Below, piece by piece: positions 1-64,000 of a stretch of DNA of 64,000 nucleotides. How positions within the stretch are numbered: the stretch's first letter is position 1; each line of letters opens with the position of its first letter. The translations under genes and the position numbers were made by a program. This DNA is from Myroides odoratus DSM 2801 (GTDB lineage: Bacteria; Bacteroidota; Bacteroidia; Flavobacteriales; Flavobacteriaceae): assembly GCF_000243275.1 (NCBI RefSeq), contig NZ_CM001437.1, positions 738,703 through 802,702 on the forward strand, in the 5' to 3' direction. The notes below the pieces were generated by a model. It did no database searches. It saw only the letters and a program-made list of their open reading frames with translations, and was not told where the DNA came from.

Positions 1-1835
1 TGTTTGATCGTAAACAATTTTAGTGAATCCACCTGTTGTTTCTGTCAAATGCGTGATGTAATCATTGATTGTAGGGTATGTACGTCCATCAACTGTGATA
101 GGTCCGTTCTTCACAATTTCTTCAAAGTTGTTTACTACACCACCTACTACATCAATTGCATAAATACCTGCTGGTAAGTTTGTAGCATCTACTGTTGTAG
201 GAACTACTCCATCATTAGCAACTAAATAAGCTTCTGATACATAGTATTGTTTATCGTTTACCGTAATGATTGTCGTTTGACTCTCATTTGCTTGAACGAT
301 TGTTTCGAATTTGCTGTTGTCTACATTTACCCATGAGTTTGTAGAAGCATCCCATTCTTGGAAAATTACATCTCCTGTTGTTTGATCGTAAACAATTTTA
401 GTGAATCCACCTGTTGTTTCTGTCAAATGCGTGATGTAATCATTGATTGTAGGGTATGTACGTCCATCAACTGTGATAGGTCCGTTATTCACGATTTCCT
501 CAAAGTTGTTGATTACGCCTCCTACTACATCAATTGCATAAATACCTGCTGGTAAGTTTGTAGGATCTACAGTTGTAGGAACTACCCCACCATTAGCAGC
601 TAAATAAGCTTCTGATACATAGTATTGTTTATCGTTTACTGTAATGATTGTCGTTTGACTCTCATTTGCTTGAACGATTGTTTCGAATTTACTGTTGTCT
701 ACATTCACCCATGAGTTTGTAGAAGCATCCCATTCTTGGAAAATTACATCTCCTGTTGTTTGATCGTAAACAATTTTAGTGAATCCACCTGTTGTTTGCG
801 TCAAATGCGTGATGTAATCATTGATTGTAGGGTACGTACGTCCATCAACTGTAATAGGTCCGTTATTCACGATTTCCTCAAAGTTGTTGATTACGCCTCC
901 TACTACATCAATTGCATAAATACCTGCTGGTAAGTTTGTAGGATCTACCGTTGTAGGAACTACTCCATCATTAGCAGCTAAATAAGCTTCTGATACATAG
1001 TATTGTTTATCATTTACTGTAATGATTACCGTTTGACTCTCATTATCTGTAATGATTTTTTTGAATTTACTATTGATAACATTTACCCATTGTTGCGTTG
1101 CCTCATCCCATTGTTGGAAGCTTGCATTTCTATTTTGACTATCGTACACGATTTTAGTAAAACCACCTGTACTTTCAGTCAAATAAGTAATGTAATCGTT
1201 AATTGTAGGATACGTACGTCCATCTACAGTAATAGGTCCGTGGTTTACAAACTCTTGGAAGTTATTTACCACTCCGCCTACTACGTCAATTGCGTAAACT
1301 CCTGCTGGTACAGTTCCTGCAGTCCAAGCATCAATTGTCGCTTGCGTAGGAGTATCATTAGCTTGTAAATACGATTCTGAAATGTAATACTGTTGTTTCT
1401 TTGAAGTATTAGAAACGATAACAGTTTTACTTTCGTTATCTGTAACAATCTTTTTGAATTTAGCATTGTTTACATTTACCCAGCTTTTTGTTACTTCATC
1501 CCATTCTTGGAAAATAGCATCACCAGTTGTTGCATCGTAAACAATTTTAGTAAATCCACCTGTACTTTCAGTTAAATACGTGATGTAGTCATTAATTGTA
1601 GGGAACGTACGTCCGTCTACATTAATAGGTCCTTGATTTACTACTTCTTCAAAATTGTTAACAACACCTCCTACTACATCAATCGCATACACGCCTGCTG
1701 GTATAGTACCTGCAGTCCATGTGTCGATTGTTGCTTGTGTAGGAGTGTCATTAACTTGTAAATACGATTCTGAAATATAATACTGTTGTTTCTTTGATGT
1801 ATTAGAAACGATAACAGTTTTACTTTCATTCGCCG
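1..1835 (-). repeat. Tandem coding repeats, 378/393 bp units
   Basis: The string beginning tgtttgatcgtaaac recurs at 1, 379 and 757, an exact 378-bp period with only a few differences per unit. The fourth aligned copy starts near 1135. The next one is offset by 393 bp because of a 15-bp (5-codon) insertion. The left three units are far more alike than the right two, which suggests recent copy expansion at the distal side. Confidence 0.9.
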
Positions 1836-2316
1836 CAACGATATCGCCAAAATTGATTTCAACTTTGTCTCCATCGGCATTGATATAATATAATTTATCC
1901 CCTTCATAAATTACATTACCTTCCGTATTTCTAACAATATTTTTGATAAGGTTTGTCACCTTATCACCTTCCATATTTAGGATATTTTCAAAATTATTTA
2001 CAACAATAGCTGGAATATCGCTCTCTGTTGTTAAACGTTGCCATGTATCTATATACCAATAGTAATAACCTGGAGTAACATCACTCACGGTACTAATATT
2101 GAATACTAACAAGCTATTTACGTTTCCATTCTTGATCGTTTTAATATCTTTAGTGCTAGATAAAGACACATTAGGAATTAAAATTCCTCGATCACCTTCT
2201 TTAGCATGAACTGTTAATTCAGCTGACTTATTTGGTGTTGATGTTCCAATACCCACCTGTGCGTTTGCTGATATTGCTCCCATAACAAGTGCAATTGGTA
2301 TTAGTCTTTTTTTCAT
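1..2316 (-). CDS. Secreted repeat-rich surface protein, partial (C-terminus beyond window)
   Basis: Minus-strand frame open for 772 codons from the ATG at 2316 to the window edge, so the C-terminus is missing. A signal peptide (MKKRLIPIALVMGAISANAQ) is followed by VGIGTSTPNKSAEL, a start typical of Bacteroidota surface proteins, and a roughly 140-residue unique N-terminal domain. From about 1830 down to position 1 the protein is made of repeats of about 126 or 131 residues. Each carries NNFEE, GRTYPTINDYITYLTE, TGGFTKIVYD, W-(V/D) and QYYISESYL-type blocks. The repeats suggest an extended stalk or adhesin-like protein, but no catalytic motif is visible. Function is inference. Apparent reading frames on the plus strand here are shadows of the repeats. 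Confidence 0.85.
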   Translation of the reverse strand, partial: MKKRLIPIALVMGAISANAQVGIGTSTPNKSAELTVHAKEGDRGILIPNVSLSSTKDIKTIKNGNVNSLLVFNISTVSDVTPGYYYWYIDTWQRLTTESDIPAIVVNNFENILNMEGDKVTNLIKNIVRNTEGNVIYEGDKLYYINADGDKVEINFGDIVAANESKTVIVSNTSKKQQYYISESYLQVNDTPTQATIDTWTAGTIPAGVYAIDVVGGVVNNFEEVVNQGPINVDGRTFPTINDYITYLTESTGGFTKIVYDATTGDAIFQEWDEVTKSWVNVNNAKFKKIVTDNESKTVIVSNTSKKQQYYISESYLQANDTPTQATIDAWTAGTVPAGVYAIDVVGGVVNNFQEFVNHGPITVDGRTYPTINDYITYLTESTGGFTKIVYDSQNRNASFQQWDEATQQWVNVINSKFKKIITDNESQTVIITVNDKQYYVSEAYLAANDGVVPTTVDPTNLPAGIYAIDVVGGVINNFEEIVNNGPITVDGRTYPTINDYITHLTQTTGGFTKIVYDQTTGDVIFQEWDASTNSWVNVDNSKFETIVQANESQTTIITVNDKQYYVSEAYLAANGGVVPTTVDPTNLPAGIYAIDVVGGVINNFEEIVNNGPITVDGRTYPTINDYITHLTETTGGFTKIVYDQTTGDVIFQEWDASTNSWVNVDNSKFETIVQANESQTTIITVNDKQYYVSEAYLVANDGVVPTTVDATNLPAGIYAIDVVGGVVNNFEEIVKNGPITVDGRTYPTINDYITHLTETTGGFTKIVYDQT

Positions 2317-3565
2317 AACTTAATATTTTGTGTCGTATTATTCTTTATATATCTTTTCGGCAATTAAAACTAGACGTAGTTAACAGAGGTCTTCAATTCA
2401 ATTTGTCCATTTTGTTACTTCTTCTATTCGCATCAATTCGTCTCTTTTTGTTCTGTTTGAACTCAAATTCAACCGATGCGATAAAACGCTTTTCACGCTT
2501 TCATTTTTCTTTAACAAAAATCTCAATTATATCTATAATACATGTTTCACATTATTAGCAAGGACTACATTCCAACAATCTGAATCAATATTAAAAAACT
2601 AATAATCACTTAGTTAACAAAAAGAAAAGAGTCCATAGGTTTCATTTTCTACACGTACGAAAAAAAAGTACAAAAACATGATATAAATCATATAAGTAAA
2701 AAGTCAATTCCGCTTTTTGTTGTTAAAAAAAGTAAAATGCGAGCTGTAGTCTTGCTGAAGCGTCGAAAAACATAGGAAAAAAAAGAGAGAGAAATGTCCT
2801 TATTACACAACTTGTACTTGCGTTTTTTATTCCTTTATTTTTTCCGATTTTCAGAAAAAATAAACGACCTACAAATCCTTTTTTCTCTATAAAAGGAATA
2901 AATACGTATTTCGTTCCAAAAACGACCTTCATATTTCAACGCTAATCTATTTTTATTTATTTTAACACCTAAGAGACCTTTGAAGAAAAAATAATCAAGT
3001 AGTGCGCTTTATTTTGCGTTTTTTGTAGTTTTGATTCCTGAAGGATGCTTAAATTTATTCTCAATCTAATCCTGAAGAATAAAAAACAAGTTGCTTCTTT
3101 GTGTCAAACGAATCTTGTGGAAAGCGATTTATTTTAGTTGCTATGGAAAATAATCAACATGATTTTTCCTACATTGAAAAGAGTAATTAAAAATTGAATA
3201 CTTTATAGCGTGCTGAAGGTAACTTGTTTTCCATCTTATAAGGAAAAGAGGAGTTCAGGTAAATCACTTAAATGCTGAACGAATTTAAGCTCAAGTAAAC
3301 CTGAATTTTTGAGTTCATCACAAAAGGGATGCTAGGTAAATCACAAAGGAATTAGAACCACTTTATACTACTATAGAAGTAGCTTTGTTCGAGTATACTT
3401 GGAGTATCCTAGGAGTACACTAGGTAAAAAGGTCTTTTTGTCGAAGGAATGTCGAAGCAAACTCCAAGCAAACTCCAAGCAAACTCCAAGCAAACTCCAA
3501 GGAATGTTCAAGAAAGTACTATCCTATCCTTTACTTTCTACTATTTAAAGTTTGTATAAAACAAA
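2317..3565. other. Gene-free, AT-rich intergenic stretch
   Basis: About 1.25 kb without a convincing gene. Short open frames on both strands (for example 2328-2558 plus and 2723-2932 minus) have no recognisable protein features and no plausible start context. The stretch holds the upstream region of the repeat protein and, near its right end, an 11-bp tandem repeat. I see no RNA gene in it. Confidence 0.6.
3457..3500. repeat. 11-bp tandem repeat, four copies
   Basis: The unit gcaaactccaa occurs four times head to tail at 3457, 3468, 3479 and 3490. Related fragments (ggaatgtcgaa, ggaatgttcaa) sit on either side. It lies about 65 bp downstream of the terminator of the aminotransferase gene, in non-coding DNA. 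Confidence 0.9.
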
Positions 3566-3589
3566 AAAACCACGCCTAGGCGTGGTTTT
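3566..3589 (-). terminator. Rho-independent terminator of the aminotransferase gene
   Basis: A 24-bp perfect palindrome (AAAACCACGCC / GGCGTGGTTTT) lies 25 bp past the stop codon at 3615 and is followed on the minus strand by a run of T residues. Confidence 0.85.
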
Positions 3590-3614
3590 CTTTTATACGA
3601 TATAATAGAAACGA

Positions 3615-4814
3615 TTATTTCTCAATCGTTTGATATACTTTTAATGCTTCTTTCAACACTTCAGCAGAGCGAATCAAATCTTCTTTTTTCAAGACATACG
3701 CCATACGAGCTTCATTTAATCCAACACCTGGTGTAGAATAGAATCCGGCAGCAGGAGCAATCATAACTGTATCTCCATTTAAGTCAAATTCTTCTAACAA
3801 CCATTTTGCGAAAGCATCTGCATCTTTTACTGGAAATTTAGCCACACAGTAAAACGATCCATTCGGAACCGTTACAAAAACACCATCAATCTCTTGTAAA
3901 GCTTTGATGAAAACATCACGGCGCTCTCTGTATTCAGTAATTACTTCATCAAAATACGATTGTGGTGTATCTAAAGCTACTTCTGCTGCAATTTGCTCAA
4001 ATGTAGGAGGAGAAAGGCGCGCTTGTGCAAATTTCATTGCTGCATCCATTACCTCTTTGTTTTTAGAAACAATACAACCAATACGAGCCCCACACATACT
4101 ATAACGTTTCGAAACAGAATCAATCATAATTGCGTTATTCGCTAACTCTGGCATACTCATTACAGAAATATGTTTGAATCCATCATAAGCAAATTCGCGG
4201 TACACTTCATCAGCAATTAAAAACAAATCGTGTTTGATGACTAAAGCCGCTAATTGCTTCATTTCTTCTTCTGAATACAAATAACCTGTTGGGTTTCCAG
4301 GATTACAGATTAAGATTGCTTTTGTTTTCGGCGTAATTAACTTTTCAAACTCTGCAATAGCAGGTAAAGCAAATCCTGTATCAATGGTTGACATTACCGG
4401 AACAATGTTCACTCCATTTGAAATTGAGAATCCATTGTAGTTTGCATAGAATGGCTCTGGAATGATAATTTCATCTCCAGGATCCATGGTACTACCTAAA
4501 GCAAACATTAATGCTTCTGATCCACCTGTTGTGATGATGATATCTTGAGCATTTACATCAATTTGATGCGCTTGATAATACTTCGCTAATTTAATTCTAT
4601 AGCTTTCAAAACCTGCAGAATGGCTGTACTCAAGTACTTTTATATCTGCATCTTTTACCGCTTGTAAAGCATCTACTGGAGTTTTAATATCGGGTTGACC
4701 AATGTTTAAATGATAAACATGATGTCCTTTTTGTTTCGCCTTTTCAGCAAAAGGAACCAATTTTCTAATCGGAGACTCAGGCATATGGATGCCTTTTTGA
4801 GAGATTTTTGGCAT
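3615..4814 (-). CDS. PLP-dependent class I/II aminotransferase (aspartate aminotransferase family)
   Basis: A 399-residue protein with all the landmarks of fold-type I aminotransferases: GGSEA near residues 97-101 for cofactor phosphate binding, NPGNPTG at 171-177, DEVY at 202-205, the Schiff-base lysine in SVSKRYS (K236), and a conserved RIGC arginine shortly after. Length matches the aspartate/aromatic aminotransferase subfamily. It would move an amino group between an amino acid and a 2-oxo acid in the cytoplasm, but the exact substrate cannot be read from the sequence. The gene stands alone, with its own terminator. The start is the ATG at 4814. An internal Met at residue 11 is possible but would cut a conserved N-terminal segment. 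Confidence 0.9.
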   Translation of the reverse strand: MPKISQKGIHMPESPIRKLVPFAEKAKQKGHHVYHLNIGQPDIKTPVDALQAVKDADIKVLEYSHSAGFESYRIKLAKYYQAHQIDVNAQDIIITTGGSEALMFALGSTMDPGDEIIIPEPFYANYNGFSISNGVNIVPVMSTIDTGFALPAIAEFEKLITPKTKAILICNPGNPTGYLYSEEEMKQLAALVIKHDLFLIADEVYREFAYDGFKHISVMSMPELANNAIMIDSVSKRYSMCGARIGCIVSKNKEVMDAAMKFAQARLSPPTFEQIAAEVALDTPQSYFDEVITEYRERRDVFIKALQEIDGVFVTVPNGSFYCVAKFPVKDADAFAKWLLEEFDLNGDTVMIAPAAGFYSTPGVGLNEARMAYVLKKEDLIRSAEVLKEALKVYQTIEK

Positions 4815-4983
4815 GGTTAATTTTTTATTAATTCACTAAATAGCGACCAAACCTTGTTGATTTTTTAATCATCGATCAAATGAGGTAAAGATCTTTGCAA
4901 ATTTAGATTTTTTTACGCATAAAAAAAGTTATTTTCATTCCTAAATAATAAGTTAAATATACAGGTTTGCTGGGCATTTTGGT

Positions 4984-4991
4984 TATTTTTG
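4984..4991 (+). promoter_or_regulatory. Candidate -7 box for the cytochrome c assembly gene
   Basis: TATTTTTG fits the Bacteroidota TAnnTTTG consensus and lies 31 bp before the ATG at 5023. A TTTG is present upstream, but the spacing is shorter than usual, so only the -7 element is supported. Confidence 0.4.
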
Positions 4992-5022
4992 TTCCATTAT
5001 AAAAACAACGTATCAACAACTC

Positions 5023-8000
5023 ATGGATAAAAAAATCATATCTTTTTTTTCCTCAACCCGATTAATGGCTGTTCTTTTCATCGTATTTGCAGTAGCCCTT
5101 GCCCTGGGAACTTTTATTGAGGATCGCTACAACACGACAACCGCTCGGATTCTTATCTACAATACCAAATGGTTTGAGTTAATCATGTTGATTTTCCTAA
5201 TCAACTTTATTGGAAACATCAAACGTTACCGTTTACTATCCAAAGAAAAATGGTCCACTTTTATGCTGCATGCTGCCTTCATCTTGATTATGATTGGGGC
5301 TTTTATCACGCGATACATCAGCTTTGAAGGGATGATGCCTATTCGCGAAGGAGAAACAGCGGACAGTATCTTTTCAGACAAAACCTTCTTAACGGTTATG
5401 GCGGATGGAGAATACGAAGGAGAAACCAGAAGACGTACATTTGAAATGGATCAATACTTTTCACAAGTAACTGACAACCATTTCAAAATGAAAAAAGACT
5501 TCAACGGAATTCCTTTTGAAGTTGAATATAAAGACTTTATCATGGCTGCGGAAGAAGTAATTGAAGCAGATCCCAATGGTACAAACTTCTTAAAACTAGT
5601 AGAATCTGGAGATGGCGAACGCCACGAACACTACCTAGAAGAAGGAAAAGTAGCAAGCATTCACGGCGTTTTATTCAGCTATAACGTTCCTACGGACGGA
5701 GCAATCAATATTTCTACTGAAAATGGTGAGTTCTTTATCGACTCTCCTTTTACAGGAAATTACATGAAAATGGCAGATCAATCGACTGGAGATGTAGCTG
5801 CTAACGAAAAACAACCTTTAAACTTCCGTTCACTTTACACGATGGCGGGTACTCAATTTGTACTACCTGAACTGCCAATGAAAGGAAAAACAAAAGTAGT
5901 TTCTAACGGTAACTTTAAAGACCTAATGACTACTGATGCCCTTATTGTTACTGTGCGTTCTCAAGGACTTGAAAAAGAAGTAATCTTGAAAGGAAAAGCA
6001 GGTAGAATGGGTGAACCTCAAGCAATTCAATTGGGTGATTTAGAGTTTACTTTACTCTATGGAAGTAAAGTTTATACCACACCTTTCCAAGTGCGTTTAA
6101 ATAAATTTATCGCAGATAAATACCCAGGTACAGAAAAGAGTTATTCTGCTTTCGAAAGTCAAGTAACTGTTTTAGATGGTGAAAACTCTTTTGATGCACG
6201 TATTTATATGAACAATATTTTAGATTATCAAGGATACCGTTTCTTCCAAGCGCAATTTGACCCGGATGAAAAAGGAACAATCCTATCTGTAAACCACGAT
6301 TTCTGGGGAACTTGGATCACGTATATCGGATATTTCTTCTTATACGTAGGTTTAATTTGGATTTTATTCGACAAAAACTCGCGTTTTGCTGACTTAAAAC
6401 GCAAATTAAATAAGGTAAGAGACAAAAAAGCGTCGATGTTGACTTTACTTGTTCTTTTATTCTCTGTTGGAGCTTCAGCTCAACACATGCATGCACCTGA
6501 AAAACCAAGTGCTGCTGTCATTGATTCAATCATTCACGCCAATACGATAAACAAAGAACACGCAGCTAAATTCGGTTCTTTGGTGATTCAAGATTACGGT
6601 GGACGTATGAAACCAATCAATACCTTCTCTTCTGAGTTATTGAGAAAGGTTTATAAAAAAGAGAATTACCAAGGATTAACACCAGATCAAGTCTTCTTAT
6701 CTATTACGCAATTTACTGTTGCGCAACAAATGGAAGGTGCTCCTAACTTTTGGTATTTCGCTCCTATCATTGAATTACAAAGAGGAAATGATAAAATTAC
6801 AGAAGTTTTAGGTTTACCTAAGGGTACAAAACACGCTTCATTTGTTGATTTCTTCGATGAAAATGGCAATTACAAAATTGTAAAATACGTAGACGAAGCA
6901 AACCACGCGAGCGTGAAAAATAAATTCCAAACTGATTTCTTGGATTTGGATGGTAAAGTAGCTTTATTAAATGCGGCTTTTACAGGAAGAATGCTAGCCA
7001 TCTTCCCGATTCCAAAACACGATAACGATAAATGGATTTCTCCTTTAGAGTTAAACGAATCAGGTATGACGGGTATGGATTCTACTTTCACAAAGAATAT
7101 CCTCTCTCGTATGTATGTTCCTGCTTTATTTGATGCAAAACGTACAAATGATTACACAAAGGCAGAAGAATACTTAGAACACATCAATACGTTCCAGCAT
7201 TCGTATGGTAAAAATGTAATGCCATCAGACAGTAAAATCAAATTTGAAATTTTATACAACCAATACGATATTTTCAAAACGTTGTATAAATACTACATGA
7301 TGGTTGCGCTTTTCTCTTTCATATTTATCATTTGGGTAATTTTAAAACCAAATAAATTTGCGAATAAAGCGATCAAAGTAGGTCATTGGTTAACCCTTGC
7401 CTTATTTGTTATCCACACGTTAGGTTTAGCAGTACGTTGGTATGTTTCAGGCCACGCTCCTTGGAGTGACGCTTATGAATCAGTAATCTATGTTGCTTGG
7501 GCAACTACTCTATTTGGATTGTATTTCGGTAAGAAATCTGAGTTAACCATTGCTTCAACGGCTTTCGTTACGGGAATGATTTTATGGGCTGCCCATTTAA
7601 ACTATATGGATCCTGCAATTTCAAACTTACAACCTGTATTAGACTCTTACTGGTTAATTATCCACGTTGCGATTATTGTAGCGAGTTATGGTCCATTTAC
7701 ACTGGGAATGATTCTAGGGATTGTTGCATTAATCTTGATGATCTTAACCAACAGCAAGAACAAAAAGAAAATGGATTTAAACATCAAGGAATTAACCTAT
7801 ATCAATGAAATGGCGCTTACTGTTGGTTTAGTGCTCTTGACAATAGGAAACTTCTTAGGTGGTCAGTGGGCCAACGAAAGTTGGGGACGCTACTGGGGAT
7901 GGGATCCAAAAGAAACATGGGCATTGATCAGTATTATGGTATATGCTTTTGTGATCCATGCTCGTTTAGTTCCTGCAATGCGCGGTACGTGGATTTACAA

Positions 8001-8193
8001 CGTATTTAGCATTGTTGCTTACTACGCGATTATGATGACGTATTTTGGAGTAAACTTCTACTTAAGCGGATTACACTCATACGCATCAGGTGATAAAGTA
8101 ATTACACCAACAATCATTTGGTGGTCTATTGGATTTGTAAGTGTAATCAGTATATTATCTTTCATTCAATACAGAAAACATTTAAAGAAATAA
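5023..8193 (+). CDS. ccsA: Cytochrome c biogenesis protein, fused ResB (CcsB) - CcsA (system II)
   Basis: A 1056-residue inner-membrane protein. The N-terminal half is ResB/CcsB-like: membrane segments near residues 10-30 and 45-65, a large periplasmic domain, and another helix around 430-450. A second hydrophobic stretch near 470-485 looks like an internal signal anchor. After a periplasmic region, the C-terminal 280 residues form a multi-spanning CcsA domain with the tryptophan-rich WWD heme motif (ESWGRYWGWDPKETWALI) and conserved histidines in HTLGLAVRWY and SGLHSYASG. System II proteins of this kind carry heme across the membrane and attach it to apocytochrome CXXCH motifs. The ResB-CcsA fusion is common in Bacteroidota. 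It is a single-gene unit with a strong terminator directly after it. Confidence 0.93.
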   Translation: MDKKIISFFSSTRLMAVLFIVFAVALALGTFIEDRYNTTTARILIYNTKWFELIMLIFLINFIGNIKRYRLLSKEKWSTFMLHAAFILIMIGAFITRYISFEGMMPIREGETADSIFSDKTFLTVMADGEYEGETRRRTFEMDQYFSQVTDNHFKMKKDFNGIPFEVEYKDFIMAAEEVIEADPNGTNFLKLVESGDGERHEHYLEEGKVASIHGVLFSYNVPTDGAINISTENGEFFIDSPFTGNYMKMADQSTGDVAANEKQPLNFRSLYTMAGTQFVLPELPMKGKTKVVSNGNFKDLMTTDALIVTVRSQGLEKEVILKGKAGRMGEPQAIQLGDLEFTLLYGSKVYTTPFQVRLNKFIADKYPGTEKSYSAFESQVTVLDGENSFDARIYMNNILDYQGYRFFQAQFDPDEKGTILSVNHDFWGTWITYIGYFFLYVGLIWILFDKNSRFADLKRKLNKVRDKKASMLTLLVLLFSVGASAQHMHAPEKPSAAVIDSIIHANTINKEHAAKFGSLVIQDYGGRMKPINTFSSELLRKVYKKENYQGLTPDQVFLSITQFTVAQQMEGAPNFWYFAPIIELQRGNDKITEVLGLPKGTKHASFVDFFDENGNYKIVKYVDEANHASVKNKFQTDFLDLDGKVALLNAAFTGRMLAIFPIPKHDNDKWISPLELNESGMTGMDSTFTKNILSRMYVPALFDAKRTNDYTKAEEYLEHINTFQHSYGKNVMPSDSKIKFEILYNQYDIFKTLYKYYMMVALFSFIFIIWVILKPNKFANKAIKVGHWLTLALFVIHTLGLAVRWYVSGHAPWSDAYESVIYVAWATTLFGLYFGKKSELTIASTAFVTGMILWAAHLNYMDPAISNLQPVLDSYWLIIHVAIIVASYGPFTLGMILGIVALILMILTNSKNKKKMDLNIKELTYINEMALTVGLVLLTIGNFLGGQWANESWGRYWGWDPKETWALISIMVYAFVIHARLVPAMRGTWIYNVFSIVAYYAIMMTYFGVNFYLSGLHSYASGDKVITPTIIWWSIGFVSVISILSFIQYRKHLKK

Positions 8194-8212
8194 TTTTATT
8201 TCTAAACATAAA

Positions 8213-8248
8213 AGAAAGCCTATTACCGCTCGGTAATAGGCTTTCTTA
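8213..8248 (+). terminator. Rho-independent terminator after the cytochrome c assembly gene
   Basis: A 17-bp perfect stem (AAGAAAGCCTATTACCG / CGGTAATAGGCTTTCTT) with a 2-base gap begins 20 bp after the stop and is followed by T-rich sequence. Confidence 0.9.
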
Positions 8249-8706
8249 TTTTCCCTCTCTCCTATCTCCTTACTGAATTGTAATTTCCTCCTTATCCACT
8301 TCATTCGATTCAGTACAAGAAAAAACACTTCTCAAAAAAACGAAATACATGAACCTAACAGCAATCAAAAACCCTTCACAGCACAAGGTGATTTCACCCC
8401 CTAATACTTGCACATACAGACGCTCTTAGGCCAATTTGTTAAAAATATTTAACATATTTTTTATTTTATACAATTTTTAAAATTAACTTACACATTAATT
8501 CTTTATTTCACATAAAAACAAATATAAAACAAAGTAAAATATGTAATTCAATCAACAATTTATCCTTACTGGCATACCTTTTGTTTATCTACCTAAAAAT
8601 AGCAGGATAAAGAAGTTCTAATCGAATTCTAATCTAGTTTTAATATCCTATTAATGCGACTCCAAAGTCCCTATAATATGAGGAATGTAATTTTGAACCA
8701 TAAATT
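8249..8706. other. Intergenic region upstream of the first RND operon
   Basis: About 460 bp of AT-rich DNA. TAATTTTG at 8688-8695 matches the -7 consensus but lies only 12 bp before the ATG, so it is not a convincing promoter. No gene or repeat is seen. Confidence 0.5.
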
Positions 8707-9996
8707 ATGAGCAAGATGTTTAGACGTGTACTAACCTTATCTTTTTTAGTTCTTTCTACGTGTATTTCACAAGCACAAGAAAAAAAGCAAGCACTAAAAT
8801 TGAGCAAAGAAGAAATAGAGACTTTATTTCTAGAGCAAAATTTAGATCTATTGGCTAAAAAATTGGAAATCTCTCAAGCAGAAGCCCAATTGATTCAGGC
8901 TAGATTATGGCCGAATCCTACTTTTGAAATTTCAGAAGTCAATGTATGGCGCACCACAGATATAGAAGAGCAACCCATTATCTTCGGTAATTGGGGAACT
9001 TCTCAACAAATTTCGCTTCACCTTGAACAGGAGATAGAAACTGCAGGAAAAAGACGCAAGCGCATTGATCTTCAAAAATTGAGTATTGAAGAACGTCAAA
9101 CGGATTTTGAAATCGTTTTACGCGAATCCAAACTTTCCTTGCGCAATACCTTAACGTCCATTCAAGTTTTACAACAACAGCAAGAAATTTACCAAAAACA
9201 AATTGACAATACCAACCTCTTGATTACAGGTTATAAAAATCAGCTGAACCAAGGGAATATTAGTCAAAGTGAATATATCCGATTAAAAGCAGCTCAATTG
9301 CAATTCAAAAAAGAATTAGTTGATGTTTCGAAGGAATTGGAAGAGGCTCTGAAGGAATTGAAAAATTTCATTAACATTGGAACCAATACGCCGATTTACG
9401 TTACCAATGAGCTAGACATACCTACTAAATTGGTCAGTGAACTACAAATTGAAGATTGGATTATTCACGCTCAAGAAAATAGGCCTGATATCATGCTCAA
9501 CGACAACCTCATCAATCAAGCAAAAAAACAGGTAGAGATTGAAAAAGCGGAGCGTACCCCCAATATCACACTAGGGGTTGATTATGATCGAGGTGGAAAT
9601 ATTATGCGCGATTTTGTTGGTTTCGGACTGTCATTTGATCTTCCCATATTTGACCGCAACAAAGGCAATATCAAAGAGGCGAAACTAGGGGTTCAAATTG
9701 CAGAATTAGAGGCTAAAAACAAGAAGAATGAAATTGCCAATGACATCATAGAAGCTTTGAGAAACTATACACAAGCACAAGACTTATACAACCAAATTGA
9801 TGCTGATTATGAACTTCAACTAGATAGACTACTAGAGGCTTATGTCAAAAACTTCCAGAAAAAGAACGTCAGCATGATTGAGTATTTAGATTTTGTAGAA
9901 GCTTATGTGGACAACAAAAATATTTTACTCGAAACTAAAAAGGAATTAAACGAACAACTAGAAAATTTACAATTCGCTATTGGAAAAGATATTTAA
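8707..9996 (+). CDS. TolC-family outer-membrane efflux protein (CzcC-like)
   Basis: A 429-residue protein with a signal peptide ending near STCISQAQ. The rest is largely long helices with the duplicated outer-membrane efflux-protein pattern: an early ARLWPNPTFEISEVN block and a later ERTPNITLGVDYDRGG block, each followed by a coiled-coil stretch. Such proteins trimerise into the outer-membrane channel of tripartite pumps. It is the first gene of a three-gene operon with a periplasmic adaptor 1 bp downstream and an RND pump after that. CzcC-type proteins for divalent metals are the closest match in layout. The substrate is inferred from the pump family only. Confidence 0.88.
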   Translation: MSKMFRRVLTLSFLVLSTCISQAQEKKQALKLSKEEIETLFLEQNLDLLAKKLEISQAEAQLIQARLWPNPTFEISEVNVWRTTDIEEQPIIFGNWGTSQQISLHLEQEIETAGKRRKRIDLQKLSIEERQTDFEIVLRESKLSLRNTLTSIQVLQQQQEIYQKQIDNTNLLITGYKNQLNQGNISQSEYIRLKAAQLQFKKELVDVSKELEEALKELKNFINIGTNTPIYVTNELDIPTKLVSELQIEDWIIHAQENRPDIMLNDNLINQAKKQVEIEKAERTPNITLGVDYDRGGNIMRDFVGFGLSFDLPIFDRNKGNIKEAKLGVQIAELEAKNKKNEIANDIIEALRNYTQAQDLYNQIDADYELQLDRLLEAYVKNFQKKNVSMIEYLDFVEAYVDNKNILLETKKELNEQLENLQFAIGKDI

Positions 9997-9997
9997 T

Positions 9998-11110
9998 ATG
10001 AAAAGCATCAAAACATTCTCAAAACATACTATTGGCTATGCTGTTTTAGCTGCATTGACCTTATCGGCTTGTAAGCAACAAGAAGTAGCACCACAAGCCC
10101 AAGATTCTTACTGTATTCCGGAAGAAATTGGCAAAGGCTTAAACTTTGCTAAAGTTACACAACGTCCCATTCAACGCACAATGAGTTTAAACGGAACGGT
10201 GGAATACAACCAAGATAAAACCGTCCCTTTTTACAGTTTAGTCGAAGGAATTGTGGTGAGTGCTAAATTTTCACTAGGTGATTTCGTCAAAAAAGGACAA
10301 TTACTAGCCGAAATCAGAAGTACGGATTTAAACGAATTCAAAACAGAGTTACGTGCAACAGAAGCAGAATTAAAAGTAGCTAAACGCGAACTAGAATCGG
10401 TTTCATCCATGTATCAAGATGGTATTTCTTCTCAAAAAGAATTACTCGAAGCGGAAGAAGATGTACAGGTATTGGAAAGTAAATTGCGATCAGCAAAAAG
10501 CAATTTATCCATGTTCAATGGTCAGAATAAAGAAGGGATATATCAAATCATTGCTCCACAAGATGGTTATATCGTTACCAAAAGCATCGTAACAGGGATG
10601 ACTATTACCGACACGGATGAACCGTTATTTACCATTGCCAATTTAAACGATGTATGGATTTTAGCCAATGTATATGCGACTTCTATGCGTTATGTCAACC
10701 TTAATGCTGAAGTGCAAGTGAGTACACTTGCCTATCCCGATGAAAAGTTTAAAGGGCACATATCTAACATTTCACAGGTATTTGATGCAGAAGAGCGCGT
10801 ATTGAAAGCGCGTATTGTGTTAAACAATCACGAGATGAAATTGCGCCCAGGTATGTCTGCAGAAATTCATTTATTGATTGATGACAATCAAGGAGAGGCT
10901 TTAGCGGTACCGAATAATGCCATCATTTTTGACAACAACCAGAATTATGTTGTTGTGTATCAAGATAAATGTCACCAAGAAATTCGCCAAATCACTCCGC
11001 TGACTAAAAACCAGGAATACACCTATATCCAAGGGGGTGTACAAGAAGGAGAAACGGTGATTACCACCAATGAATTATTAATTTACGAGCAATTAAACAA
11101 TCACTTGTAA
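9998..11110 (+). CDS. RND efflux periplasmic adaptor lipoprotein (CzcB/CusB family)
   Basis: A 370-residue protein starting at the ATG at 9998, 1 bp after the preceding stop. A more distal TTG in frame overlaps the neighbour and is unlikely. The N-terminus has a lipoprotein signal with lipobox LSAC (lipidated Cys25). It continues with a lipoyl/barrel-sandwich half (GIVVSAKFSLGDFVKKGQL), an alpha-helical hairpin, the second half (IIAPQDGYIV) and beta-barrel segments. This is the membrane-fusion protein that links pump and outer-membrane channel. Unlike the adaptor at 28155 it has no extra metal-binding domain. Confidence 0.9.
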   Translation: MKSIKTFSKHTIGYAVLAALTLSACKQQEVAPQAQDSYCIPEEIGKGLNFAKVTQRPIQRTMSLNGTVEYNQDKTVPFYSLVEGIVVSAKFSLGDFVKKGQLLAEIRSTDLNEFKTELRATEAELKVAKRELESVSSMYQDGISSQKELLEAEEDVQVLESKLRSAKSNLSMFNGQNKEGIYQIIAPQDGYIVTKSIVTGMTITDTDEPLFTIANLNDVWILANVYATSMRYVNLNAEVQVSTLAYPDEKFKGHISNISQVFDAEERVLKARIVLNNHEMKLRPGMSAEIHLLIDDNQGEALAVPNNAIIFDNNQNYVVVYQDKCHQEIRQITPLTKNQEYTYIQGGVQEGETVITTNELLIYEQLNNHL

Positions 11111-11129
11111 TCCAAAAGAGAAGTAAAAC

Positions 11130-14100
11130 ATGCAAAAATTTGTCAAAAATATTGTAGCCTTTTCCCTCAAAAACACGTTCATCGTTCTTTTTGGCGTACT
11201 GTTATTGTTGTTTGGTGGAATTTACAGCTACATCCACACGCCTATTGAAGCCTTTCCTGATGTAACCAATACCCGCGCGCGTATTATTACACAATGGCCT
11301 GGACGTAGTGCTGAAGAAATAGAAAAATTTATTACCCTACCGATTTCGAAAGAGATGAATACGATTCCCAATAAGGCGGAAGTTCGTTCCATTTCACTTT
11401 TTGGATTATCTGTAGTTACGGTTATATTCAATGATGAAATCGATGATTTCTATGCGCAGCAATATGCATCAAACCGCATGGGAAACGTCAACCTACCTGA
11501 TGGTGCTGATTTCGAAATTGAACCTCCATCTGGAGCAACGGGTGAGATCTTTCGCTATATTATCCAAAGTGACTTACCGATTAAAGAGGTTACCTCCATA
11601 CAAGATTGGGTAGTTGAAAGAGAATTATTAGCTGTACCTGGTGTAGCTGATGTGGTGAGTTTCGGTGGAGAAGAAAAGATATTCGAAATTCAGATTAACC
11701 CAACGGAATTAGTCAATTATGGCCTATCTCCATTGGATGTTTATGAAGCGGTAGAAAAGAGCAACATCAACGTAGGAGGAGATGTTATTCAACGCGGTGA
11801 TCAAGCTTATGTCGTTCGCGGGGTAGGATTATTGGACAATGTAGAAGACATCGAAAACATCCTCATTGAGGTAAAAGGCAATACGCCTATTTTAGTTAAA
11901 CACGTAGCTAAGGTAGAAATCAATGCTAAACCACGCTTAGGGCAAGTTGGATACCAAGATGAAAACGACGTGGTTCAAGGAATTGTCGTGATGCTACGCG
12001 GGGAAAATCCAAGTGAAGTAATCACCAACCTCAAAGCAAAAATCGACGACTTAAACGATCGTATCTTACCGAAAAATGTAAAAATCGTACCGATTATTGA
12101 CCGTACTGATTTAGTCAATACAACGGTGCATACGGTAACTAAAAACTTAATTGAAGGGGTTTTATTGGTATCCGTTATTGTATTTATCTTTTTATACAAT
12201 TGGCGTACCACTTTTATTGTAGCCACTGTTATTCCTTTATCTTTCTTGTTTGCTATCATCATGCTAAAAATCCAAGGATTACCAGCCAACTTAATCTCTA
12301 TGGGAGCTTTAGACTTTGGTTTACTCTTGGAAGGAACGCTGGTGATTGTTGAACATGTCTTTGTTGGACTGGAGAAGAAGGCCCAGGTTGTCGGCATGAA
12401 GCGCTTCAATAAGATGTCTAAATTAGGAACCATTCGAAAAAGTGCGAGCAGCGTAGCGGGGTACATTTTCTTTGCTCTTTTAATTCTAATCGTAGCCTTG
12501 ATGCCTATCTTCTCTTTTGAAAAAGTAGAAGGTAAAATGTTCTCACCACTTGCGTTTACCCTAGGATACGCGTTATTAGGTTCTTTAATCTTAAGCTTAA
12601 CCTACGTGCCAGCTATGTGTAAGCTCCTTTTAACGAAGAATATTGAGGAAAAAGAAAACTTCGTTTCTAGATTCTTTAAAAACGCTATTTACAAAATGTT
12701 CAACTGGAGTTTTTATCACAAAAAACTAACGTTTGCCTTATTTGGTTTAATCTTAGTCGTTTGTGGGGTGCGTTTTCACTACTACGGTTCTGAATTCTTA
12801 CCGAAACTAAATGAAGGTGCCATCTATATTCGCGCTACTTTACCGAGTAGTATCAATTTGAATGAATCGGTTCGTTTAGCGAATGAAATGAAAGGTATTT
12901 TACGCGATTTTGAAGAAGTAAAATTTGTATTAACTCAAACAGGTCGCCCAAATGATGGAACTGATCCAACGGGATTCTTTAATATTGAATTTCACACCCA
13001 ACTAAAACCTGAAAGCGAATGGAAACGCTCCATTTCTAAAGATAAGTTACTGGAAGAAATGCGCGTTGCCTTAGAGAAATACCCTGGAATTAACTTTGGT
13101 TTTAGTCAACCGATTCAAGATAACGTAGAGGAATATGTAGCTGGTGTAAAGAGTTCTTTGGTTATTAAAATATTTGGCGATAATCTTTTTGATTTAGAAA
13201 AATACGCCACTCAAGTAGCTAAAAGTATCAAAGATGTACCTGGAGTTACCGATTTGAATATATTCAAAAATATTGGTCTTCCTGAATTGCGCATCTCTTT
13301 GAGCGATTCTAAAATGGCAAAATACGCTGTTACAACGGCAGATGCACAAGCAGTGATTGCGATGACCATTGGTGGTCAGGCCGCGACAACTTTCTATGAA
13401 AACGAACGTATGTTTGATGTTGTCCTGCGTTTTGACAAGGATTACCGTGACTCCGCAGAGAAAATTGGAGATATTCTAATTCCAAGTTTAGATGGCAAAC
13501 AAGTGCCTTTAAAAGAGATTGCAACGATTGATTATCATACAGGACCTGCATTTATCTATCGCGAAGGAAATAGCCGTTATATTGGTATTGGTTTTAGTAT
13601 TGAAGGCCGTGATTTAGGTAGTACGATTGCAGAAGCCAAAGCAAAAGTAGAAAAAGAAGTGCAATTACCTGCAATCAACAAAATGGAATGGGCAGGAGAA
13701 TTTGAAAGTAAGGAAAGAGCGGCGAAACAGTTAATTTTGGTTGTTCCGGTCTCTTTAGTGCTGATCTTAATCTTGCTATACTTCAATTTTGGTAATGTAA
13801 AAGATACGGCAATTGCTTCCTTAACCCTACCTTTCGCCTTTATTGGTGGGTTTATTTCACTATGGGTAACGGGTACAACGTTTGGAATCTCAGCAGGTAT
13901 TGGATTTATTATTCTATTTGGGGTATCGACCATTGATGGTATTGTCCTCATTGGGGTAATGAAAGAAAACCTCAAGAAGCGAATGTCCTTGGAAGATGCG
14001 ATTCGCGACGGAGTAAAAAGCCGTATTCGCCCTGTTATCATGATTGCCCTTATGGGGTCTATGGGATTACTTCCTGCCGCATTATCTAATGGCATGGGAT

Positions 14101-14225
14101 CTGAAATTCAAAAACCTTTAGCAATTATGATTGTTGGAGGATTAATCATCGGAATGATACTAGCCTTTACTATTTTACCTCAAGTGTTTTATTGGGCGTA
14201 TAGAAATGATAGAAATGGGAAATAG
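11130..14225 (+). CDS. Heavy-metal RND efflux pump (CzcA/CusA-like)
   Basis: A 1031-residue inner-membrane proton/metal antiporter with the usual 12-helix RND layout. It shows IEAFPDVTN near the N-terminus, WPGRSAEEIEKFITLPI, and the helix-4 proton-relay segment GALDFGLLLEGTLVIVEH (residues 392-409). In CzcA-type pumps this segment normally reads D..., D..., E. Here the second aspartate is Glu401, while Asp395 and Glu408 are kept. It is the last gene of the operon, 19 bp after the adaptor. Metal specificity (Zn/Co/Cd or Cu) cannot be fixed from sequence. The strong minus-strand open frames inside it are shadows. Confidence 0.92.
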   Translation: MQKFVKNIVAFSLKNTFIVLFGVLLLLFGGIYSYIHTPIEAFPDVTNTRARIITQWPGRSAEEIEKFITLPISKEMNTIPNKAEVRSISLFGLSVVTVIFNDEIDDFYAQQYASNRMGNVNLPDGADFEIEPPSGATGEIFRYIIQSDLPIKEVTSIQDWVVERELLAVPGVADVVSFGGEEKIFEIQINPTELVNYGLSPLDVYEAVEKSNINVGGDVIQRGDQAYVVRGVGLLDNVEDIENILIEVKGNTPILVKHVAKVEINAKPRLGQVGYQDENDVVQGIVVMLRGENPSEVITNLKAKIDDLNDRILPKNVKIVPIIDRTDLVNTTVHTVTKNLIEGVLLVSVIVFIFLYNWRTTFIVATVIPLSFLFAIIMLKIQGLPANLISMGALDFGLLLEGTLVIVEHVFVGLEKKAQVVGMKRFNKMSKLGTIRKSASSVAGYIFFALLILIVALMPIFSFEKVEGKMFSPLAFTLGYALLGSLILSLTYVPAMCKLLLTKNIEEKENFVSRFFKNAIYKMFNWSFYHKKLTFALFGLILVVCGVRFHYYGSEFLPKLNEGAIYIRATLPSSINLNESVRLANEMKGILRDFEEVKFVLTQTGRPNDGTDPTGFFNIEFHTQLKPESEWKRSISKDKLLEEMRVALEKYPGINFGFSQPIQDNVEEYVAGVKSSLVIKIFGDNLFDLEKYATQVAKSIKDVPGVTDLNIFKNIGLPELRISLSDSKMAKYAVTTADAQAVIAMTIGGQAATTFYENERMFDVVLRFDKDYRDSAEKIGDILIPSLDGKQVPLKEIATIDYHTGPAFIYREGNSRYIGIGFSIEGRDLGSTIAEAKAKVEKEVQLPAINKMEWAGEFESKERAAKQLILVVPVSLVLILILLYFNFGNVKDTAIASLTLPFAFIGGFISLWVTGTTFGISAGIGFIILFGVSTIDGIVLIGVMKENLKKRMSLEDAIRDGVKSRIRPVIMIALMGSMGLLPAALSNGMGSEIQKPLAIMIVGGLIIGMILAFTILPQVFYWAYRNDRNGK

Positions 14226-14280
14226 GTTATGAGGTTATGAGGTTATGAGTTATGAGTTATGGGTTAAGGTGATGAGTGAT

Positions 14281-14483
14281 AACCGATAACCGATAACTGA
14301 TAACCGATAACTGATAACTGATAACTGATAACTGATAACTGATAACTGATAACTGATAACTGATAACTGATAACCGATAACTGATCACTGATCACTGATA
14401 ACCGATAACTGATAACCGATAACTGATAACCGATAACCGATAACCGATAACTGATAACTGATAACTGATAACTGATAACTGTT
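14281..14483. repeat. Heptamer tandem array (AACYGAT)n, 28 units
   Basis: Twenty-eight consecutive 7-bp units, mostly AACTGAT or AACCGAT with two CACTGAT, run in perfect phase from 14281 to 14476. They end in a degenerate AACTGTT. Just before, at 14225-14268, lies a second short array of ggttatga/gttatga units. It sits between the RND pump and glutamine synthetase III, upstream of their shared terminator. Confidence 0.95.
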
Positions 14484-14487
14484 AACT

Positions 14488-14525
14488 AAAAAAGGATGAC
14501 TTGCGATTGCAAGTCATCCTTTTTT
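14488..14525 (+). terminator. Strong hairpin terminator between convergent RND pump and glnN
   Basis: A 17-bp perfect stem (AAAAAAGGATGACTTGC and its complement) around a GATT loop, with T runs on both sides. It can serve the plus-strand RND operon and the minus-strand glutamine synthetase gene ending at 14649. Confidence 0.88.
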
Positions 14526-14648
14526 TAGTCTATGATTTACGATTCTTGTCTGTATGTTACCTTGAGGAACGAAAGGTCGCATCCTAAACTTCCATACATT
14601 TTATCGGTTATTGGTTATCGTTTTGTCCGATTTCCCTTTTCCAATCCA

Positions 14649-16835
14649 TTAATTTGTAAACAACAATTCTCGGTATTTGGTCAATGTCCACAATTCGTTA
14701 TCCACCATCATTTCTAATTTATCACTGTGGTAACGGATAATATCGAAATAAGGTTTTACTACATGGCAGTACATCTTCGCTTGTTCTTCGATGTCTTCAA
14801 CAGCATTCGCAATTTTACGTTGATCTACCATTTCTGCTACTTTCGTATTAACTTGAGCAATGTGGAACGATATTTTCTTCAAGATACGCATTTGTTCTTC
14901 TGCATATTCTCTGTATTCTTCTTCTCCGAAAATTTCCTTTAATCCTTTGACATTCTCAATAACCAAGTTTTGGTATTTAATAGCTGTAGGAATTACGTGA
15001 TTTTTAGCGATATCTCCTAAAACACGTCCTTCAATTTGGATGCGTTTTACATATTCTTCTAACTCAATTTCGTAACGTGCTTCTACTTCTACTTTCGTCA
15101 TTACTTGCATTTCTTCAAATACAGCAATTGACTCTGGATATACTTTCGCTTTTAATGCTTCTGGTGTAGTTTTATGGTTGCTCAATCCGCGTCTTGCAGC
15201 TTCTTCTTCCCATTCTTTACTGTATCCATCTCCTTCGAATAAGATACGCTCACTTTGTTTGATATATTCGCGTAATACGTTGAAAATAGCTTCGTCTTTT
15301 TTCAATCCATCTTGTTCCACCAAGCGATCTACTTCTATTTTAAATTCTTTCAATTGTTTTGCAACAATCGTATTCAAAACAGTCATCGGGCCTGCACAGT
15401 TTGCTGTTGATCCAACCGCTCTGAACTCCCATTTATTTCCTGTAAAGGCAAAAGGAGATGTTCTGTTACGATCCGTATTATCCAACAATACATCTGGAAT
15501 TTTTCCTACTACATTTAATTTTAAATCTGTTTTTTCTTCTGGCGATAGTTTACCATCGGTTACCTCTTTCAGCTCTTCTAATACTTTAGTTAACTGTTGA
15601 CCGATAAATACAGATACAATCGCAGGAGGTGCTTCATTTGCTCCTAAACGGTGGTCATTACTCGCTGAGGCAATTGCTGAACGCAAGAGCTCTTCGTTGT
15701 CGTTTACCGCTTTAATTGTATTGATAAAGAACGTCAAGAATTGTAAGTTACTCTTTGGCGTTTTACTTGGGCTTAATAAGTTAATTCCTGTATCTGTCGC
15801 TAAGGACCAGTTGTTGTGTTTTCCTGATCCATTTACTCCTTTGAATGGTTTTTCGTGGAATAACACTTTGAAATGGTGTTTTTCCGCAACTTTTTTCATC
15901 ACATCCATCAATAATGAATTGTGATCCACTGCCAAGTTAATTTCCTCAAAAATAGGCGCTAACTCAAACTGATTTGGTGCAACCTCATTGTGTCTTGTTT
16001 TTACTGGAATCCCCAATAAGATACAGTGGTTTTCTAAATCGTGCATATAGTTTAATACACGCGTTGGAATAGAACCAAAATAATGGTCATCCAATTGTTG
16101 TCCTTTTGCAGCCGTGTGTCCTAATAAGGTTCTACCTGTTGTTAAGATATCTGGTCTTGATGCAGCTAAAGCAGCATCAACAAGGAAATATTCTTGCTCC
16201 CACCCTAAGGTTGGGGTTACTTTTTTTACGTTTTTATCGAAATAACGCGCTACTTCTGTTGCTGCATCATCAATGGCATTGATTGCTTTTAAAAGTGGCG
16301 TTTTATTGTCTAAAGCTTCTCCTGTATACGAGATAAACACGGTTGGAATACACAAAGTAGAACCAAAGATAAATGCAGGTGATGTAGGATCCCAAGCAGT
16401 ATATCCTCTTGCTTCAAATGTATTTCGGATTCCTCCATTTGGAAAACTAGAAGCATCTGGTTCTTGTTGTACCAATTGCCCACCGTTAAATTGTTCTACA
16501 GGATCTCCATCAAATTGTGTTTCGAAAAAAGCATCGTGCTTTTCTGCTGTTGTTCCTGTTAAAGGTTGGAACCAGTGCGTATAATGTGTCACTCCTTTAG
16601 AAAGTGCCCATTCTTTCATCCCTAATGCGATGTAATCCGCTAATCGACGGTCAATCTTAATGCCCAGTTGTGCATTTTTTACCGCCTGATAGGCTTCGGG
16701 TGTCAAAAATTGGCGCATCGATTTGTCATTAAAGACATGATCACCAAAAATTAATGATTTTCTACCCAGTTCTTCTACCTTCACAGCACTTCTTGAGGCT
16801 GCTTTTTCAATTGCTCGAAAACGAAATGTTGACAT
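14649..16835 (-). CDS. glnN: Glutamine synthetase type III
   Basis: A 728-residue protein, the usual length for GSIII rather than the roughly 450-470 of GSI. The N-terminal FRFRAIEKAA and GVTHYTHWFQPLTG blocks, NGSGKHNNWSLATDTG in the catalytic domain, and FAFTGNKWEFRAVGSTAN are characteristic of the GSIII family common in Bacteroidota. It makes glutamine from glutamate, ammonia and ATP in the cytoplasm. The gene is monocistronic. Its upstream region holds a -7 box and a 14-bp direct repeat, suggesting transcriptional control, probably by nitrogen status (inference). Confidence 0.95.
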   Translation of the reverse strand: MSTFRFRAIEKAASRSAVKVEELGRKSLIFGDHVFNDKSMRQFLTPEAYQAVKNAQLGIKIDRRLADYIALGMKEWALSKGVTHYTHWFQPLTGTTAEKHDAFFETQFDGDPVEQFNGGQLVQQEPDASSFPNGGIRNTFEARGYTAWDPTSPAFIFGSTLCIPTVFISYTGEALDNKTPLLKAINAIDDAATEVARYFDKNVKKVTPTLGWEQEYFLVDAALAASRPDILTTGRTLLGHTAAKGQQLDDHYFGSIPTRVLNYMHDLENHCILLGIPVKTRHNEVAPNQFELAPIFEEINLAVDHNSLLMDVMKKVAEKHHFKVLFHEKPFKGVNGSGKHNNWSLATDTGINLLSPSKTPKSNLQFLTFFINTIKAVNDNEELLRSAIASASNDHRLGANEAPPAIVSVFIGQQLTKVLEELKEVTDGKLSPEEKTDLKLNVVGKIPDVLLDNTDRNRTSPFAFTGNKWEFRAVGSTANCAGPMTVLNTIVAKQLKEFKIEVDRLVEQDGLKKDEAIFNVLREYIKQSERILFEGDGYSKEWEEEAARRGLSNHKTTPEALKAKVYPESIAVFEEMQVMTKVEVEARYEIELEEYVKRIQIEGRVLGDIAKNHVIPTAIKYQNLVIENVKGLKEIFGEEEYREYAEEQMRILKKISFHIAQVNTKVAEMVDQRKIANAVEDIEEQAKMYCHVVKPYFDIIRYHSDKLEMMVDNELWTLTKYRELLFTN

Positions 16836-16854
16836 AATTACACTTTTTAAAGGG

Positions 16855-16922
16855 ACACCCCCTATTTTGATGACACAAAAGTAATAAAAAACACAAAAAA
16901 CAACACCACACCCCCTATTTTT
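16855..16922 (-). promoter_or_regulatory. glnN promoter region with flanking 14-bp direct repeats
   Basis: On the minus strand TACTTTTG (16883-16876) fits the -7 consensus, and a TTG element lies about 17 bp upstream. On the plus strand ACACCCCCTATTTT occurs twice, at 16855-16868 and from 16908, so identical sites flank the -7 box about 53 bp apart. This looks like a paired regulator-binding site, but the regulator is unknown. Confidence 0.5.
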
Positions 16923-16925
16923 TTT

Positions 16926-17240
16926 TATATATTTTTTTATTTAATCAATCTTCTCTTTTATAACGACATTTTTTTATTGATATAGGAGTCATTTTTCTAT
17001 ACCTCTATTTTCAATAGGAATATCCAACCTATCTCCTACTACAAAAAAGGAATACTGTTCATTTCATTTGTCTCCTATATAATATATCTTTTCAATACTT
17101 ACCAAGCAAGTACAGTCTTTACTACTTAAAGAAAAAGATTCAATCTTCACTAATACTTCGATAGACTGAAACTTCCTTTGCTATAAGCTTTGCTTATACT
17201 ATAAATTAAAAAAGACGTCCCAAAACATAAGGCTACAAAA
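16926..17240. other. AT-rich intergenic stretch upstream of glnN
   Basis: About 315 bp between the glnN promoter and the terminator of the next minus-strand gene. It is pyrimidine-rich and repetitive in base content. No gene or clear repeat is seen. Confidence 0.5.
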
Positions 17241-17270
17241 AAAGCGATACTGAATCATCGGTATCGCTTT
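17241..17270 (-). terminator. Terminator of the collagen-motif lipoprotein gene
   Basis: A 10-bp perfect stem (AAAGCGATAC / GTATCGCTTT) with a 10-base loop lies 14 bp past the stop. It is followed on the minus strand by seven T residues. Confidence 0.85.
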
Positions 17271-17283
17271 CCTTATTTTTTTA

Positions 17284-17862
17284 TTACATTTTTTTAACTG
17301 GTGAGTTAGTCAGATTATACTTTAAAAGTAATTCATCATAACTCAACGGAGCTACATCCTTGGATTGAACCGCTGCGTTTCTCTGAATCGGATCCTTTCC
17401 TGCAACATAAACCACTCTAAAAATCATATCCGTCACATAACCCGGATTGTTTTTATCGCCTGGTATTCCATTAAACATACCTAAAGGAGCCGTTGCACGT
17501 GCTACAATTTCAAAATCATCTAATCCAAAATTATAGATATACTCTAATTCCTCATCCTTTTGTGTTGTGGTATTCTCTACAAAGTAACGCATCGGCAAAG
17601 GCGACCATATTGGATCTCCATTCTTATCCGTTTTTTCTAACACATAAACAAAAACAGCATCTCCCAAGTATACCTTCGTTGGATGTTTTACAATTTGACT
17701 TGCAATATTTGCATTTAAATTTTGATTAAAATTTAAATGATACTCAAACACATTTGCAATTTCATTTCCTCCTGGAGGTCCCTGCGGTCCACGAGGTCCT
17801 TCACAACTTACTGTAAACAAAGCTCCAAGTACTACAGTACATACTAATATCAATTTTTTCAT
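17284..17862 (-). CDS. Exported lipoprotein with a short collagen-like motif
   Basis: The start is taken at the ATG at 17862 (MKKLILVCTVVLGALF), which gives a standard lipoprotein signal. The open frame extends 24 bp further, to an ATG at 17886. The lipobox VSC is followed at once by the Gly-X-Y string EGPRGPQGPPGG, then about 160 residues with no motif I recognise. Similar short GPQGPPG stretches just after the lipidated cysteine occur in many Bacteroidota lipoproteins and act as a spacer. Function unknown. It is a single gene with its own terminator. Confidence 0.75.
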   Translation of the reverse strand: MKKLILVCTVVLGALFTVSCEGPRGPQGPPGGNEIANVFEYHLNFNQNLNANIASQIVKHPTKVYLGDAVFVYVLEKTDKNGDPIWSPLPMRYFVENTTTQKDEELEYIYNFGLDDFEIVARATAPLGMFNGIPGDKNNPGYVTDMIFRVVYVAGKDPIQRNAAVQSKDVAPLSYDELLLKYNLTNSPVKKM

Positions 17863-18090
17863 AAGATTTTCTTTTACCTTTTTCAAATGTATCGTTTAAT
17901 TCATAATTAGAATCCTCCGTTAAGACATTTTTAGCAATTTAAACCACTATAAACCTAACAAAATCTTCTTTTATATTTCTAAAACTAAGATTCTTTTAGC
18001 AAAGAAAAAAACAAATTCCTAAAAAACGTATTTAATCACTTCAATCCTGTAATTTTATAAAGTAATTATTTTTAAACTAGAACGAACACC

Positions 18091-19173
18091 ATGAGAAAAC
18101 TCGCTTGTATTTGTTTTGCCTTTTTAGGTCTCTCTTCTTATGCTCAACAATTAAAACCTACAGTAGAGGTACAAGAGATTAAAAATAGCTTGCACTTGGC
18201 TCAAGATATTCAAAAACCATTTGCTACAGACTCCTTATATCAACTCACTCATTACAAAAATCTGTATCGCTCTCCTGAAATGGGATTAACGAACCAATGG
18301 GGACTTTATTATAATGAAGAAAAGCAAGTAGCTGAAATGGTTATCCGTGGATCTGTTAACCGAGGTATTAGCTGGTTGGCCAATTACTACGCCGCTATGC
18401 TTCCTGCCAATGGAACCATTTACCTTACTCCGGATCAACCTGTGGTCTATCAATTCTCAGCGGATGAAAAAGCCAGTGTTCACGCAGGATGGGCCATTGC
18501 ATCGGTTTATTTGTTACAAGACATGAAACCTAAAATAGATAGTTTATACCAAACCAATCACAAAGAAATCATCATCTCTGGTCATAGTCAAGGAGGAGTA
18601 ATTGCCTATTTAATTACAGCTCAACTAAAACAGTGGCAAAAGCAAGATATCCTTCCTAAAGATATTCGTTTTAAAACCTACACCTTAGCAGCTCCTAAAC
18701 CTGGAAACCTGTATTTTGCGTACCAATATGAAAAGGAAATGAATCAATGGAGCTACTCTGTAGTCAATACCCAAGATTGGGTTCCGGAAGTCCCCCCTAC
18801 CACACAGCGCTTTCAAGACTTCACTCCTATTAGCCCATTCAGCCAAGATAATATTGACAAAGCCATTAAAAAAATCAGTTGGCCAAAAAGATGGTTTGCC
18901 CGCGGAATTTATAATCGCGTCAACAATCCCACGAAGAAAAGCGTAAAACGCTATGCCAAATTACTCGGCCCCTTTTTATTCAAACAGATCCAAAAAACAT
19001 TGCCTGAGTTACAAGAACCGGTGTATCGCCAAGAGAGCAATTACAACCGTTGTGGGAATCCTATTGTTTTAGATGGTTTACAAAATGAAGCTTATCAAAA
19101 GAAATTTAATAATCCCGAGAATACAATGTCTCATCATTTACCGAATGCTTACTTGTACTTGTTGGAAGAATAG
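18091..19173 (+). CDS. Secreted lipase (class 3-like alpha/beta hydrolase)
   Basis: A 360-residue protein with a signal peptide ending at SSYAQ. The nucleophile elbow GHSQGG is centred on Ser166 and preceded by the beta strand EIIIS. The central region VIRGSVNRGISWLANYYAAM matches the lid/strand region seen in class 3 (fungal-type) lipases. A later AAPKPGNLYFAYQYE block carries the usual AxPkxGn pattern downstream of the serine, and D258-like and H residues in QDWVPEV and SHHLPNAY could complete the triad. It probably hydrolyses lipids or esters outside the cytoplasm. It stands alone. Confidence 0.8.
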   Translation: MRKLACICFAFLGLSSYAQQLKPTVEVQEIKNSLHLAQDIQKPFATDSLYQLTHYKNLYRSPEMGLTNQWGLYYNEEKQVAEMVIRGSVNRGISWLANYYAAMLPANGTIYLTPDQPVVYQFSADEKASVHAGWAIASVYLLQDMKPKIDSLYQTNHKEIIISGHSQGGVIAYLITAQLKQWQKQDILPKDIRFKTYTLAAPKPGNLYFAYQYEKEMNQWSYSVVNTQDWVPEVPPTTQRFQDFTPISPFSQDNIDKAIKKISWPKRWFARGIYNRVNNPTKKSVKRYAKLLGPFLFKQIQKTLPELQEPVYRQESNYNRCGNPIVLDGLQNEAYQKKFNNPENTMSHHLPNAYLYLLEE

Positions 19174-19388
19174 ATTTCTTGTTTTTTGTGAAGTCGCTTT
19201 TTTGCTTTTTGTGAAATCGTAGGTTTTATCGATTAAAGAAGATTGTTACATAAAAGAGTTATGAGTTATGAGGGGGTGAGGTTTGCTCTTTGCTTTTTCG
19301 TGAAATCGTAGGATTTATCGATTAAAGAGGAATGTTGTATAAAAGCGTAAAACACCTTTACAACAGACAATTTACCCCCAAATCAAGT

Positions 19389-19496
19389 CAAATAAAGAGC
19401 GTCAAATGTTTGAAAAGGCTGTAAAAATAAAAGGTGTTTGAGCGTAGCGAGTTCTTTTATTTTCAGCCTTGAAAACTAATTTGACCTTTATTTGGG
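19389..19496. repeat. Long imperfect inverted repeat around a Gly-type hairpin
   Basis: Left arm ccaaatcaagtcaaataaag...ggctgtaaaaataaaag and right arm cttttattttcagccttg...tttgacctttatttggg are near-complementary. They fold into a stem of about 45 bp with small bulges around a loop containing gtttgagcgtagcgagtt. Short non-coding units of this shape behave as MITE-like or REP-like elements. Its family is not known to me. Confidence 0.65.
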
Positions 19497-19638
19497 TTAG
19501 TTGAAGGTTTTTTTGTTTCTTTTTTACCCTTTAAAAAAGAAAGGGGTTGTGAGGGTTGCTTTTTGTGAGGTTTGCTCTTTGTGAGATTTATCAATTAAAG
19601 AAGAATCTATCATCATCTCGTAATCCGCATCCAGTATA

Positions 19639-19738
19639 TCTCCCCGACGAAGGAGAGGTCACATCCGTCACTCAACACTAGTTATTCCCGTTCAGTGATA
19701 GGTGAGCGTTGGATGCGACCCTTCCTACGTCAGGGAGA
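19639..19738. repeat. Inverted repeat with 28-bp arms (REP-like)
   Basis: tctccccgacgaaggagagg plus tcacatcc (19639-19666) is complementary, with five mismatches, to 19711-19738. The 44-bp loop itself contains short complementary pieces. A single related half-arm (gaggaacgaaaggtcgcatc) sits at 14562-14581. This resembles the intergenic palindromic repeats dispersed in Bacteroidota genomes. Confidence 0.65.
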
Positions 19739-20332
19739 CATACTATTCGCGAGCGCAATCGGACTGGTAATTCCTTATAAAAAAGGAATAAACCTTCTAT
19801 CACAGCGAATCTTTCAACTTCACAAAAAACAAAAAAGCGACCTACAGATCAAACTCAACCTCTCACCATCTATCTCACCGAGTTGCTATTTTCTTTTGGT
19901 GTTCGATGAATCTACACTGCGTTCCGATTTCATCGCCTTACCATCTTCTCTCCCCTTTCCCCTCTCCAATTGCTTTGTGAGGTTGTATGATAACTTTCTT
20001 TCAACTTCACAAAAATGAAAGATAAAAAAACGCAAGAAATCACACATAATTCCTGAAAATTATCACAAAAAACGACTTTACTGAAAAAAAAATTTAATTT
20101 AAAATTCATACAGTTTACACAATGATAATTAAATATTAACGCTAAATAAAAAGTACGTTCCTTATACTTCTTGGTAAAAAACCAAACTTCCTTCAGTAAT
20201 TTAACAGACAAAAACTACAATATTATCATTTTTCGATTTGGAAACTTGAGAAATTCTAACTAAACTAGCATTGAAATTGCATTATACCCCATATAATGTG
20301 ATTTTAACCAACAAACAACACGAGCTAACCTT

Positions 20333-21187
20333 ATGAAACTTGAATTATTTGAAGAAGTACAAAGTACGCTGCAGCACTTTGTACGGCATTTTTCTAAAAT
20401 TGCCCCCTGTGGGAATTTAAATTCCCTTGCTTTTCAACATTATCACTTTAATAATTTTAAAGCAATGACCTCTACCTTATTTGAAGCCCTATTGCATATC
20501 AACTATGCACAACTTCAAAAAAGTGAAGACAAAATAACGTACAACACTCCTTTTTCTCTTACACTTAATGAATCTTTAGGACTTATCAGGGAAATTGAAT
20601 TCACCCGAATTAAACAAGACAAACGAGAAAAAATACTAGCAGCAGTTCGTCAGGAAATTAAGGATAAGTTTAGTCATCAACCGGCTAATACGTACACCAA
20701 TATCCACTTCAACTGCCTAGATCGAACTAAACAGATGTGCTCCTTGGTTGGAACCATTCACATCTCAACAAATAGGGAATTTACAGTCAACCTATTTTAC
20801 CTCAAAATTGAAACCCAACTGGAAGATCTCCTTTTAGATTTTAATTTTTATCTCAAAGACAAAAACAAACATCAAACCATCTATCACAACTTATTACAAA
20901 CAGAAACTGCCGATGATCTAAAACTACTTTCACTACTACAAAATCACAATTTATCTCTAGAAGAGTTTCATAACAACTTCCTCTATTTTTATGGAGATAC
21001 GTTGACTAACTATCAAAGAAAAGAGCGTTTCTTAAAATCACTTGAATTACTCCTTTTCTCTCAAAATTCGATGGAAGAGATTAAAAAAACATGTGAAGAA
21101 ACGAGATCTCCGTATAGTTTGAATCAGTTTTTTAGCAATCCTAGAAGTTCTAGAGCTAATGCAGTTATCCGATATAATGTTAGTTAA
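20333..21187 (+). CDS. Conserved-looking hypothetical protein, 284 residues
   Basis: I do not recognise the family. The protein is soluble and mixed alpha/beta, without signal peptide or membrane helix. It has two cysteine-containing stretches (APCGNLN, HFNCLDRTKQMC) and a helical C-terminal third with a possible helix-turn-helix-like segment (residues about 245-275). It lies alone between the repeat block and a convergent methyltransferase gene, with which it shares a terminator. A 9-bp inverted repeat (gtacaaagt...actttgtac) falls inside codons 9-18 at 20357-20384. The start is the ATG at 20333. Confidence 0.65.
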   Translation: MKLELFEEVQSTLQHFVRHFSKIAPCGNLNSLAFQHYHFNNFKAMTSTLFEALLHINYAQLQKSEDKITYNTPFSLTLNESLGLIREIEFTRIKQDKREKILAAVRQEIKDKFSHQPANTYTNIHFNCLDRTKQMCSLVGTIHISTNREFTVNLFYLKIETQLEDLLLDFNFYLKDKNKHQTIYHNLLQTETADDLKLLSLLQNHNLSLEEFHNNFLYFYGDTLTNYQRKERFLKSLELLLFSQNSMEEIKKTCEETRSPYSLNQFFSNPRSSRANAVIRYNVS

Positions 21188-21218
21188 CGGTTAATGCTTG
21201 CCAATAAACAAGTAACAG

Positions 21219-21253
21219 TTTGCGGTTGGTCATAGTAAATGGACAACCGCAAA
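21219..21253. terminator. Bidirectional terminator between convergent genes
   Basis: A 10-bp perfect stem (tttgcggttg / caaccgcaaa) with a 15-base loop abuts the stop codon of the minus-strand methyltransferase. It is followed on the plus strand by ttattttttA. Confidence 0.75.
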
Positions 21254-21967
21254 TTATTTTTTACCATATACTCCTGTAGCACAACCAAAAAAATACGTTT
21301 GATACGTCGTTGTTAAACCTGTTGATTGAAAGATAGTCTCAACTTCTTTTGCATTTTTAAATCGATGGGTATATTCCCAAAGCATTTTATACTCTCTTAC
21401 CCCACCGAATAACATTTTTCCCAATAAAGGAATGATTGTACTGAGGTAAAAAGAATATAATAATTTCAAAACATAATTAGTAGGTTCAGAAACTTCAATG
21501 AATGAAAATTGCCCTCCTGGTTTCAAGATTCTTTTTACTTGTTGAGCTAAAATTTCTACCTGCTCTGGGTTTAATGTTTTTAATCCAAAAGCACAAGTTA
21601 CACCATCATAAAAATCAGAAGGCAGATCATTATGTAATACATTTTGCAATGTTACTTCAACTTGTGCATTAAATTTCTTTTTATTTTTATTTTGAGCATA
21701 AGTCAACATACCTTCCGAAAAATCTAAAGCCGTAAGTTTAGCCATAGGAAACATTTGATGAATAGCGCCCCACGTTTCTCCCATTCCTGTCATTAAATCA
21801 ATAATCTGAACTGGAGCAGTTGATGACATTTTCATCGGGCGTAAAAACTGCTTTCTCCAACGAAGAGAAAAACCAAAAGAGGATAAATAATTTACTCTTT
21901 CATATGAACTACTCATTCGATTAAAGAGACCTTTAATATAGGCTTCACTGTAAATACTTTCTTTCAT
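21254..21967 (-). CDS. UbiE/MenG-like class I SAM methyltransferase
   Basis: Start chosen at the ATG at 21967 (MKESIYSEAYIKGLFNRMS). An upstream ATG at 22006 would add a hydrophobic leader unlike the family. The 237 residues show FNRMSSSYERVNYLSSFGFS, as in UbiE-type enzymes, and motif I as IIDLMTGMGETW, where the usual glycine/cysteine-rich loop reads TGMGE. Also present are the acidic ALDFSEGML that binds the SAM ribose, and ILKPGGQFSFIEVSEP. UbiE relatives methylate quinone precursors. No quinone genes are adjacent, so the substrate is open. The low Cys/Gly content of motif I is a mild departure from canonical MenG/UbiE. Confidence 0.78.
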   Translation of the reverse strand: MKESIYSEAYIKGLFNRMSSSYERVNYLSSFGFSLRWRKQFLRPMKMSSTAPVQIIDLMTGMGETWGAIHQMFPMAKLTALDFSEGMLTYAQNKNKKKFNAQVEVTLQNVLHNDLPSDFYDGVTCAFGLKTLNPEQVEILAQQVKRILKPGGQFSFIEVSEPTNYVLKLLYSFYLSTIIPLLGKMLFGGVREYKMLWEYTHRFKNAKEVETIFQSTGLTTTYQTYFFGCATGVYGKK

Positions 21968-22093
21968 TTTATACTTGTCAAAAAAAACAGTGCTAAATAA
22001 CAACAATAAAAAGATTTTCTCATTAAATTCTATTGTAAACTGATAAACAGTGAGTAAACGAATAACATTTTATATTAAACTAAAAAAAAATAG

Positions 22094-22101
22094 TATCTTT
22101 G
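22094..22101 (+). promoter_or_regulatory. Candidate -7 box for the metal-efflux cluster
   Basis: TATCTTTG matches TAnnTTTG exactly and lies 41 bp before the ATG at 22143. The -33 region is T-rich but has no clear TTTG. Confidence 0.45.
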
Positions 22102-22142
22102 TCTTGAAATGTATCACCTCTTTTAACTATTAATTCAAGTTA

Positions 22143-22571
22143 ATGAAGAAATATTTATCCATAGTATTACTCTCGTTATCCGTACTTGTTACAGCGAATC
22201 CAATCATCAGTTGGAATTGCAACGACATGAGTACGGCTATGGCTGGTTGTATGGAGATGGAGGAGGATGTGATGCCTTGTTGTGCTACGGATGGCATGGA
22301 TAGTCATAGTAATATGGCTGATATGATTTGCTGTTCGCCTATGGCGCGTATTCATACCGTTCAGGCTGACTTGCAAATTGAACAAACGGCAGCAACACCT
22401 AAAAACAAAGAAAAAAGAGCTGTAATTCAAGTAAAATGGTTTAATTCCAACTACTTGACCGATTTACAATCGGTTGATCTTACCGCTTCTTATACTACTC
22501 CTATTGCTGGTGATGGATTTAAATTTACTTCCGTCGACCGGCTTTCCTACATTTGTCTTTATCGTATATGA
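22143..22571 (+). CDS. Small exported Met/Cys-rich protein, putative metal-binding
   Basis: A 142-residue protein with a signal peptide (MKKYLSIVLLSLSVLVTANP). Residues 25-70 hold 6 cysteines and 11 methionines in C-x-M, CCxxxxM and M-x-x-M settings (for example GCMEMEEDVMPCC and MICCSPM), a composition that suits copper or silver binding. The C-terminal half lacks such residues. It precedes a CusA-type pump by 271 bp and probably belongs to the same response. In that gap a 7-bp inverted pair (agttagc...gctaact, 22586-22632) could form a hairpin. The function is inferred from composition and neighbourhood. Confidence 0.7.
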   Translation: MKKYLSIVLLSLSVLVTANPIISWNCNDMSTAMAGCMEMEEDVMPCCATDGMDSHSNMADMICCSPMARIHTVQADLQIEQTAATPKNKEKRAVIQVKWFNSNYLTDLQSVDLTASYTTPIAGDGFKFTSVDRLSYICLYRI

Positions 22572-22842
22572 TACCGCTACATCTTAGTTAGCCACCATAC
22601 TCTATGAGGGTTCTTCCTCTTTTGAGCTAACTCAGATGATTTTCCATTATTTTTTCGAAACCCAATTTCTGTTTAGTTTACACTAAAAACAGACCGCACA
22701 ACTGATTTATTTTCAATCATTTGTACGTGCTTTTTTTATATCTTTAACTAAAAAGATTGCTCAATTCGTATGAAAGATACTAATTCATGCGAAGCCCTTG
22801 GTGTTTCCTCTAGCGTATTATTAACACTTTAAAGAAATCTAT

Positions 22843-25800
22843 ATGCTTAATAAAATCATTAAGTATTTCCTACATAATCGATTAATTACGATGTTAATCT
22901 TAATTATCGTTATCGTATGGGGATTAATCACAGCCCCATTTAATTGGCATCAAAACCTATTGCCAAGTGATCCCGTTCCTGTAGATGCTATTCCTGATAT
23001 TGGTGAAAACCAGCAGATTGTAGCTACAGAATGGATGGGACGTTCACCCAAAGACATTCAAGAACAAATCACATACCCTCTAACGACTTCCTTATTAGGC
23101 GTTCCAGGAGTAAAAACCATCCGAAGCAGTTCGATGTTTGGTATGTCTTTCATCTACATTATTTTTGAAGAAGATGTAGAGTTCTACTGGAGTCGCTCTC
23201 GTATTTTAGAAAAATTAAACTCTCTACCAGCAGGAACACTTCCAGAAGGAGCTATTCCAACATTAGGCCCTGATGCTACGGCCTTAGGTCAAGTATTTTG
23301 GTATACCCTAGAAGGTCGAAATCCTCAAACGGGAGAACCTACTGGAGGTTGGGATCCTGACGAATTGCGTACCATTCAAGATTTTTACGCGAAGTACAGC
23401 TTAGCTGCTGCTGAAGGAGTATCTGAAGTAGCTTCTATTGGAGGCTATGTCAAAGAGTATCAAGTAGAAGTTAAGCCCGATGCGATGCGCGCGTACAATG
23501 TGTCTATTATGGACATCATGGGTGCAATTCAAAAGAGCAACTTGGATATTGGTGCTGAAACTATTGAAATTAATAAAGCGGAATATCTAGTTCGCGGTTT
23601 GGGTTACATCAAGAGTATCAAAGACCTGGAAGATGCTGTTATCACCGTGCGAAACAATGTTCCGGTCAAAATAAAAGACGTTGCCTTTGTCAACTTAGGT
23701 CCTGCTACCCGAAGAGGTGGTTTGGACAAAGAAGGGATTGAAGCAGTTGGCGGTGTTGTTGTTGCTCGTTACGGTGCAAACCCAATGGAGGTTATTGATA
23801 ACGTAAAGGGTAAAATCAAAGAGATGGAAGCAGGTCTTCCACAGAAAACACTTGCTGATGGAACAATTTCTAAAGTAACTGTCGTTCCTTTTTACGATCG
23901 TTCTGGCTTAATTAAAGAAACCATTGGTACACTAGAAACGGCTTTAGCACATGAAATATTAATCTGTATTATTGTCGTTATTGTTCTTGTTATCAATCTT
24001 AGGGCTTCGGTTATTATTTCTAGTATTCTACCCATTGGTGTATTGGCGACCTTCATTATCATGAAATACATGGGAATTGAAGCTAATATTGTAGCTCTAT
24101 CGGGAATTGCCATTGCCATTGGAGTGATGGTCGATGTCGGCGTCGTCTTTGTGGAGAGTATTATCCGGCACATGGAAGAAGAGCGAGAACGCGGGGTAGA
24201 AAGTCGAGGACAAGCATTTATCAACTTGATTATCAAAGCGGTTTCCGAGGTTTCTGGTGCTTTATCCACAGCCATGCTAACGACCATCATCAGTTTCTTA
24301 CCTGTTTTTGCGATGGAAGCACAAGAAGGGAAACTCTTTAAACCTTTAGCCTATACTAAAACATTTGCCTTAGTTTCTGCTTTTTTACTGGGTATTATCA
24401 TTTTACCTACCCTAGCCTATTACATCTATTCCATAAAAACAGACAAGGCTAAAGTGCGTAGAATTGCCAACTATATCTTGTGTGTATTAGGTATTGCTTT
24501 GTGGATTTACACTGGTGTGTTCACGGCATTTGCCCTAACTTTAATTGGAATTAACAACCTTTATACTCCAACTTGGCGCAATGAAAAAACGGCAAATTAT
24601 GTCAATGTGGCCATCACATTATTTATTGCTGTTTACTACCTCGCTATTGAATGGTTGCCTTTGGGAACCCAAGCAAGCACAGGGCTTAACTTTGTTTTTG
24701 TCATTTTAGCTATTGGTGTTATCCTAGGAGTATTGTGGTTGCTGGTGATTTATTATGAACAAATCTTGCGATGGGCCTTAGCCAATCGTTGGAAATTCAT
24801 GACTATTCCAATTATTACGGTTGTTTTTGGTATGTTGGTTTGGCTAGGTTTCAATACGTCTTTTGGTTTTGTTGCCAAAGGATTTGAAACCGTTGGTTGG
24901 AAATCATTTAGAGAAACCGCCTTTTGGCAGAAATCTTCCGCTGCTTTCCCTGGTATTGGTGAAGAATTTATGCCGAGTTTAAATGAAGGGTCTTTCTTAT
25001 TGATGCCAACGAGTATGCCGCATACAGGAATTGAACAAAACTTAGCTTTTATTCAAACCTTAGATAAACGCATTCAAAATATTCCTGAAGTCGAACTAAC
25101 CATTGGAAAATGGGGACGTGTAAACTCCGCTCTTGACCCTGCTCCTACGCAGATGTTTGAGAATACCATCAATTATAAACCAGAATATTTCTTGGATGAA
25201 GATGGGCATCGAGAGCGCTTTAAAGTAGCCAAAAATGGCGAATTCGAATTATTGGATGGCTCTACCTATGCTGTAGCAAATGGATACCGTCAAATTCCAA
25301 GAGATAGTTTAATTCCGGATAAAAAAGGTAAATTCTTTAGACAATGGCGTCCAGAAATTAAAAATGCAGAGGATATTTGGCAACAAATTGTCAATGTTTC
25401 TCACCTTCCGGGATTAACCTCAGCACCGAAGCTTCAACCGATTGAAGCGCGTTTGGTGATGTTGTCAACGGGAATGCGTGCTCCTATGGGATTAAAAGTT
25501 TCTGGTCCTGATTTGGAATCGATTGAAGAAGGAGGAAAAGCCTTAGAAACAGCTTTGAAAGACATTCCTTCTATCATGTCGTCTACGGTATTCTACGACC
25601 GTGCAGTTGGAGCTCCGTATGTTGAAATTCACCTGAATCGAAACAATATGGCGCGCTACGGAATCACCGTTGCGGATTTGCAAGAAGTACTAGGAGCTGC
25701 CGTTGGAGGCATGCAGCTGACAACAACTGTTGAAGGGCGTGAACGCTTCCCTGTTCGCTTGCGTTATCCAAGAGAATTAAGAGATAGTCCTGATGCCTTA

Positions 25801-26688
25801 GGTAAACTATTAATTCCAACGGCTACCGGAGTGCAAATTCCGCTTAGTGATGTTGCTGATATTACCTATGCCAAAGGATCACAGATGATTCAAAGTGAGA
25901 ATACCTTCTTATTGGGGTATGTTATTTTTGATAAGATTAGTGGAAAAGCAGAAGTAGATGTAGTACGTGAAGCGGATCAAATTTTAAAAACAAAGTTGGA
26001 ATCGGGCGAACTAACGTTGCCTAAAGGGGTGACTTATACGTTTGCAGGAAATTACGAACAGCAAGAACGCGCTGCACAACGCTTACTTTTTGTTGTTCCG
26101 ATGAGTTTATTGGCTATTTTATTGATTTTATATTTCCAATTTAAAACCATCACAGCTTCCTTGATTCACTTCTCTGGTGTATTTGTTGCTTTTGCAGGAG
26201 GATTCATCTTGTTGTGGCTATATGGACAACCGTGGTTTATGAATTTCTCTATTGGTGATATGAATATGCGGGATCTATTTCAAATGCACAGCATCAACTT
26301 AAGTATTGCCGTCTGGGTTGGATTTATTGCCCTATTTGGGTTAGCAACTAATGATGGGGTATTGATGGGAACTTATATACACGATACATTTGAAGCCAGA
26401 GATCCAAAGACCAAACACGATATCCGAGAGGCTGTTGTTTATGCTGGATTAAAACGTGTTCGTCCTGCAGCCATGACAACCGCTACGGCCTTAATTGCAC
26501 TGCTTCCTGTTATGACTTCAACTGGTAAAGGAGCGGAAATTATGATTCCGATGGCAATTCCATCCTTTGGTGGAATGCTCATCCAATCCATGACCATGTT
26601 TGTTGTACCCGTATTCCAATGCTGGTGGAGGGAATGGGCCATTAAAAAAGAACAAAAAACAAATGAAAAAATCGTCGAAAATGAATAA
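22843..26688 (+). CDS. cusA: CusA/CzcA-family heavy-metal RND efflux pump, 1281 residues
   Basis: An RND inner-membrane pump. Typical CusA blocks are WMGRSPKDIQEQITYPLTT, LGPDATALGQVFWYTLEG and the helix-4 relay SGIAIAIGVMVDVGVVFVES with its aspartate and glutamate. In the C-terminal half GEEFMPSLNEGSFLLMP and GLATNDGVLMG are seen. It is about 230 residues longer than E. coli CusA. The extra length includes a central hydrophobic insert (about residues 545-660) with several additional predicted helices before the second half. It would expel monovalent copper or silver across the envelope together with the adaptor and channel encoded just downstream. Its stop overlaps the next start (ATGAATAA). 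Confidence 0.92.
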   Translation: MLNKIIKYFLHNRLITMLILIIVIVWGLITAPFNWHQNLLPSDPVPVDAIPDIGENQQIVATEWMGRSPKDIQEQITYPLTTSLLGVPGVKTIRSSSMFGMSFIYIIFEEDVEFYWSRSRILEKLNSLPAGTLPEGAIPTLGPDATALGQVFWYTLEGRNPQTGEPTGGWDPDELRTIQDFYAKYSLAAAEGVSEVASIGGYVKEYQVEVKPDAMRAYNVSIMDIMGAIQKSNLDIGAETIEINKAEYLVRGLGYIKSIKDLEDAVITVRNNVPVKIKDVAFVNLGPATRRGGLDKEGIEAVGGVVVARYGANPMEVIDNVKGKIKEMEAGLPQKTLADGTISKVTVVPFYDRSGLIKETIGTLETALAHEILICIIVVIVLVINLRASVIISSILPIGVLATFIIMKYMGIEANIVALSGIAIAIGVMVDVGVVFVESIIRHMEEERERGVESRGQAFINLIIKAVSEVSGALSTAMLTTIISFLPVFAMEAQEGKLFKPLAYTKTFALVSAFLLGIIILPTLAYYIYSIKTDKAKVRRIANYILCVLGIALWIYTGVFTAFALTLIGINNLYTPTWRNEKTANYVNVAITLFIAVYYLAIEWLPLGTQASTGLNFVFVILAIGVILGVLWLLVIYYEQILRWALANRWKFMTIPIITVVFGMLVWLGFNTSFGFVAKGFETVGWKSFRETAFWQKSSAAFPGIGEEFMPSLNEGSFLLMPTSMPHTGIEQNLAFIQTLDKRIQNIPEVELTIGKWGRVNSALDPAPTQMFENTINYKPEYFLDEDGHRERFKVAKNGEFELLDGSTYAVANGYRQIPRDSLIPDKKGKFFRQWRPEIKNAEDIWQQIVNVSHLPGLTSAPKLQPIEARLVMLSTGMRAPMGLKVSGPDLESIEEGGKALETALKDIPSIMSSTVFYDRAVGAPYVEIHLNRNNMARYGITVADLQEVLGAAVGGMQLTTTVEGRERFPVRLRYPRELRDSPDALGKLLIPTATGVQIPLSDVADITYAKGSQMIQSENTFLLGYVIFDKISGKAEVDVVREADQILKTKLESGELTLPKGVTYTFAGNYEQQERAAQRLLFVVPMSLLAILLILYFQFKTITASLIHFSGVFVAFAGGFILLWLYGQPWFMNFSIGDMNMRDLFQMHSINLSIAVWVGFIALFGLATNDGVLMGTYIHDTFEARDPKTKHDIREAVVYAGLKRVRPAAMTTATALIALLPVMTSTGKGAEIMIPMAIPSFGGMLIQSMTMFVVPVFQCWWREWAIKKEQKTNEKIVENE

Positions 26689-28144
26689 GATATATGCTAT
26701 ACTTCTTGTTGTCATGGGGCTATTTGCACCAATGACAACGATGTGGGCACAAGAAAGCAAGGTAGATTCGTTGGCCTACTATACCCAATTGGCACTAGAG
26801 AACAATCCTGGGCTGAAATCACAACGATTGGCCTATGAAGCTTTTTTGGAAAAAATTCCACAAGCTGGTGCATTTGAGGATCCAGAACTATCGATGGGCT
26901 TCTATACTAAACCTATGGATATTGTAGGAGGAAGACAAATTGGAGATATTACTTTAATGCAGATGCTCCCGTGGTTTGGTACAAAAAAATCAGCCAAAAA
27001 GGAAGCCAATCACATGGCTAGTATGCAGATGCAACAATATAGAGAAGCAAGAGAAATGGTTATTTTACAAGTGCACACCCAATGGTATGTACTACAAAAG
27101 CTACAGCAGCAAGTAAGCAATGCCCAACAAAACAAGGATCTCTTGGAGCAATTGGAACAATTAGCCATTAAGAAATTCTCTTCTCCTTCTGGAGCTACTG
27201 CTTCTAACAGTATGGCTTCAAGTACTCCAGCGGCATCTACCACAACGAATACCAGTGGTGGTATGGGAGGCATGAATATGGGAGGTGGTGCAACAGCAAC
27301 GGCTAATACACCTACATCTACCTCCTCTTCCTCTAGCAGTAGCGCTATGGGGGGTATGAGCGGTGGTGGTAGTGGTTCTGGAATGTCCGATGTATTGCGC
27401 ATCCGATTGGAAACCATTGAAATTGAGAATACCATCGAAAGTTTACAAGCACAGATCAAAGCTGAAAAGGTAAAATTCAATGCCTTACTTGACCAAGAAA
27501 TCCAAGCAGCAGTTACTGTACCGCATGCCATTGAGAAAGTGTCCTTTTTCCTCACGGACGAAGAAGCACAGACCATGATTGAGTCCAATAACCCCATGTT
27601 GGCCATGCTGACAGAAGAAGGTTTGGCGTATCAGGCAAAATCAGCTATGGATAAAAAAATGAGCTATCCTATGATCGGATTGGGTGTCCAATACATGATT
27701 ATTGGCAAAACGAATGACCCTATGTTGGCCATGGGTGATATGAATGGAAAAGATATGATCATGCCCATGGTAACGGTGTCTCTTCCTATATTCAGAAAAA
27801 AATACAAAGCCCAACAAGAAGAAGGAAAAAAATGGTGGAAATCCAGTGAAGAAAAGTACAAAGACACCTACAATACTTTACTCGCTTCGTATTACAGCTT
27901 TAAAAATCAAGTGGAAGATACGGAACGCACCATTGCTTTGTTAGAAAAGCAAACCACCTTAGCAGAAACGACGTTTAACCTAATCGTCAAGGAGTTTGTA
28001 ACGGGAAAGAGCGATTTAACGAATGTGATTCAAGTACAACGCCAATTATTGGATTATCAGCTTAAAAAAGCAGAAGCCATCGCCAATTACAATACGCTTG
28101 TAGCCTCAATTGAAAATATCACGGCTACTCCTAACGATTTATAA
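26681..28144 (+). CDS. TolC-family outer-membrane protein with Met/Gly/Ser-rich insert
   Basis: Start taken at the ATG at 26681, which overlaps the stop of the pump gene. The in-frame ATG at 26663 is a close alternative that would lengthen the signal peptide n-region. The protein is 487 residues, with a signal peptide ending near TTMWAQ and TolC-like helical repeats. After about residue 165 comes a low-complexity insert of roughly 70 residues rich in Ser, Thr, Gly and Met (GGMGGMNMGGG, SSSSSSSAMGGMSGGG). It lies in the coiled-coil part of the channel, where other family members are continuous helix. The insert's methionines could bind copper (inference). It is part of the Cus-like operon. Confidence 0.88.
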   Translation: MNKIYAILLVVMGLFAPMTTMWAQESKVDSLAYYTQLALENNPGLKSQRLAYEAFLEKIPQAGAFEDPELSMGFYTKPMDIVGGRQIGDITLMQMLPWFGTKKSAKKEANHMASMQMQQYREAREMVILQVHTQWYVLQKLQQQVSNAQQNKDLLEQLEQLAIKKFSSPSGATASNSMASSTPAASTTTNTSGGMGGMNMGGGATATANTPTSTSSSSSSSAMGGMSGGGSGSGMSDVLRIRLETIEIENTIESLQAQIKAEKVKFNALLDQEIQAAVTVPHAIEKVSFFLTDEEAQTMIESNNPMLAMLTEEGLAYQAKSAMDKKMSYPMIGLGVQYMIIGKTNDPMLAMGDMNGKDMIMPMVTVSLPIFRKKYKAQQEEGKKWWKSSEEKYKDTYNTLLASYYSFKNQVEDTERTIALLEKQTTLAETTFNLIVKEFVTGKSDLTNVIQVQRQLLDYQLKKAEAIANYNTLVASIENITATPNDL

Positions 28145-28154
28145 TACAGAAACC

Positions 28155-30050
28155 ATGAGTAAATTAAACGATATATTTAAAAATAATGCAGTAAAATACG
28201 GAGCTATTTTACTAGTTGGACTTCTTTTGGGCTGGTTGGTTTTTGGAGGATCAGCTACGCATGAACACAATGGAGAACCTGCACCGACAGAAGAGGCAGC
28301 AGTCGTTTGGACTTGTTCCATGCACCCTCAAATCAAAATGGACAAACCAGGAAAATGTCCTTTATGTGCGATGGATTTAATTCCACTGAAATCTTCAGGT
28401 GGTGGAGATGATGCCATTGATGATGATGCCATCCAAATGTCAAAAGAAGCTGTTGCTTTAGCGAATATTCAAACTACAGTGGTAGGTCGTCAAGATGCAA
28501 TCAAAGACCTGCAGCTCTATGGAACTATTCAGGTAGACGAACGTTTACAGCAATCCCAAACGTCACACGTCAATGGGCGTATCGAGAAATTATTTATCAA
28601 TTTCACTGGTGAATCTGTTAAACAAGGACAGCTTATTGCAACCATCTATTCACCTGATTTATTAAATGCACAGCAAGAGTTGTTAGAAGCGAAGAAATTA
28701 ACGGATTTCCAACCGCTATTACTCGATGCAGCCAAAGAGAAATTGAGGTTGTGGAAAATGTCCGATGCTCAAATCAACAAAATCCTTTCAACAGGCAAAG
28801 TTTCGCCTTATGTGAGTATAACAGCGAATACGAGTGGAATTGTAACAGCAAAAAACGTCAATCAAGGGGATTACATCAATCAGGGATCAGTCTTGTATAG
28901 TATTTCGAACATGACTAAGCTTTGGGCCGTTTTTGAGGCGTATGAAGCGGATTTACCTTTCTTAAAAGAGGGAGATGTATTGGAATATACGCTTCAAAGT
29001 ATACCTGGAAAAGTATACCGCGGGAAGATTTCCTTCATCAATCCTATTATTGATGCAACTTCTCGTACAGCCAAAATTCGCGTGGAAACAGATAATAAGG
29101 ATCAAGCGTTAAAACCAGAGATGTACGCTACAGCAACGGTTCAAGCACCAATTCGAGAGCACAACAATCAATTGGTTATTCCGAAATCAGCTGTATTGTG
29201 GACGGGAAAACGCTCTGTTATTTACGTGAAACAACCTGATACTAATACACCTGCTTTCAAAATGAGGGAAATTGTTTTAGGGCCATCATTAGGGGATAAT
29301 TACGTAGTCACTTCAGGTTTAAAAGATGGGGAAGAAATTGTAACTAGAGGGGTATTTACTGTTGATTCTAGTGCGCAATTGGAAGGAAAACCAAGCATGA
29401 TGAACAATGACACACCTACTATTACACATGCAGAAAATGAAGGACACGCGATGTTTACTGTTTCTGGTAATTGTGATATGTGTAAAGCGCGTATTGAAAA
29501 AGCGGCGAAAAGCGTAGCTGGTGTAGTAAGTGCAACTTGGAGTTCGAAAGACCAAATGTTACATGTGAACTTTGATAAAACCAAAGCAGATCAACGCAAA
29601 GTAAGTCAAGCCATTGCTGCTGCAGGTCATGATACGGAATTGGATAAGGCATCAGACAAAGCCTACGATGCACTACCTTCTTGTTGTTTGTATAGCAGAG
29701 ATCAAGCGAAACCGAAGCAACAAGAACAAGCGAAACACGATCAACATCAAGCAACGCCTACAAAACCAATGGCAAAAGACGGCCATCAAGGGCATGCCAT
29801 GCTGAAGGTGAAAGGAAACTGTGTCATGTGTAAAGAGCGCATTGAAACAGCTGCTAAAAGTGTAGCAGGCGTTTCTACGGCTACTTGGGATGTAAATGCA
29901 AAAGTATTACACCTCAACTTTGACAAGGCTAAAACCGATGAAAAAAAGGTAAGTAAAGTCATTGCAGCGGCAGGTCATGATACTGCTTTTGACAAAGCAC
30001 AGGACAAAACCTACAACAGTTTACACGGTTGTTGTCAATATGAACGCTAA
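28155..30050 (+). CDS. cusB: CusB-like adaptor with heavy-metal-binding domain and two HMA domains
   Basis: Start at the ATG at 28155, 10 bp after the TolC stop; 631 residues. After a membrane anchor (residues 13-33) comes a small heavy-metal-binding domain, WTCSMHPQIKMDKPGKCPLC, followed by AMDLIPL. A full membrane-fusion protein with barrel-sandwich and beta-barrel segments follows. The last 200 residues hold two HMA (copper-chaperone-like) domains with GNCDMCK and GNCVMCK metal sites, separated by a charged His-containing linker. Each domain ends in a second Cys pair (PSCCLY, HGCCQY). The two HMA units are close duplicates. Adaptors normally end without HMA domains, so the fusion probably lets the adaptor collect Cu(I)/Ag(I) in the periplasm. 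Confidence 0.9.
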   Translation: MSKLNDIFKNNAVKYGAILLVGLLLGWLVFGGSATHEHNGEPAPTEEAAVVWTCSMHPQIKMDKPGKCPLCAMDLIPLKSSGGGDDAIDDDAIQMSKEAVALANIQTTVVGRQDAIKDLQLYGTIQVDERLQQSQTSHVNGRIEKLFINFTGESVKQGQLIATIYSPDLLNAQQELLEAKKLTDFQPLLLDAAKEKLRLWKMSDAQINKILSTGKVSPYVSITANTSGIVTAKNVNQGDYINQGSVLYSISNMTKLWAVFEAYEADLPFLKEGDVLEYTLQSIPGKVYRGKISFINPIIDATSRTAKIRVETDNKDQALKPEMYATATVQAPIREHNNQLVIPKSAVLWTGKRSVIYVKQPDTNTPAFKMREIVLGPSLGDNYVVTSGLKDGEEIVTRGVFTVDSSAQLEGKPSMMNNDTPTITHAENEGHAMFTVSGNCDMCKARIEKAAKSVAGVVSATWSSKDQMLHVNFDKTKADQRKVSQAIAAAGHDTELDKASDKAYDALPSCCLYSRDQAKPKQQEQAKHDQHQATPTKPMAKDGHQGHAMLKVKGNCVMCKERIETAAKSVAGVSTATWDVNAKVLHLNFDKAKTDEKKVSKVIAAAGHDTAFDKAQDKTYNSLHGCCQYER

Positions 30051-30249
30051 TTTAGCTTAGAAACCAAGGGAAATCGCTAAAAAGAAAAGGATTCAATTTT
30101 CTAATTTCCAATCAGTTATTTTATTATTTTCATTTTTATGCGATTATCCTTGGTGTTTCTATAAAAAATAGAATATATTTGCACCATCAAAATGAGAAAG
30201 TATCAGTACTATTTCTTTTTGGTGGTCTTTAAATCATTCGTGATTTAAT

Positions 30250-30323
30250 GGTCCAGTAGCTCAGCTGGATAGAGCAACTGCCTTCTAAGCAGTAGGTCTC
30301 AGGTTCGAATCCTGACTGGATCA
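30250..30323 (+). tRNA. tRNA-Arg (anticodon UCU)
   Basis: 74 bases fold as a complete cloverleaf. The acceptor is GGTCCAG/CTGGATC, the D arm GCTC...GAGC, and the anticodon stem ACTGC/GCAGT with loop CTTCTAA (TCT at 30284-30286). The T arm is TCAGG-TTCGAAT-CCTGA, the discriminator is A, and CCA is not encoded. Its 3' half is duplicated at 32435. Confidence 0.96.
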
Positions 30324-30328
30324 CAAAA
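30279..30328. repeat. Attachment-site core in the tRNA 3' end (left copy)
   Basis: These 50 bp match 32435-32484 at 49 of 50 positions, the single change being T/C in ggTctc/ggCctc. The repeat runs from the anticodon arm to four A residues past the tRNA end, as for integrases that use tRNA 3' ends. Confidence 0.85.
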
Positions 30329-30356
30329 AAGCCTTCGATTTTTCGAAGGCTTTTTT
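30325..30356 (+). terminator. Terminator of the tRNA-Arg transcript
   Basis: A 14-bp perfect stem (AAAAAAGCCTTCGA and complement) around TTTT starts one base after the tRNA and is followed by more T residues. Confidence 0.85.
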
Positions 30357-30697
30357 TATTTATAAAATCTTCATAGAAAACCTTCCTTTCTCCTCAATAC
30401 GTGTTGATTATACAAATTCTCTCCTCGTCACAAACAAAAGTGTGAATAAAATCATAACAAAAATATTAACATAACTTAATTATTTTACCTATTTTTGCTC
30501 ATATTTTAAAATACAAATAATAAAAAACAAAAATAAACAGCTTAAATTCTTAATTATTTAAACAAAAAAGGTAAATAATGAGGAATAAATTTAAAAAAAT
30601 CAACAAACTAATTGGATTGTTGATTTCCCCTACGAATGCGCCATATACCAAAGCACATGCCTAATCAATGAAACACTAAAATTGTTATACTTTACTA
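30357..30697. other. AT-rich intergenic stretch at the left edge of the 2.1 kb island
   Basis: About 340 bp, very A-rich. No gene or defined repeat is seen. It must hold the promoter of the following lipoprotein gene, but no -7 box is convincing. Confidence 0.5.
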
Positions 30698-31447
30698 ATG
30701 AACAAATTACTACTACTCTTACCTTTATTAGCATTCTTCTCGTGTACAAGTGATAATAACTCCAAAGACAACCCTGATAATTCCAAGTTAAAATTAAAAA
30801 GTATTACCTACACCGAATCTATAGGTGATGAATTCAACAACGAAGTTGAATACAAAACAATCCTAGAATATTTTTATGGTTCAAATGGTTATGTCAATAA
30901 AGTTAAAACCTATGAAGAGTATGATCAATCCGTAACCTATGATTATTATGACTATGAACAAAACCAGGTTACTCAATGGAAATACGAATTAGAGGGAAGA
31001 AACGTAACATCCAATTACTTTTATCAAAACGATTTACTTATCAAATCAATTAATACAGAAGAAGAAGGGCCACATATCAAAGAATTTGAATATGATTCGG
31101 TTAAGAATTTAGTGAAAGAAGTGTATACAATTGCCACTCAAGCAAATGATAGTTCAACGACGACTTTTACGTATGATGCTCTTGGTAATATTGTAAATGA
31201 AGTATATGCTTATAATGATCATGATGCTACAGTTACGGCCTATGAATACGATAACCACCACCACCCTTTTACTCATGTATTCCCTAAGAATTACTTAAAA
31301 ACTAGGTTCATCGGTCCAAATAATAGGACGAAGGAAACTAATTTAAAAACAGGAGAAACTAGCGTAACGAAATATGAGTACAACGCACAAGGTTATCCAA
31401 TTAAAGAAGTTCAAAATGGTAGGACTATGATCTATACTTACATATAA
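30698..31447 (+). CDS. Lipoprotein with YD-repeat-like segments
   Basis: A 249-residue protein with a lipoprotein signal (MNKLLLLLPLLAFFSC, lipidated Cys16) and an Asn/Asp-rich linker. At least five degenerate beta repeats of the YD type follow: YDYYDYEQNQV, FEYDSVKNLVKEV, FTYDALGNIVNEV, YEYDNHHHP and YEYNAQGYPIKEV. Such repeats build beta-solenoid or shell structures in Rhs-like and many Bacteroidota lipoproteins. The function here is unknown. The gene lies between the intact tRNA-Arg and the partial tRNA copy, so it is probably mobile cargo. Confidence 0.75.
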   Translation: MNKLLLLLPLLAFFSCTSDNNSKDNPDNSKLKLKSITYTESIGDEFNNEVEYKTILEYFYGSNGYVNKVKTYEEYDQSVTYDYYDYEQNQVTQWKYELEGRNVTSNYFYQNDLLIKSINTEEEGPHIKEFEYDSVKNLVKEVYTIATQANDSSTTTFTYDALGNIVNEVYAYNDHDATVTAYEYDNHHHPFTHVFPKNYLKTRFIGPNNRTKETNLKTGETSVTKYEYNAQGYPIKEVQNGRTMIYTYI

Positions 31448-31668
31448 CAATAAATCACACTCAGCGTAAGATTTTCACTTCTACATATTAAATCACTACT
31501 ATCATTTCACTTCAATAATAAGAAACTGACGAAATAAAATTTTTCCCAGTAAAATAGGCATCTAAAAAATTCCAATCGTTTTTATATCAAAATTTTATCT
31601 AGTTATAACTTAGCCATAATTTGAACGTGTAGCAATGTAAATACTTTATTAACTATAAATTATAAAAA

Positions 31669-32277
31669 ATGAAAAAAATTACCTTACTTTTTATTATGTT
31701 AATTGGACTAATAGGAATTCAAACTAATGCTCAATCTGCAAAAGAAATGCTTGCCGAGATAGAAGGCAAATGGGAATTAGATAATAATAATAATGTAACT
31801 TTTGTCAGAGTCATTGAAGCTCCTGGAATATCTAAAGAAGATATCTATAATAGGGCTCTAAATTATTTTACTTATAACTATGGTAGTGGTAAGTCAGTTA
31901 TACAAACTCAAGATAAAGAATCGGGTCTTGTTGTTGGAAAAGGTATATACAAGGATGTTCATATTGGAATGTCGCTTATAACTACTTATGTTGATGCTTG
32001 GCACATTCTAAGAGTTGATGCTAAGGATGGTAAAGCGAGGGCTATAATAACTTTAACTCAATACGAAAAGAAAATAACTGGAGGAAACACACCTCCAAAT
32101 TATTCTACTGAAGATATAGCTTCTACCTATCCTATCAATCCTAAAGGAAATCAAAAAACGATTATGACGAAAGCGTTTTATAAAACATACCAAAGGGCAT
32201 ATAAAACATTAGATTCTCTTGAAAGAACAATACTTGAAGGGAGTACATCTAAAAGTATCGAAAATGATGATTGGTAG
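31669..32277 (+). CDS. Exported DUF4468-like protein
   Basis: A 202-residue protein with a signal peptide ending at IQTNAQ. The block VTFVRVIEAPGISKEDIYNR and the following ALNYFTYNYG segment match the pattern of DUF4468 proteins with a TBP-like fold, which are frequent in Bacteroidota. A long strand-rich middle (TYVDAWHILRVDAKDGKAR) agrees with that. Role unknown. It is second of the two genes in the segment bounded by the tRNA repeats. Confidence 0.72.
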   Translation: MKKITLLFIMLIGLIGIQTNAQSAKEMLAEIEGKWELDNNNNVTFVRVIEAPGISKEDIYNRALNYFTYNYGSGKSVIQTQDKESGLVVGKGIYKDVHIGMSLITTYVDAWHILRVDAKDGKARAIITLTQYEKKITGGNTPPNYSTEDIASTYPINPKGNQKTIMTKAFYKTYQRAYKTLDSLERTILEGSTSKSIENDDW

Positions 32278-32434
32278 CATACTACTAAACCTAGTAAAAA
32301 CAAAGCTTACAAGCGTTTTGAAACTGGTAACCTAAAACTGGTTTAAAAAACGTTAAAACAGCGAAACACACCTAAATAAGACATTTAAGTCGCTGTAAAA
32401 CAAGTAATTACTTTTTGTAAAAAATAAGGAGATT

Positions 32435-32484
32435 TGCCTTCTAAGCAGTAGGCCTCAGGTTCGAATCCTGACTGGATCACAAAA
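32435..32484. repeat. Partial tRNA-Arg copy: attachment site of the integrase-bearing element
   Basis: 49 of 50 bases are identical to the 3' part of tRNA-Arg at 30279-30328. It lacks the acceptor 5' strand and D arm, so it is not a gene. The integrase begins 183 bp to the right. This is the left boundary of the large element and at the same time the right boundary of the 2.1 kb segment. Confidence 0.85.
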
Positions 32485-32486
32485 CG

Positions 32487-32514
32487 AAAACCTTATACAT
32501 TTGTATAAGGTTTT
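32487..32514. terminator. Terminator after the partial tRNA copy
   Basis: A 13-bp perfect stem (AAAACCTTATACA / TGTATAAGGTTTT) with a TT gap and a following T run. It insulates the integrase from upstream transcription. Confidence 0.8.
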
Positions 32515-32667
32515 TTTTATACAAATAAGCCGTTTTATATAATTTAATTTACATATTTATATAAACCATATAGAATAAAACGTATATTTGCTGTGCAATG
32601 GTTGTGCAAGATTTACCACTCTTAACTGTTGTAAAAAAATATATGTCAAATTTTAAACCCTATCAAA

Positions 32668-33984
32668 ATGGCTACTGTTAAGTTCCTTATCAGAGGTAAT
32701 TCTGATCCTTCTATCTTATATATTAGATTTTCTCATACTCGAGAAATTGATGTATTCCAAAAAACACAAATATTAATAAATCCAGCTCATTGGGATTCAA
32801 AAAAAGAACAAGTAAAAAACATTCTTTCTGTAAAAAATAGAAATGAAATCAATCTTAAACTTTCTGAACTAAAAGTATTTATTCTAACTGAGTTTAATAA
32901 CTCCTATATTCAAGGTGAAATAATAGATAAGATATGGGTAAAGGACAAAATAAATGAATTCTTCAATAGACCTGCATCAGAATCAAACTTCAAAATAAAG
33001 AAAGAGGAGATTTTCTTTACATCTTTTGCCTCCTGGTGGTTAAAAGAAATCGCACCAACGTATAAAATTTCAGCTAAAAAATACATGACTGAAATCACAA
33101 TTAAACATTACGAAAGAACAAGAGATTTGTTTATTGAATTTGAGCACAACAATCAAATTAAGATTGCGGACATAGACAACAAGATATTAGACGACTTTAG
33201 CCAATATCTAACAAAAAACAAACAATTTTCTACATCCACAGTGGAACGACAAATTAGTAGAGCTAAATTCTTTTGTCAAAGGGCTGAAAAAATGAACCTA
33301 AAGGTAAATAAATCATATAGAGAAACTGTCTATGTAGAACAAGAAGAAATTGAATACAAAGAACCTTACCTAGATCATAACGAAATAAATAGTATTTTTA
33401 ATCTTAAAATAAAAGACAAAAATATTGATGCTATACGTGATAATTTCATAATTGGATTATGGACAGGACTTCGCGTTTCAGATTTTTTAAATCAATTGTT
33501 GATTGATCACATTCAAGGGGGGTTTATCTTAATCAAAACAACTAAAACAAAACAAAAAGTAGCAATTCCATTGCATCCACAAGTAGAATCAATTCTAAAA
33601 AAATGGAATGGACTACCCCCTAAGACATACGATCAACTATTTAATGAAGAAATTAAAAACATTTGCGAGACTGCAAAAATAAATAACGTTATAATAGGCG
33701 GCAAAGTCGAAATTAAATTTGATGATAAAACAGGGAAAAATATAAGTAGAAAAAATATTGGTGAATATAAAAAACACGAACTTGTAACTTCTCATATATG
33801 CAGAAGATCATTCGCAACCAACCACTTTGGCAAAGTTCCCAATAAAATTATTATGGATGTTTGTGGTTGGAAATCTGAGAGACAAATGCTTGAATACATT
33901 AAGCAAACCAATATTGAAAGTGCTATGGTATTAGCCGAATATTGGGAAAAAGAAATAAAAAAACTTGAAATAGAAGCCTTGTAA
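32668..33984 (+). CDS. Tyrosine-type integrase
   Basis: A 438-residue protein with the three-part layout of Bacteroidota phage and ICE integrases. An N-terminal arm-binding beta domain (residues 1-50, LYIRFSHTREIDVFQKTQI) is followed by a SAM-like core-binding domain (about 115-210) and the catalytic domain. The catalytic set is visible: Arg269 in WTGLRVSDF, a lysine near 293-297, His376 and Arg379 in SHICRRSF, Trp401 in CGWKSE, and nucleophile Tyr410 in MLEYIKQT. It should cut and rejoin the tRNA-Arg 3' end. Upstream, TATATTTG (32583-32590) fits a -7 box, and tgtgcaa is repeated at 32592 and 32603. Confidence 0.93.
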   Translation: MATVKFLIRGNSDPSILYIRFSHTREIDVFQKTQILINPAHWDSKKEQVKNILSVKNRNEINLKLSELKVFILTEFNNSYIQGEIIDKIWVKDKINEFFNRPASESNFKIKKEEIFFTSFASWWLKEIAPTYKISAKKYMTEITIKHYERTRDLFIEFEHNNQIKIADIDNKILDDFSQYLTKNKQFSTSTVERQISRAKFFCQRAEKMNLKVNKSYRETVYVEQEEIEYKEPYLDHNEINSIFNLKIKDKNIDAIRDNFIIGLWTGLRVSDFLNQLLIDHIQGGFILIKTTKTKQKVAIPLHPQVESILKKWNGLPPKTYDQLFNEEIKNICETAKINNVIIGGKVEIKFDDKTGKNISRKNIGEYKKHELVTSHICRRSFATNHFGKVPNKIIMDVCGWKSERQMLEYIKQTNIESAMVLAEYWEKEIKKLEIEAL

Positions 33985-33985
33985 T

Positions 33986-34387
33986 ATGGAAGAAAAAACA
34001 ATTATTGAAAACCCTGCTGAACGAATTAAAATGATTGCCAAAGCAATGGGGATTACTGTAAGAGATTTAAGCAATAAACTTGGATATAAGACTCAATCAA
34101 CCCTTAGTTCTATTATCTATGGTAAGACTTCATCTATAACTGTTACATTCGCTGAAAACGCAGTTAAACATTGTCCAGAGATTAATTATCTATTTCTTAC
34201 CAAAGGGGAACTTCCCGTTTTGATTGTAGACAATTCTATTTTGCAGCTGCAAAAGCAAATGCTTGGAGTTGCTGACGAAATTACCAATCAGCAAATCTTA
34301 GCTAAACTAGATGTTATTGCTAAAACTCAAATACGTATTCTTAAAGAGATTGAAGAACTAAAGAAAACGAACAAGCCACTCGATTGA
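33986..34387 (+). CDS. XRE-family helix-turn-helix protein
   Basis: A 133-residue protein starting 1 bp after the integrase stop, so co-transcribed. Residues 10-60 form a Cro/CI-type HTH (ERIKMIAKAMGITVRDLSNK and LGYKTQSTLSSIIYGK). The rest is helical with a possible coiled coil at the C-terminus (residues 80-130). It probably regulates integrase or excision. Its last codons form the left arm of a terminator. Confidence 0.85.
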   Translation: MEEKTIIENPAERIKMIAKAMGITVRDLSNKLGYKTQSTLSSIIYGKTSSITVTFAENAVKHCPEINYLFLTKGELPVLIVDNSILQLQKQMLGVADEITNQQILAKLDVIAKTQIRILKEIEELKKTNKPLD

Positions 34388-34397
34388 GTGGCTTGTT
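34370..34397. terminator. Terminator overlapping the end of the XRE gene
   Basis: A 12-bp perfect stem (aacaagccactc / gagtggcttgtt) around gatt. The core of the same hairpin, inverted, recurs at 35462-35483 at the far end of the small-protein block. Confidence 0.85.
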
Positions 34398-34399
34398 TG

Positions 34400-34570
34400 T
34401 TAGAAAATCTCATTATGCAGGTTCCCAATTTTTTTTAATTTTTTATTTGTGATTTTAGTTACTTTCTTTCGAATTTTTTCTTCGTGAGTTTTATCAAAGA
34501 TTTCTCTAATACCATAAATATTTTTTATTCTAATATCTCTTGCAATCTGTAATATAATTGATTTATTCAT
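34400..34570 (-). CDS. Small basic hypothetical protein, 56 residues
   Basis: ATG at 34570, TAA at 34402-34400. The product begins MNKSIILQIARDIRIKNIYG and is strongly lysine-rich in its second half. It lies 15 bp downstream of the next minus-strand gene and ends against the terminator of the XRE gene. Compact spacing and strand agreement with the two neighbours support it, but there is no family match that I recognise. Confidence 0.5.
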   Translation of the reverse strand: MNKSIILQIARDIRIKNIYGIREIFDKTHEEKIRKKVTKITNKKLKKIGNLHNEIF

Positions 34571-34585
34571 ATATACATATTTTAA

Positions 34586-34804
34586 TTAATAACTCTTATT
34601 TATTTCCTCTTTTACTTTTACATGTGGATAATATCCTTTACTAAATTTAGGCCCGTTCTTCTCCAGAAACTTATACACCTTCATTTTTTCATCAGAAAAT
34701 TGATCAATAGATGTCAACTCAAATTCAACAATGTAATAAATTAAGTCAAACATTAATGTTTCCATTATCATATCCAACTCTTCTTGGCTAATTTCGTGTT
34801 TCAT
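34586..34804 (-). CDS. Small hypothetical protein (paralogue of its upstream neighbour)
   Basis: A 72-residue, acidic, helical protein. The segment LMFDLIYYIVEFELTSIDQF and the following KVYKFLEKN align with LLMYILEHNIGSVSEM...SYNFLKDN of the protein at 34822, so the two are tandem duplicates that have diverged. Family not recognised. It is part of the reversed accessory block. Confidence 0.65.
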   Translation of the reverse strand: MKHEISQEELDMIMETLMFDLIYYIVEFELTSIDQFSDEKMKVYKFLEKNGPKFSKGYYPHVKVKEEINKSY

Positions 34805-34821
34805 AGAATCTGTAATAAAGT

Positions 34822-35052
34822 TTATCCTAATACTTTCTTCTTATTAATCTTTTTCATTCTCCTGTCAACAATGTCTATATGCTGTAATTCATTTGTTCTA
34901 TTATCCTTTAGAAAATTATATGAATCCTGGATATCTTTTGTCATCTCTGAAACAGAACCTATATTATGCTCTAAAATATACATCAATAAAGTATGAAGCA
35001 TAATATTCATCACCGAATTAAGTTGGCTTTTATCTCTAAAGTTTACTTCCAT
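34822..35052 (-). CDS. Small hypothetical protein (paralogue of its downstream neighbour)
   Basis: A 76-residue protein, helical with a basic C-terminus (RRMKKINKKK). It shares spacing of hydrophobic residues and the FL-K/D-N block with the protein at 34586, 17 bp downstream. Function unknown. Size, position next to a KAP ATPase and strand make it accessory cargo of the element. Confidence 0.65.
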   Translation of the reverse strand: MEVNFRDKSQLNSVMNIMLHTLLMYILEHNIGSVSEMTKDIQDSYNFLKDNRTNELQHIDIVDRRMKKINKKKVLG

Positions 35053-35461
35053 TGTTATCTTATTATTGATTAAGTAGCGTAAAAAGACTGCCTTAAATTA
35101 AGGCAGCCAATAACAAAATGTAAGATATTAAATCCCTTACACAATATTTATTATAGAACATGATGTTATTCAAAAAACGTATAATTTTTCCTAAAAAAAG
35201 CTGCCTTAAATATTCAAGACAGCCTAATGCAATTTTTAACTACGTATGAGTTTCCTAAGCCCACATATCATTATACTAAAATAAACAAAAAAACATCATA
35301 TATAAATAAATTATCTTAAAAATTAAAAATATTATATCATTTTAAATATTATACAAAACAACTAATTGATTTTTAATTCAATAATAAACAAAACGTTTTT
35401 TTTCTTAAATAAAATTTAATTTAAGGGCAGATTAACTAAGCATTTGTAAAAGTAAAAGCAA
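35053..35461. other. Gene-free stretch with two related hairpins
   Basis: About 410 bp, very AT-rich. A 9-bp perfect stem, CTGCCTTAA/TTAAGGCAG, lies at 35088-35106. An imperfect relative (gctgccttaaatattcaagacagc) lies at 35200-35223, so one hairpin looks like a decayed copy of the other. No gene is seen. Confidence 0.6.
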
Positions 35462-35483
35462 AAGCCACTCAATCGAGTGGCTT
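35462..35483 (-). terminator. Terminator of the KAP ATPase gene
   Basis: A 9-bp perfect stem (aagccactc / gagtggctt) around aatc, 30 bp past the stop at 35513. It is the exact reverse complement of the hairpin core at 34372-34395. Confidence 0.75.
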
Positions 35484-35512
35484 ACTTGTCTTTATAAATA
35501 TGAAGAATTAAT

Positions 35513-36916
35513 TTAATTAATTTTTATATCTTCAGTTAGGTTCAATTTATTTAATAAATAAGATAGTTTTATATCTGAGTATTCATAATTTAATGTATCG
35601 TTAGTTAATAATTGAAAAAAATAATCGTTATCGATTTCTGAATTTAGCTTTTGGTCATATTTATTTTCTGTGGAGTTCCATTCTATGAGTTCATTATTCC
35701 TCATATATCCTTTTTGATATGTTGAGTATAATTTAAGTAAATATGCTTCAATATGTGTAAATAATCTTTGGGAATGCTTATCTTCCGAGATAAAGGGTTT
35801 TGATATTTCATAAAATTCTCTCTGAATATCCCTTATGTGAGTGTTTTTAGAAGATAATTTCTGGTAATATTTAGGGTGAATTGTTTTTATATATACTAGG
35901 AATACAAAAATAGATGCGAATAAGAGACTATTATAATTCAATGTTCTCAACACTATTCTAGTGTGAGATAAGATTTTTTCTTGCTGTCGTAAAGTAAGAT
36001 TGCTTATTAATACTTTGCAGGTTTCTCTAAAAGTCTCTCGATCATGCTCAACCCCTCTATATTGATTTCTTTCTTCGGACTTAAAGAATACATCAAACTC
36101 AAAATATTCAAATAAATAATCAAAGAACTTATTAGGATCAGGCTCAGGAATGGAATATTCTATATCAATAAATCGCCTCAAATATTCGTTTGTGTCAATT
36201 TTTTCTGACCCATAAACGCCACAAATAGCATTTCCTAATTGCTCTTTATCAATGGAAAGAACAAATACTATATTAGGAACAGAAAAGAAATGTTTAATCT
36301 GTTCAAGCAAAAGTACAGCATAGTTAGGGCGACATCTGTCTAATTCATCGATTATAAATATTAAAGGTTTTCCATTTGATTCATTTGCTACAAATTCAGA
36401 TAAACTTTTCCTAAACTCTGAAATTGATTTTTTACGTTTAGAATATTCTTTAACATCTTCTTCAAATATCTCAAAAGCACTTTTAGAAGTATCTGTTATA
36501 GCATCAACTAATACTTCAGAATCTACATATCTATTTAGAAAAGCTTTCAAAATTGCTGGAGCAACATTCTTGGATATCACTGCTGCATTTTTTACGACTT
36601 TATTAAATTTATCTTCTTCTTTCTTATTTAAGATTTGTAACTCTCCAAGAAAAGCTGTTAATGGGTTATCTTCGAAATCATTTTCCCATGCATTGAAATA
36701 GATTGTTTTAAATTGTAAGTTTTTCAATGACTGCTCCCACATTTTGACAAAAGTAGACTTACCTGTTCCCCATTTATTATTAATAGCTAAAACAAACCCT
36801 TCTGGATAATTATCAATTATATTTGTTAATACTTCTGCATATTTTTCTCTTTCCAGTTTACAATTAGAAAAAGGCTTTTCTTCATTTATCTCTATATCGT
36901 TGTGTCTAAATTCCAT
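35513..36916 (-). CDS. KAP-family P-loop NTPase
   Basis: A 467-residue protein of the KAP family. Walker A is NNKWGTGKST (residues 46-55). YFNAWENDF follows about 20 residues later, and Walker B is LIFIIDELDRCRP (185-197). A further VPNIVFVLSIDKEQL sensor-type strand and YLRRFIDIEY complete the STAND-like core. KAP NTPases sit at membranes through helices inserted in the domain or through partner proteins, and many are encoded in defence islands and prophages. Here helices within the domain are short (AVISKNVAPAILKAF) and the upstream gene encodes a membrane protein, so a two-component system is likely (inference). The gene is transcribed against the integrase and the early operon. Confidence 0.88.
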   Translation of the reverse strand: MEFRHNDIEINEEKPFSNCKLEREKYAEVLTNIIDNYPEGFVLAINNKWGTGKSTFVKMWEQSLKNLQFKTIYFNAWENDFEDNPLTAFLGELQILNKKEEDKFNKVVKNAAVISKNVAPAILKAFLNRYVDSEVLVDAITDTSKSAFEIFEEDVKEYSKRKKSISEFRKSLSEFVANESNGKPLIFIIDELDRCRPNYAVLLLEQIKHFFSVPNIVFVLSIDKEQLGNAICGVYGSEKIDTNEYLRRFIDIEYSIPEPDPNKFFDYLFEYFEFDVFFKSEERNQYRGVEHDRETFRETCKVLISNLTLRQQEKILSHTRIVLRTLNYNSLLFASIFVFLVYIKTIHPKYYQKLSSKNTHIRDIQREFYEISKPFISEDKHSQRLFTHIEAYLLKLYSTYQKGYMRNNELIEWNSTENKYDQKLNSEIDNDYFFQLLTNDTLNYEYSDIKLSYLLNKLNLTEDIKIN

Positions 36917-36956
36917 AGTTAAAAGGGTAATCTTTTTATAATATATGAATATAAAA

Positions 36957-37591
36957 CTATTCTTTAATCTTGATTGTTTTTACACTCCATAAAATAGCGT
37001 ATATCAAATATCTAAATACAAATAAGATAGAAAAGCAAATAATTAATATTTCGTCAAATGAAAATTCATTTTTATAAAAAAAACTTTCTTTAAGTTCTTT
37101 TGAATGCAAATAGAAACTTCTAACAGATTCATATTCATCACAATCTGCATTAGCTCCAATAGTTATATCCTCTTTAAACTCTTCATACGAAAAGTCTGTC
37201 TATATTTAGTTTTAAGCCATTTATAAAAGAAAACAATATTACTATCATTCAGATCAAAAACTTTATCTAACAATTCTCCATAAGTCAAATCTAGCTCATT
37301 ATTATAATCAGGCGTTTGTTCATAAGCAATATTTTCATCTTGTTTATTACGAACTACAACTGCATAAAGCTTAAACCTCTTGCATTCAATACCAGAAAAA
37401 CTTTTTAAATTATTTAAATCATGCTTATTATTAAACTCAATGATAATATTTTCAATATTTGAAATGCTTTTCTGTTTTTCAGTTGATATTTTTTTAAACA
37501 AATAAGTTCCCCCTATTGATAAAACAACAGTTAATAATAGAAAAAGAAATTCTCTAGCGATTGCTTTTTTGATTTTTAAAGATAATTGCAT
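36957..37591 (-). pseudogene. Frameshifted membrane protein upstream of the KAP ATPase
   Basis: From the ATG at 37591 the frame codes for an N-terminal membrane helix (about residues 12-32) and a domain ending in FFYKWLKTKY, then stops at 37163. Shifting frame by one base near 37200 reopens reading: DFSYEEFKEDITIGANADCD, then a long segment with a second membrane helix (ILIICFSILFVFRYLIYAI), ending at TAG 36959-36957. The joined product would be about 210 residues with two helices bracketing a soluble domain. It ends 40 bp before the KAP start, so the two were probably co-transcribed. Either a real frameshift or a one-base sequence error explains it. Confidence 0.75.
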
Positions 37592-37632
37592 GCTTTTTTA
37601 TGTTAACAAAAACCAAATATACACAAATAAAA

Positions 37633-37656
37633 AATGCGATCTGTTTAGACCGCATT
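37633..37656 (-). terminator. Terminator of the CI-like repressor gene
   Basis: A 10-bp stem with one mismatch (AATGCGGTCT / AGATCGCATT) around four bases, followed on the minus strand by six T residues, 12 bp past the repressor stop. Confidence 0.75.
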
Positions 37657-37668
37657 AATATGACTTAT

Positions 37669-38502
37669 TTAAAAACTCCTTTTTATAACATTGAATATCT
37701 GATATACATCGTTTGCAGGATACTCAAAATCTTTATGTTGGGGGTTTCTACTAAGCAGCTTAAACATCCCCGTTTCTTTATTATAACCTCCGATGTCCTT
37801 GTGCATGATGCCTGATTTAGTAACGAAAATCAAGCCATATTTTGTAGTATGTAAATTATCCCAAAATTGTCGGCCAATCTCGCGCGCTAATATTTCAGAA
37901 CCACCTGGTGTATCATAACCGCCTTCATTCCACATCGAATCACCTTCTGAAACAAAGCAAATGTAATTTCCTTTTGCGATATGGTCAGCCTTAAAACGAA
38001 TAGTATCAAATCCATTAAAGCTATTCATTTCGTCTTGATAACATTCTATATAAGACGCGTACGCGGGGAAAGGAACTTTTATAACCTCTATTTCAATTCT
38101 GTTGTTTGGGTATAGGTAAAACTTATTATTATTCGAATTAGTAAAGACTTCTACTTCATCGTCAACAAAATCAGTATCAATTTCAAATACTGTATTATTA
38201 CTTTCTTTAGAACCTACTTCATAAGGAATGCTTGGTTCACCCGCTATTGAATGACTCTTAGCATCAATAAACATTTCGCCCTTACCTTGTAATTGATATT
38301 CTACGGAAATACCGAATAATTCACATAATTTAAGTACTACATCAATTCCAACATTTTGTCTTGTGCTCAATATATCTGATAAAGTAGAACTTGATATACC
38401 TAAAGATTCAGCTAAATCACCTTTTGTTCTAACTTTTTTCGTGTTAATTAAAATTTTAACACTATTGATAAACTGCTGATTTACAAAGTCTTTAATCATC
38501 AT
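37669..38502 (-). CDS. S24-type phage repressor (CI-like) with XRE HTH
   Basis: A 277-residue protein with an N-terminal HTH (residues 12-65: KGDLAESLGISSSTLSDILS) and a linker. Its C-terminal S24/LexA-like domain has the catalytic serine setting SEGDSMW and a later VTKSGIMHKDI strand that can hold the lysine. Such repressors bind operators next to their own gene and are inactivated by self-cleavage or an antirepressor. It is transcribed leftward, opposite to the early operon. The 425-bp region in between contains palindromes, and a KilA-N antirepressor comes next. Start at 38502 or the adjacent Met at 38499. Confidence 0.88.
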   Translation of the reverse strand: MMIKDFVNQQFINSVKILINTKKVRTKGDLAESLGISSSTLSDILSTRQNVGIDVVLKLCELFGISVEYQLQGKGEMFIDAKSHSIAGEPSIPYEVGSKESNNTVFEIDTDFVDDEVEVFTNSNNNKFYLYPNNRIEIEVIKVPFPAYASYIECYQDEMNSFNGFDTIRFKADHIAKGNYICFVSEGDSMWNEGGYDTPGGSEILAREIGRQFWDNLHTTKYGLIFVTKSGIMHKDIGGYNKETGMFKLLSRNPQHKDFEYPANDVYQIFNVIKRSF

Positions 38503-38522
38503 AATTAAATTATTTTTCGGTT

Positions 38523-38544
38523 AATCAGAAAAAATAATCTGATT
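38523..38544. promoter_or_regulatory. Candidate repressor operator (7-bp inverted repeat)
   Basis: aatcaga and tctgatt are separated by eight A/T bases, 21 bp upstream of the repressor start and just before the TATATTTG box. The size and position suit an HTH dimer operator. Confidence 0.5.
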
Positions 38545-38873
38545 TAATTTTTATTTTCGGCAATACCGTATATATTTGTAATAACAAAACACCACACAAG
38601 TTTACCCTTTTCAAAAACAAACTTGTGTAGTGATATCAAAAGCTCTTTGACATATTGGGAAACAAATGTTTTAATTTAGATTATAAACTATTGACGTAGT
38701 TCTCTATTTTAATTCACTTTGTTTCAAAACGCCACGAGGGGCGTCAATACCTGTCAGAAATTTTTTGTTTTATAATTATCTAAAAATCACTTGAATGATA
38801 CATTAGTTTTTAATTACTAAAACTAATTAAACTAGCATAATTATAATGCAAAAATACTCATTTAAGCACTTTG

Positions 38874-38897
38874 TAACAAGCATATATATGCTTGTTA
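38874..38897. promoter_or_regulatory. 24-bp perfect palindrome upstream of the KilA-N gene
   Basis: TAACAAGCATAT followed by its exact complement, ending 30 bp before the ATG at 38928. It has no T tract on either side, so it is more likely a protein-binding site than a terminator. Confidence 0.6.
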
Positions 38898-38927
38898 TCG
38901 TTAATATTTTCTTAAATATAAGTATTT

Positions 38928-39710
38928 ATGGAACATATATTCCAATATAATAATCAAAACATAACATTTCAACTTGGGAATGGAGATGTAATGGTTAACG
39001 CAACACAAATGGCTAAGCCGTTTGGAAAGACAACTAAAGACTACCTTAAAACTCAATCTACCAACGAATTACTGCAAGCTTTATCCAGTAGGAGAAAAAT
39101 CCTACTGACTGATTTAGTGGTAGTTACAAATGGAGGAAGCAACCCAGGAACTTGGATGCATGAAGACATTGCTCTTGATTTTGCTCAATGGTTATCGATT
39201 GATTTCAAACTATGGTGCAATGACTGAATAAAAGAGCTATTACAAAAAGGTTTTACAGCTACTCCAGATAAATTAGAAGAACTTATTCAAAATCCTGACT
39301 TAATAATCACTTTAGCCACTCAATTAAAGGTTGAGCGAGAAGAAAAAGAAAGGTTATTGATTGATAACAACAGAATGAAACCACGAGATGAGTACATCAA
39401 CAAAGTATTTGAATCATCAAGTTTAGTTCAATTATCTGAAGCTGCAAAGCTGTTGGGATTAGGTATAGGTAGAAATACTTTATATGCAGTTCTACGTGAG
39501 AAGAAAATGATTTTTCAAAACTCAACAGAGCCAATTCAATATTATGTAGATAAAGGATATTTTGTAATGAAACAGGAATTAAAGCAAATACCTGTTAATG
39601 GAATAATGGTCCCTAAAGTAGTGTCACAAACATTTGTAACACAAAAAGGGTTAGCTTATATAGCTAAAATTTTAAACGTAATAACAACCAATCAAAACCA
39701 AAAATCATGA
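38928..39710 (+). pseudogene. KilA-N / antirepressor protein interrupted by an in-frame TGA
   Basis: A single frame from ATG 38928 to TGA 39708-39710 is broken only at codon 100 (TGA, 39225-39227). Before it lies a KilA-N domain (MVNATQMAKPFGKTTKDYL, GGSNPGTWMHEDIALDFAQW, ending LWCND). After it the frame continues IKELLQKG, then the phage antirepressor KilAC domain with LSEAAKLLGLGIGRNTLYAV and FVTQKGLAYIAKIL. Relatives usually have a basic residue at the stop position, so CGA or AGA to TGA is the likely change. An ATG at 39375 could restart translation of the KilAC part. Its intact form would oppose the CI-like repressor. Confidence 0.85.
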
Positions 39711-39991
39711 GCAAGAAAAAATTATCCAGTGATAAATTAAGAGAGTTATTTTTAGCTGACTTTATAGATCTATTACTAAAATACAATGCTTCTTATGAAA
39801 TTTCTAAAGAACAAAATCAAATTTGGATAGAAGCTGGTTCTTTTGATTTAAAACGAATAACAAAAAAAGGAAATACTAAGACAATAAAAACAGAGGCTGC
39901 TTTATTTGATCTTCCTTGCAAAATAGACATAAACAGAGATACAACTTTCTTTGATTTATTAAATGACTTAAAATTTTACACAGAACAATAA
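39707..39991 (+). CDS. Hypothetical early phage protein, 94 residues
   Basis: The ATG overlaps the preceding stop (ATGA), which indicates translational coupling. The product is charged and mixed alpha/beta with no motif that I recognise. It is the second gene of the rightward early operon. Confidence 0.7.
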   Translation: MSKKKLSSDKLRELFLADFIDLLLKYNASYEISKEQNQIWIEAGSFDLKRITKKGNTKTIKTEAALFDLPCKIDINRDTTFFDLLNDLKFYTEQ

Positions 39992-40007
39992 AACAAGCAA
40001 TTTCAAA

Positions 40008-40265
40008 ATGGCACAAAATATTATTGACACACAAGTTGAGAAAATCGAATTATTAACTTATGTACAAGTTTGCGAATTAATGAAAATTAAGGCTACTACT
40101 TTTTATAGATTCTATAACAACAAGCTAACCGCTTATAAAAATGCAGAGAGACCAGAAGATAAAAAAAAGTACTACAACAAGAAAGAAGTTGTCGCTTTAA
40201 TTGAAAGTAGAAAAAAAACACCTACAAAAGTAGTTGTCGCAAGAAAAGCAGTAGATAATGATTAA
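40008..40265 (+). CDS. Small HTH DNA-binding protein (excisionase/MerR-like)
   Basis: 85 residues. LLTYVQVCELMKIKATTFYR and the following LTAYKNA...KKYYNKKEVVALIESRK give a winged HTH of the kind found in excisionases and helix-turn-helix domain proteins of Bacteroidota elements, with a basic tail. It may regulate or assist excision. The end overlaps a small membrane-peptide gene by 8 bp. Confidence 0.7.
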   Translation: MAQNIIDTQVEKIELLTYVQVCELMKIKATTFYRFYNNKLTAYKNAERPEDKKKYYNKKEVVALIESRKKTPTKVVVARKAVDND

Positions 40266-40359
40266 TCTTTTACACGACCTATTAACTGTACTGGGTGTTA
40301 TGGTAGCTACCCTTTACTTTATTCTCCTAAGCCTACCAAAATCAAGAAAACCGAAGTAG
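40258..40359 (+). CDS. Single-helix small membrane protein, 33 residues
   Basis: ATG 40258, TAG 40357-40359, overlapping the previous gene by 8 bp and ending one base before the next ATG. LLTVLGVMVATLYFILLSL is a clear membrane helix followed by a basic tail (PKSRKPK), so the C-terminus would be cytoplasmic. The tight packing between two genes supports it. Function unknown. Confidence 0.55.
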   Translation: MINLLHDLLTVLGVMVATLYFILLSLPKSRKPK

Positions 40360-40360
40360 T

Positions 40361-40702
40361 ATGAACGCTACACCTTATATCGAAAATGGTAAATGGAAAC
40401 TTTTTGATAAAACCTATACCGAACAGACAGAAGCCGACAAAATTATTTTTGACGGCTTTTTTAATACCATTAGAAAACACATTGAGTTCCTTACAAATGA
40501 GCGAGCAAAAGAAATATGTAGTAACGGCTTATTTCCGTTACGGGGATCACGTGAACCACGCAGATATAACTGTTTTAGCTTCTTCTCCAGAGGAAGCGAA
40601 AGAAAAAGCAAGTTTACCACCTTGCTACAAAATATTCGAAAAACACATTTTTTAAACATCGGGAAACATGTCAGAAAACAAAAACCTACCGCAAACATTT
40701 AG
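40361..40702 (+). CDS. Hypothetical phage protein; C-terminal half overlaps another frame
   Basis: ATG at 40361 right after a stop. Residues 1-50 (MNATPYIENGKWKLFDKTYT and onward to KHIEFLTNERAKE) look like a genuine phage protein. From about residue 52 the sequence turns into a composition (RGSREPRRYNCFSFFSRGSE) typical of an out-of-frame reading of the gene at 40497. The true protein may therefore be short, with its stop lost by mutation. It overlaps the next gene at 40668 by 35 bp. No function recognised. Confidence 0.5.
   Translation: MNATPYIENGKWKLFDKTYTEQTEADKIIFDGFFNTIRKHIEFLTNERAKEICSNGLFPLRGSREPRRYNCFSFFSRGSERKSKFTTLLQNIRKTHFLNIGKHVRKQKPTANI
40497..40655 (+). CDS. Small hypothetical protein in a second frame, 52 residues
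   Basis: ATG 40497 to TAA 40653-40655. The product MSEQKKYVVTAYFRYGDHVN continues with ADITVLASSPEEAKEKA and reads as a small alpha/beta phage protein with sensible residue use. It lies 12 bp before the next gene, a more typical spacing than the 35-bp overlap of the longer frame. One of the two overlapping frames is probably the true coding frame in this segment, and I favour this one for 40500-40655. Confidence 0.55.
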   Translation: MSEQKKYVVTAYFRYGDHVNHADITVLASSPEEAKEKASLPPCYKIFEKHIF

Positions 40703-42182
40703 CATTGAAAATTTTAATGTAAACGCATTAGAGGAAGTAAAAAACAAAAGAGAAGCGCAGCTTAAAATAGTAGAAGATAATCCCTACACGGAGATTACAG
40801 ACACTGAAACCTACACAACAGCCAAGAAACACAGAACAGCTTATGTAACTGCAAGGACTTCGTTAACTAAAGAAAAGAAAGTCGTAATAGACAAGGTGAA
40901 AGAAAAGATTACTAAGCCAATCTCCGATTTGTATGACGAATTTATTGACATCACAAAACCTCATGAAGAAAAACAACAAAAAGAAGTTACACGTTGGGAG
41001 GACATAAAAGAAAATGAACGCCTAGCTAAATTGCAAATCGAAGAAGATCGTAAGCAAGCACACCGTGACAACATCAAAACCATTGCCACTACTGTTTCGG
41101 AGGAAATCAAAAACTTGGACTACAACGCATCACTTACCTATGAGGTAAAACCCTTGTTAAACGGAGAGGAGGTTTCTCCTGATTCTTTTGAAGAGTTTAA
41201 AGGAGATTTACTAGGCGAATTGGAAAGTTTAAAGTTTCTTTTATCAAGCAAAAAGGATACTCTAAAGGAGCAAGAAGATTTGCGAGTTGAACGAGAAAGA
41301 CTAGAGAACGAGAGAAAGGAAAACGAGAGAATCAGTGGACATAAACAAGCAATTCAAGACTACTACAATTGTTGGATTAACAGAATTTACTCCGTTACAT
41401 TTGAGAACTTCAAAGCATTGAAGTCTTTTTTCAATAAAGAATCCCCTATTAGAGTTGATGAGTTTCAAAAAGAATATGCTGCTAAACGCGCTGAACTTGT
41501 AAAAGAGTTTGAACAACGCGAAACTTTGCTCAATAACCAAGAGCAACAACGAATTGAACTTGAAAAACAACGTCAAAAACAAGAAGCTGAAGCAAAAAGA
41601 ATCGCTGAGGAAAACGCCAAAAAACAAGCAGAAATCGAAGCAACTCAAAAAGCGGAACAAGAGCGCATCCAAGCTGAAAACAAACGCTTAGAAGAAGAAA
41701 AACAAGCTTTACAAAAAGAGAAAGACGAACTTCTGAAATCACAACGTATTCAGACTTTGAAAAACTTAGGTTTCGACGATGATTTAGTGTTAGATACTGA
41801 AAATGTAAAAATAATTTTAGAAGAATCTCAATTGCTTTGTTCAGAAGAAGAGTTTACTACTTTTATTCAAGAAACAGAAGAAAGACTAGCTTTTGTTCCT
41901 CCTGGGCTAGAAGGAGTACCTACAAAAACAACATTTACAGAAACTAAGCATTTTTCTATTTGTTCTATTAAAAGAATCGAAGATGATATTCAAGAAGCTG
42001 AATACGAAGAGCCTTCTTTAATGCACTTAGAATCAATTCAAGATGGCAACCTTAATCTAGTTATGTTGAATGACTACCAGGAGGAAATGCAAACACTTCT
42101 AAACGACTTCTGCGATTACTGTTTATCGAAACACGGTCACATTGACCAAGAATTTATTGTTGAATTTTTAACTCGTGAATAA
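40668..42182 (+). CDS. Coiled-coil phage protein (DUF1351-like)
   Basis: A 504-residue protein. The N-terminal 150 residues match the layout of DUF1351-type phage proteins: a short lead, then TYTTAKKHRTAYVTARTSL and a helical KEKKVVIDKVKEKITKPISD segment. A very long charged coiled coil follows (about 190-360, rich in E, K, Q and R), then a globular C-terminus. Such proteins often sit next to RecT/Erf annealing genes in early operons, as here, but a precise role is not established. Its stop overlaps the next start (TAATG). Confidence 0.7.
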   Translation: MSENKNLPQTFSIENFNVNALEEVKNKREAQLKIVEDNPYTEITDTETYTTAKKHRTAYVTARTSLTKEKKVVIDKVKEKITKPISDLYDEFIDITKPHEEKQQKEVTRWEDIKENERLAKLQIEEDRKQAHRDNIKTIATTVSEEIKNLDYNASLTYEVKPLLNGEEVSPDSFEEFKGDLLGELESLKFLLSSKKDTLKEQEDLRVERERLENERKENERISGHKQAIQDYYNCWINRIYSVTFENFKALKSFFNKESPIRVDEFQKEYAAKRAELVKEFEQRETLLNNQEQQRIELEKQRQKQEAEAKRIAEENAKKQAEIEATQKAEQERIQAENKRLEEEKQALQKEKDELLKSQRIQTLKNLGFDDDLVLDTENVKIILEESQLLCSEEEFTTFIQETEERLAFVPPGLEGVPTKTTFTETKHFSICSIKRIEDDIQEAEYEEPSLMHLESIQDGNLNLVMLNDYQEEMQTLLNDFCDYCLSKHGHIDQEFIVEFLTRE

Positions 42183-42454
42183 TGGCACTAAAAGTAGAAG
42201 TTGACCTAAGCGACGAGCAACTTAAAAAAATCGCAGAATACATTTCGACTTTCGGATTATTGCCTGATTTGTCTAGTAAGGGAAAACCCTTAGATGAACA
42301 ATTTATGACCGTAAAACAAGTGGCACACTTCACTGACCAATCTACCCAAACAGTTATAAACCACATCAAGCAAGGGTTACTGAAATCTAACAAAATAGGA
42401 AAATCTCACCGAATATCTCGACAAGCCCTAAAAGACTATACCCATGGAGAATGA
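42182..42454 (+). CDS. Helix-turn-helix (excisionase-type) protein
   Basis: 90 residues. After a short helix, FMTVKQVAHFTDQSTQTVIN, HIKQGLLKSNKIGKSHRISR and QALKDY fit the HTH_17/excisionase family of small winged-helix DNA-binding proteins. Its start overlaps the preceding stop (TAATG), and its end overlaps the following gene by 11 bp. Confidence 0.75.
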   Translation: MALKVEVDLSDEQLKKIAEYISTFGLLPDLSSKGKPLDEQFMTVKQVAHFTDQSTQTVINHIKQGLLKSNKIGKSHRISRQALKDYTHGE

Positions 42455-42686
42455 CGAATTTTTATATACCCCTCACTCCTACCCTGCTGAGGATAGTTTG
42501 AAGTTCAGAGGGTTTAAGGAATTATCCTCTTTGATTACTGACCAAGACAAAGACCTTTTTATCATCATCAACAAAACAAGAAAGCAATTTTTTATTGTTG
42601 GTGATAGTGTTTTAAAACACTCACAAAGGCTTACAACAATCAATTTAATCACTTTAAAAGACCTACAAAAATGGCAAACGAAATAA
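42444..42686 (+). CDS. Hypothetical phage protein, 80 residues
   Basis: ATG at 42444 inside the end of the HTH gene; its own end overlaps the RecT-like gene by 16 bp. Acidic N-terminus and a beta-rich FIIINKTRKQFFIVGDS core. No family recognised. Confidence 0.65.
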   Translation: MENDEFLYTPHSYPAEDSLKFRGFKELSSLITDQDKDLFIIINKTRKQFFIVGDSVLKHSQRLTTINLITLKDLQKWQTK

Positions 42687-43630
42687 GCACACTCCCTCAT
42701 TATCAATTAGCAGCAGCAGAAACCATAAACGAACAAGTACTTGCCGTTTTATCTGATAAGAGTCAGAACTTCAAAAACGCTTTTGCAATGGCCAATGCGA
42801 TTTCAATAATCCGAAATACATTAACTCCAGAGGTAATGCAACCTATTATGAGCTTAGCTGGTTCTAAGCTTGGTTTTAGAACAGATAAAGATAAACCCTC
42901 AAAAGGGCAAACTCCTCAACCCTATTCACTAGATATTGTAAAGGATTGTTTAATTGATGCTGTATTGTTAGGGTTAAATCCTACAGGTAATCAATTCAAT
43001 ATCATTGCGAGCAATATGTATGTAACCAAGGAAGGTTTTACTTTCTTACTTAAAAAGATTAAAGGGCTTCGTTACAGTATTATTTATCCATCAACAAACT
43101 TTGCTCAAAACAGAGAAACTGCGCAAGTTAATTGCGAAGTAACATACCAAATCGGAGAAGAAAAACCAATCAAACAATTACTTGAATTTACAGTAAAATC
43201 TGGACCTTATGCAACAACCGATTCTTGTAATGGCAAAGCAGAGCGAAAAGCTAAATGTTGGTTGTATAATCATATTGAAGGAACTGATATCACAGATGGT
43301 GACGCAGAAGATATTCAGTACACAGAAGTAAGTTCAACAAGGCTTTCTAAAGAAGAGCAGATAAAAGAAAAAGAACTAAGCCGATTGAAAGATCATTTAG
43401 AAAGAGCTGATAAATTAAGTGCTATTTTACAAGTCAAACAATCGATTGCGGATTCGGATAATTTTGAGTTACAAGAACTTTATAACTCAAAAGAAAATGA
43501 GCTTATCCCCTTAGCAATCCAAGGTATTGAAAACTTGAAAGACCTTGAAAAACTTTCTCCACACATTGAGCAAATAGAACACATTGTTTTGCTAGATGAT
43601 AAAAAGAGGGAATTAGGTGCCCAAGCCTAA
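42671..43630 (+). CDS. RecT-like single-strand annealing protein
   Basis: A 319-residue protein. Residues 95-135 (LDIVKDCLIDAVLLGLNPTG, then NIIASNMYVTKEGFTFLLKK) match the RecT pattern of a helix with an LxP turn followed by strands carrying basic residues. The alternating strand region to about residue 190 agrees. The C-terminal 100 residues are a helical, charged tail. RecT proteins pair complementary single strands during phage recombination. A PD-(D/E)XK exonuclease encoded at 44539 would supply the single strands. The family call rests on pattern only. Confidence 0.65.
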   Translation: MANEISTLPHYQLAAAETINEQVLAVLSDKSQNFKNAFAMANAISIIRNTLTPEVMQPIMSLAGSKLGFRTDKDKPSKGQTPQPYSLDIVKDCLIDAVLLGLNPTGNQFNIIASNMYVTKEGFTFLLKKIKGLRYSIIYPSTNFAQNRETAQVNCEVTYQIGEEKPIKQLLEFTVKSGPYATTDSCNGKAERKAKCWLYNHIEGTDITDGDAEDIQYTEVSSTRLSKEEQIKEKELSRLKDHLERADKLSAILQVKQSIADSDNFELQELYNSKENELIPLAIQGIENLKDLEKLSPHIEQIEHIVLLDDKKRELGAQA

Positions 43631-44036
43631 AACTTGTGAATGTGGTAAGGAATTTATACAGTATAATTCACTTCAAAAATACTGCTCCTATCCTTGCCAA
43701 ATGAAATACGCTAAACCTAAGCGAATCAATCAGGTTTCCAAAAAAAGACAAGAGGATAATGAAATCTACAAAGTTATCCGACAAGAGTTCCTCTCTAAAG
43801 AATACAATCAGAAATGTTTTATCGAACAATGCAATAAGCAAGCAACCACTATCGAACATACACGTGGACGCGTTGGTTATGCAGACGATTGGGCAAGAGA
43901 AAACGGAATAACACTTTTTCTAGATGTCAGATTTTGGAAACCTTGTTGTTTAGAACACAATCTCGAATTAGAGAGAAATCCAGAATTATCAAAACAATAT
44001 CAACTCTCCAGAATACATGGAGGCAAAAAAGAATAA
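43617..44036 (+). CDS. Zinc-finger / HNH-type nuclease-like protein
   Basis: A 139-residue protein beginning with GTG at 43617, overlapping the RecT-like gene by 14 bp. The N-terminal zinc ribbon has Cys7, Cys9, Cys23 and Cys27 (CECGKEF...KYCSYPC). The second half has CFIEQCNKQATTIEHTRGR and PCCLEHNLELERNPEL, the C..C...H...C..HN arrangement of compact HNH nucleases. It could process recombination intermediates as NinG-type proteins do (inference). Confidence 0.65.
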   Translation: MPKPKTCECGKEFIQYNSLQKYCSYPCQMKYAKPKRINQVSKKRQEDNEIYKVIRQEFLSKEYNQKCFIEQCNKQATTIEHTRGRVGYADDWARENGITLFLDVRFWKPCCLEHNLELERNPELSKQYQLSRIHGGKKE

Positions 44037-44040
44037 TAAT

Positions 44041-44532
44041 ATGATACTAAAAATAGAAGTCGATTTAACTGACATATATACAGAATATGAAAGCGAAGCA
44101 TCAATTACGGATTTAATAAAAGATGAAATAGCGCATAGAATCAAAAAAGATGCTTACGAGATGTTTTCTAAAGATGCAAAAGAGTCTTTTACCAACCAAG
44201 TGGTTAGGAGAATTGAATTAGATAAAGAACTTAAAATACAAGAGCTATTAAAAGAGTTGTTTTCTAACAAAAAGATTTTCAAAACAAATTATAACGGAGA
44301 AATCACAGAAATGACTTTAGAAGAAAAAATATCATATGAACTTGAGAGAAATTACAATAACGAATCAAAGTTCAATGATTACTTCAGAAAGCATTTTGAG
44401 AATTGTACCGCACAAATTTCTAAGGAGTTAAAGGATAGATACGATTTGCTTTTTGCAAGTCAAATTGTTGCGAAACTAAACGAACAAGGCATGCTAAAAG
44501 AAGATGTTGCTAAAATTCTACTTAACAAGTAA
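44041..44532 (+). CDS. Hypothetical phage protein, 163 residues
   Basis: Start taken at ATG 44041 (MILKIEVDLTDIYTEYESEA), 4 bp after the preceding stop. An in-frame ATG at 44017 would add eight residues. The protein is acidic and almost wholly helical. No family recognised. It lies between the HNH-like protein and the exonuclease. Confidence 0.65.
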   Translation: MILKIEVDLTDIYTEYESEASITDLIKDEIAHRIKKDAYEMFSKDAKESFTNQVVRRIELDKELKIQELLKELFSNKKIFKTNYNGEITEMTLEEKISYELERNYNNESKFNDYFRKHFENCTAQISKELKDRYDLLFASQIVAKLNEQGMLKEDVAKILLNK

Positions 44533-44538
44533 TAACCT

Positions 44539-45519
44539 ATGCAAACAGAAAACCTAATATTCACCAATTGGAAAGAAAGATGTTCTTCACTTGGAAAGTT
44601 ATTGACAAACCTTCCCGAACCCTTAAGAGAAGCAACAGAAGAAGACAGTGTAAGAATACAAACACTACTTGATATTAAAAGAACAGGAAAAAATCCTGAG
44701 ACAAATCGCCCTAATAAATGGGATGATACTAAAGAAAAGGAATTAGAACAACTCCAAAACATTGTCAAAAGAATAGAGCCTAAAGATAAACTTCCGACAG
44801 GCGCAATTACCCACTTAGAAGAAGTGTTTCGCCATTTATTTTGGAAACGCAGAAGATTTCTTGAAAACAAATATCTAAGTAAGGGAACTATTTGCGAAGA
44901 GGATGCTCTCGATTTAAAATCTCAACGCGATGAGTTTTTCTACCGAAAGAACGATGAACATCTAAGTAATGATTTTATCCAAGGAACCCCAGATAATCTT
45001 CAAAAGAAGACTAAAGACACTAAGACCAATTGGGACTTAGAATCATTTGACAACGCAGAACTAACAACACTGTACGAATGGCAATTGAAAGGTTATATGT
45101 GGATTGTTCATAGCTATGACTTACCTGAATTAGAAACCAAAACAGAATCTGAACTTGTGTATTGTTTAGTTAACGCTCCTCTTCATCTAATTGAAGATGA
45201 AAAGAGAAGAATGTGGTTTCAAATGGGACAACCTGACGACACAGACGAAGAATTTCGTTACAAAGTTGCTCAACTAGAGCGAAACATGATTTTCGACGTA
45301 TCGAAGTTTAAAAAAGAATATCCTGGTTACGACTTCTACAACCCGATTAAAGACTTTTCAATACCTCCACATATGCGTCTTAAATCATTCAATGTAACTC
45401 TTACAGAAGAAGATATCAAACACATGACTAGACGAGTTACAATGGCTCGTGAATGGCTTGTAAATAAAGAACGTGAAACCCTAAAACAAATAGCAGATGG
45501 CTGGCGAAGAAATAACTAA
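44539..45519 (+). CDS. PD-(D/E)XK exonuclease (YqaJ/RecE-like)
   Basis: A 326-residue protein. The centre carries FIQGTPDNL (Asp152) followed eight residues later by DTKT (Asp160, Lys162), then a helix with YEWQLKGYMWI. This is the order of motifs II, III and the QxxxY helix in lambda-exonuclease, YqaJ and RecB-type nucleases. Beside a RecT-like gene it would be the 5'-3' exonuclease of a two-component recombinase. N- and C-terminal extensions are helical and unassigned. It overlaps the next gene by 23 bp. Confidence 0.7.
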   Translation: MQTENLIFTNWKERCSSLGKLLTNLPEPLREATEEDSVRIQTLLDIKRTGKNPETNRPNKWDDTKEKELEQLQNIVKRIEPKDKLPTGAITHLEEVFRHLFWKRRRFLENKYLSKGTICEEDALDLKSQRDEFFYRKNDEHLSNDFIQGTPDNLQKKTKDTKTNWDLESFDNAELTTLYEWQLKGYMWIVHSYDLPELETKTESELVYCLVNAPLHLIEDEKRRMWFQMGQPDDTDEEFRYKVAQLERNMIFDVSKFKKEYPGYDFYNPIKDFSIPPHMRLKSFNVTLTEEDIKHMTRRVTMAREWLVNKERETLKQIADGWRRNN

Positions 45520-45904
45520 AGCACTATCCGTAAAGCAACCTTGGGCAGAGTTAATCTGCCTAGGGATTAAAGATGTCGAGAATAGAACTTGGCGAACTAG
45601 ATTCAAAGGCCGAGTTTACATACATGCGTCAATGCATCCAGATAAGAGCGCTCGACTTTCAAAAGAAAGAGAAGAAGTCACAGATAATATTGACGAGTTT
45701 CAATTTAAAAATTCAGCAATTATCGGCGAAGTTACTATTGCAGATTGTGTTCAAAACCACAAATCAATTTGGGCAGATAAAGGAGAAGGCATTTGGCATT
45801 GGGTTTTAAAAGACGCTGTTTTTTATGATAAGCCTATAGAGAATGTAAAAGGCAAATTGGGTATTTGGGATATAAATATCAAAGACTACTTGCAAAGTGC
45901 CTAA
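45497..45904 (+). CDS. ASCH-domain protein
   Basis: A 135-residue protein. KALSVKQPWAELICLGIKDV, ENRTWRTRFKGRVYIHAS and the later AIIGEVTIADC are the signature strands of the ASCH fold, which binds RNA or modified nucleotides. Phages often carry such genes near replication functions; the exact role is unknown. Overlaps on both sides show it belongs to the early operon. Confidence 0.82.
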   Translation: MAGEEITKALSVKQPWAELICLGIKDVENRTWRTRFKGRVYIHASMHPDKSARLSKEREEVTDNIDEFQFKNSAIIGEVTIADCVQNHKSIWADKGEGIWHWVLKDAVFYDKPIENVKGKLGIWDINIKDYLQSA

Positions 45905-46181
45905 TAATTCAGATTACAATCCTAATGATTGGATATCTCCTAAAATACCAAGAGCATGTTATTATGCTACTCATAAGATTTCTAATCAAAAAGTGTTGAT
46001 TCCCATGTGTTGGGGAACAGTTCATTCAAATGATATAGAAGACTGTTGTTGTGACTTAAAAAAAGAACCAACTATACGAGATTTAAAGCAAGAGAACCAA
46101 ACTCTTAAGGATAGAGTAAATGAATTAGAAGAGGAATTAACCTATTACCAAAATAACTATGGCAATATTCAAGAATTATAG
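45897..46181 (+). CDS. Cys-containing hypothetical protein with C-terminal coiled coil
   Basis: Starts with GTG at 45897, inside the ASCH gene end. 94 residues: an N-terminal part with CYYATH...PMCWGTVH...DCCCD that could bind zinc, then a 35-residue coiled coil (KQENQTLKDRVNELEEELTY). Family not recognised. Confidence 0.65.
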   Translation: MPNNSDYNPNDWISPKIPRACYYATHKISNQKVLIPMCWGTVHSNDIEDCCCDLKKEPTIRDLKQENQTLKDRVNELEEELTYYQNNYGNIQEL

Positions 46182-46305
46182 AAACGGACATGGAACAGTT
46201 CAAAGAGTTGAGGTATTACGTGTAAGTAGAGAATACACCTTTTGCAAGAATGAAAAAGGTAAAGTTTTCCAAGCGAAAACATCCGGATTAAAAAGTATTA
46301 AGTAA
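46159..46305 (+). CDS. Small basic hypothetical protein, 48 residues
   Basis: ATG 46159 to TAA 46303-46305, overlapping the preceding gene by 23 bp and 12 bp before the next. The product (MAIFKNYRNGHGTVQRVEVL...) is strongly basic and beta-rich, like a small KOW/SH3-type nucleic-acid binder, although that is only an impression. Spacing within the operon supports it. Confidence 0.55.
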   Translation: MAIFKNYRNGHGTVQRVEVLRVSREYTFCKNEKGKVFQAKTSGLKSIK

Positions 46306-46317
46306 TAATTAAAAAGT

Positions 46318-46572
46318 ATGAAAGATAAATATAACCCAAACATAGGTAATGGACCTGCAGGATCATTCCAACGCGACTTTTTAGAAGCTAATCTAAAAGG
46401 CACTAAAGTAAAAGGCAAAACAGTTGAAAAAGTTAGTAACAAATATGTTTACACTGAGTGTGGAGATAAAATACCAACTAAAGGTTTAAGAGTAAGATTC
46501 AAGGTGAAGCCTGAAACTAAAAGTATGATTAGACCTTGTACACAAGGTGATACAGAAGCAGACCGTTTTTAA
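46318..46572 (+). CDS. Hypothetical basic phage protein, 84 residues
   Basis: ATG 46318. Basic protein with beta strands (KVKGKTVEKVSNKYVYTE, GLRVRFKVKPE). No family recognised. It resembles its small upstream neighbour in charge and strand pattern. Confidence 0.65.
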   Translation: MKDKYNPNIGNGPAGSFQRDFLEANLKGTKVKGKTVEKVSNKYVYTECGDKIPTKGLRVRFKVKPETKSMIRPCTQGDTEADRF

Positions 46573-46582
46573 TTAAGTAGTT

Positions 46583-46789
46583 ATGAGAGGTATAGTTGAA
46601 CGAAAGATTTTCCAAGCTTCATGTGAGAAATGTAGGGCTTTATTTGAAGACGATGGACACAACTGTTATGATTCACTTGATGAAATAAAACATGAACTAG
46701 AGCAAAATGGCTGGGTTATAGATCCAAAAATTGAATGCCCTGATTGTTTTAATAAATATTATCAAAAAAATAAAACTTCCCACTTGTAG
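46583..46789 (+). CDS. Small zinc-ribbon protein, 68 residues
   Basis: Two cysteine pairs (SCEKCRALF at about 14-17 and ECPDCFNKYY near 53-56) bracket a helical DSLDEIKHELEQNGW segment, which makes a zinc-ribbon fold likely. Its stop codon lies inside the hairpin at 46780-46796. Confidence 0.7.
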   Translation: MRGIVERKIFQASCEKCRALFEDDGHNCYDSLDEIKHELEQNGWVIDPKIECPDCFNKYYQKNKTSHL

Positions 46790-46796
46790 TAAGTGG
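46780..46796 (+). promoter_or_regulatory. Hairpin 9 nt before a start codon (copy 1 of 2)
   Basis: TAAAACTTC is followed by CCACTT-gtagt-AAGTGG (6-bp stem, 5-nt loop) and then nine bases to the ATG at 46806. The same design with different paired bases occurs at 47390-47406. Confidence 0.6.
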
Positions 46797-46805
46797 TCAA
46801 AGAGA

Positions 46806-47135
46806 ATGAAAAAAGTAAAAAGTAAATCTTATACACTCAGAAAGAGTGATGGTATTTGGTTAGGTCAAATAGTATTGACATCAGATGGAATGTTCGCATC
46901 TGTTACAGATTATGGGAATCTTTCCTTTGCTTGGCGACATACAGGTGTTGATGATTTTAGAGGTTTCTTGTGTGGATTGGATGTTGAATACTTTGGAAGA
47001 AAGATGTACTAAGGTAATACATACATCCTGTATTCTAAAGCTTGTGAAAAAGCTTGTCATCGTTTCGCAAAAGAAATACTTCCAACACTTCAAGAGGTTT
47101 TAAAACAAGATTTGATTGATAATCCTAAGTGGTAA
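46806..47135 (+). pseudogene. Phage hypothetical gene interrupted by an in-frame TAA
   Basis: Frame from ATG 46806 (MKKVKSKSYTLRKSDGIWLG) to TAA 47133-47135, broken only at codon 69 (TAA, 47010-47012) after YFGRKMY. The continuation (GNTYILYSKACEKACHRFAK and on to DNPKW) keeps good residue use and ends 5 bp before the MazG-like gene, so the two parts belong together. CAA to TAA is a likely change. Function unknown. The undisrupted protein would be 109 residues. Confidence 0.7.
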
Positions 47136-47140
47136 TTGAG

Positions 47141-47383
47141 ATGGAAAATATTTTCGATGAAATTAAACAAGAAAGAGAAAGACAAGATGAAAAATGGGGA
47201 GTGCAAAATCACCATCCTTTTGTTTGGCTTGGAATTTTAGGAGAAGAAGTAGGCGAAGTCAATAAAGCTGTACTAGATCATAATTTTGATGGTAAAACCT
47301 TAGAAAATTATAGAGAAGAATTAATACAAGTTGCTGCAGTAGCCGTGTCAATGATTCAATGTTTAGATAGAAATAACAACTAA
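47141..47383 (+). CDS. MazG-like nucleotide pyrophosphohydrolase
   Basis: Start chosen at ATG 47141 (MENIFDEIKQERERQDEKWG); 80 residues. GILGEEVGEVNKAVLDH and the following EELIQVAAVAVSMI supply the EExxE...E/D metal-binding helices of all-alpha NTP pyrophosphohydrolases. Phage members clean up or tune nucleotide pools. The size and single-domain form are usual for phage MazG-like proteins. Confidence 0.8.
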   Translation: MENIFDEIKQERERQDEKWGVQNHHPFVWLGILGEEVGEVNKAVLDHNFDGKTLENYREELIQVAAVAVSMIQCLDRNNN

Positions 47384-47389
47384 AACTTC

Positions 47390-47406
47390 CCGATTTTAGG
47401 AATCGG
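47390..47406 (+). promoter_or_regulatory. Hairpin 9 nt before a start codon (copy 2 of 2)
   Basis: TAAAACTTC, then CCGATT-ttagg-AATCGG, then nine bases to ATG 47416. Four of the six stem pairs differ from the copy at 46780 in base identity, yet pairing is kept. Confidence 0.6.
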
Positions 47407-47415
47407 CAAAATAAA

Positions 47416-47820
47416 ATGAAAATAGTAATTAAAGTAAAAAAAGAAGTCGAAGCTAAATATTTATTAGTATCTGCGGGTGTTAGATACTATGAAGATGCTA
47501 CTGTAAATGGAATCGAAGACGTAGAAGGAAGTTTAATTCCTTGTAAAGTCAATGATCGTTGGTGCCCAAAAATAAATATTGATACTGGAGTTATTGAAAA
47601 TTGGGAAAAAGGAAAAGTAGCCAATATTCATTATAAAGTTTGTGATGATGGAAACTACAAATTGCTTGATGTGAATGAAAACATCATTATTGATAAAGAT
47701 TCTTATGTTCCTAGCTGTTTATCTCCTAAAGAAAATGGATATGGCGATTACATTATTATGGATGTATCAGAAGAAGGTGTTATTTCAAATTGGAAGTTTG
47801 ATTTTAAAGAATTTAAATAG
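47416..47820 (+). CDS. Hypothetical phage protein, 134 residues
   Basis: ATG 47416 nine bases after the hairpin. Acidic, beta-rich protein with conserved-looking tryptophans and cysteines (LIPCKVNDRWCPKINIDTG, NWKFDFKEF). I do not recognise the family. It lies between the MazG-like and SSB-like genes. Confidence 0.7.
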   Translation: MKIVIKVKKEVEAKYLLVSAGVRYYEDATVNGIEDVEGSLIPCKVNDRWCPKINIDTGVIENWEKGKVANIHYKVCDDGNYKLLDVNENIIIDKDSYVPSCLSPKENGYGDYIIMDVSEEGVISNWKFDFKEFK

Positions 47821-47829
47821 CAGTTAACC

Positions 47830-48264
47830 ATGTACACACAAGGCAGAATAAAACTAATTGGACAAGTCCAAGACATTAGCTCAAGTTTCAGAAAAAGAGA
47901 GTTTGTCGTTACAACGGATGAACAATATCCGCAAGACATCCTAATTGAAGTAACTCAAGATCGAGTGAGTTTACTAGACGGATTCCAAGTTGGAGCTTAC
48001 GTAAAGGTTGATATCAATTTGCGTGGAAGAGAGTGGACTTCACCACAAGGCGAAGTAAGATATTTCAATACGATTCAAGCTTGGAAAATTACTGCAGCTG
48101 TAAACCAACCACAAATGCAAGACGGCACTTACCACGGCCAAGGTTCGGCAGCAGATGCTCATCAACAATGGAAACAAAATCAACAAAGTCAACCTGCTCC
48201 AGGTAATCAATTCCCTTCTACACCACAGTACAACGAAGATGACCACGATGATCTCCCTTTCTGA
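47830..48264 (+). CDS. DUF3127-like single-stranded DNA-binding protein
   Basis: A 144-residue protein. The N-terminal 95 residues (GRIKLIGQVQDISSSFRKRE, then TQDRVSLLDGFQVGAYVKVD) follow the DUF3127 pattern, an OB-fold family of Bacteroidota. A Gln/Pro-rich flexible linker follows, and the C-terminus is EDDHDDLPF, the acidic tip by which SSB proteins recruit replication and repair partners. This combination strongly suggests a phage SSB. Confidence 0.82.
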   Translation: MYTQGRIKLIGQVQDISSSFRKREFVVTTDEQYPQDILIEVTQDRVSLLDGFQVGAYVKVDINLRGREWTSPQGEVRYFNTIQAWKITAAVNQPQMQDGTYHGQGSAADAHQQWKQNQQSQPAPGNQFPSTPQYNEDDHDDLPF

Positions 48265-48292
48265 TTTAGATTAATTTTTAACCTTATTAAAA

Positions 48293-48502
48293 ATGACTAA
48301 GCAAACCAAAAAGAAGCGGGTTCTTGAAAAAGAGCCCCTTTCTATCTGGGAAGAACAAGTTGAGTTGAAAGATAAAGCAAAGACACTTTCTCAGAAGAAT
48401 GAAGAACGCGAACATAAAAAGTTCAATGAAGGTTACACTTGGGTGCAAGTGGATGGAAGGACACGTAAACTTTTAAAAATAGATAACAGTGGCAGAGAAT
48501 AA
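48293..48502 (+). CDS. Small basic hypothetical protein, 69 residues
   Basis: ATG 48293 preceded by the leader ttaaccttattaaaa. Strongly charged, helical N-terminus, with WVQVDGRTRKLLKI near the end. No family recognised. It overlaps the next gene by 14 bp. Confidence 0.65.
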   Translation: MTKQTKKKRVLEKEPLSIWEEQVELKDKAKTLSQKNEEREHKKFNEGYTWVQVDGRTRKLLKIDNSGRE

Positions 48503-49355
48503 AAACTCCTTTGTTCTATATAAAGATATGATTAGCACTATTGAGAAACTCAGTGATGAAACTGCAGGAAAACTATTCAAGCACATATTACGATATGTAA
48601 ATGACCAAAGCCCCACTCCTGAAAACGAAATATTAGATCTTGTTTTTGAACCGATAAAAAATCAATTAAAAAGAGATTTGAATAAGTATAAAAAAACAAA
48701 AGCTGATAGGTCACTAAATGGACGAATGGGAAATTTAAAAAGGTATAATCCTGATTTATACAGACAAGTCGCTGATAATCAAATCACAATAGACGAAGCT
48801 GAAAAAATCGCAAGTCATCGCAAAGCCTCGCCTAGCGACAATAGCGATAATAAAACCTCGCAAACACTCGCAAACGTCGCTGTAAGTGTTAGTGATAATG
48901 TAAGTGTTAGTGATAGTGTTAATGATATTCTTTTAGAAAAAGAAACAAAAGAATATTTAGGGCAAAATGAAAAAATTGAAGAATTCGATTCAGTTGAATT
49001 AGAAGCCGAAGAATCTTTCCAAAAAAAAGTTGCGCGAAAAACAAGGTTTTCAAAACCGACAGTTGAAGAAATTCATGAATACTGTTTTGAACGAAACAAC
49101 GGAATCGATGCACAAAGATTTTTCGACCACTACGAAAGCAATGGCTGGATGGTTGGGAAAACAAAAATGAAAGATTGGAAAGCAGCAGTTCGCACTTGGG
49201 AGAGAAATAGTAACAACAAAAATCAGAATCAGAATGGACAACAGCAAGAAAGGTTTGTCGGTCGCCAATCAATCGACACAATCCAACACAACGCCAATGT
49301 TGGTTACGAAGCAGCTGAGCGAATTAGAAAGCAGATGCTTGGCGACGCCAATTAG
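48489..49355 (+). CDS. DUF6291-like phage replication-associated protein
   Basis: GTG start at 48489; 288 residues. The first 110 residues (SFVLYKDMISTIEKLSDETA, then FKHILRYVNDQSPTP) match DUF6291 proteins common in Bacteroidota phages. A Ser/Asn/Val low-complexity linker follows (codon repeats of gt-agt-gat at 48880-48925), then a C-terminal KPTVEEIHEYCFERNNGID-type domain ending near KDWKAAVRTWERN. This architecture resembles replisome organisers, in which the C-terminal part binds helicase or origin (inference). Confidence 0.72.
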   Translation: MAENKNSFVLYKDMISTIEKLSDETAGKLFKHILRYVNDQSPTPENEILDLVFEPIKNQLKRDLNKYKKTKADRSLNGRMGNLKRYNPDLYRQVADNQITIDEAEKIASHRKASPSDNSDNKTSQTLANVAVSVSDNVSVSDSVNDILLEKETKEYLGQNEKIEEFDSVELEAEESFQKKVARKTRFSKPTVEEIHEYCFERNNGIDAQRFFDHYESNGWMVGKTKMKDWKAAVRTWERNSNNKNQNQNGQQQERFVGRQSIDTIQHNANVGYEAAERIRKQMLGDAN

Positions 49356-50136
49356 TTTTGTGAAAAAAACTTACCTAAGCAAAACGATTCGGGAACGCTT
49401 GGATGATGAAGTTTTATCAATGTTGCTTACTGAGGTTTTTACTCAATCCATTGCTTTGAGTGGGATGAAAGAAAAGACAGATCCACTGACCATGCATGAA
49501 ATCATGAGAATGTGTATGATGGTTTATGCTCACCTAACACCAGAAGAAATTTACAAAGCTTTTGAACTAGAGCGAATGCGGATGTATGAAAGCAAAACCG
49601 AACACTATCAGCTTTTTGATACGGGATACGCTGCAGAAATTCTTCAAAAATACGAAGCTTGGAAATTAGAACTCAAGCAAAAGCACAACATCACCCGCGA
49701 AACTGCAGTTCCTGTTCAAAATCAACTTCCTGCTGTTTCAGAAAGTCAGAAAACGGAGATTATGAACCAAGCAATCGAAAGACTGTTTGAAGAATATAAA
49801 TCAAACAAGGCTTTTTTACCGCCTTTTAGCCACGTATTTCAAGAATTAGTCGAAAGAGGAGTTATCCCTTACCCGAATGAAAAATCATCGCCTAAACTCA
49901 AAGAATGGTATTCTGAAAAAAGACGATCAGCTCAGGAATTGGTCGAAAAAGAAATTCAAAACGAAATTTTAAATCCTGACCGTACTCAAAGTAAAACTGT
50001 TTTACAGCAAATCCTTTCTCAAGTACAACAAAGCGAACACGAGAAAATAGAGTTAAAACTCCAGCAAATCGTACTAGAGGGAGTATTCCAAAAGCGAATC
50101 AACGAAAATAAATCAATCGAGGATTGGCTTAAATAA
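49234..50136 (+). CDS. Hypothetical phage protein, possible replication partner
   Basis: Open from ATG 49234, overlapping the previous gene by 122 bp. The in-frame ATG at 49297 would cut this to 59 bp and is a plausible true start. The rest is helical, with LTMHEIMRMCMMVYAHLTPE and a charged C-terminal region. Its place after a replisome-organiser-like gene suggests a helicase-loader-type role, but no motif proves it. Confidence 0.6.
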   Translation: MDNSKKGLSVANQSTQSNTTPMLVTKQLSELESRCLATPISFVKKTYLSKTIRERLDDEVLSMLLTEVFTQSIALSGMKEKTDPLTMHEIMRMCMMVYAHLTPEEIYKAFELERMRMYESKTEHYQLFDTGYAAEILQKYEAWKLELKQKHNITRETAVPVQNQLPAVSESQKTEIMNQAIERLFEEYKSNKAFLPPFSHVFQELVERGVIPYPNEKSSPKLKEWYSEKRRSAQELVEKEIQNEILNPDRTQSKTVLQQILSQVQQSEHEKIELKLQQIVLEGVFQKRINENKSIEDWLK

Positions 50137-50202
50137 AAAAACAAGAAAACTTATTGTTTAACACTATCCGAAACAAATCGGACAGATAATCTATTGTTTG
50201 AA

Positions 50203-50820
50203 ATGAACACACAAAACGAGCCTAAATACTTCATCATTACAAAAGGTGAAGGCAGTAATAAAACATACTACAATGGAAAATATGATTACTTCAGTGATTT
50301 AGCAAATGCGACATACGCTACCACTAACAAAGAAGCACAAGCGATTATTACTGTTAGACAACTAATCGGGGCTAAAGTTGAGACGATTACAGAAAGTGAA
50401 TTAGTTTATTCTAAAGCTAATGCAATGACTAAAATCACAATTATGTCTGCCTCGCTTAGTGTATTATTTGAGCATACACTCCCAAATCTTCCTATCAAAA
50501 GCCAAACTATGAAAGGTGCCTATAAACACCTAAAGCATGCATCAGAAGCAGTAAAAGGATTACTACCCGATTACAATCATTTTATCAAGCAAAAGGAAGA
50601 AGATGTCGATGATGTCCAAGGTTGTTTCGATGAACTTATACATGAAATCGCATCAATAAACTTTGTTGACTTGACCAATTTAACTGGCTTAATTCAAGCC
50701 TATAAAGAGGATGAAAAGTCAATGATAGGCATTGCGAGAAAAGTTTTGAAAGAAGCTGAACGTAAGAAGAAAGAAAAGGTTGCACAGAAGAACCAATTAT
50801 CAATTTTAGATCAGATTTAG
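50203..50820 (+). CDS. Hypothetical phage protein, 205 residues
   Basis: Start chosen at ATG 50203; an upstream TTG at 50194 is in frame. Mostly helical, with a beta-rich first 60 residues. The C-terminus reads KKEKVAQKNQLSILDQI, where QLSIL resembles the QL(S/D)LF clamp-binding motif; this is only a suggestion. A hairpin tccga/tcgga at 50167-50182 lies in the leader. Family not recognised. Confidence 0.65.
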   Translation: MNTQNEPKYFIITKGEGSNKTYYNGKYDYFSDLANATYATTNKEAQAIITVRQLIGAKVETITESELVYSKANAMTKITIMSASLSVLFEHTLPNLPIKSQTMKGAYKHLKHASEAVKGLLPDYNHFIKQKEEDVDDVQGCFDELIHEIASINFVDLTNLTGLIQAYKEDEKSMIGIARKVLKEAERKKKEKVAQKNQLSILDQI

Positions 50821-50822
50821 TT

Positions 50823-51464
50823 ATGAATTATGGAACCTTACCTAAAGAAATCGGGACCATTCAGAATGGAATCGATGAGATGATGTTTTACCAGTACTTA
50901 CCAATCAAAGGGAATGATACTTTTTGGATTGACCTTCCAAGTCAGTTAAATAATGATTTTTTACAAGAATTAATCACAATCGTAAATAATGACTTTATCA
51001 ACCTTAGAGGTGCGCAAGAATTCAAAGAACACTACATCTATCTAACTGTAAAACACCTTTATGTTACTCATGGAAAAGGATTGAATCGCCCAGGCATTCA
51101 TTCGGATGGATTTATGACAGATGATATAAATTACATATGGTCAAATGAACTTCCAACTGTTTTTTATTCAGGCGAATTTCCTAATGTTCCAATGGATGAT
51201 GAGCTATCAATCAATTACTTTGAAGAGCAAAAACAGTATTGTGAAAGAGTAGTCTACCCAACAAACAACATCCTTCGCCTTGATCAATTCAATATTCATG
51301 AAACAAACACAATTGAGAAATTCAGCGGCTTAAGATGCTTTGTGAAAATTTCCTTTTCGAAGGACAAATATGATTTAAAAGGAAACGCTAAAAACAGTTG
51401 TATAACATCTGATTGGGAGTATAGAGAAAGAAGTCAAACAAGGAATATTCCACAAAAGATTTAG
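50823..51464 (+). CDS. Putative Fe(II)/2-oxoglutarate dioxygenase-like protein
   Basis: A 213-residue protein. NRPGIHSDGF supplies an HxD pair (His93, Asp95), and FNIHETNTIEKFSGLRCFVK supplies a distal histidine (His159) with an arginine 12 residues later (Arg171). That is the order of iron ligands and 2-oxoglutarate-binding arginine in double-stranded beta-helix dioxygenases. It lies 2 bp upstream of a C5-cytosine methyltransferase, which makes a role in further modifying methylated cytosine an attractive guess. No direct evidence shows the substrate, and I do not recognise a named family. Confidence 0.6.
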   Translation: MNYGTLPKEIGTIQNGIDEMMFYQYLPIKGNDTFWIDLPSQLNNDFLQELITIVNNDFINLRGAQEFKEHYIYLTVKHLYVTHGKGLNRPGIHSDGFMTDDINYIWSNELPTVFYSGEFPNVPMDDELSINYFEEQKQYCERVVYPTNNILRLDQFNIHETNTIEKFSGLRCFVKISFSKDKYDLKGNAKNSCITSDWEYRERSQTRNIPQKI

Positions 51465-51466
51465 TT

Positions 51467-52738
51467 ATGCAAAAATTAAAAGTTGGTTCCGACTTCTCTG
51501 GAGTTGGAGCCTTTGATCAAGCGTTATTAAGACTTGAAGTGGACTATGAAAGTGTATTTGCTTGTGACATGGATAGTAATGCTAGACATTCGTTTATTTT
51601 AAACTATGGTACTGAAAAGGATTTAGAATTGTTAACGCATCCATATGTTATATTTTGTAATAAAATGTATGGTTCATTTTCTAAGCATGGAAACTTTAAA
51701 AAGCAAACATATTCAGATGTTAAGAAACTCGCTAGAATACAAGACGAAGCTGCTCGCCTATTTTCTTTCTATTATCCATGGAATGTCAAGTATAGAAAAG
51801 AATCTGCCCCTCTAGATATTTATATGACTTCACCTCCTTGTCAGGCTTTTAGTTTAGCTGGGAAACGCAAAGGAGAGGAAGATAAAAGAGGGGTATTGTT
51901 TTATAATTCGCATGAGTTTATTCAAAAAAACAAACCGAGATACTTCATTTTTGAGAATGTGAAAGGACTACTTAGCGACGATGGAGGAAAAACCTTTCAA
52001 CGTTGGATTGATTTTCTCGGGGGGAAATCTGTAAACGGCAACCCTGTTATTTTTCCTCATGAAGAATCAGTTCCATATCATATTTATTATAAAGTACTGA
52101 ATGCCAAAAATTATGGGGTCCCTCAAAATCGCGAGCGGATTTTTATAGTTGGGATTCGTGATGATCAAGACAATAACTTTTCTTTTCCTGTTGAAATTGA
52201 ACTTAAAAAAAGATTGAAGGATATTTTAGAAACTGATGTAGATGAGAAGTATTTCTTAAGTGATAAATTAATTGATTTTTTTATAAGTCATACAGAGAAA
52301 CATAAACAAAAAGGTAATGGATTTAGTTTTAAGCCAAAAGACATTGAAAGTATAGGTCAAGCAGTAACGACTAAAGCAGGAACAAGGGTAGACGATAATT
52401 ACATTTATGTAAAATCAGCCAATTCTAAAGGCTATGAAATAGCCGAAGAAGAAGAAGATTCTATAAACTTCGAACACCCAAACAGCGAAACAAGACGAGG
52501 AAGGGTTGGAAAAGGAGTTGCGCAAACACTTACCACAAGCTGTAATCAAGGTATTTACTCCAATCTTATGATAAGAAAATTAACACCTCGTGAATGCTTT
52601 AGGTTGATGGATTTCCCTGATTCATTCAAATGGAATGTTTCAGACTCTCAAGCCTATAAACAAGCTGGTAATAGTATAGTTGTAGCTGTCCTAGCTGCAA
52701 TAATTCAAAAACTAAATTTAAATGAAATCAAAGTCTAA
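51467..52738 (+). CDS. DNA (cytosine-5) methyltransferase
   Basis: A 423-residue protein with all main C5-MTase motifs: VGSDFSGVGAFDQAL (motif I), ACDMDSNA (II), catalytic SPPCQAFSLAG (IV, Cys125), FENVKGLL (VI), GVPQNRERIFIVGIR (VIII), LTPRECFRLMDFPDSF (IX) and QAGNSIVVAVLAAI (X). The variable region of about 120 residues between VIII and IX sets the target sequence. No restriction endonuclease gene is beside it, so it is probably a solitary phage enzyme that protects or prepares DNA. Dioxygenase-like genes lie directly before and shortly after it. Confidence 0.93.
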   Translation: MQKLKVGSDFSGVGAFDQALLRLEVDYESVFACDMDSNARHSFILNYGTEKDLELLTHPYVIFCNKMYGSFSKHGNFKKQTYSDVKKLARIQDEAARLFSFYYPWNVKYRKESAPLDIYMTSPPCQAFSLAGKRKGEEDKRGVLFYNSHEFIQKNKPRYFIFENVKGLLSDDGGKTFQRWIDFLGGKSVNGNPVIFPHEESVPYHIYYKVLNAKNYGVPQNRERIFIVGIRDDQDNNFSFPVEIELKKRLKDILETDVDEKYFLSDKLIDFFISHTEKHKQKGNGFSFKPKDIESIGQAVTTKAGTRVDDNYIYVKSANSKGYEIAEEEEDSINFEHPNSETRRGRVGKGVAQTLTTSCNQGIYSNLMIRKLTPRECFRLMDFPDSFKWNVSDSQAYKQAGNSIVVAVLAAIIQKLNLNEIKV

Positions 52739-52814
52739 ACACCCATCCTTAGAAACAGCTTTACTAATTGCAATGATAACAGCAATAGTAGTTTTGAATT
52801 ACATCTTTTCTTAA
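52722..52814 (+). CDS. Single-helix small membrane protein, 30 residues
   Basis: ATG 52722 inside the methyltransferase end, TAA 52812-52814. MKSKSKHPSLE, then ALLIAMITAIVVLNYIF, a basic start and a clear membrane helix. It fills the gap before the next gene. Its role is unknown. Confidence 0.5.
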   Translation: MKSKSKHPSLETALLIAMITAIVVLNYIFS

Positions 52815-52826
52815 AAAAAACATACC

Positions 52827-53465
52827 ATGAAACATACCGAAGACAATTTTCTTCCTCAAGAGTTATTTGAGGAACTGCAAAACTATTGCCTAAACACAGA
52901 TTTTCAACGAATCAAACTAGGCGAGAAGGAGTTCGATATTTTAGAAACTCCGAAGGAAATACTTCCCTATTTACAAGAGGAAGGACACGAACTAATTGTA
53001 ACATTTATTAGGCAAGCGACACCCGATTTTGATACCGATTTGCGCATTCATGCAGACAACATCATCCAAGGCGAAAAAACAGCACTCGCCAAGGTATTAT
53101 ACATCAACCCAAAAGACGGAACTACTGAAAACGGAACAGCATTTTGGAAACACCATATTCACGGAGAAGAACTACCAGAAGATGTTACAAACGAAGAGTT
53201 TAATCGTTTGATTACAGAAGATGCAAACGATTGGGAGAAATGGAGTATTCAACAAATATTATTTAGTGAGCCAAATCGCTTAGTTACTTACAAATCAAAC
53301 TTGTTTCACAGCAAGTTTCCCGCAAAAATTCACAACGGAAAACGCATTGTATTAGTTGCATTTTACAAGAAGTTCGAACACCAATTCAAAGAACTATCTA
53401 TTGAAGAAGTAAACGAGAATCGTTCATCAGCATACGAATATTTAAACTTCGAGAAAGATGAGTAG
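52827..53465 (+). CDS. Putative 2-oxoglutarate/Fe(II) oxygenase-like protein
   Basis: A 212-residue protein. DLRIHADN gives HxD (His75, Asp77), and SNLFHSKFPAKIHNGKRIVL gives the distal His161 with Arg173, again 12 residues apart. TAFWKHHIHG lies between. This layout follows small phage and prolyl-hydroxylase-type dioxygenases. It shares the ligand spacing, but little else, with the protein at 50823. The same module contains the C5-methyltransferase. It overlaps the YopX gene by 8 bp. Confidence 0.65.
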   Translation: MKHTEDNFLPQELFEELQNYCLNTDFQRIKLGEKEFDILETPKEILPYLQEEGHELIVTFIRQATPDFDTDLRIHADNIIQGEKTALAKVLYINPKDGTTENGTAFWKHHIHGEELPEDVTNEEFNRLITEDANDWEKWSIQQILFSEPNRLVTYKSNLFHSKFPAKIHNGKRIVLVAFYKKFEHQFKELSIEEVNENRSSAYEYLNFEKDE

Positions 53466-53811
53466 AGAAATATTATTTGAATACGGATTTAAAAGCGTAA
53501 ACGGTATAGTTAAAAAACAATACGGTTTACACGATATATCAAACATAAAAGAAAAATGTGATGTATGGAATGAATTACCACTAGTGTATATTAGGCAATA
53601 CACTGGAAAAGAAGATAGAAACGGAGTTAAGATTTTCGAAGGTGATATTGATCAAGACGGAGCCATTGTAATGTTTTACAACAATGCTTTTCAAATGTGT
53701 TCAATAAAAGATGGAAAAGTAGTGCAAGCAATTCCTTTTTGGTGCTTTGATGATGATATGTATCCACAAATAGAAATAATCGGAAACATTCACGAAAAAC
53801 AAAGCGTATGA
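53458..53811 (+). CDS. YopX-family phage protein
   Basis: 117 residues. VYIRQYTGKEDRNGVKIFEG followed by a DI-D strand and ending in IEIIGNIHE is the YopX signature, a small beta-rich domain common in phages of Firmicutes and Bacteroidota. Role unknown. ATG overlaps the dioxygenase-like gene. Confidence 0.85.
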   Translation: MSREILFEYGFKSVNGIVKKQYGLHDISNIKEKCDVWNELPLVYIRQYTGKEDRNGVKIFEGDIDQDGAIVMFYNNAFQMCSIKDGKVVQAIPFWCFDDDMYPQIEIIGNIHEKQSV

Positions 53812-54095
53812 AACTAACAGTAAAAGCAAAGAATGATTTTTTAAAATGGGCTAAAAAAAGATGTAACATTAAACTGCATGAATTAATAAAAATGGAAATG
53901 TGGTTTAGTATTCAAGACAATGCATTTAAGAACGCACTTATAATCGAATGGTTTGATTCAGTTGGCATTTGGAGCAACATAGTTAATGACATGCTTATAA
54001 TTGATAAGGATTATTTTAAAAAATTTAATTGGCAAACAAATGTTGAACTATTAATTATTACAGCAAATGAAATATATAACGAAAAACAAGAGTAG
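53808..54095 (+). CDS. Hypothetical phage protein, 95 residues
   Basis: The ATG overlaps the YopX stop by 4 bp (ATGA), a sign of coupling. Helical protein with many aromatic residues (KWAKKRCNIKLHELIKMEMW). No family recognised. Confidence 0.65.
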   Translation: MKLTVKAKNDFLKWAKKRCNIKLHELIKMEMWFSIQDNAFKNALIIEWFDSVGIWSNIVNDMLIIDKDYFKKFNWQTNVELLIITANEIYNEKQE

Positions 54096-54097
54096 TT

Positions 54098-54364
54098 ATG
54101 AGTAAAACGCATTACGGCTGGAGCAATAGTTATGACCCATACGGGGAAGATATTCCCGATAAATATGCTTGTGGGTCAACTGTAGGTTATGATTATTCAG
54201 CCTCTACAATTAAGGCGGATATATCATGTAAGAAGTGTTTAAAGAAATTTGACGCATTCGTAAAGGAAACTAATGAGCATTTATTAATACAAGCTCAGCA
54301 AATGGGAGAAATGGCAGATTTTTTTATAGAACAAGAAAATAAAAAAAACAGTAAAGATGAGTAA
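54098..54364 (+). CDS. Hypothetical phage protein with a Cys pair, 88 residues
   Basis: ATG 54098, 2 bp after the preceding stop. ACGST...SCKKCLKKF could hold zinc with help from an N-terminal His. The C-terminal helix is acidic. No family recognised. Confidence 0.65.
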   Translation: MSKTHYGWSNSYDPYGEDIPDKYACGSTVGYDYSASTIKADISCKKCLKKFDAFVKETNEHLLIQAQQMGEMADFFIEQENKKNSKDE

Positions 54365-54614
54365 AAATAAAGTACAAGACTTTAAAGAGTCTATTTCAGA
54401 AACAACAGCAAAAGATATAATCCTTGAAGAGTTAGACGAGCAAGGGCACCCAGTAATGGTTGAAGATGTTATTGTTTGGGCATTGGAGTACTATGCAGAA
54501 AACTTTGACAAAGGGCATCCAACAAGTGGAAAAGCAGTCGCCTACTATATGGTTGAAAGGATTAAAGAAGAAGAACAAAAAACAATTGACCGCGCAAGAT
54601 GGTCTATAGAATAA
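54357..54614 (+). CDS. Hypothetical acidic phage protein, 85 residues
   Basis: ATG 54357, overlapping by 8 bp. Helical, with EDVIVWALEYYAENFDKGHP. No family recognised. Confidence 0.65.
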   Translation: MSKNKVQDFKESISETTAKDIILEELDEQGHPVMVEDVIVWALEYYAENFDKGHPTSGKAVAYYMVERIKEEEQKTIDRARWSIE

Positions 54615-54634
54615 TTACAAACCCTATTAAAATC

Positions 54635-54883
54635 ATGGCAATGTTTAATCTCTTTAAAAAAAAGCCCATTACATGTGATCATCCTGAAATAGAAACTAAA
54701 ACTAAAGAAGTTATTCAAGTTATTCAAGGACTTATTAATTCAGATCGAGATGTAAACGAAACTCGTTATATCACATATGAAATAACAAAATGTGTTAAAT
54801 GTGACAAAACTTTAAATACAAAAATAATTGATAAGAAAGTAAAATTAACTCCTCTTCATCAAATTATATTATTAATAAAATAA
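54635..54883 (+). CDS. Hypothetical Cys-containing phage protein, 82 residues
   Basis: Start taken at ATG 54635 after the leader aaaccctattaaaatc. The open frame extends to 54599 but would overlap its neighbour. MAMFNLFKKKPITCDHPEIE and the later KCVKCDKTLN make a possible zinc knuckle. No family recognised. Confidence 0.6.
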   Translation: MAMFNLFKKKPITCDHPEIETKTKEVIQVIQGLINSDRDVNETRYITYEITKCVKCDKTLNTKIIDKKVKLTPLHQIILLIK

Positions 54884-54904
54884 CCCTATTAAAAATTTAC
54901 CACA

Positions 54905-55960
54905 ATGATTAATTTATTCAATACGCAGATTGAAACATTATCTGTACACCAAGTAAACAACAAAGCAAGAAACGAGGATGTTTTCTTAACTGAGAACCCT
55001 TATACGTTAACAGACGAAATAGCGCCTTTGCTTAAAGAGTATTTCTTTAAACCGTTCCGAGAGAAAGACGAAGACTATTTCCGATTTGAACATGATGTTG
55101 ATTTAGAATTTCATACTATGTATAATATCGCAACGAGCATTTTCCAAAATCCTAATTCGGCTCATGATAAATCAAAAGAAATAGCTCGACATCTTTACGA
55201 GCAATCCGGACACCCTCATATCAAAAGTGGAGAGCTTTATGTTACTTACCTAACCAATGTATCGATCGATAACAATGTAGTTGACGCGATCGGTATCTTT
55301 AAAAGTGAAATCAAAACTGATTTTATCCAATTCGACAAGGAAGAATCAAACTTAAAGATGCGACTAGAGCAGGGGGTAAACCTAGGCAAGCTGGATAAAG
55401 GAGTTTTAATATTCAACTACAAAAAAGAAGAAGGCTACAAAATTCTAACAATTGACAGTAACCGATATGATGCGCGTTATTGGATGGGACACTTCCTTGA
55501 ATTAGATATTTTTGAGGATGAAAACTTCCATACCAAAAAGTATTTGAAATTCTGCCAAGACTTCGCGAAAGAAGTGGTCCTTCCTGCTGAAGATAAAAAA
55601 GAAGAAGTAATGTTTTTGAATCGATCAGTTGATTACTTCGCGAAGAATGATGATTTCGAAGAAACGAATTTCTTAAACGAAGTCCTCGATAACCCCGACC
55701 TAATCGCCGAGTTCAAAAACTACAAAGTAGACAAAGGGGAGAAGTACAGTATCGAAGATGTGAGCTCCTTTCCAATCTCAAACAAGGCCGTAACCGAAGC
55801 ACGAAAGAAGTTTAAAAACGTAATCAACCTGGATACGAATATCCAAATCAAATTTGATTTCGTGAATCCTGAAAGCGCAGATAAATTTGTAGAAAAAGGA
55901 TGGGATGAGGAAAGACAGATGTACTACTATTTAATTTATTTTAATAAAGAAGTTAAATAA
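54905..55960 (+). CDS. Nucleoid-associated protein (NdpA/YejK-like, 37-kDa family)
   Basis: A 351-residue protein. The order of blocks (HQVNNKARNEDVFLTENPYT, SGELYVTYLTNVSIDNNVVD, AIGIFKSE, NRYDARYW and a C-terminal strand-rich domain) fits the 37-kDa nucleoid-associated family, which binds double-stranded DNA. Copies on phages and mobile elements are frequent, and their role there is unclear. Preceded by the leader aaccctattaaaaat. Confidence 0.8.
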   Translation: MINLFNTQIETLSVHQVNNKARNEDVFLTENPYTLTDEIAPLLKEYFFKPFREKDEDYFRFEHDVDLEFHTMYNIATSIFQNPNSAHDKSKEIARHLYEQSGHPHIKSGELYVTYLTNVSIDNNVVDAIGIFKSEIKTDFIQFDKEESNLKMRLEQGVNLGKLDKGVLIFNYKKEEGYKILTIDSNRYDARYWMGHFLELDIFEDENFHTKKYLKFCQDFAKEVVLPAEDKKEEVMFLNRSVDYFAKNDDFEETNFLNEVLDNPDLIAEFKNYKVDKGEKYSIEDVSSFPISNKAVTEARKKFKNVINLDTNIQIKFDFVNPESADKFVEKGWDEERQMYYYLIYFNKEVK

Positions 55961-55961
55961 C

Positions 55962-56150
55962 ATGGAATTTGTAGAACAAAAAGTTGGTGGTTTTGGTATT
56001 ATTCAAAAAAACGAAGATGGATCAATAAGTCAAATAGGGCTTACAGAAGAACAATACATAGTATTTGAATTGCTTTTAGCAGGGCTTAGTAATGGTAAGT
56101 CATTTTATAAACTTCCTAAAGTTTTTGACCTTGTACCAGCTATTAAATAG
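55962..56150 (+). CDS. Small hypothetical phage protein, 62 residues
   Basis: ATG 55962, one base after the preceding stop. Beta-rich start and helical middle (LTEEQYIVFELLLAGL). Last gene before a terminator. No family recognised. Confidence 0.65.
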   Translation: MEFVEQKVGGFGIIQKNEDGSISQIGLTEEQYIVFELLLAGLSNGKSFYKLPKVFDLVPAIK

Positions 56151-56152
56151 AT

Positions 56153-56176
56153 AAAAATCCCTTAATTGGGTTTTTT
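56153..56176 (+). terminator. Likely terminator at the end of the early operon
   Basis: aaaaatccc and gggtttttt pair with one internal mismatch around ttaatt, followed by T-rich sequence. It lies 3 bp after the last early gene. Confidence 0.55.
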
Positions 56177-56294
56177 ATTTTGTTTTGAATTGAAATTACA
56201 TTAAAACTGTATGAGTTGTTAATTGTTGTTTTTTTATTTTTAGTTAAATTAACATTATGTATATTTAGGATAACTAATCTTTAAATTAAATATC

Positions 56295-57089
56295 ATGAGT
56301 AAAATTAAAACAACATTTGTCGGTATTGTTTGTCTATTATTTTTTGTAAAATGTTCAGATGATGCGAAAGATATTGAAGGTAAAAATTATCAAACAAAAA
56401 ATGATAATAATATAGAGCTTTCTATCGACCAGATTTCTGAAATGGCTAAAATGCACAATAGAATTTTGAAAGATATTCATTTGAATAGGGGAGATGTTTA
56501 TTTGTATGATGAAAATGAAAAATTAGAATTAACTAGAGACATGTATCGTAGACATATGTCTGGTTTTGAAAGAGAAATGGAATTAGAGGCTGTGATTAAT
56601 TTCTCTAGAAATGTATCTAGGGTAGATAACCCAGCGGATTTGTTAATTTATGATTATGAAAAAAGATATTTAGCAGAAGCCAATGAGGTACTACATAGAT
56701 CTGCAAATTTAAATGAATTAAATCGCTCACTCGATAGAGTAGCAGCAAGTATTATGTCAGATGAAAGAGAAATGTACAAAACACCAATACTTTTATATAT
56801 TGAAACATTAAAAGAGTCTTCATATTATTGGGCTTCTGTAGAAGAGGGAGGAGAAGGATTCGGATTTTCTTTATTAGAATCTAGAACTACTAACTCAGCT
56901 GTAAAAACGAAAAGAAATTGGAGAAATACAGCAATAGCAGATGCACAAGGAATGACAACAGGGATGTTAGGTCTTGCTGCTTATGGTGCTTGGGGGGTAA
57001 TGTTCGGTCCAGCAACATTTGCCTTAGGTGCGGGAGCATTAGTATGGGTTGCTGTTGAATCGGCTATGGCCTCAGCACTATTTGGATAA
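56295..57089 (+). CDS. Lipoprotein with bacteriocin-like hydrophobic tail
   Basis: A 264-residue protein with a lipoprotein signal (lipobox VKC, Cys20) and a helical, charged middle (residues 45-190). The last 45 residues are rich in Gly and Ala (GMTTGMLGLAAYGAWG, then FALGAGALVWVAVE), unlike the rest. Gly/Ala-rich hydrophobic tails of this sort are seen in membrane-active peptides and glycine-zipper proteins. The stop overlaps the start of a small membrane protein, a pairing that recalls toxin and immunity or superinfection-exclusion genes. That is inference; no family is recognised. Confidence 0.65.
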   Translation: MSKIKTTFVGIVCLLFFVKCSDDAKDIEGKNYQTKNDNNIELSIDQISEMAKMHNRILKDIHLNRGDVYLYDENEKLELTRDMYRRHMSGFEREMELEAVINFSRNVSRVDNPADLLIYDYEKRYLAEANEVLHRSANLNELNRSLDRVAASIMSDEREMYKTPILLYIETLKESSYYWASVEEGGEGFGFSLLESRTTNSAVKTKRNWRNTAIADAQGMTTGMLGLAAYGAWGVMFGPATFALGAGALVWVAVESAMASALFG

Positions 57090-57286
57090 TGAAAAAATGG
57101 TTGTACTTAATAATTGTTGTTACTTTTATTATATTAGTTAATCATTTTCTGTATTGCAAAATTTACGATTTATACATGTTTGATTTTTCTAGAGTAGAAG
57201 TACTTAAATCAATTATTTTCTCAATTATATTTTCAGTAACCTTAGGGATTTTTATTTTCAAAAAATATTTGTTTAAAAAGAATTAA
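57089..57286 (+). CDS. Small two-helix membrane protein, 65 residues
   Basis: The ATG overlaps the preceding stop (TAATG), so it is translationally coupled. Two membrane helices, YLIIVVTFIILVNHFLY and IIFSIIFSVTLGIFIF, join through a short acidic loop, with a basic tail (KKYLFKKN). It could protect the host from the neighbouring lipoprotein (inference). Confidence 0.65.
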   Translation: MKKWLYLIIVVTFIILVNHFLYCKIYDLYMFDFSRVEVLKSIIFSIIFSVTLGIFIFKKYLFKKN

Positions 57287-57310
57287 AAAAGAAAATACCC
57301 CTTGTTTAAG

Positions 57311-57339
57311 ACAGCATCAATTGTAATGATTGGTGCTGT
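57311..57339 (+). terminator. Terminator after the lipoprotein/membrane-protein pair
   Basis: An 11-bp stem with one G-T pair (acagcatcaat / attggtgctgt) followed by nine T residues. Confidence 0.82.
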
Positions 57340-57488
57340 TTTTTTTTTACTAGGACACATCGAGAATAATTGATGTTTATTATTTCAGTACTATAAAGCA
57401 TAGTAGTATTGACTCCAGCGTATTTTTGGTATAATGTGATAAATTGAATATGTAAGTATATTAAAAATGGTCAACTTAATTATTAAAT

Positions 57489-57521
57489 AAAAACCTCGCT
57501 AAGTATTTAAGCTAGGTTTTT
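57489..57521. terminator. Second terminator-like hairpin
   Basis: aaaaacctcgct and agctaggttttt pair with one mismatch, with T-rich flanks on the plus strand and A-rich flanks on the left. It lies between convergent genes and probably serves the minus-strand gene ending at 57577. Confidence 0.6.
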
Positions 57522-57576
57522 TATTTTTACATTTAGATATTTTCATCTCGAATCTTGATTATTAATAGAGTTTAGC

Positions 57577-57957
57577 CTAAACTACTTTATTGTTATAATC
57601 AAATTTTAATATTCTTTCAGGAGATAACTTAACAAATTTAGAGATAAAATAATTTGCAAATATCTTTTCACATTCTGTTAAAGTATGCGCTTTATCACTT
57701 AAATCTGTAATACCCTTTTTCTCATCAAAAATATTATTTTCTTCACAATTTAAATAAGGAATATATTTATTCTTATGTAAAAGAGGAGCTGAGTTGAATG
57801 AAATAATCCCATAATCAAATAAGAAACTATCAAAAAAAGCATTATATGTTTTACTATTACTTTCTCTAAATCTAGAATTAAGTAATTTTATTATTTCTGT
57901 ATTATCTGATGATAGATACTTTTTCATTTCGCGATTAAAAATTACTGTTGTACTCAT
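57577..57957 (-). CDS. Hypothetical protein, 126 residues
   Basis: Start taken at ATG 57957 (MSTTVIFNREMKKYLSSDNT); an upstream in-frame ATG at 57990 is less likely. Soluble, mixed alpha/beta, with an acidic middle. No family recognised. It is a single gene on the minus strand. Confidence 0.6.
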   Translation of the reverse strand: MSTTVIFNREMKKYLSSDNTEIIKLLNSRFRESNSKTYNAFFDSFLFDYGIISFNSAPLLHKNKYIPYLNCEENNIFDEKKGITDLSDKAHTLTECEKIFANYFISKFVKLSPERILKFDYNNKVV

Positions 57958-58139
57958 ATTAAATTCTTTTTTTGTATAATTACAAACCAATATAGTTAAT
58001 TAATCATATTAAAATACATTTTCACTCAATAAAATACTTCATTTTACCTTTTGTAGTTAAACGATTTTTAGCTATTTTTATTCTAGTCATATTGACTAGC
58101 ATATTTCGCCTGCTATCAGGCATAAGCCCTAAAAGCTTA

Positions 58140-58382
58140 ATGGGAACCTCAAAAAACGATTCTACAACTCCAAGTTATGAATCACTATTAAAATCATTTA
58201 ACCTTATTAAAGAGTTTAAATCAACAGATGAATTAGTTAACATCGAAAAATCGATGTCTACTTTATTCATGCAGTTTATTAGAACTCAATATTTCGCAGA
58301 TCTAAAATCAGAGCATCGAGATGATATCGTTTATCATTGTGAAGCTATGCAAAGGTTTCTAAAAGGAATTGCAGAAGTTTAA
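58140..58382 (+). CDS. Hypothetical helical protein, 80 residues
   Basis: Start taken at ATG 58140; a TTG at 58092 extends the frame. The product (SYESLLKSFNLIKEFKSTDE, then MSTLFMQFIRTQYFADLKSE) is fully helical. No family recognised. Confidence 0.55.
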   Translation: MGTSKNDSTTPSYESLLKSFNLIKEFKSTDELVNIEKSMSTLFMQFIRTQYFADLKSEHRDDIVYHCEAMQRFLKGIAEV

Positions 58383-58445
58383 AAGAACAGCTCTTTAACC
58401 TCAGCGTAATTGGAATGCTGTTTGAAGATACTGTTCTAATAGTAA

Positions 58446-58467
58446 AAAGCCCCAATTAAGGGGCTTT
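58446..58467. terminator. Hairpin terminator between convergent genes
   Basis: An 8-bp perfect stem (aaagcccc / ggggcttt) around aattaa. The T run is better on the minus strand, so it may end transcripts from the gene at 58601. Confidence 0.7.
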
Positions 58468-58600
58468 ATTAGATAGTGTCATAAGTACTTTTAGTAGACT
58501 TATCATCACTTATAGATAAAGTTAAATCTGAAATGTATCTCAACCCAAAACTAGAATTCTTAAATTAGTAAATAAGGTTAACTCTATTTAGATACAAATG

Positions 58601-58849
58601 TTAATTAGACGGTCTTATGACATAATGTAAAGTACTCTTCTTAAAAAAGATAAATTTATTTATTTTAATTTCCTCTCTTTTAATTATAAAATTTTCTTTT
58701 ACTAAACGATAGTGCAATCTTTTTGGGATACTTTTCATTATAACATAATTCTGTCCTTGTTTTTTTCGTTGTTCTAAAAGAAATAAAAAATTTTCAAAAT
58801 CATCAGTTTCCCCTGATAATTTTAATTGATTAAAAGCTGATTCTAACAT
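58601..58849 (-). CDS. Hypothetical protein, 82 residues
   Basis: Start taken at ATG 58849 (MLESAFNQLKLSGETDDFEN); an in-frame ATG at 58888 lies in a poly-phenylalanine leader. Basic and helical, with a beta-rich end. No family recognised. Confidence 0.55.
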   Translation of the reverse strand: MLESAFNQLKLSGETDDFENFLFLLEQRKKQGQNYVIMKSIPKRLHYRLVKENFIIKREEIKINKFIFFKKSTLHYVIRPSN

Positions 58850-58953
58850 TTTATTTTGATTTATTAAGGGGGTCAAAAAAAAAAACAAAATAAATATTTT
58901 TTTTCACAAATACAATATAAGAAATACCATAAGTAATATCCATATTTAATCGG

Positions 58954-59373
58954 TTAATTTATTTTTACTTGGCTTAATGAAATTATTTTAGTCCCAATTT
59001 TGGAAAGAATAATACATTTAATATCTCTATCTACAGAAGGCCCTGCAGTAGGTGGGTCAGTATTATAAGGTGTATAAGTTGAAAAGATAATTGGGAAAAG
59101 CATAAATTGCACTTCACCAGATATTATTTGATTATCATAGTTCTTGAATTGTACTATTTTTTTTTCATTTCCAACATAATGCTTTTTATATACATTGAAA
59201 ACTTGATTTTTTCCAAAAACATCCATACTTACAAGTTCAAAATAAAGATTATCTATATTATTATACATAGGGTAGTCTTCTAAAAACTTTTTAAGATAGT
59301 TATTGTAATTATTGTTTTGAGAAAAAGAATTTAGAGAAAATAAAATGGTCAGTAGTAGTAAAATTTTCTTCAT
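58954..59373 (-). CDS. Exported hypothetical protein, 139 residues
   Basis: Signal peptide MKKILLLLTILFSLNSFSQ, then an Asn/Tyr-rich segment and a beta-rich domain with FYELVSMDV- and SGEVQFMLFPIIF-type strands. No family recognised. It follows the giant gene on the same strand and may be accessory cargo. Confidence 0.65.
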   Translation of the reverse strand: MKKILLLLTILFSLNSFSQNNNYNNYLKKFLEDYPMYNNIDNLYFELVSMDVFGKNQVFNVYKKHYVGNEKKIVQFKNYDNQIISGEVQFMLFPIIFSTYTPYNTDPPTAGPSVDRDIKCIILSKIGTKIISLSQVKIN

Positions 59374-59468
59374 AATATTTAGTTTAAATTGATAATCGCT
59401 GATACTTATTTTAAATATTTAAATAGGTTTGTTATAAAATAATATTTAATAGTACAATATAGTAAATT

Positions 59469-62400
59469 TTATTTCACCAACTTCTCATATTCAAACCATA
59501 CTTCACTATTAACTGCACTGTTTCTTCTAAGCAAAATCATTATTTCTTTTTCCTTTTCTTGAAGTTTAGACGGATCCTTTAAAGCATCCCCAAATTTATC
59601 TACAAGTAGAACAGCTTTCTCTTTTGCTGAACGCGCATATTTTACCTCAAACACAAAGGCAGGTGTCTTTTGGTTTTTTAATTGATCACTAATTCGTTTA
59701 GCTACTCTTCTAGCTTCAAATGGCTCGTTTTCCGCTAACTTGTCAAGCTCTTTATCTATTTCCTTTTGTGTAATTTTTCCTTCTTTTAAATCAGATACAA
59801 GAGTGTTGAAGTTTAATTTTGTTTTCAATCGGTTGATTTCAATTTCTTCAACTGCTTCTTTTATTTTCTCTTTATTTCCGATTCGTCTATTGTACTCAGA
59901 AGTTTCTTTTACTACGCGATTAACAGACGATTTTGCCATATCCTTAGCAAATTTCTGCATTACTTGTTCAGTGTCTTTATCTGAAAACATCGCGTCCATT
60001 CCGCCATAAATCATACCGACATACGGTGAAGTTGAAGGAGTAGTAATAATACTCTCGACAGCTGCTTTCATTCGTGCAGGTGACCAACCAGAAGTCTCTC
60101 CGATTTTTTTGTAAAAATCCTCTACTGATTTACTTCCATATCCCTCTGCCGAAACGGGAACTTTTCCTCTATCAGGTGAAATATCTTGTTCGCGAAAGAA
60201 GTCATATCCCGTACTCATTGACAAGGCTGCTTTAGCTAAAGGATTTCTAGCCAAGTTATCAGTAATAGCAAATTCAACTGGAGAAATATTGTTTTGTAGA
60301 ATCCAGTTTAAATCCTCAATCATATTTCCACTTTCTTTATCTCCAACACTTTCTCTCATTAATTTTTGAAGAGTACCTTCGACCATAGTAAAGAAAGGAG
60401 TTAATTGCTGTGCCTTTGCAATTCGGTAGTATTGAAACTCTCCGTTTGCTGAACGATTCCCGTTGAAAATAATAAAATAGTTAGAGCGATCGTATTTACT
60501 CACTCCCTTTAAAGCTTTATTGTAAAGTTCTACTGATGACAATTCTTTTTCATCATCTCCGCGCTCACTTCCACCTAAAAACATAAGGCTTAACCCAATT
60601 GGAATAGGAGCAACAATAGCAGCTGCTTGAGTAACTCGCAATGTTGTTTCAATTGGTCTATCTCGGAAGTTGTCAAACATTACTCGAGTACCTTGAGAAG
60701 CCGCGTTCAAATATGGAATAAACGCATCCATGTCTTTTGTTAGAGTTCCGCCTTGGTTAAAGTCCATGGTGTTACGGGCAGAAGAAGCTGCAGTGTGGTA
60801 AATATCGTCAAGAGTACGTTTATCTTGAACTTCGGATATGTCTTTTAGACCAAGCTCTTTTAATTGATTCGCAATTGATCTTCTGAAAACCCCCATTCTA
60901 AAACCAATTTCGGAATACATCTGTAATTTTTGAAGTGTAACAGCATCAAAGAATTTACCCCAACGTTCTCTTGTTTTATTATCCACCTTTGGTAACCTCG
61001 CATTTAAGGTATTAGTACCTTTAAATTTCCCTTGGTCCATAAGGAAGTCGGTCATTCCTCCATACTTGACAAAGTTCTTGTAAGTATCATTCTCTTTTTT
61101 AATATCACGAATTCCTAAAGTTGCATCTTTGGCTAGTTTGGCCATATTCAATAAAACGTTCTTTCCATATTCTTCTGAGAAAGTAGAAATAAATAAGAAG
61201 TCACGTGGAGTATTGGTAATAAAGAAAGTCGGGTTGTTTCCCGTCGCAATCGATTTTACTAAACCAGTTCCGCTTGCCATTGCAAATTTTTCTTTTACAT
61301 CTGGATTTGAAAATATGCGTTTTAAGGCATCAAAATATTGGTCGTGAAACTCTTGTTCCATAAACATATTTTGCTTCACTCCATTAACCCAATAGTACGC
61401 ATTTGCATATCCGTTAGGTGTAGTTTGTTTGTATTTTGGATTACCACTTTCTGTAAAACCGATAATAGGATTCTCTTTAACTCGCTTTTGAAGTAGTTCA
61501 AAATATTTGATGATATCCTTTTCCTTTTTGGTAGGTTTATCTTTCTTTTTGAGTTCTTCTACTTTGACTGCTTGTTCTTTCATGAAGTCAGCAAGCCTGC
61601 GGTTAGTATTGTTCATCGCGATAATTTTTGCTCTAACCCCTAGGGCACGAGAAAGCAAATATTGAGAATCAGTAACAAGAGCCGTATCTAATCCTTTCTC
61701 TAGTTTTTGAATTTGCTCTTTACCTAATCCCCCTGTTGTTCCATTATCCAAATGAGCTGTTTCGGTTTCTGCGTTTTGCATAAACTCTAAAAACTGTCTA
61801 GGTTGGTAATCGATATCAAAGAAACTATCTCGACTTGCTTTGGAAATAATTCCGCTTTCATACATATCATTTAGCAGCCCTTTGAAAGTATCAAAATAAG
61901 CATCAGTACGTTTAGTCAAATCATTATAAGCTTTCTCTCCTAATTCTTGTTTTAATGATTCAAGGTAAGATTTAGCTACATTTTCATTTATGTAATCCGG
62001 ATGAACCACTGCAGCTAAATTATTTCTACGTCGGTTTTCGTCAATAGCTATGAATCGGCGTAGTTGAATTACCTTGTCAAGTAATTTAATTTGATTAGAA
62101 GAAAGCCCTTTGTAAATCTTATCATAAGCCTTTTCATACAAATACTTCGCGTAACCAGAAGCCCCTTTTGCTGTTACAATATAATCCCGAACAACACGGC
62201 CACCCGCTTTGTTTAAAATGAATTTTGGCAAGAACTGTCTATCAAAGAATTTAGTAACAAAATTTCTAAATAATTTATTGATATCAAACTTAGGATTAGT
62301 AAGTTCTTCCATCTTCTTTTCTGCCTTATTGAATGAATCATCTACTTGTTTTTTAGCCTTAATAGGATCTACTTCTTTTTGTCTTTCAAAATAATCTTTC

Positions 62401-64000
62401 GCAACCATTTTTTCCATACGGTCATCGAAGGAAGCAAGAATTTCGTTTTCGGTTTTTCCCTCTTTTAAAGCTTGTTCAATTTCGTTTTCAATCTTCGTTC
62501 TATTTCGGGAGTTTCGATTTGTTTCGTATGGCTTGTTTAAATAGTCAATAAAATTTGAATCTAAATCGGTTTTCTCTTTTTGAGAAAGGTTTTGGTACCA
62601 TTCCGTTTCTTTTACAGCATTTAATCCAGCAGAAATAATATCAGCTACACTCTTAGCTGTTTTGGCGGCAACTTTCATCGCTTGTAATGCTTGACGCGCT
62701 ACAACTAAAGGTAAATTCATCCCAAGATTTTCCTTACCAAATTGATCTAGTTGGTCAATAGCTCTATCAAGGTTTTCAATAAACTTATCTAATTTTAAAT
62801 CTTTAGAAAGATTGATATCTATCTCTTTAGCTAAAAAATCAATATCAAAATCAAGAAAATTTTGTACCTTTGTTCCATCAGGAAGGGATGCCTCAAAGCG
62901 GTTTCGGACGTTAGCGGAAGGAGGATTACCTGCATTCTGGCGTTGACGGATACCTTCCTGGTTTTTAAAGAAAGTTTTTAGAGTCAATCTACCCCCAGAC
63001 TTTCCATAAGCTTGAACAATAACATAATCATTATTGTTACTGTCCTTCTTGATAAATTCAAATAATTTATTACCTGTTTTCTCATCAACCCCTATATAAT
63101 TAACTGTATCAGGATTGTTTACAACATTGATAATTTCTGAATAATCCTCTTTTGTCAGTGGAATATTTCTATGGTCATTTTCATTTCCTGAGAAATGACG
63201 CTTTTTACTGTGTCTTAATTCACCTTCGTTTATTTCAAAAGTAACTTCTCTTTTGAATTTTAAACCAGAAATATCCTCAAGGACCTTTTTAGCAGATTCA
63301 TTGAATTTACCTAATTGAATTATTTCAGATCCTTTAACTCTTGTAAAGGCCTTATCAATAACATCATTTAATAAATTTTGAGCGACTTCTCTTAATCTTC
63401 CTTGTCTTTCGGTTTCTCGGCTTCCTGAGCTTTCAGTTCCTTTATTCTCTCTTGGACCATCTTGTTGTACTCTGGATTCTTCTGCATTGTTTCTGCTATC
63501 TGAGATTTCAGAAGAGTTCTCTGTGCTTCTGTCAACTGTTTCTTGCTCATACTGTTCTCTTTGATTATGTAAATGTAATAATTCTTCATCAGACATAAAG
63601 TCTAATGAAGTAGTGTTTTCAAGTTTTTTGTTTTTATTATCATTTTGATTTACAACTTCTTGCAATAACTCATTAGTAGCAGGAAGTCCTGTTAACTCTT
63701 CAAATCTTGATTTTAAAGAATTGATATCCGAATGAAAACCATTATTCAAAAACGTTTGCGCACCAGTTGGATTTTCAAGAATAAAATCAACAATATCTTG
63801 TTCCGTAATTTCAATTCCTGCAATTTCGCTAAGTTCTTTTGCCTTTGTGTCAAGTGGAGTTCCGTCTTTGCGTAAGTATTGAATAGGAATACTACCACCT
63901 TCTTTCGCATGCACTTCATCTGAGTTTTGAATAAAACTTTCACGACTGACATGACCTAAGTTCTCAGCAATTACTTTTTGCTTATAATCAACACCATTTC
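59469..64000 (-). CDS. Giant phage polyvalent protein, N-terminus beyond window
   Basis: Open for 1510 codons and still open at the window edge; the GTG at 63914 is not the likely start. Near the visible N-terminal part (63500-62940) lies a segment FKREVTFEINEGELRHSKKR, then a block of strands ending LTLKTFFK. It follows the barnase/EndoU/ColicinE5/D/RelE-like nuclease pattern with HxxKxH. Long charged coiled-coil regions follow, and the C-terminal third (TPRDFLFISTFSEEYG, MDFNQGGTLTKDMDAFIPYL, then FFREQDISPDRGK) resembles LPD38-type domains of phage polyvalent proteins. Such proteins are thought to be packaged and delivered with phage DNA. Domain names are pattern-based. Confidence 0.75.
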   Translation of the reverse strand, partial: NGVDYKQKVIAENLGHVSRESFIQNSDEVHAKEGGSIPIQYLRKDGTPLDTKAKELSEIAGIEITEQDIVDFILENPTGAQTFLNNGFHSDINSLKSRFEELTGLPATNELLQEVVNQNDNKNKKLENTTSLDFMSDEELLHLHNQREQYEQETVDRSTENSSEISDSRNNAEESRVQQDGPRENKGTESSGSRETERQGRLREVAQNLLNDVIDKAFTRVKGSEIIQLGKFNESAKKVLEDISGLKFKREVTFEINEGELRHSKKRHFSGNENDHRNIPLTKEDYSEIINVVNNPDTVNYIGVDEKTGNKLFEFIKKDSNNNDYVIVQAYGKSGGRLTLKTFFKNQEGIRQRQNAGNPPSANVRNRFEASLPDGTKVQNFLDFDIDFLAKEIDINLSKDLKLDKFIENLDRAIDQLDQFGKENLGMNLPLVVARQALQAMKVAAKTAKSVADIISAGLNAVKETEWYQNLSQKEKTDLDSNFIDYLNKPYETNRNSRNRTKIENEIEQALKEGKTENEILASFDDRMEKMVAKDYFERQKEVDPIKAKKQVDDSFNKAEKKMEELTNPKFDINKLFRNFVTKFFDRQFLPKFILNKAGGRVVRDYIVTAKGASGYAKYLYEKAYDKIYKGLSSNQIKLLDKVIQLRRFIAIDENRRRNNLAAVVHPDYINENVAKSYLESLKQELGEKAYNDLTKRTDAYFDTFKGLLNDMYESGIISKASRDSFFDIDYQPRQFLEFMQNAETETAHLDNGTTGGLGKEQIQKLEKGLDTALVTDSQYLLSRALGVRAKIIAMNNTNRRLADFMKEQAVKVEELKKKDKPTKKEKDIIKYFELLQKRVKENPIIGFTESGNPKYKQTTPNGYANAYYWVNGVKQNMFMEQEFHDQYFDALKRIFSNPDVKEKFAMASGTGLVKSIATGNNPTFFITNTPRDFLFISTFSEEYGKNVLLNMAKLAKDATLGIRDIKKENDTYKNFVKYGGMTDFLMDQGKFKGTNTLNARLPKVDNKTRERWGKFFDAVTLQKLQMYSEIGFRMGVFRRSIANQLKELGLKDISEVQDKRTLDDIYHTAASSARNTMDFNQGGTLTKDMDAFIPYLNAASQGTRVMFDNFRDRPIETTLRVTQAAAIVAPIPIGLSLMFLGGSERGDDEKELSSVELYNKALKGVSKYDRSNYFIIFNGNRSANGEFQYYRIAKAQQLTPFFTMVEGTLQKLMRESVGDKESGNMIEDLNWILQNNISPVEFAITDNLARNPLAKAALSMSTGYDFFREQDISPDRGKVPVSAEGYGSKSVEDFYKKIGETSGWSPARMKAAVESIITTPSTSPYVGMIYGGMDAMFSDKDTEQVMQKFAKDMAKSSVNRVVKETSEYNRRIGNKEKIKEAVEEIEINRLKTKLNFNTLVSDLKEGKITQKEIDKELDKLAENEPFEARRVAKRISDQLKNQKTPAFVFEVKYARSAKEKAVLLVDKFGDALKDPSKLQEKEKEIMILLRRNSAVNSEVWFEYEKLVK

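What the first reader, a model, noticed from the sequence alone, without database searches (positions are those of the whole stretch)
50823..53465. C5-cytosine methyltransferase flanked by two dioxygenase-like proteins: possible DNA hypermodification module
The proteins at 50823 and 52827 both show HxD and a distal His followed by Arg after exactly 12 residues, the pattern of Fe(II)/2-oxoglutarate enzymes, and they bracket a C5-methyltransferase. Phage TET/JBP-type dioxygenases that oxidise 5-methylcytosine are known to accompany such methyltransferases. The two proteins here are otherwise dissimilar and not of a family I recognise, so this may be a new two-oxygenase cytosine-modification route. 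No glycosyltransferase is visible nearby, so 5-hydroxymethylcytosine or a further oxidised base would be expected.
Basis: inference. Interest (0 to 1): 0.7.

Follow-up and report, generated by a model that had tools for sequence, protein, structure and literature searches.

The report
Two phage oxygenases, no shared pathway
A prophage carries a cytosine DNA methyltransferase gene between two genes for proteins predicted to be iron-dependent oxygenases; related phages swap or lack the methyltransferase while keeping one or both oxygenases, so the trio is likely not one DNA-modification pathway, and one oxygenase instead belongs to an unnamed phage family that often travels with a small partner gene.

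Summary
ox1 (50823-51464) and ox2 (52827-53465) both have HxD...H...R with Arg 12 positions after the distal His, invariant in 226 of 226 ox1 and 198 of 199 ox2 rows, and confident predicted folds that match solved Fe(II)/2-oxoglutarate oxygenases. The gene between is a C5-cytosine methyltransferase.

The "two-oxygenase cytosine route" is not supported. In related phages L182 keeps ox1 and ox2 without a methyltransferase, L077 and L079 have ox2 with other C5-methyltransferases and no ox1, L078 has ox2 alone. Of 61 loci with relatives of this methyltransferase only the window's own phage has an oxygenase in the flanks seen. C5-methyltransferases lie near ox1 about as often as near a control gene (12 of 53 versus 5 of 24 long loci). 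No Tet/JBP match.

Instead, ox1 is phrog_1843, with no Pfam model; 30 of 63 non-redundant ox1 loci have a small DUF7352 gene just upstream. A reverse search found ox1 beside 67 of 70 such genes, 32 of 35 on contigs not seen before. The window's copy lacks it. ox2 is DUF6445, prolyl-hydroxylase-like. Substrates are unknown.

The parts
50194..50820 (+). up208, 208-aa protein of unknown function (phrog_9957); left border of the variable slot
   Evidence: phrog_9957, 6e-9; present in L077 (90%), L182 (59%), L079 (45%), no match in L078
50823..51464 (+). ox1: predicted Fe(II)/2-oxoglutarate oxygenase, phrog_1843 family, no Pfam model
51467..52738 (+). C5-cytosine DNA methyltransferase, no restriction gene recognised among the neighbours scanned; interchangeable cargo of the slot
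   Evidence: PF00145 3.6e-66; TIGR00675 4e-71; M.HhaI chains are the closest solved relatives; motifs PPCQ, ENVKG, QNRER read in the sequence
50814..50825 (+). first copy of 12-bp seam GATTTAGTTATG (up208 end / ox1 start)
   Evidence: only two exact + strand occurrences in the window
51458..51469 (+). second copy of the 12-bp seam (ox1 end / methyltransferase start); in L077 the same seam joins up208 directly to a different C5-methyltransferase
52722..52814 (+). 30-aa ORF with one hydrophobic stretch, overlapping the methyltransferase end; conserved upstream of ox2
   Evidence: same small ORF in L077, L078, L182
52827..53465 (+). ox2: predicted Fe(II)/2-oxoglutarate oxygenase, prolyl-4-hydroxylase-like, DUF6445; C-terminal residues from about 183 are a low-confidence tail absent from L077
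53458..53811 (+). YopX-family protein downstream of ox2
   Evidence: PF09643 5.6e-11
54905..55960 (+). NA37 nucleoid-associated-family protein, conserved right marker of the region
   Evidence: PF04245 2.5e-55; 74-96% identical in L010, L077, L078, L079, L182

Best explanation
The locus is a variable cargo slot of a flavobacterial prophage in which a C5-cytosine DNA methyltransferase sits between two proteins predicted to be Fe(II)/2-oxoglutarate oxygenases, and the three likely act on different substrates rather than in one cytosine-modification route. The methyltransferase (inferred) marks phage DNA with plain 5-methylcytosine as protection against host restriction; related phages lack it or carry other methyltransferases there. 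ox1 (phrog_1843) likely hydroxylates one conserved nucleotide, nucleic-acid or other universal substrate; across its family it is often coupled to a small DUF7352 protein, which the window's copy lacks. ox2 (DUF6445) likely hydroxylates a protein, as several of its closest folds do. Shown: gene content, invariant metal and 2OG residues, predicted folds, swapping of the slot, DUF7352 linkage. Inferred: all substrates and all activities.
For: Comparison of the slot: window up208-ox1-MTase-ox2; L182 up208-ox1(77%)-118 aa-ox2(73%), no MTase; L077 two other DNA methylases-up208-another C5-MTase-119 aa-ox2(96%), no ox1; L079 up208-another C5-MTase-...-ox2(58%), no ox1; L078 139 aa-ox2(95%), neither; L010 ox2(54%)...NA37-ox1(47%), no MTase. 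The C5-MTases of L077 and L079 have no BLASTP hit to the window's at 1e-5 though both are PF00145. DNA homology to L182 stops at window 51460 and resumes at 52748, to L077 stops at 50828 and resumes at 52737. Only 1 of 61 loci of MTase relatives, the window's own, has an oxygenase nearby. C5-MTase frequency near ox1 is like the control (12/53 and 5/24 long loci). The best-scoring MTase homologue is 69% identical over 85% of the protein, and one intein-bearing protein 80% over 70%, whereas ox1 has relatives at 77-92% over its whole length and ox2 at 73-96% over about 85%. DUF7352 just upstream (within 700 nt) of ox1 in 30 of 63 non-redundant loci (PF24043), 0 of 221 other loci, and reciprocally ox1 beside 67 of 70, or 32 of the 35 on contigs not in the ox1 search. 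ox1 conserves R89, K175, N188, N191, R203, R207, N208 beyond the metal site in at least 222 of 226 rows, which speaks for one common substrate. ox2 relatives: GroES-like family in 22, terminase in 22, portal in 21 of 33 non-redundant loci (families named from representative L106).
Against: ox1 and the methyltransferase are separated by 2 nt and are likely co-transcribed in the window, and up208 is followed by a C5-methylase in L077 and L079. C5-MTases are found within 8 kb of ox1 in 18 of 73 viral and 6 of 21 genome loci, among them Chryseobacterium L183, so some phages may use both. ox1 relatives lie among replication and nucleotide genes in several named phages, and one has an annotated adenine methyltransferase and dCMP deaminase nearby, so a base-modifying role of ox1 is not excluded. 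In the window's own phage ox2 is not beside recognised head genes. The flanks seen were limited (up to 8 kb, or 5 kb for the MTase set), and control loci are shorter than ox1 loci (median 9.4 against 16.6 kb), hence the count on loci of 12 kb or more. A fold match shows no substrate.
Confidence: 0.66

Rival explanations
1. The first reader's module: the methyltransferase makes 5-methylcytosine, and ox1 and ox2 oxidise it (5-hydroxymethylcytosine or further), giving a new two-oxygenase cytosine route.
For: Gene order and 2-nt spacing of ox1 and MTase; both flanking proteins are predicted 2OG oxygenases; phage TET enzymes acting on 5mC made by a phage MTase are known (Burke et al. 2021, recalled; seen here only as a reference-list entry in PMC11347163).
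Against: Oxygenases without MTase and MTase without oxygenases in relatives; no enrichment of C5-MTases over the control; no Tet_JBP match.
Confidence: 0.08
2. ox1 alone modifies phage DNA or nucleotides (for example hydroxylates a pyrimidine or removes an alkyl group), independent of the methyltransferase.
For: Location in replication or nucleotide regions: next to DNA polymerase in Acibel007; one gene after a helicase and next to a polynucleotide kinase in Necrophoxinus; one gene after a NAD-dependent ligase, with thymidylate synthase near, in XM05; between RNA polymerase and SSB, with other genes, in RHEph01. Invariant Arg, Lys and Asn residues could bind phosphate or base.
Against: These neighbours are not recurrent: homologues of seven such kinase, ligase and thymidylate synthase genes recur in at most one other ox1 locus each. 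The best fold matches are mostly small-molecule and amino-acid oxygenases, PHD2 also.
Confidence: 0.4
3. ox1 hydroxylates a conserved protein (translation or transcription factor) or a small metabolite, with DUF7352 as substrate adaptor or substrate.
For: Tight two-gene coupling with DUF7352; fold matches mostly to amino-acid and small-molecule hydroxylases and PHD2; conserved across phages of very different hosts.
Against: About half of ox1 genes, the window's included, show no DUF7352 nearby, so it cannot be the sole substrate; no direct evidence for any protein substrate.
Confidence: 0.35
4. ox2 is a protein (prolyl or asparaginyl) hydroxylase acting on a virion or chaperonin-dependent protein.
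Confidence: 0.45

Closest known systems
Phage TET dioxygenase plus C5-methyltransferase pathways (Burke et al. 2021 PNAS; recalled, seen only as a citation in PMC11347163)
   Same: A phage C5-methyltransferase near Fe(II)/2OG oxygenase genes.
   Different: No Tet_JBP match; no conserved linkage of ox1 or ox2 with the methyltransferase; no downstream base-modifying gene recognised among the genes scanned.
EGLN/P4H-like 2OG-Fe(II) oxygenases of marine phages (Phold paper PMC12774648, passages seen; it names PHROG 61)
   Same: ox2 has the same fold class (PHD2, P4H, OGFOD1 matches).
   Different: ox2 belongs to DUF6445 and matches phrog_1644 and phrog_274; no PHROG 61 match was returned.
phrog_1843 (unknown function)
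   Same: ox1 is a member (2.1e-24).
   Different: Nothing known of it in the library; identified here as a predicted 2OG oxygenase, often with a DUF7352 neighbour.
C5-MTase PF00145 / M.HhaI
   Same: Catalytic motifs and profile match.
   Different: About 44 more residues before the PPCQ region than M.HhaI (query 116 aligns to 72); target sequence unknown; no restriction gene recognised beside it.

Membership tests
Fe(II)/2-oxoglutarate oxygenase superfamily | HxD...H metal triad with 2OG-binding Arg, conserved | tested here: met
   226/226 ox1 and 198/199 ox2 rows
Fe(II)/2-oxoglutarate oxygenase superfamily | double-stranded beta-helix fold | tested here: met
Fe(II)/2-oxoglutarate oxygenase superfamily | iron- and 2OG-dependent turnover | not testable with these tools
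   needs purified protein
TET/JBP | match to Pfam Tet_JBP (PF12851) | tested here: not met
   no match in either protein, in the 48+48 alignment members, window's included, or in the genome at E up to 1
TET/JBP | structural similarity closer to TET than to other 2OG oxygenases | tested here: inconclusive
   only the best 50 rows are shown; unlisted families are not excluded
TET/JBP phage hypermodification system | conserved genomic linkage of oxygenase and C5-methyltransferase | tested here: not met
   1 of 61 MTase loci (own); 12/53 ox1 loci against 5/24 control loci; slot swaps
C5-cytosine DNA methyltransferase | PF00145 profile and catalytic motifs | tested here: met
   224.3 bits; PPCQ, ENVKG, QNRER read
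Type II restriction-modification | cognate restriction endonuclease beside the methyltransferase | tested here: inconclusive
   none recognised in Pfam scans of 20 window proteins, but many of them have no family at all
DUF6445 (PF20043) | score over the curated cut-off | tested here: met
   ox2 24.4 against 24 bits; 48 of 48 alignment members match at E up to 0.1
phrog_1843 | profile match | tested here: met
   ox1 87.5 bits, residues 17-195
ox1-DUF7352 pair | DUF7352 gene just upstream of ox1 | tested here: not met
   none found in the window; 30 of 63 non-redundant ox1 loci have it

The most novel reading that the evidence does not exclude
ox1 (phrog_1843) together with the small protein DUF7352 is an undescribed two-gene oxygenase cassette spread through phages of Bacteroidota, Alphaproteobacteria and Gammaproteobacteria (with solo ox1 also in Actinobacteria phages), which modifies a universal nucleic-acid, nucleotide or translation target during infection.
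Probability: 0.35. Interest if true: 0.65.

Novelty: new variant of a known kind. Interest (0 to 1): 0.4.

Why it matters
It removes a tempting but unsupported claim (a new two-enzyme cytosine oxidation route) and replaces it with a testable one: an unnamed, widespread phage oxygenase family whose catalytic residues never varied in the rows examined and whose relatives in named phages are filed as hypothetical proteins or, in one record, as 'DNA endonuclease V'. Its close tie with a DUF7352 subfamily gives a concrete handle on the function of both families.

Tried and rejected
Rejected: conserved triad. The methyltransferase is absent or replaced in the closest relatives. Rejected: linkage of ox1 with polynucleotide kinase, ligase or thymidylate synthase seen in a few named phages; homologues recur in at most one other locus each. 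Not trusted as labels: 'DNA endonuclease V' (phrog_274) and 'minor coat protein' (phrog_1644) for these folds. Led nowhere: sequence search of solved structures for ox1 and ox2 (hits were a RecA fusion, designed proteins and other weak matches, read as chance); NCBIfam for ox1 and ox2; papers on DUF6445, DUF7352 and phrog_1843 (none); Burke et al. 2021 is not held; passages of PMC12707154 and PMC8670742 did not bear on the question. No TET chain appeared among the fold rows shown, which proves nothing. Genome searches: ox1 in 1 of 149 same-family genomes, the own one; ox2 in 2 of 61 same-genus genomes, own included, the other with a stop inside; MTase at E up to 1e-30 in 5 of 61, the four others only 37-44% identical. 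These fit mobile cargo. One search found a second C5-MTase in the genome; not studied.

Limits of counts. One search compared eight loci: L265 is the same contig as L078, and L183 and L184 share little but ox1; L183 has a C5-MTase 2.4 kb upstream of ox1. Lists were capped: 80 of 362 ox2 loci, 80 of 109 control loci, 120 of 536, 128 and 7992 proteins. The DUF7352 profile and alignment A3 were made from ox1-linked members only, so describe that subfamily, not all of DUF7352. L053 and L075 are two ends of one contig and count twice among the 63. Controls were not matched for host or length. Redundancy was removed only for the 63-locus and 33-locus counts.

Full report
What is there. The window's right half is a prophage: genes of the region are 100% identical to IMG/VR contig 2838948833. 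Three genes in a row, 50823-53465, are ox1, a C5-cytosine methyltransferase and ox2. ox1 follows an upstream gene, up208, by 2 nt and precedes the methyltransferase by 2 nt.

The module reading fails on comparison. Five related phages or contigs share markers of the region (NA37 in all five; up300 in four) but differ in content. L182, on a Flavobacteriaceae MAG contig, has up208-ox1-118 aa-ox2 and no methyltransferase. L077 has a Dam-type methylase, a protein with a below-cut-off N6/N4-methylase match, up208, a different C5-methyltransferase (PF00145), a 119-aa gene and ox2, but no ox1. L079 has up208, a third C5-methyltransferase and, further on, ox2. L078 has ox2 only. L010 has ox2, then NA37, then ox1. 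Two further loci in that call, L183 and L184, share little but ox1; L183 has a C5-methyltransferase 2.4 kb before it. DNA alignments break close to gene borders: homology to L182 ends at window 51460 (end of ox1) and restarts at 52748; to L077 it ends at 50828 and restarts at 52737. A 12-bp seam, GATTTAGTTATG, occurs only twice as an exact + strand match in the window, before ox1 and before the methyltransferase, and the same seam joins up208 directly to the methyltransferase in L077. This is what insertion or exchange of single-gene cassettes would leave (inference).

Counts agree. Relatives of this methyltransferase were found at 61 viral loci; only the window's own phage has ox1 or ox2 nearby (flanks up to 5 kb). 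With a sensitive search, C5-methyltransferases lie within up to 8 kb of ox1 in 18 of 73 viral and 6 of 21 genome loci, and of ox2 in 4 of 80; for a control gene (DUF6291) it is 13 of 80. For loci of at least 12 kb the figures are 12/53, 6/21, 4/44 and 5/24. By the offsets printed there, a C5-methyltransferase directly follows ox1 only in the window's own phage. In the protein lists, the best-scoring methyltransferase homologue is 69% identical over 85% of its length, and one intein-bearing protein is 80% over 70%, while ox1 and ox2 have relatives at 77-92% and 73-95%, three pairs of them on contigs of the same length (5226, 55784 and 63105 bases), lengths that do not appear in the methyltransferase list shown (120 of 7992 hits).

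What ox1 travels with. The most recurrent neighbour of ox1 (29 of 63 loci; the next family reached 7) is a small protein of about 95 aa, Pfam DUF7352 (PF24043). With a profile it lies just upstream (within 700 nt) in 30 of 63 non-redundant ox1 loci (43 of 93 counting all, own copies included) and in 7 of 21 genome loci, with two more having it downstream. It was not found in 80 ox2, 61 methyltransferase and 80 DUF6291 loci. The reverse search gave 70 loci of this DUF7352 subfamily, 67 with ox1 next to it; half of these contigs were already in the ox1 set, and among the 35 that were not, 32 have ox1. The seeds were all ox1-linked, so this applies to the subfamily. The window's ox1 lacks it. ox1 also keeps many polar residues outside the metal site (R89, K175, N188, N191, R203, R207, N208 in at least 222 of 226 rows), which fits one conserved substrate in phages of Bacteroidota, Rhizobiales, Microbacterium, Pseudoalteromonas and Acinetobacter hosts. 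Its named-phage neighbours include replication and nucleotide genes of changing kinds, many being hypothetical. I therefore favour a nucleotide, nucleic-acid or other universal substrate for ox1; this is inference, and no call separates these options.

What ox2 travels with. In 33 non-redundant ox2 loci a GroES-like family occurs in 22 (the eight members printed are all directly upstream), terminase in 22 and portal in 21 (named from the representative L106). In Maribacter phage Panino ox2 is two genes before groEL. With its prolyl-hydroxylase-like fold this points to a protein substrate (inference). In the window's own phage the neighbours are early genes. The Phold paper (PMC12774648, passages seen) reports EGLN3-like oxygenases as widespread in phages of marine bacteria, so ox2 is a known kind of protein.

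Verdict. The useful residue is the ox1-DUF7352 association, for which I found no paper (in the held library only).

Noticed in passing
window 52722-52814: A 30-aa ORF with one hydrophobic stretch (MKSKSKHPSLETALLIAMITAIVVLNYIFS) overlaps the methyltransferase end and is conserved just upstream of ox2 in L077, L078 and L182; likely a small membrane protein.
   Followed up: partly
L077:4291-7530: In the same slot of a related phage stand a Dam-type methylase, a protein with a below-cut-off N6/N4-methylase match and a different C5-methyltransferase: a methylase exchange hotspot.
   Followed up: partly
window 53372-53465: ox2's C-terminal tail (from about residue 183) is absent from L077, which instead has a 101-aa gene there; the tail is low-confidence in the model.
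   Followed up: partly
protein P0271: A relative of the methyltransferase, 80% identical over 70% of the query, is 703 aa long and carries intein-type Pfam domains (PF14528, PF14890; meaning recalled).
   Followed up: no
G000:C1:2754522-2755739: A second C5-methyltransferase elsewhere in the host genome.
   Followed up: no
window 35513-36916 (-): KAP-family P-loop NTPase (PF07693) near the prophage's integrase-like end; possible defence or accessory gene.
   Followed up: no
window 45497-45904: ASCH-domain protein (PF04266), kept in L077, L078, L079 and L182.
   Followed up: no
L063:7986-9032 and L065: ox1 with a C-terminal extension of about 130 aa, in L063 matching phrog_20342, a natural fusion that might hint at function.
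   Followed up: no
Orpheovirus A0A2I2L347, Catovirus A0A1V0S8Z7: Giant-virus proteins share the ox1 fold (TM-score by query 0.84 and 0.71).
   Followed up: no
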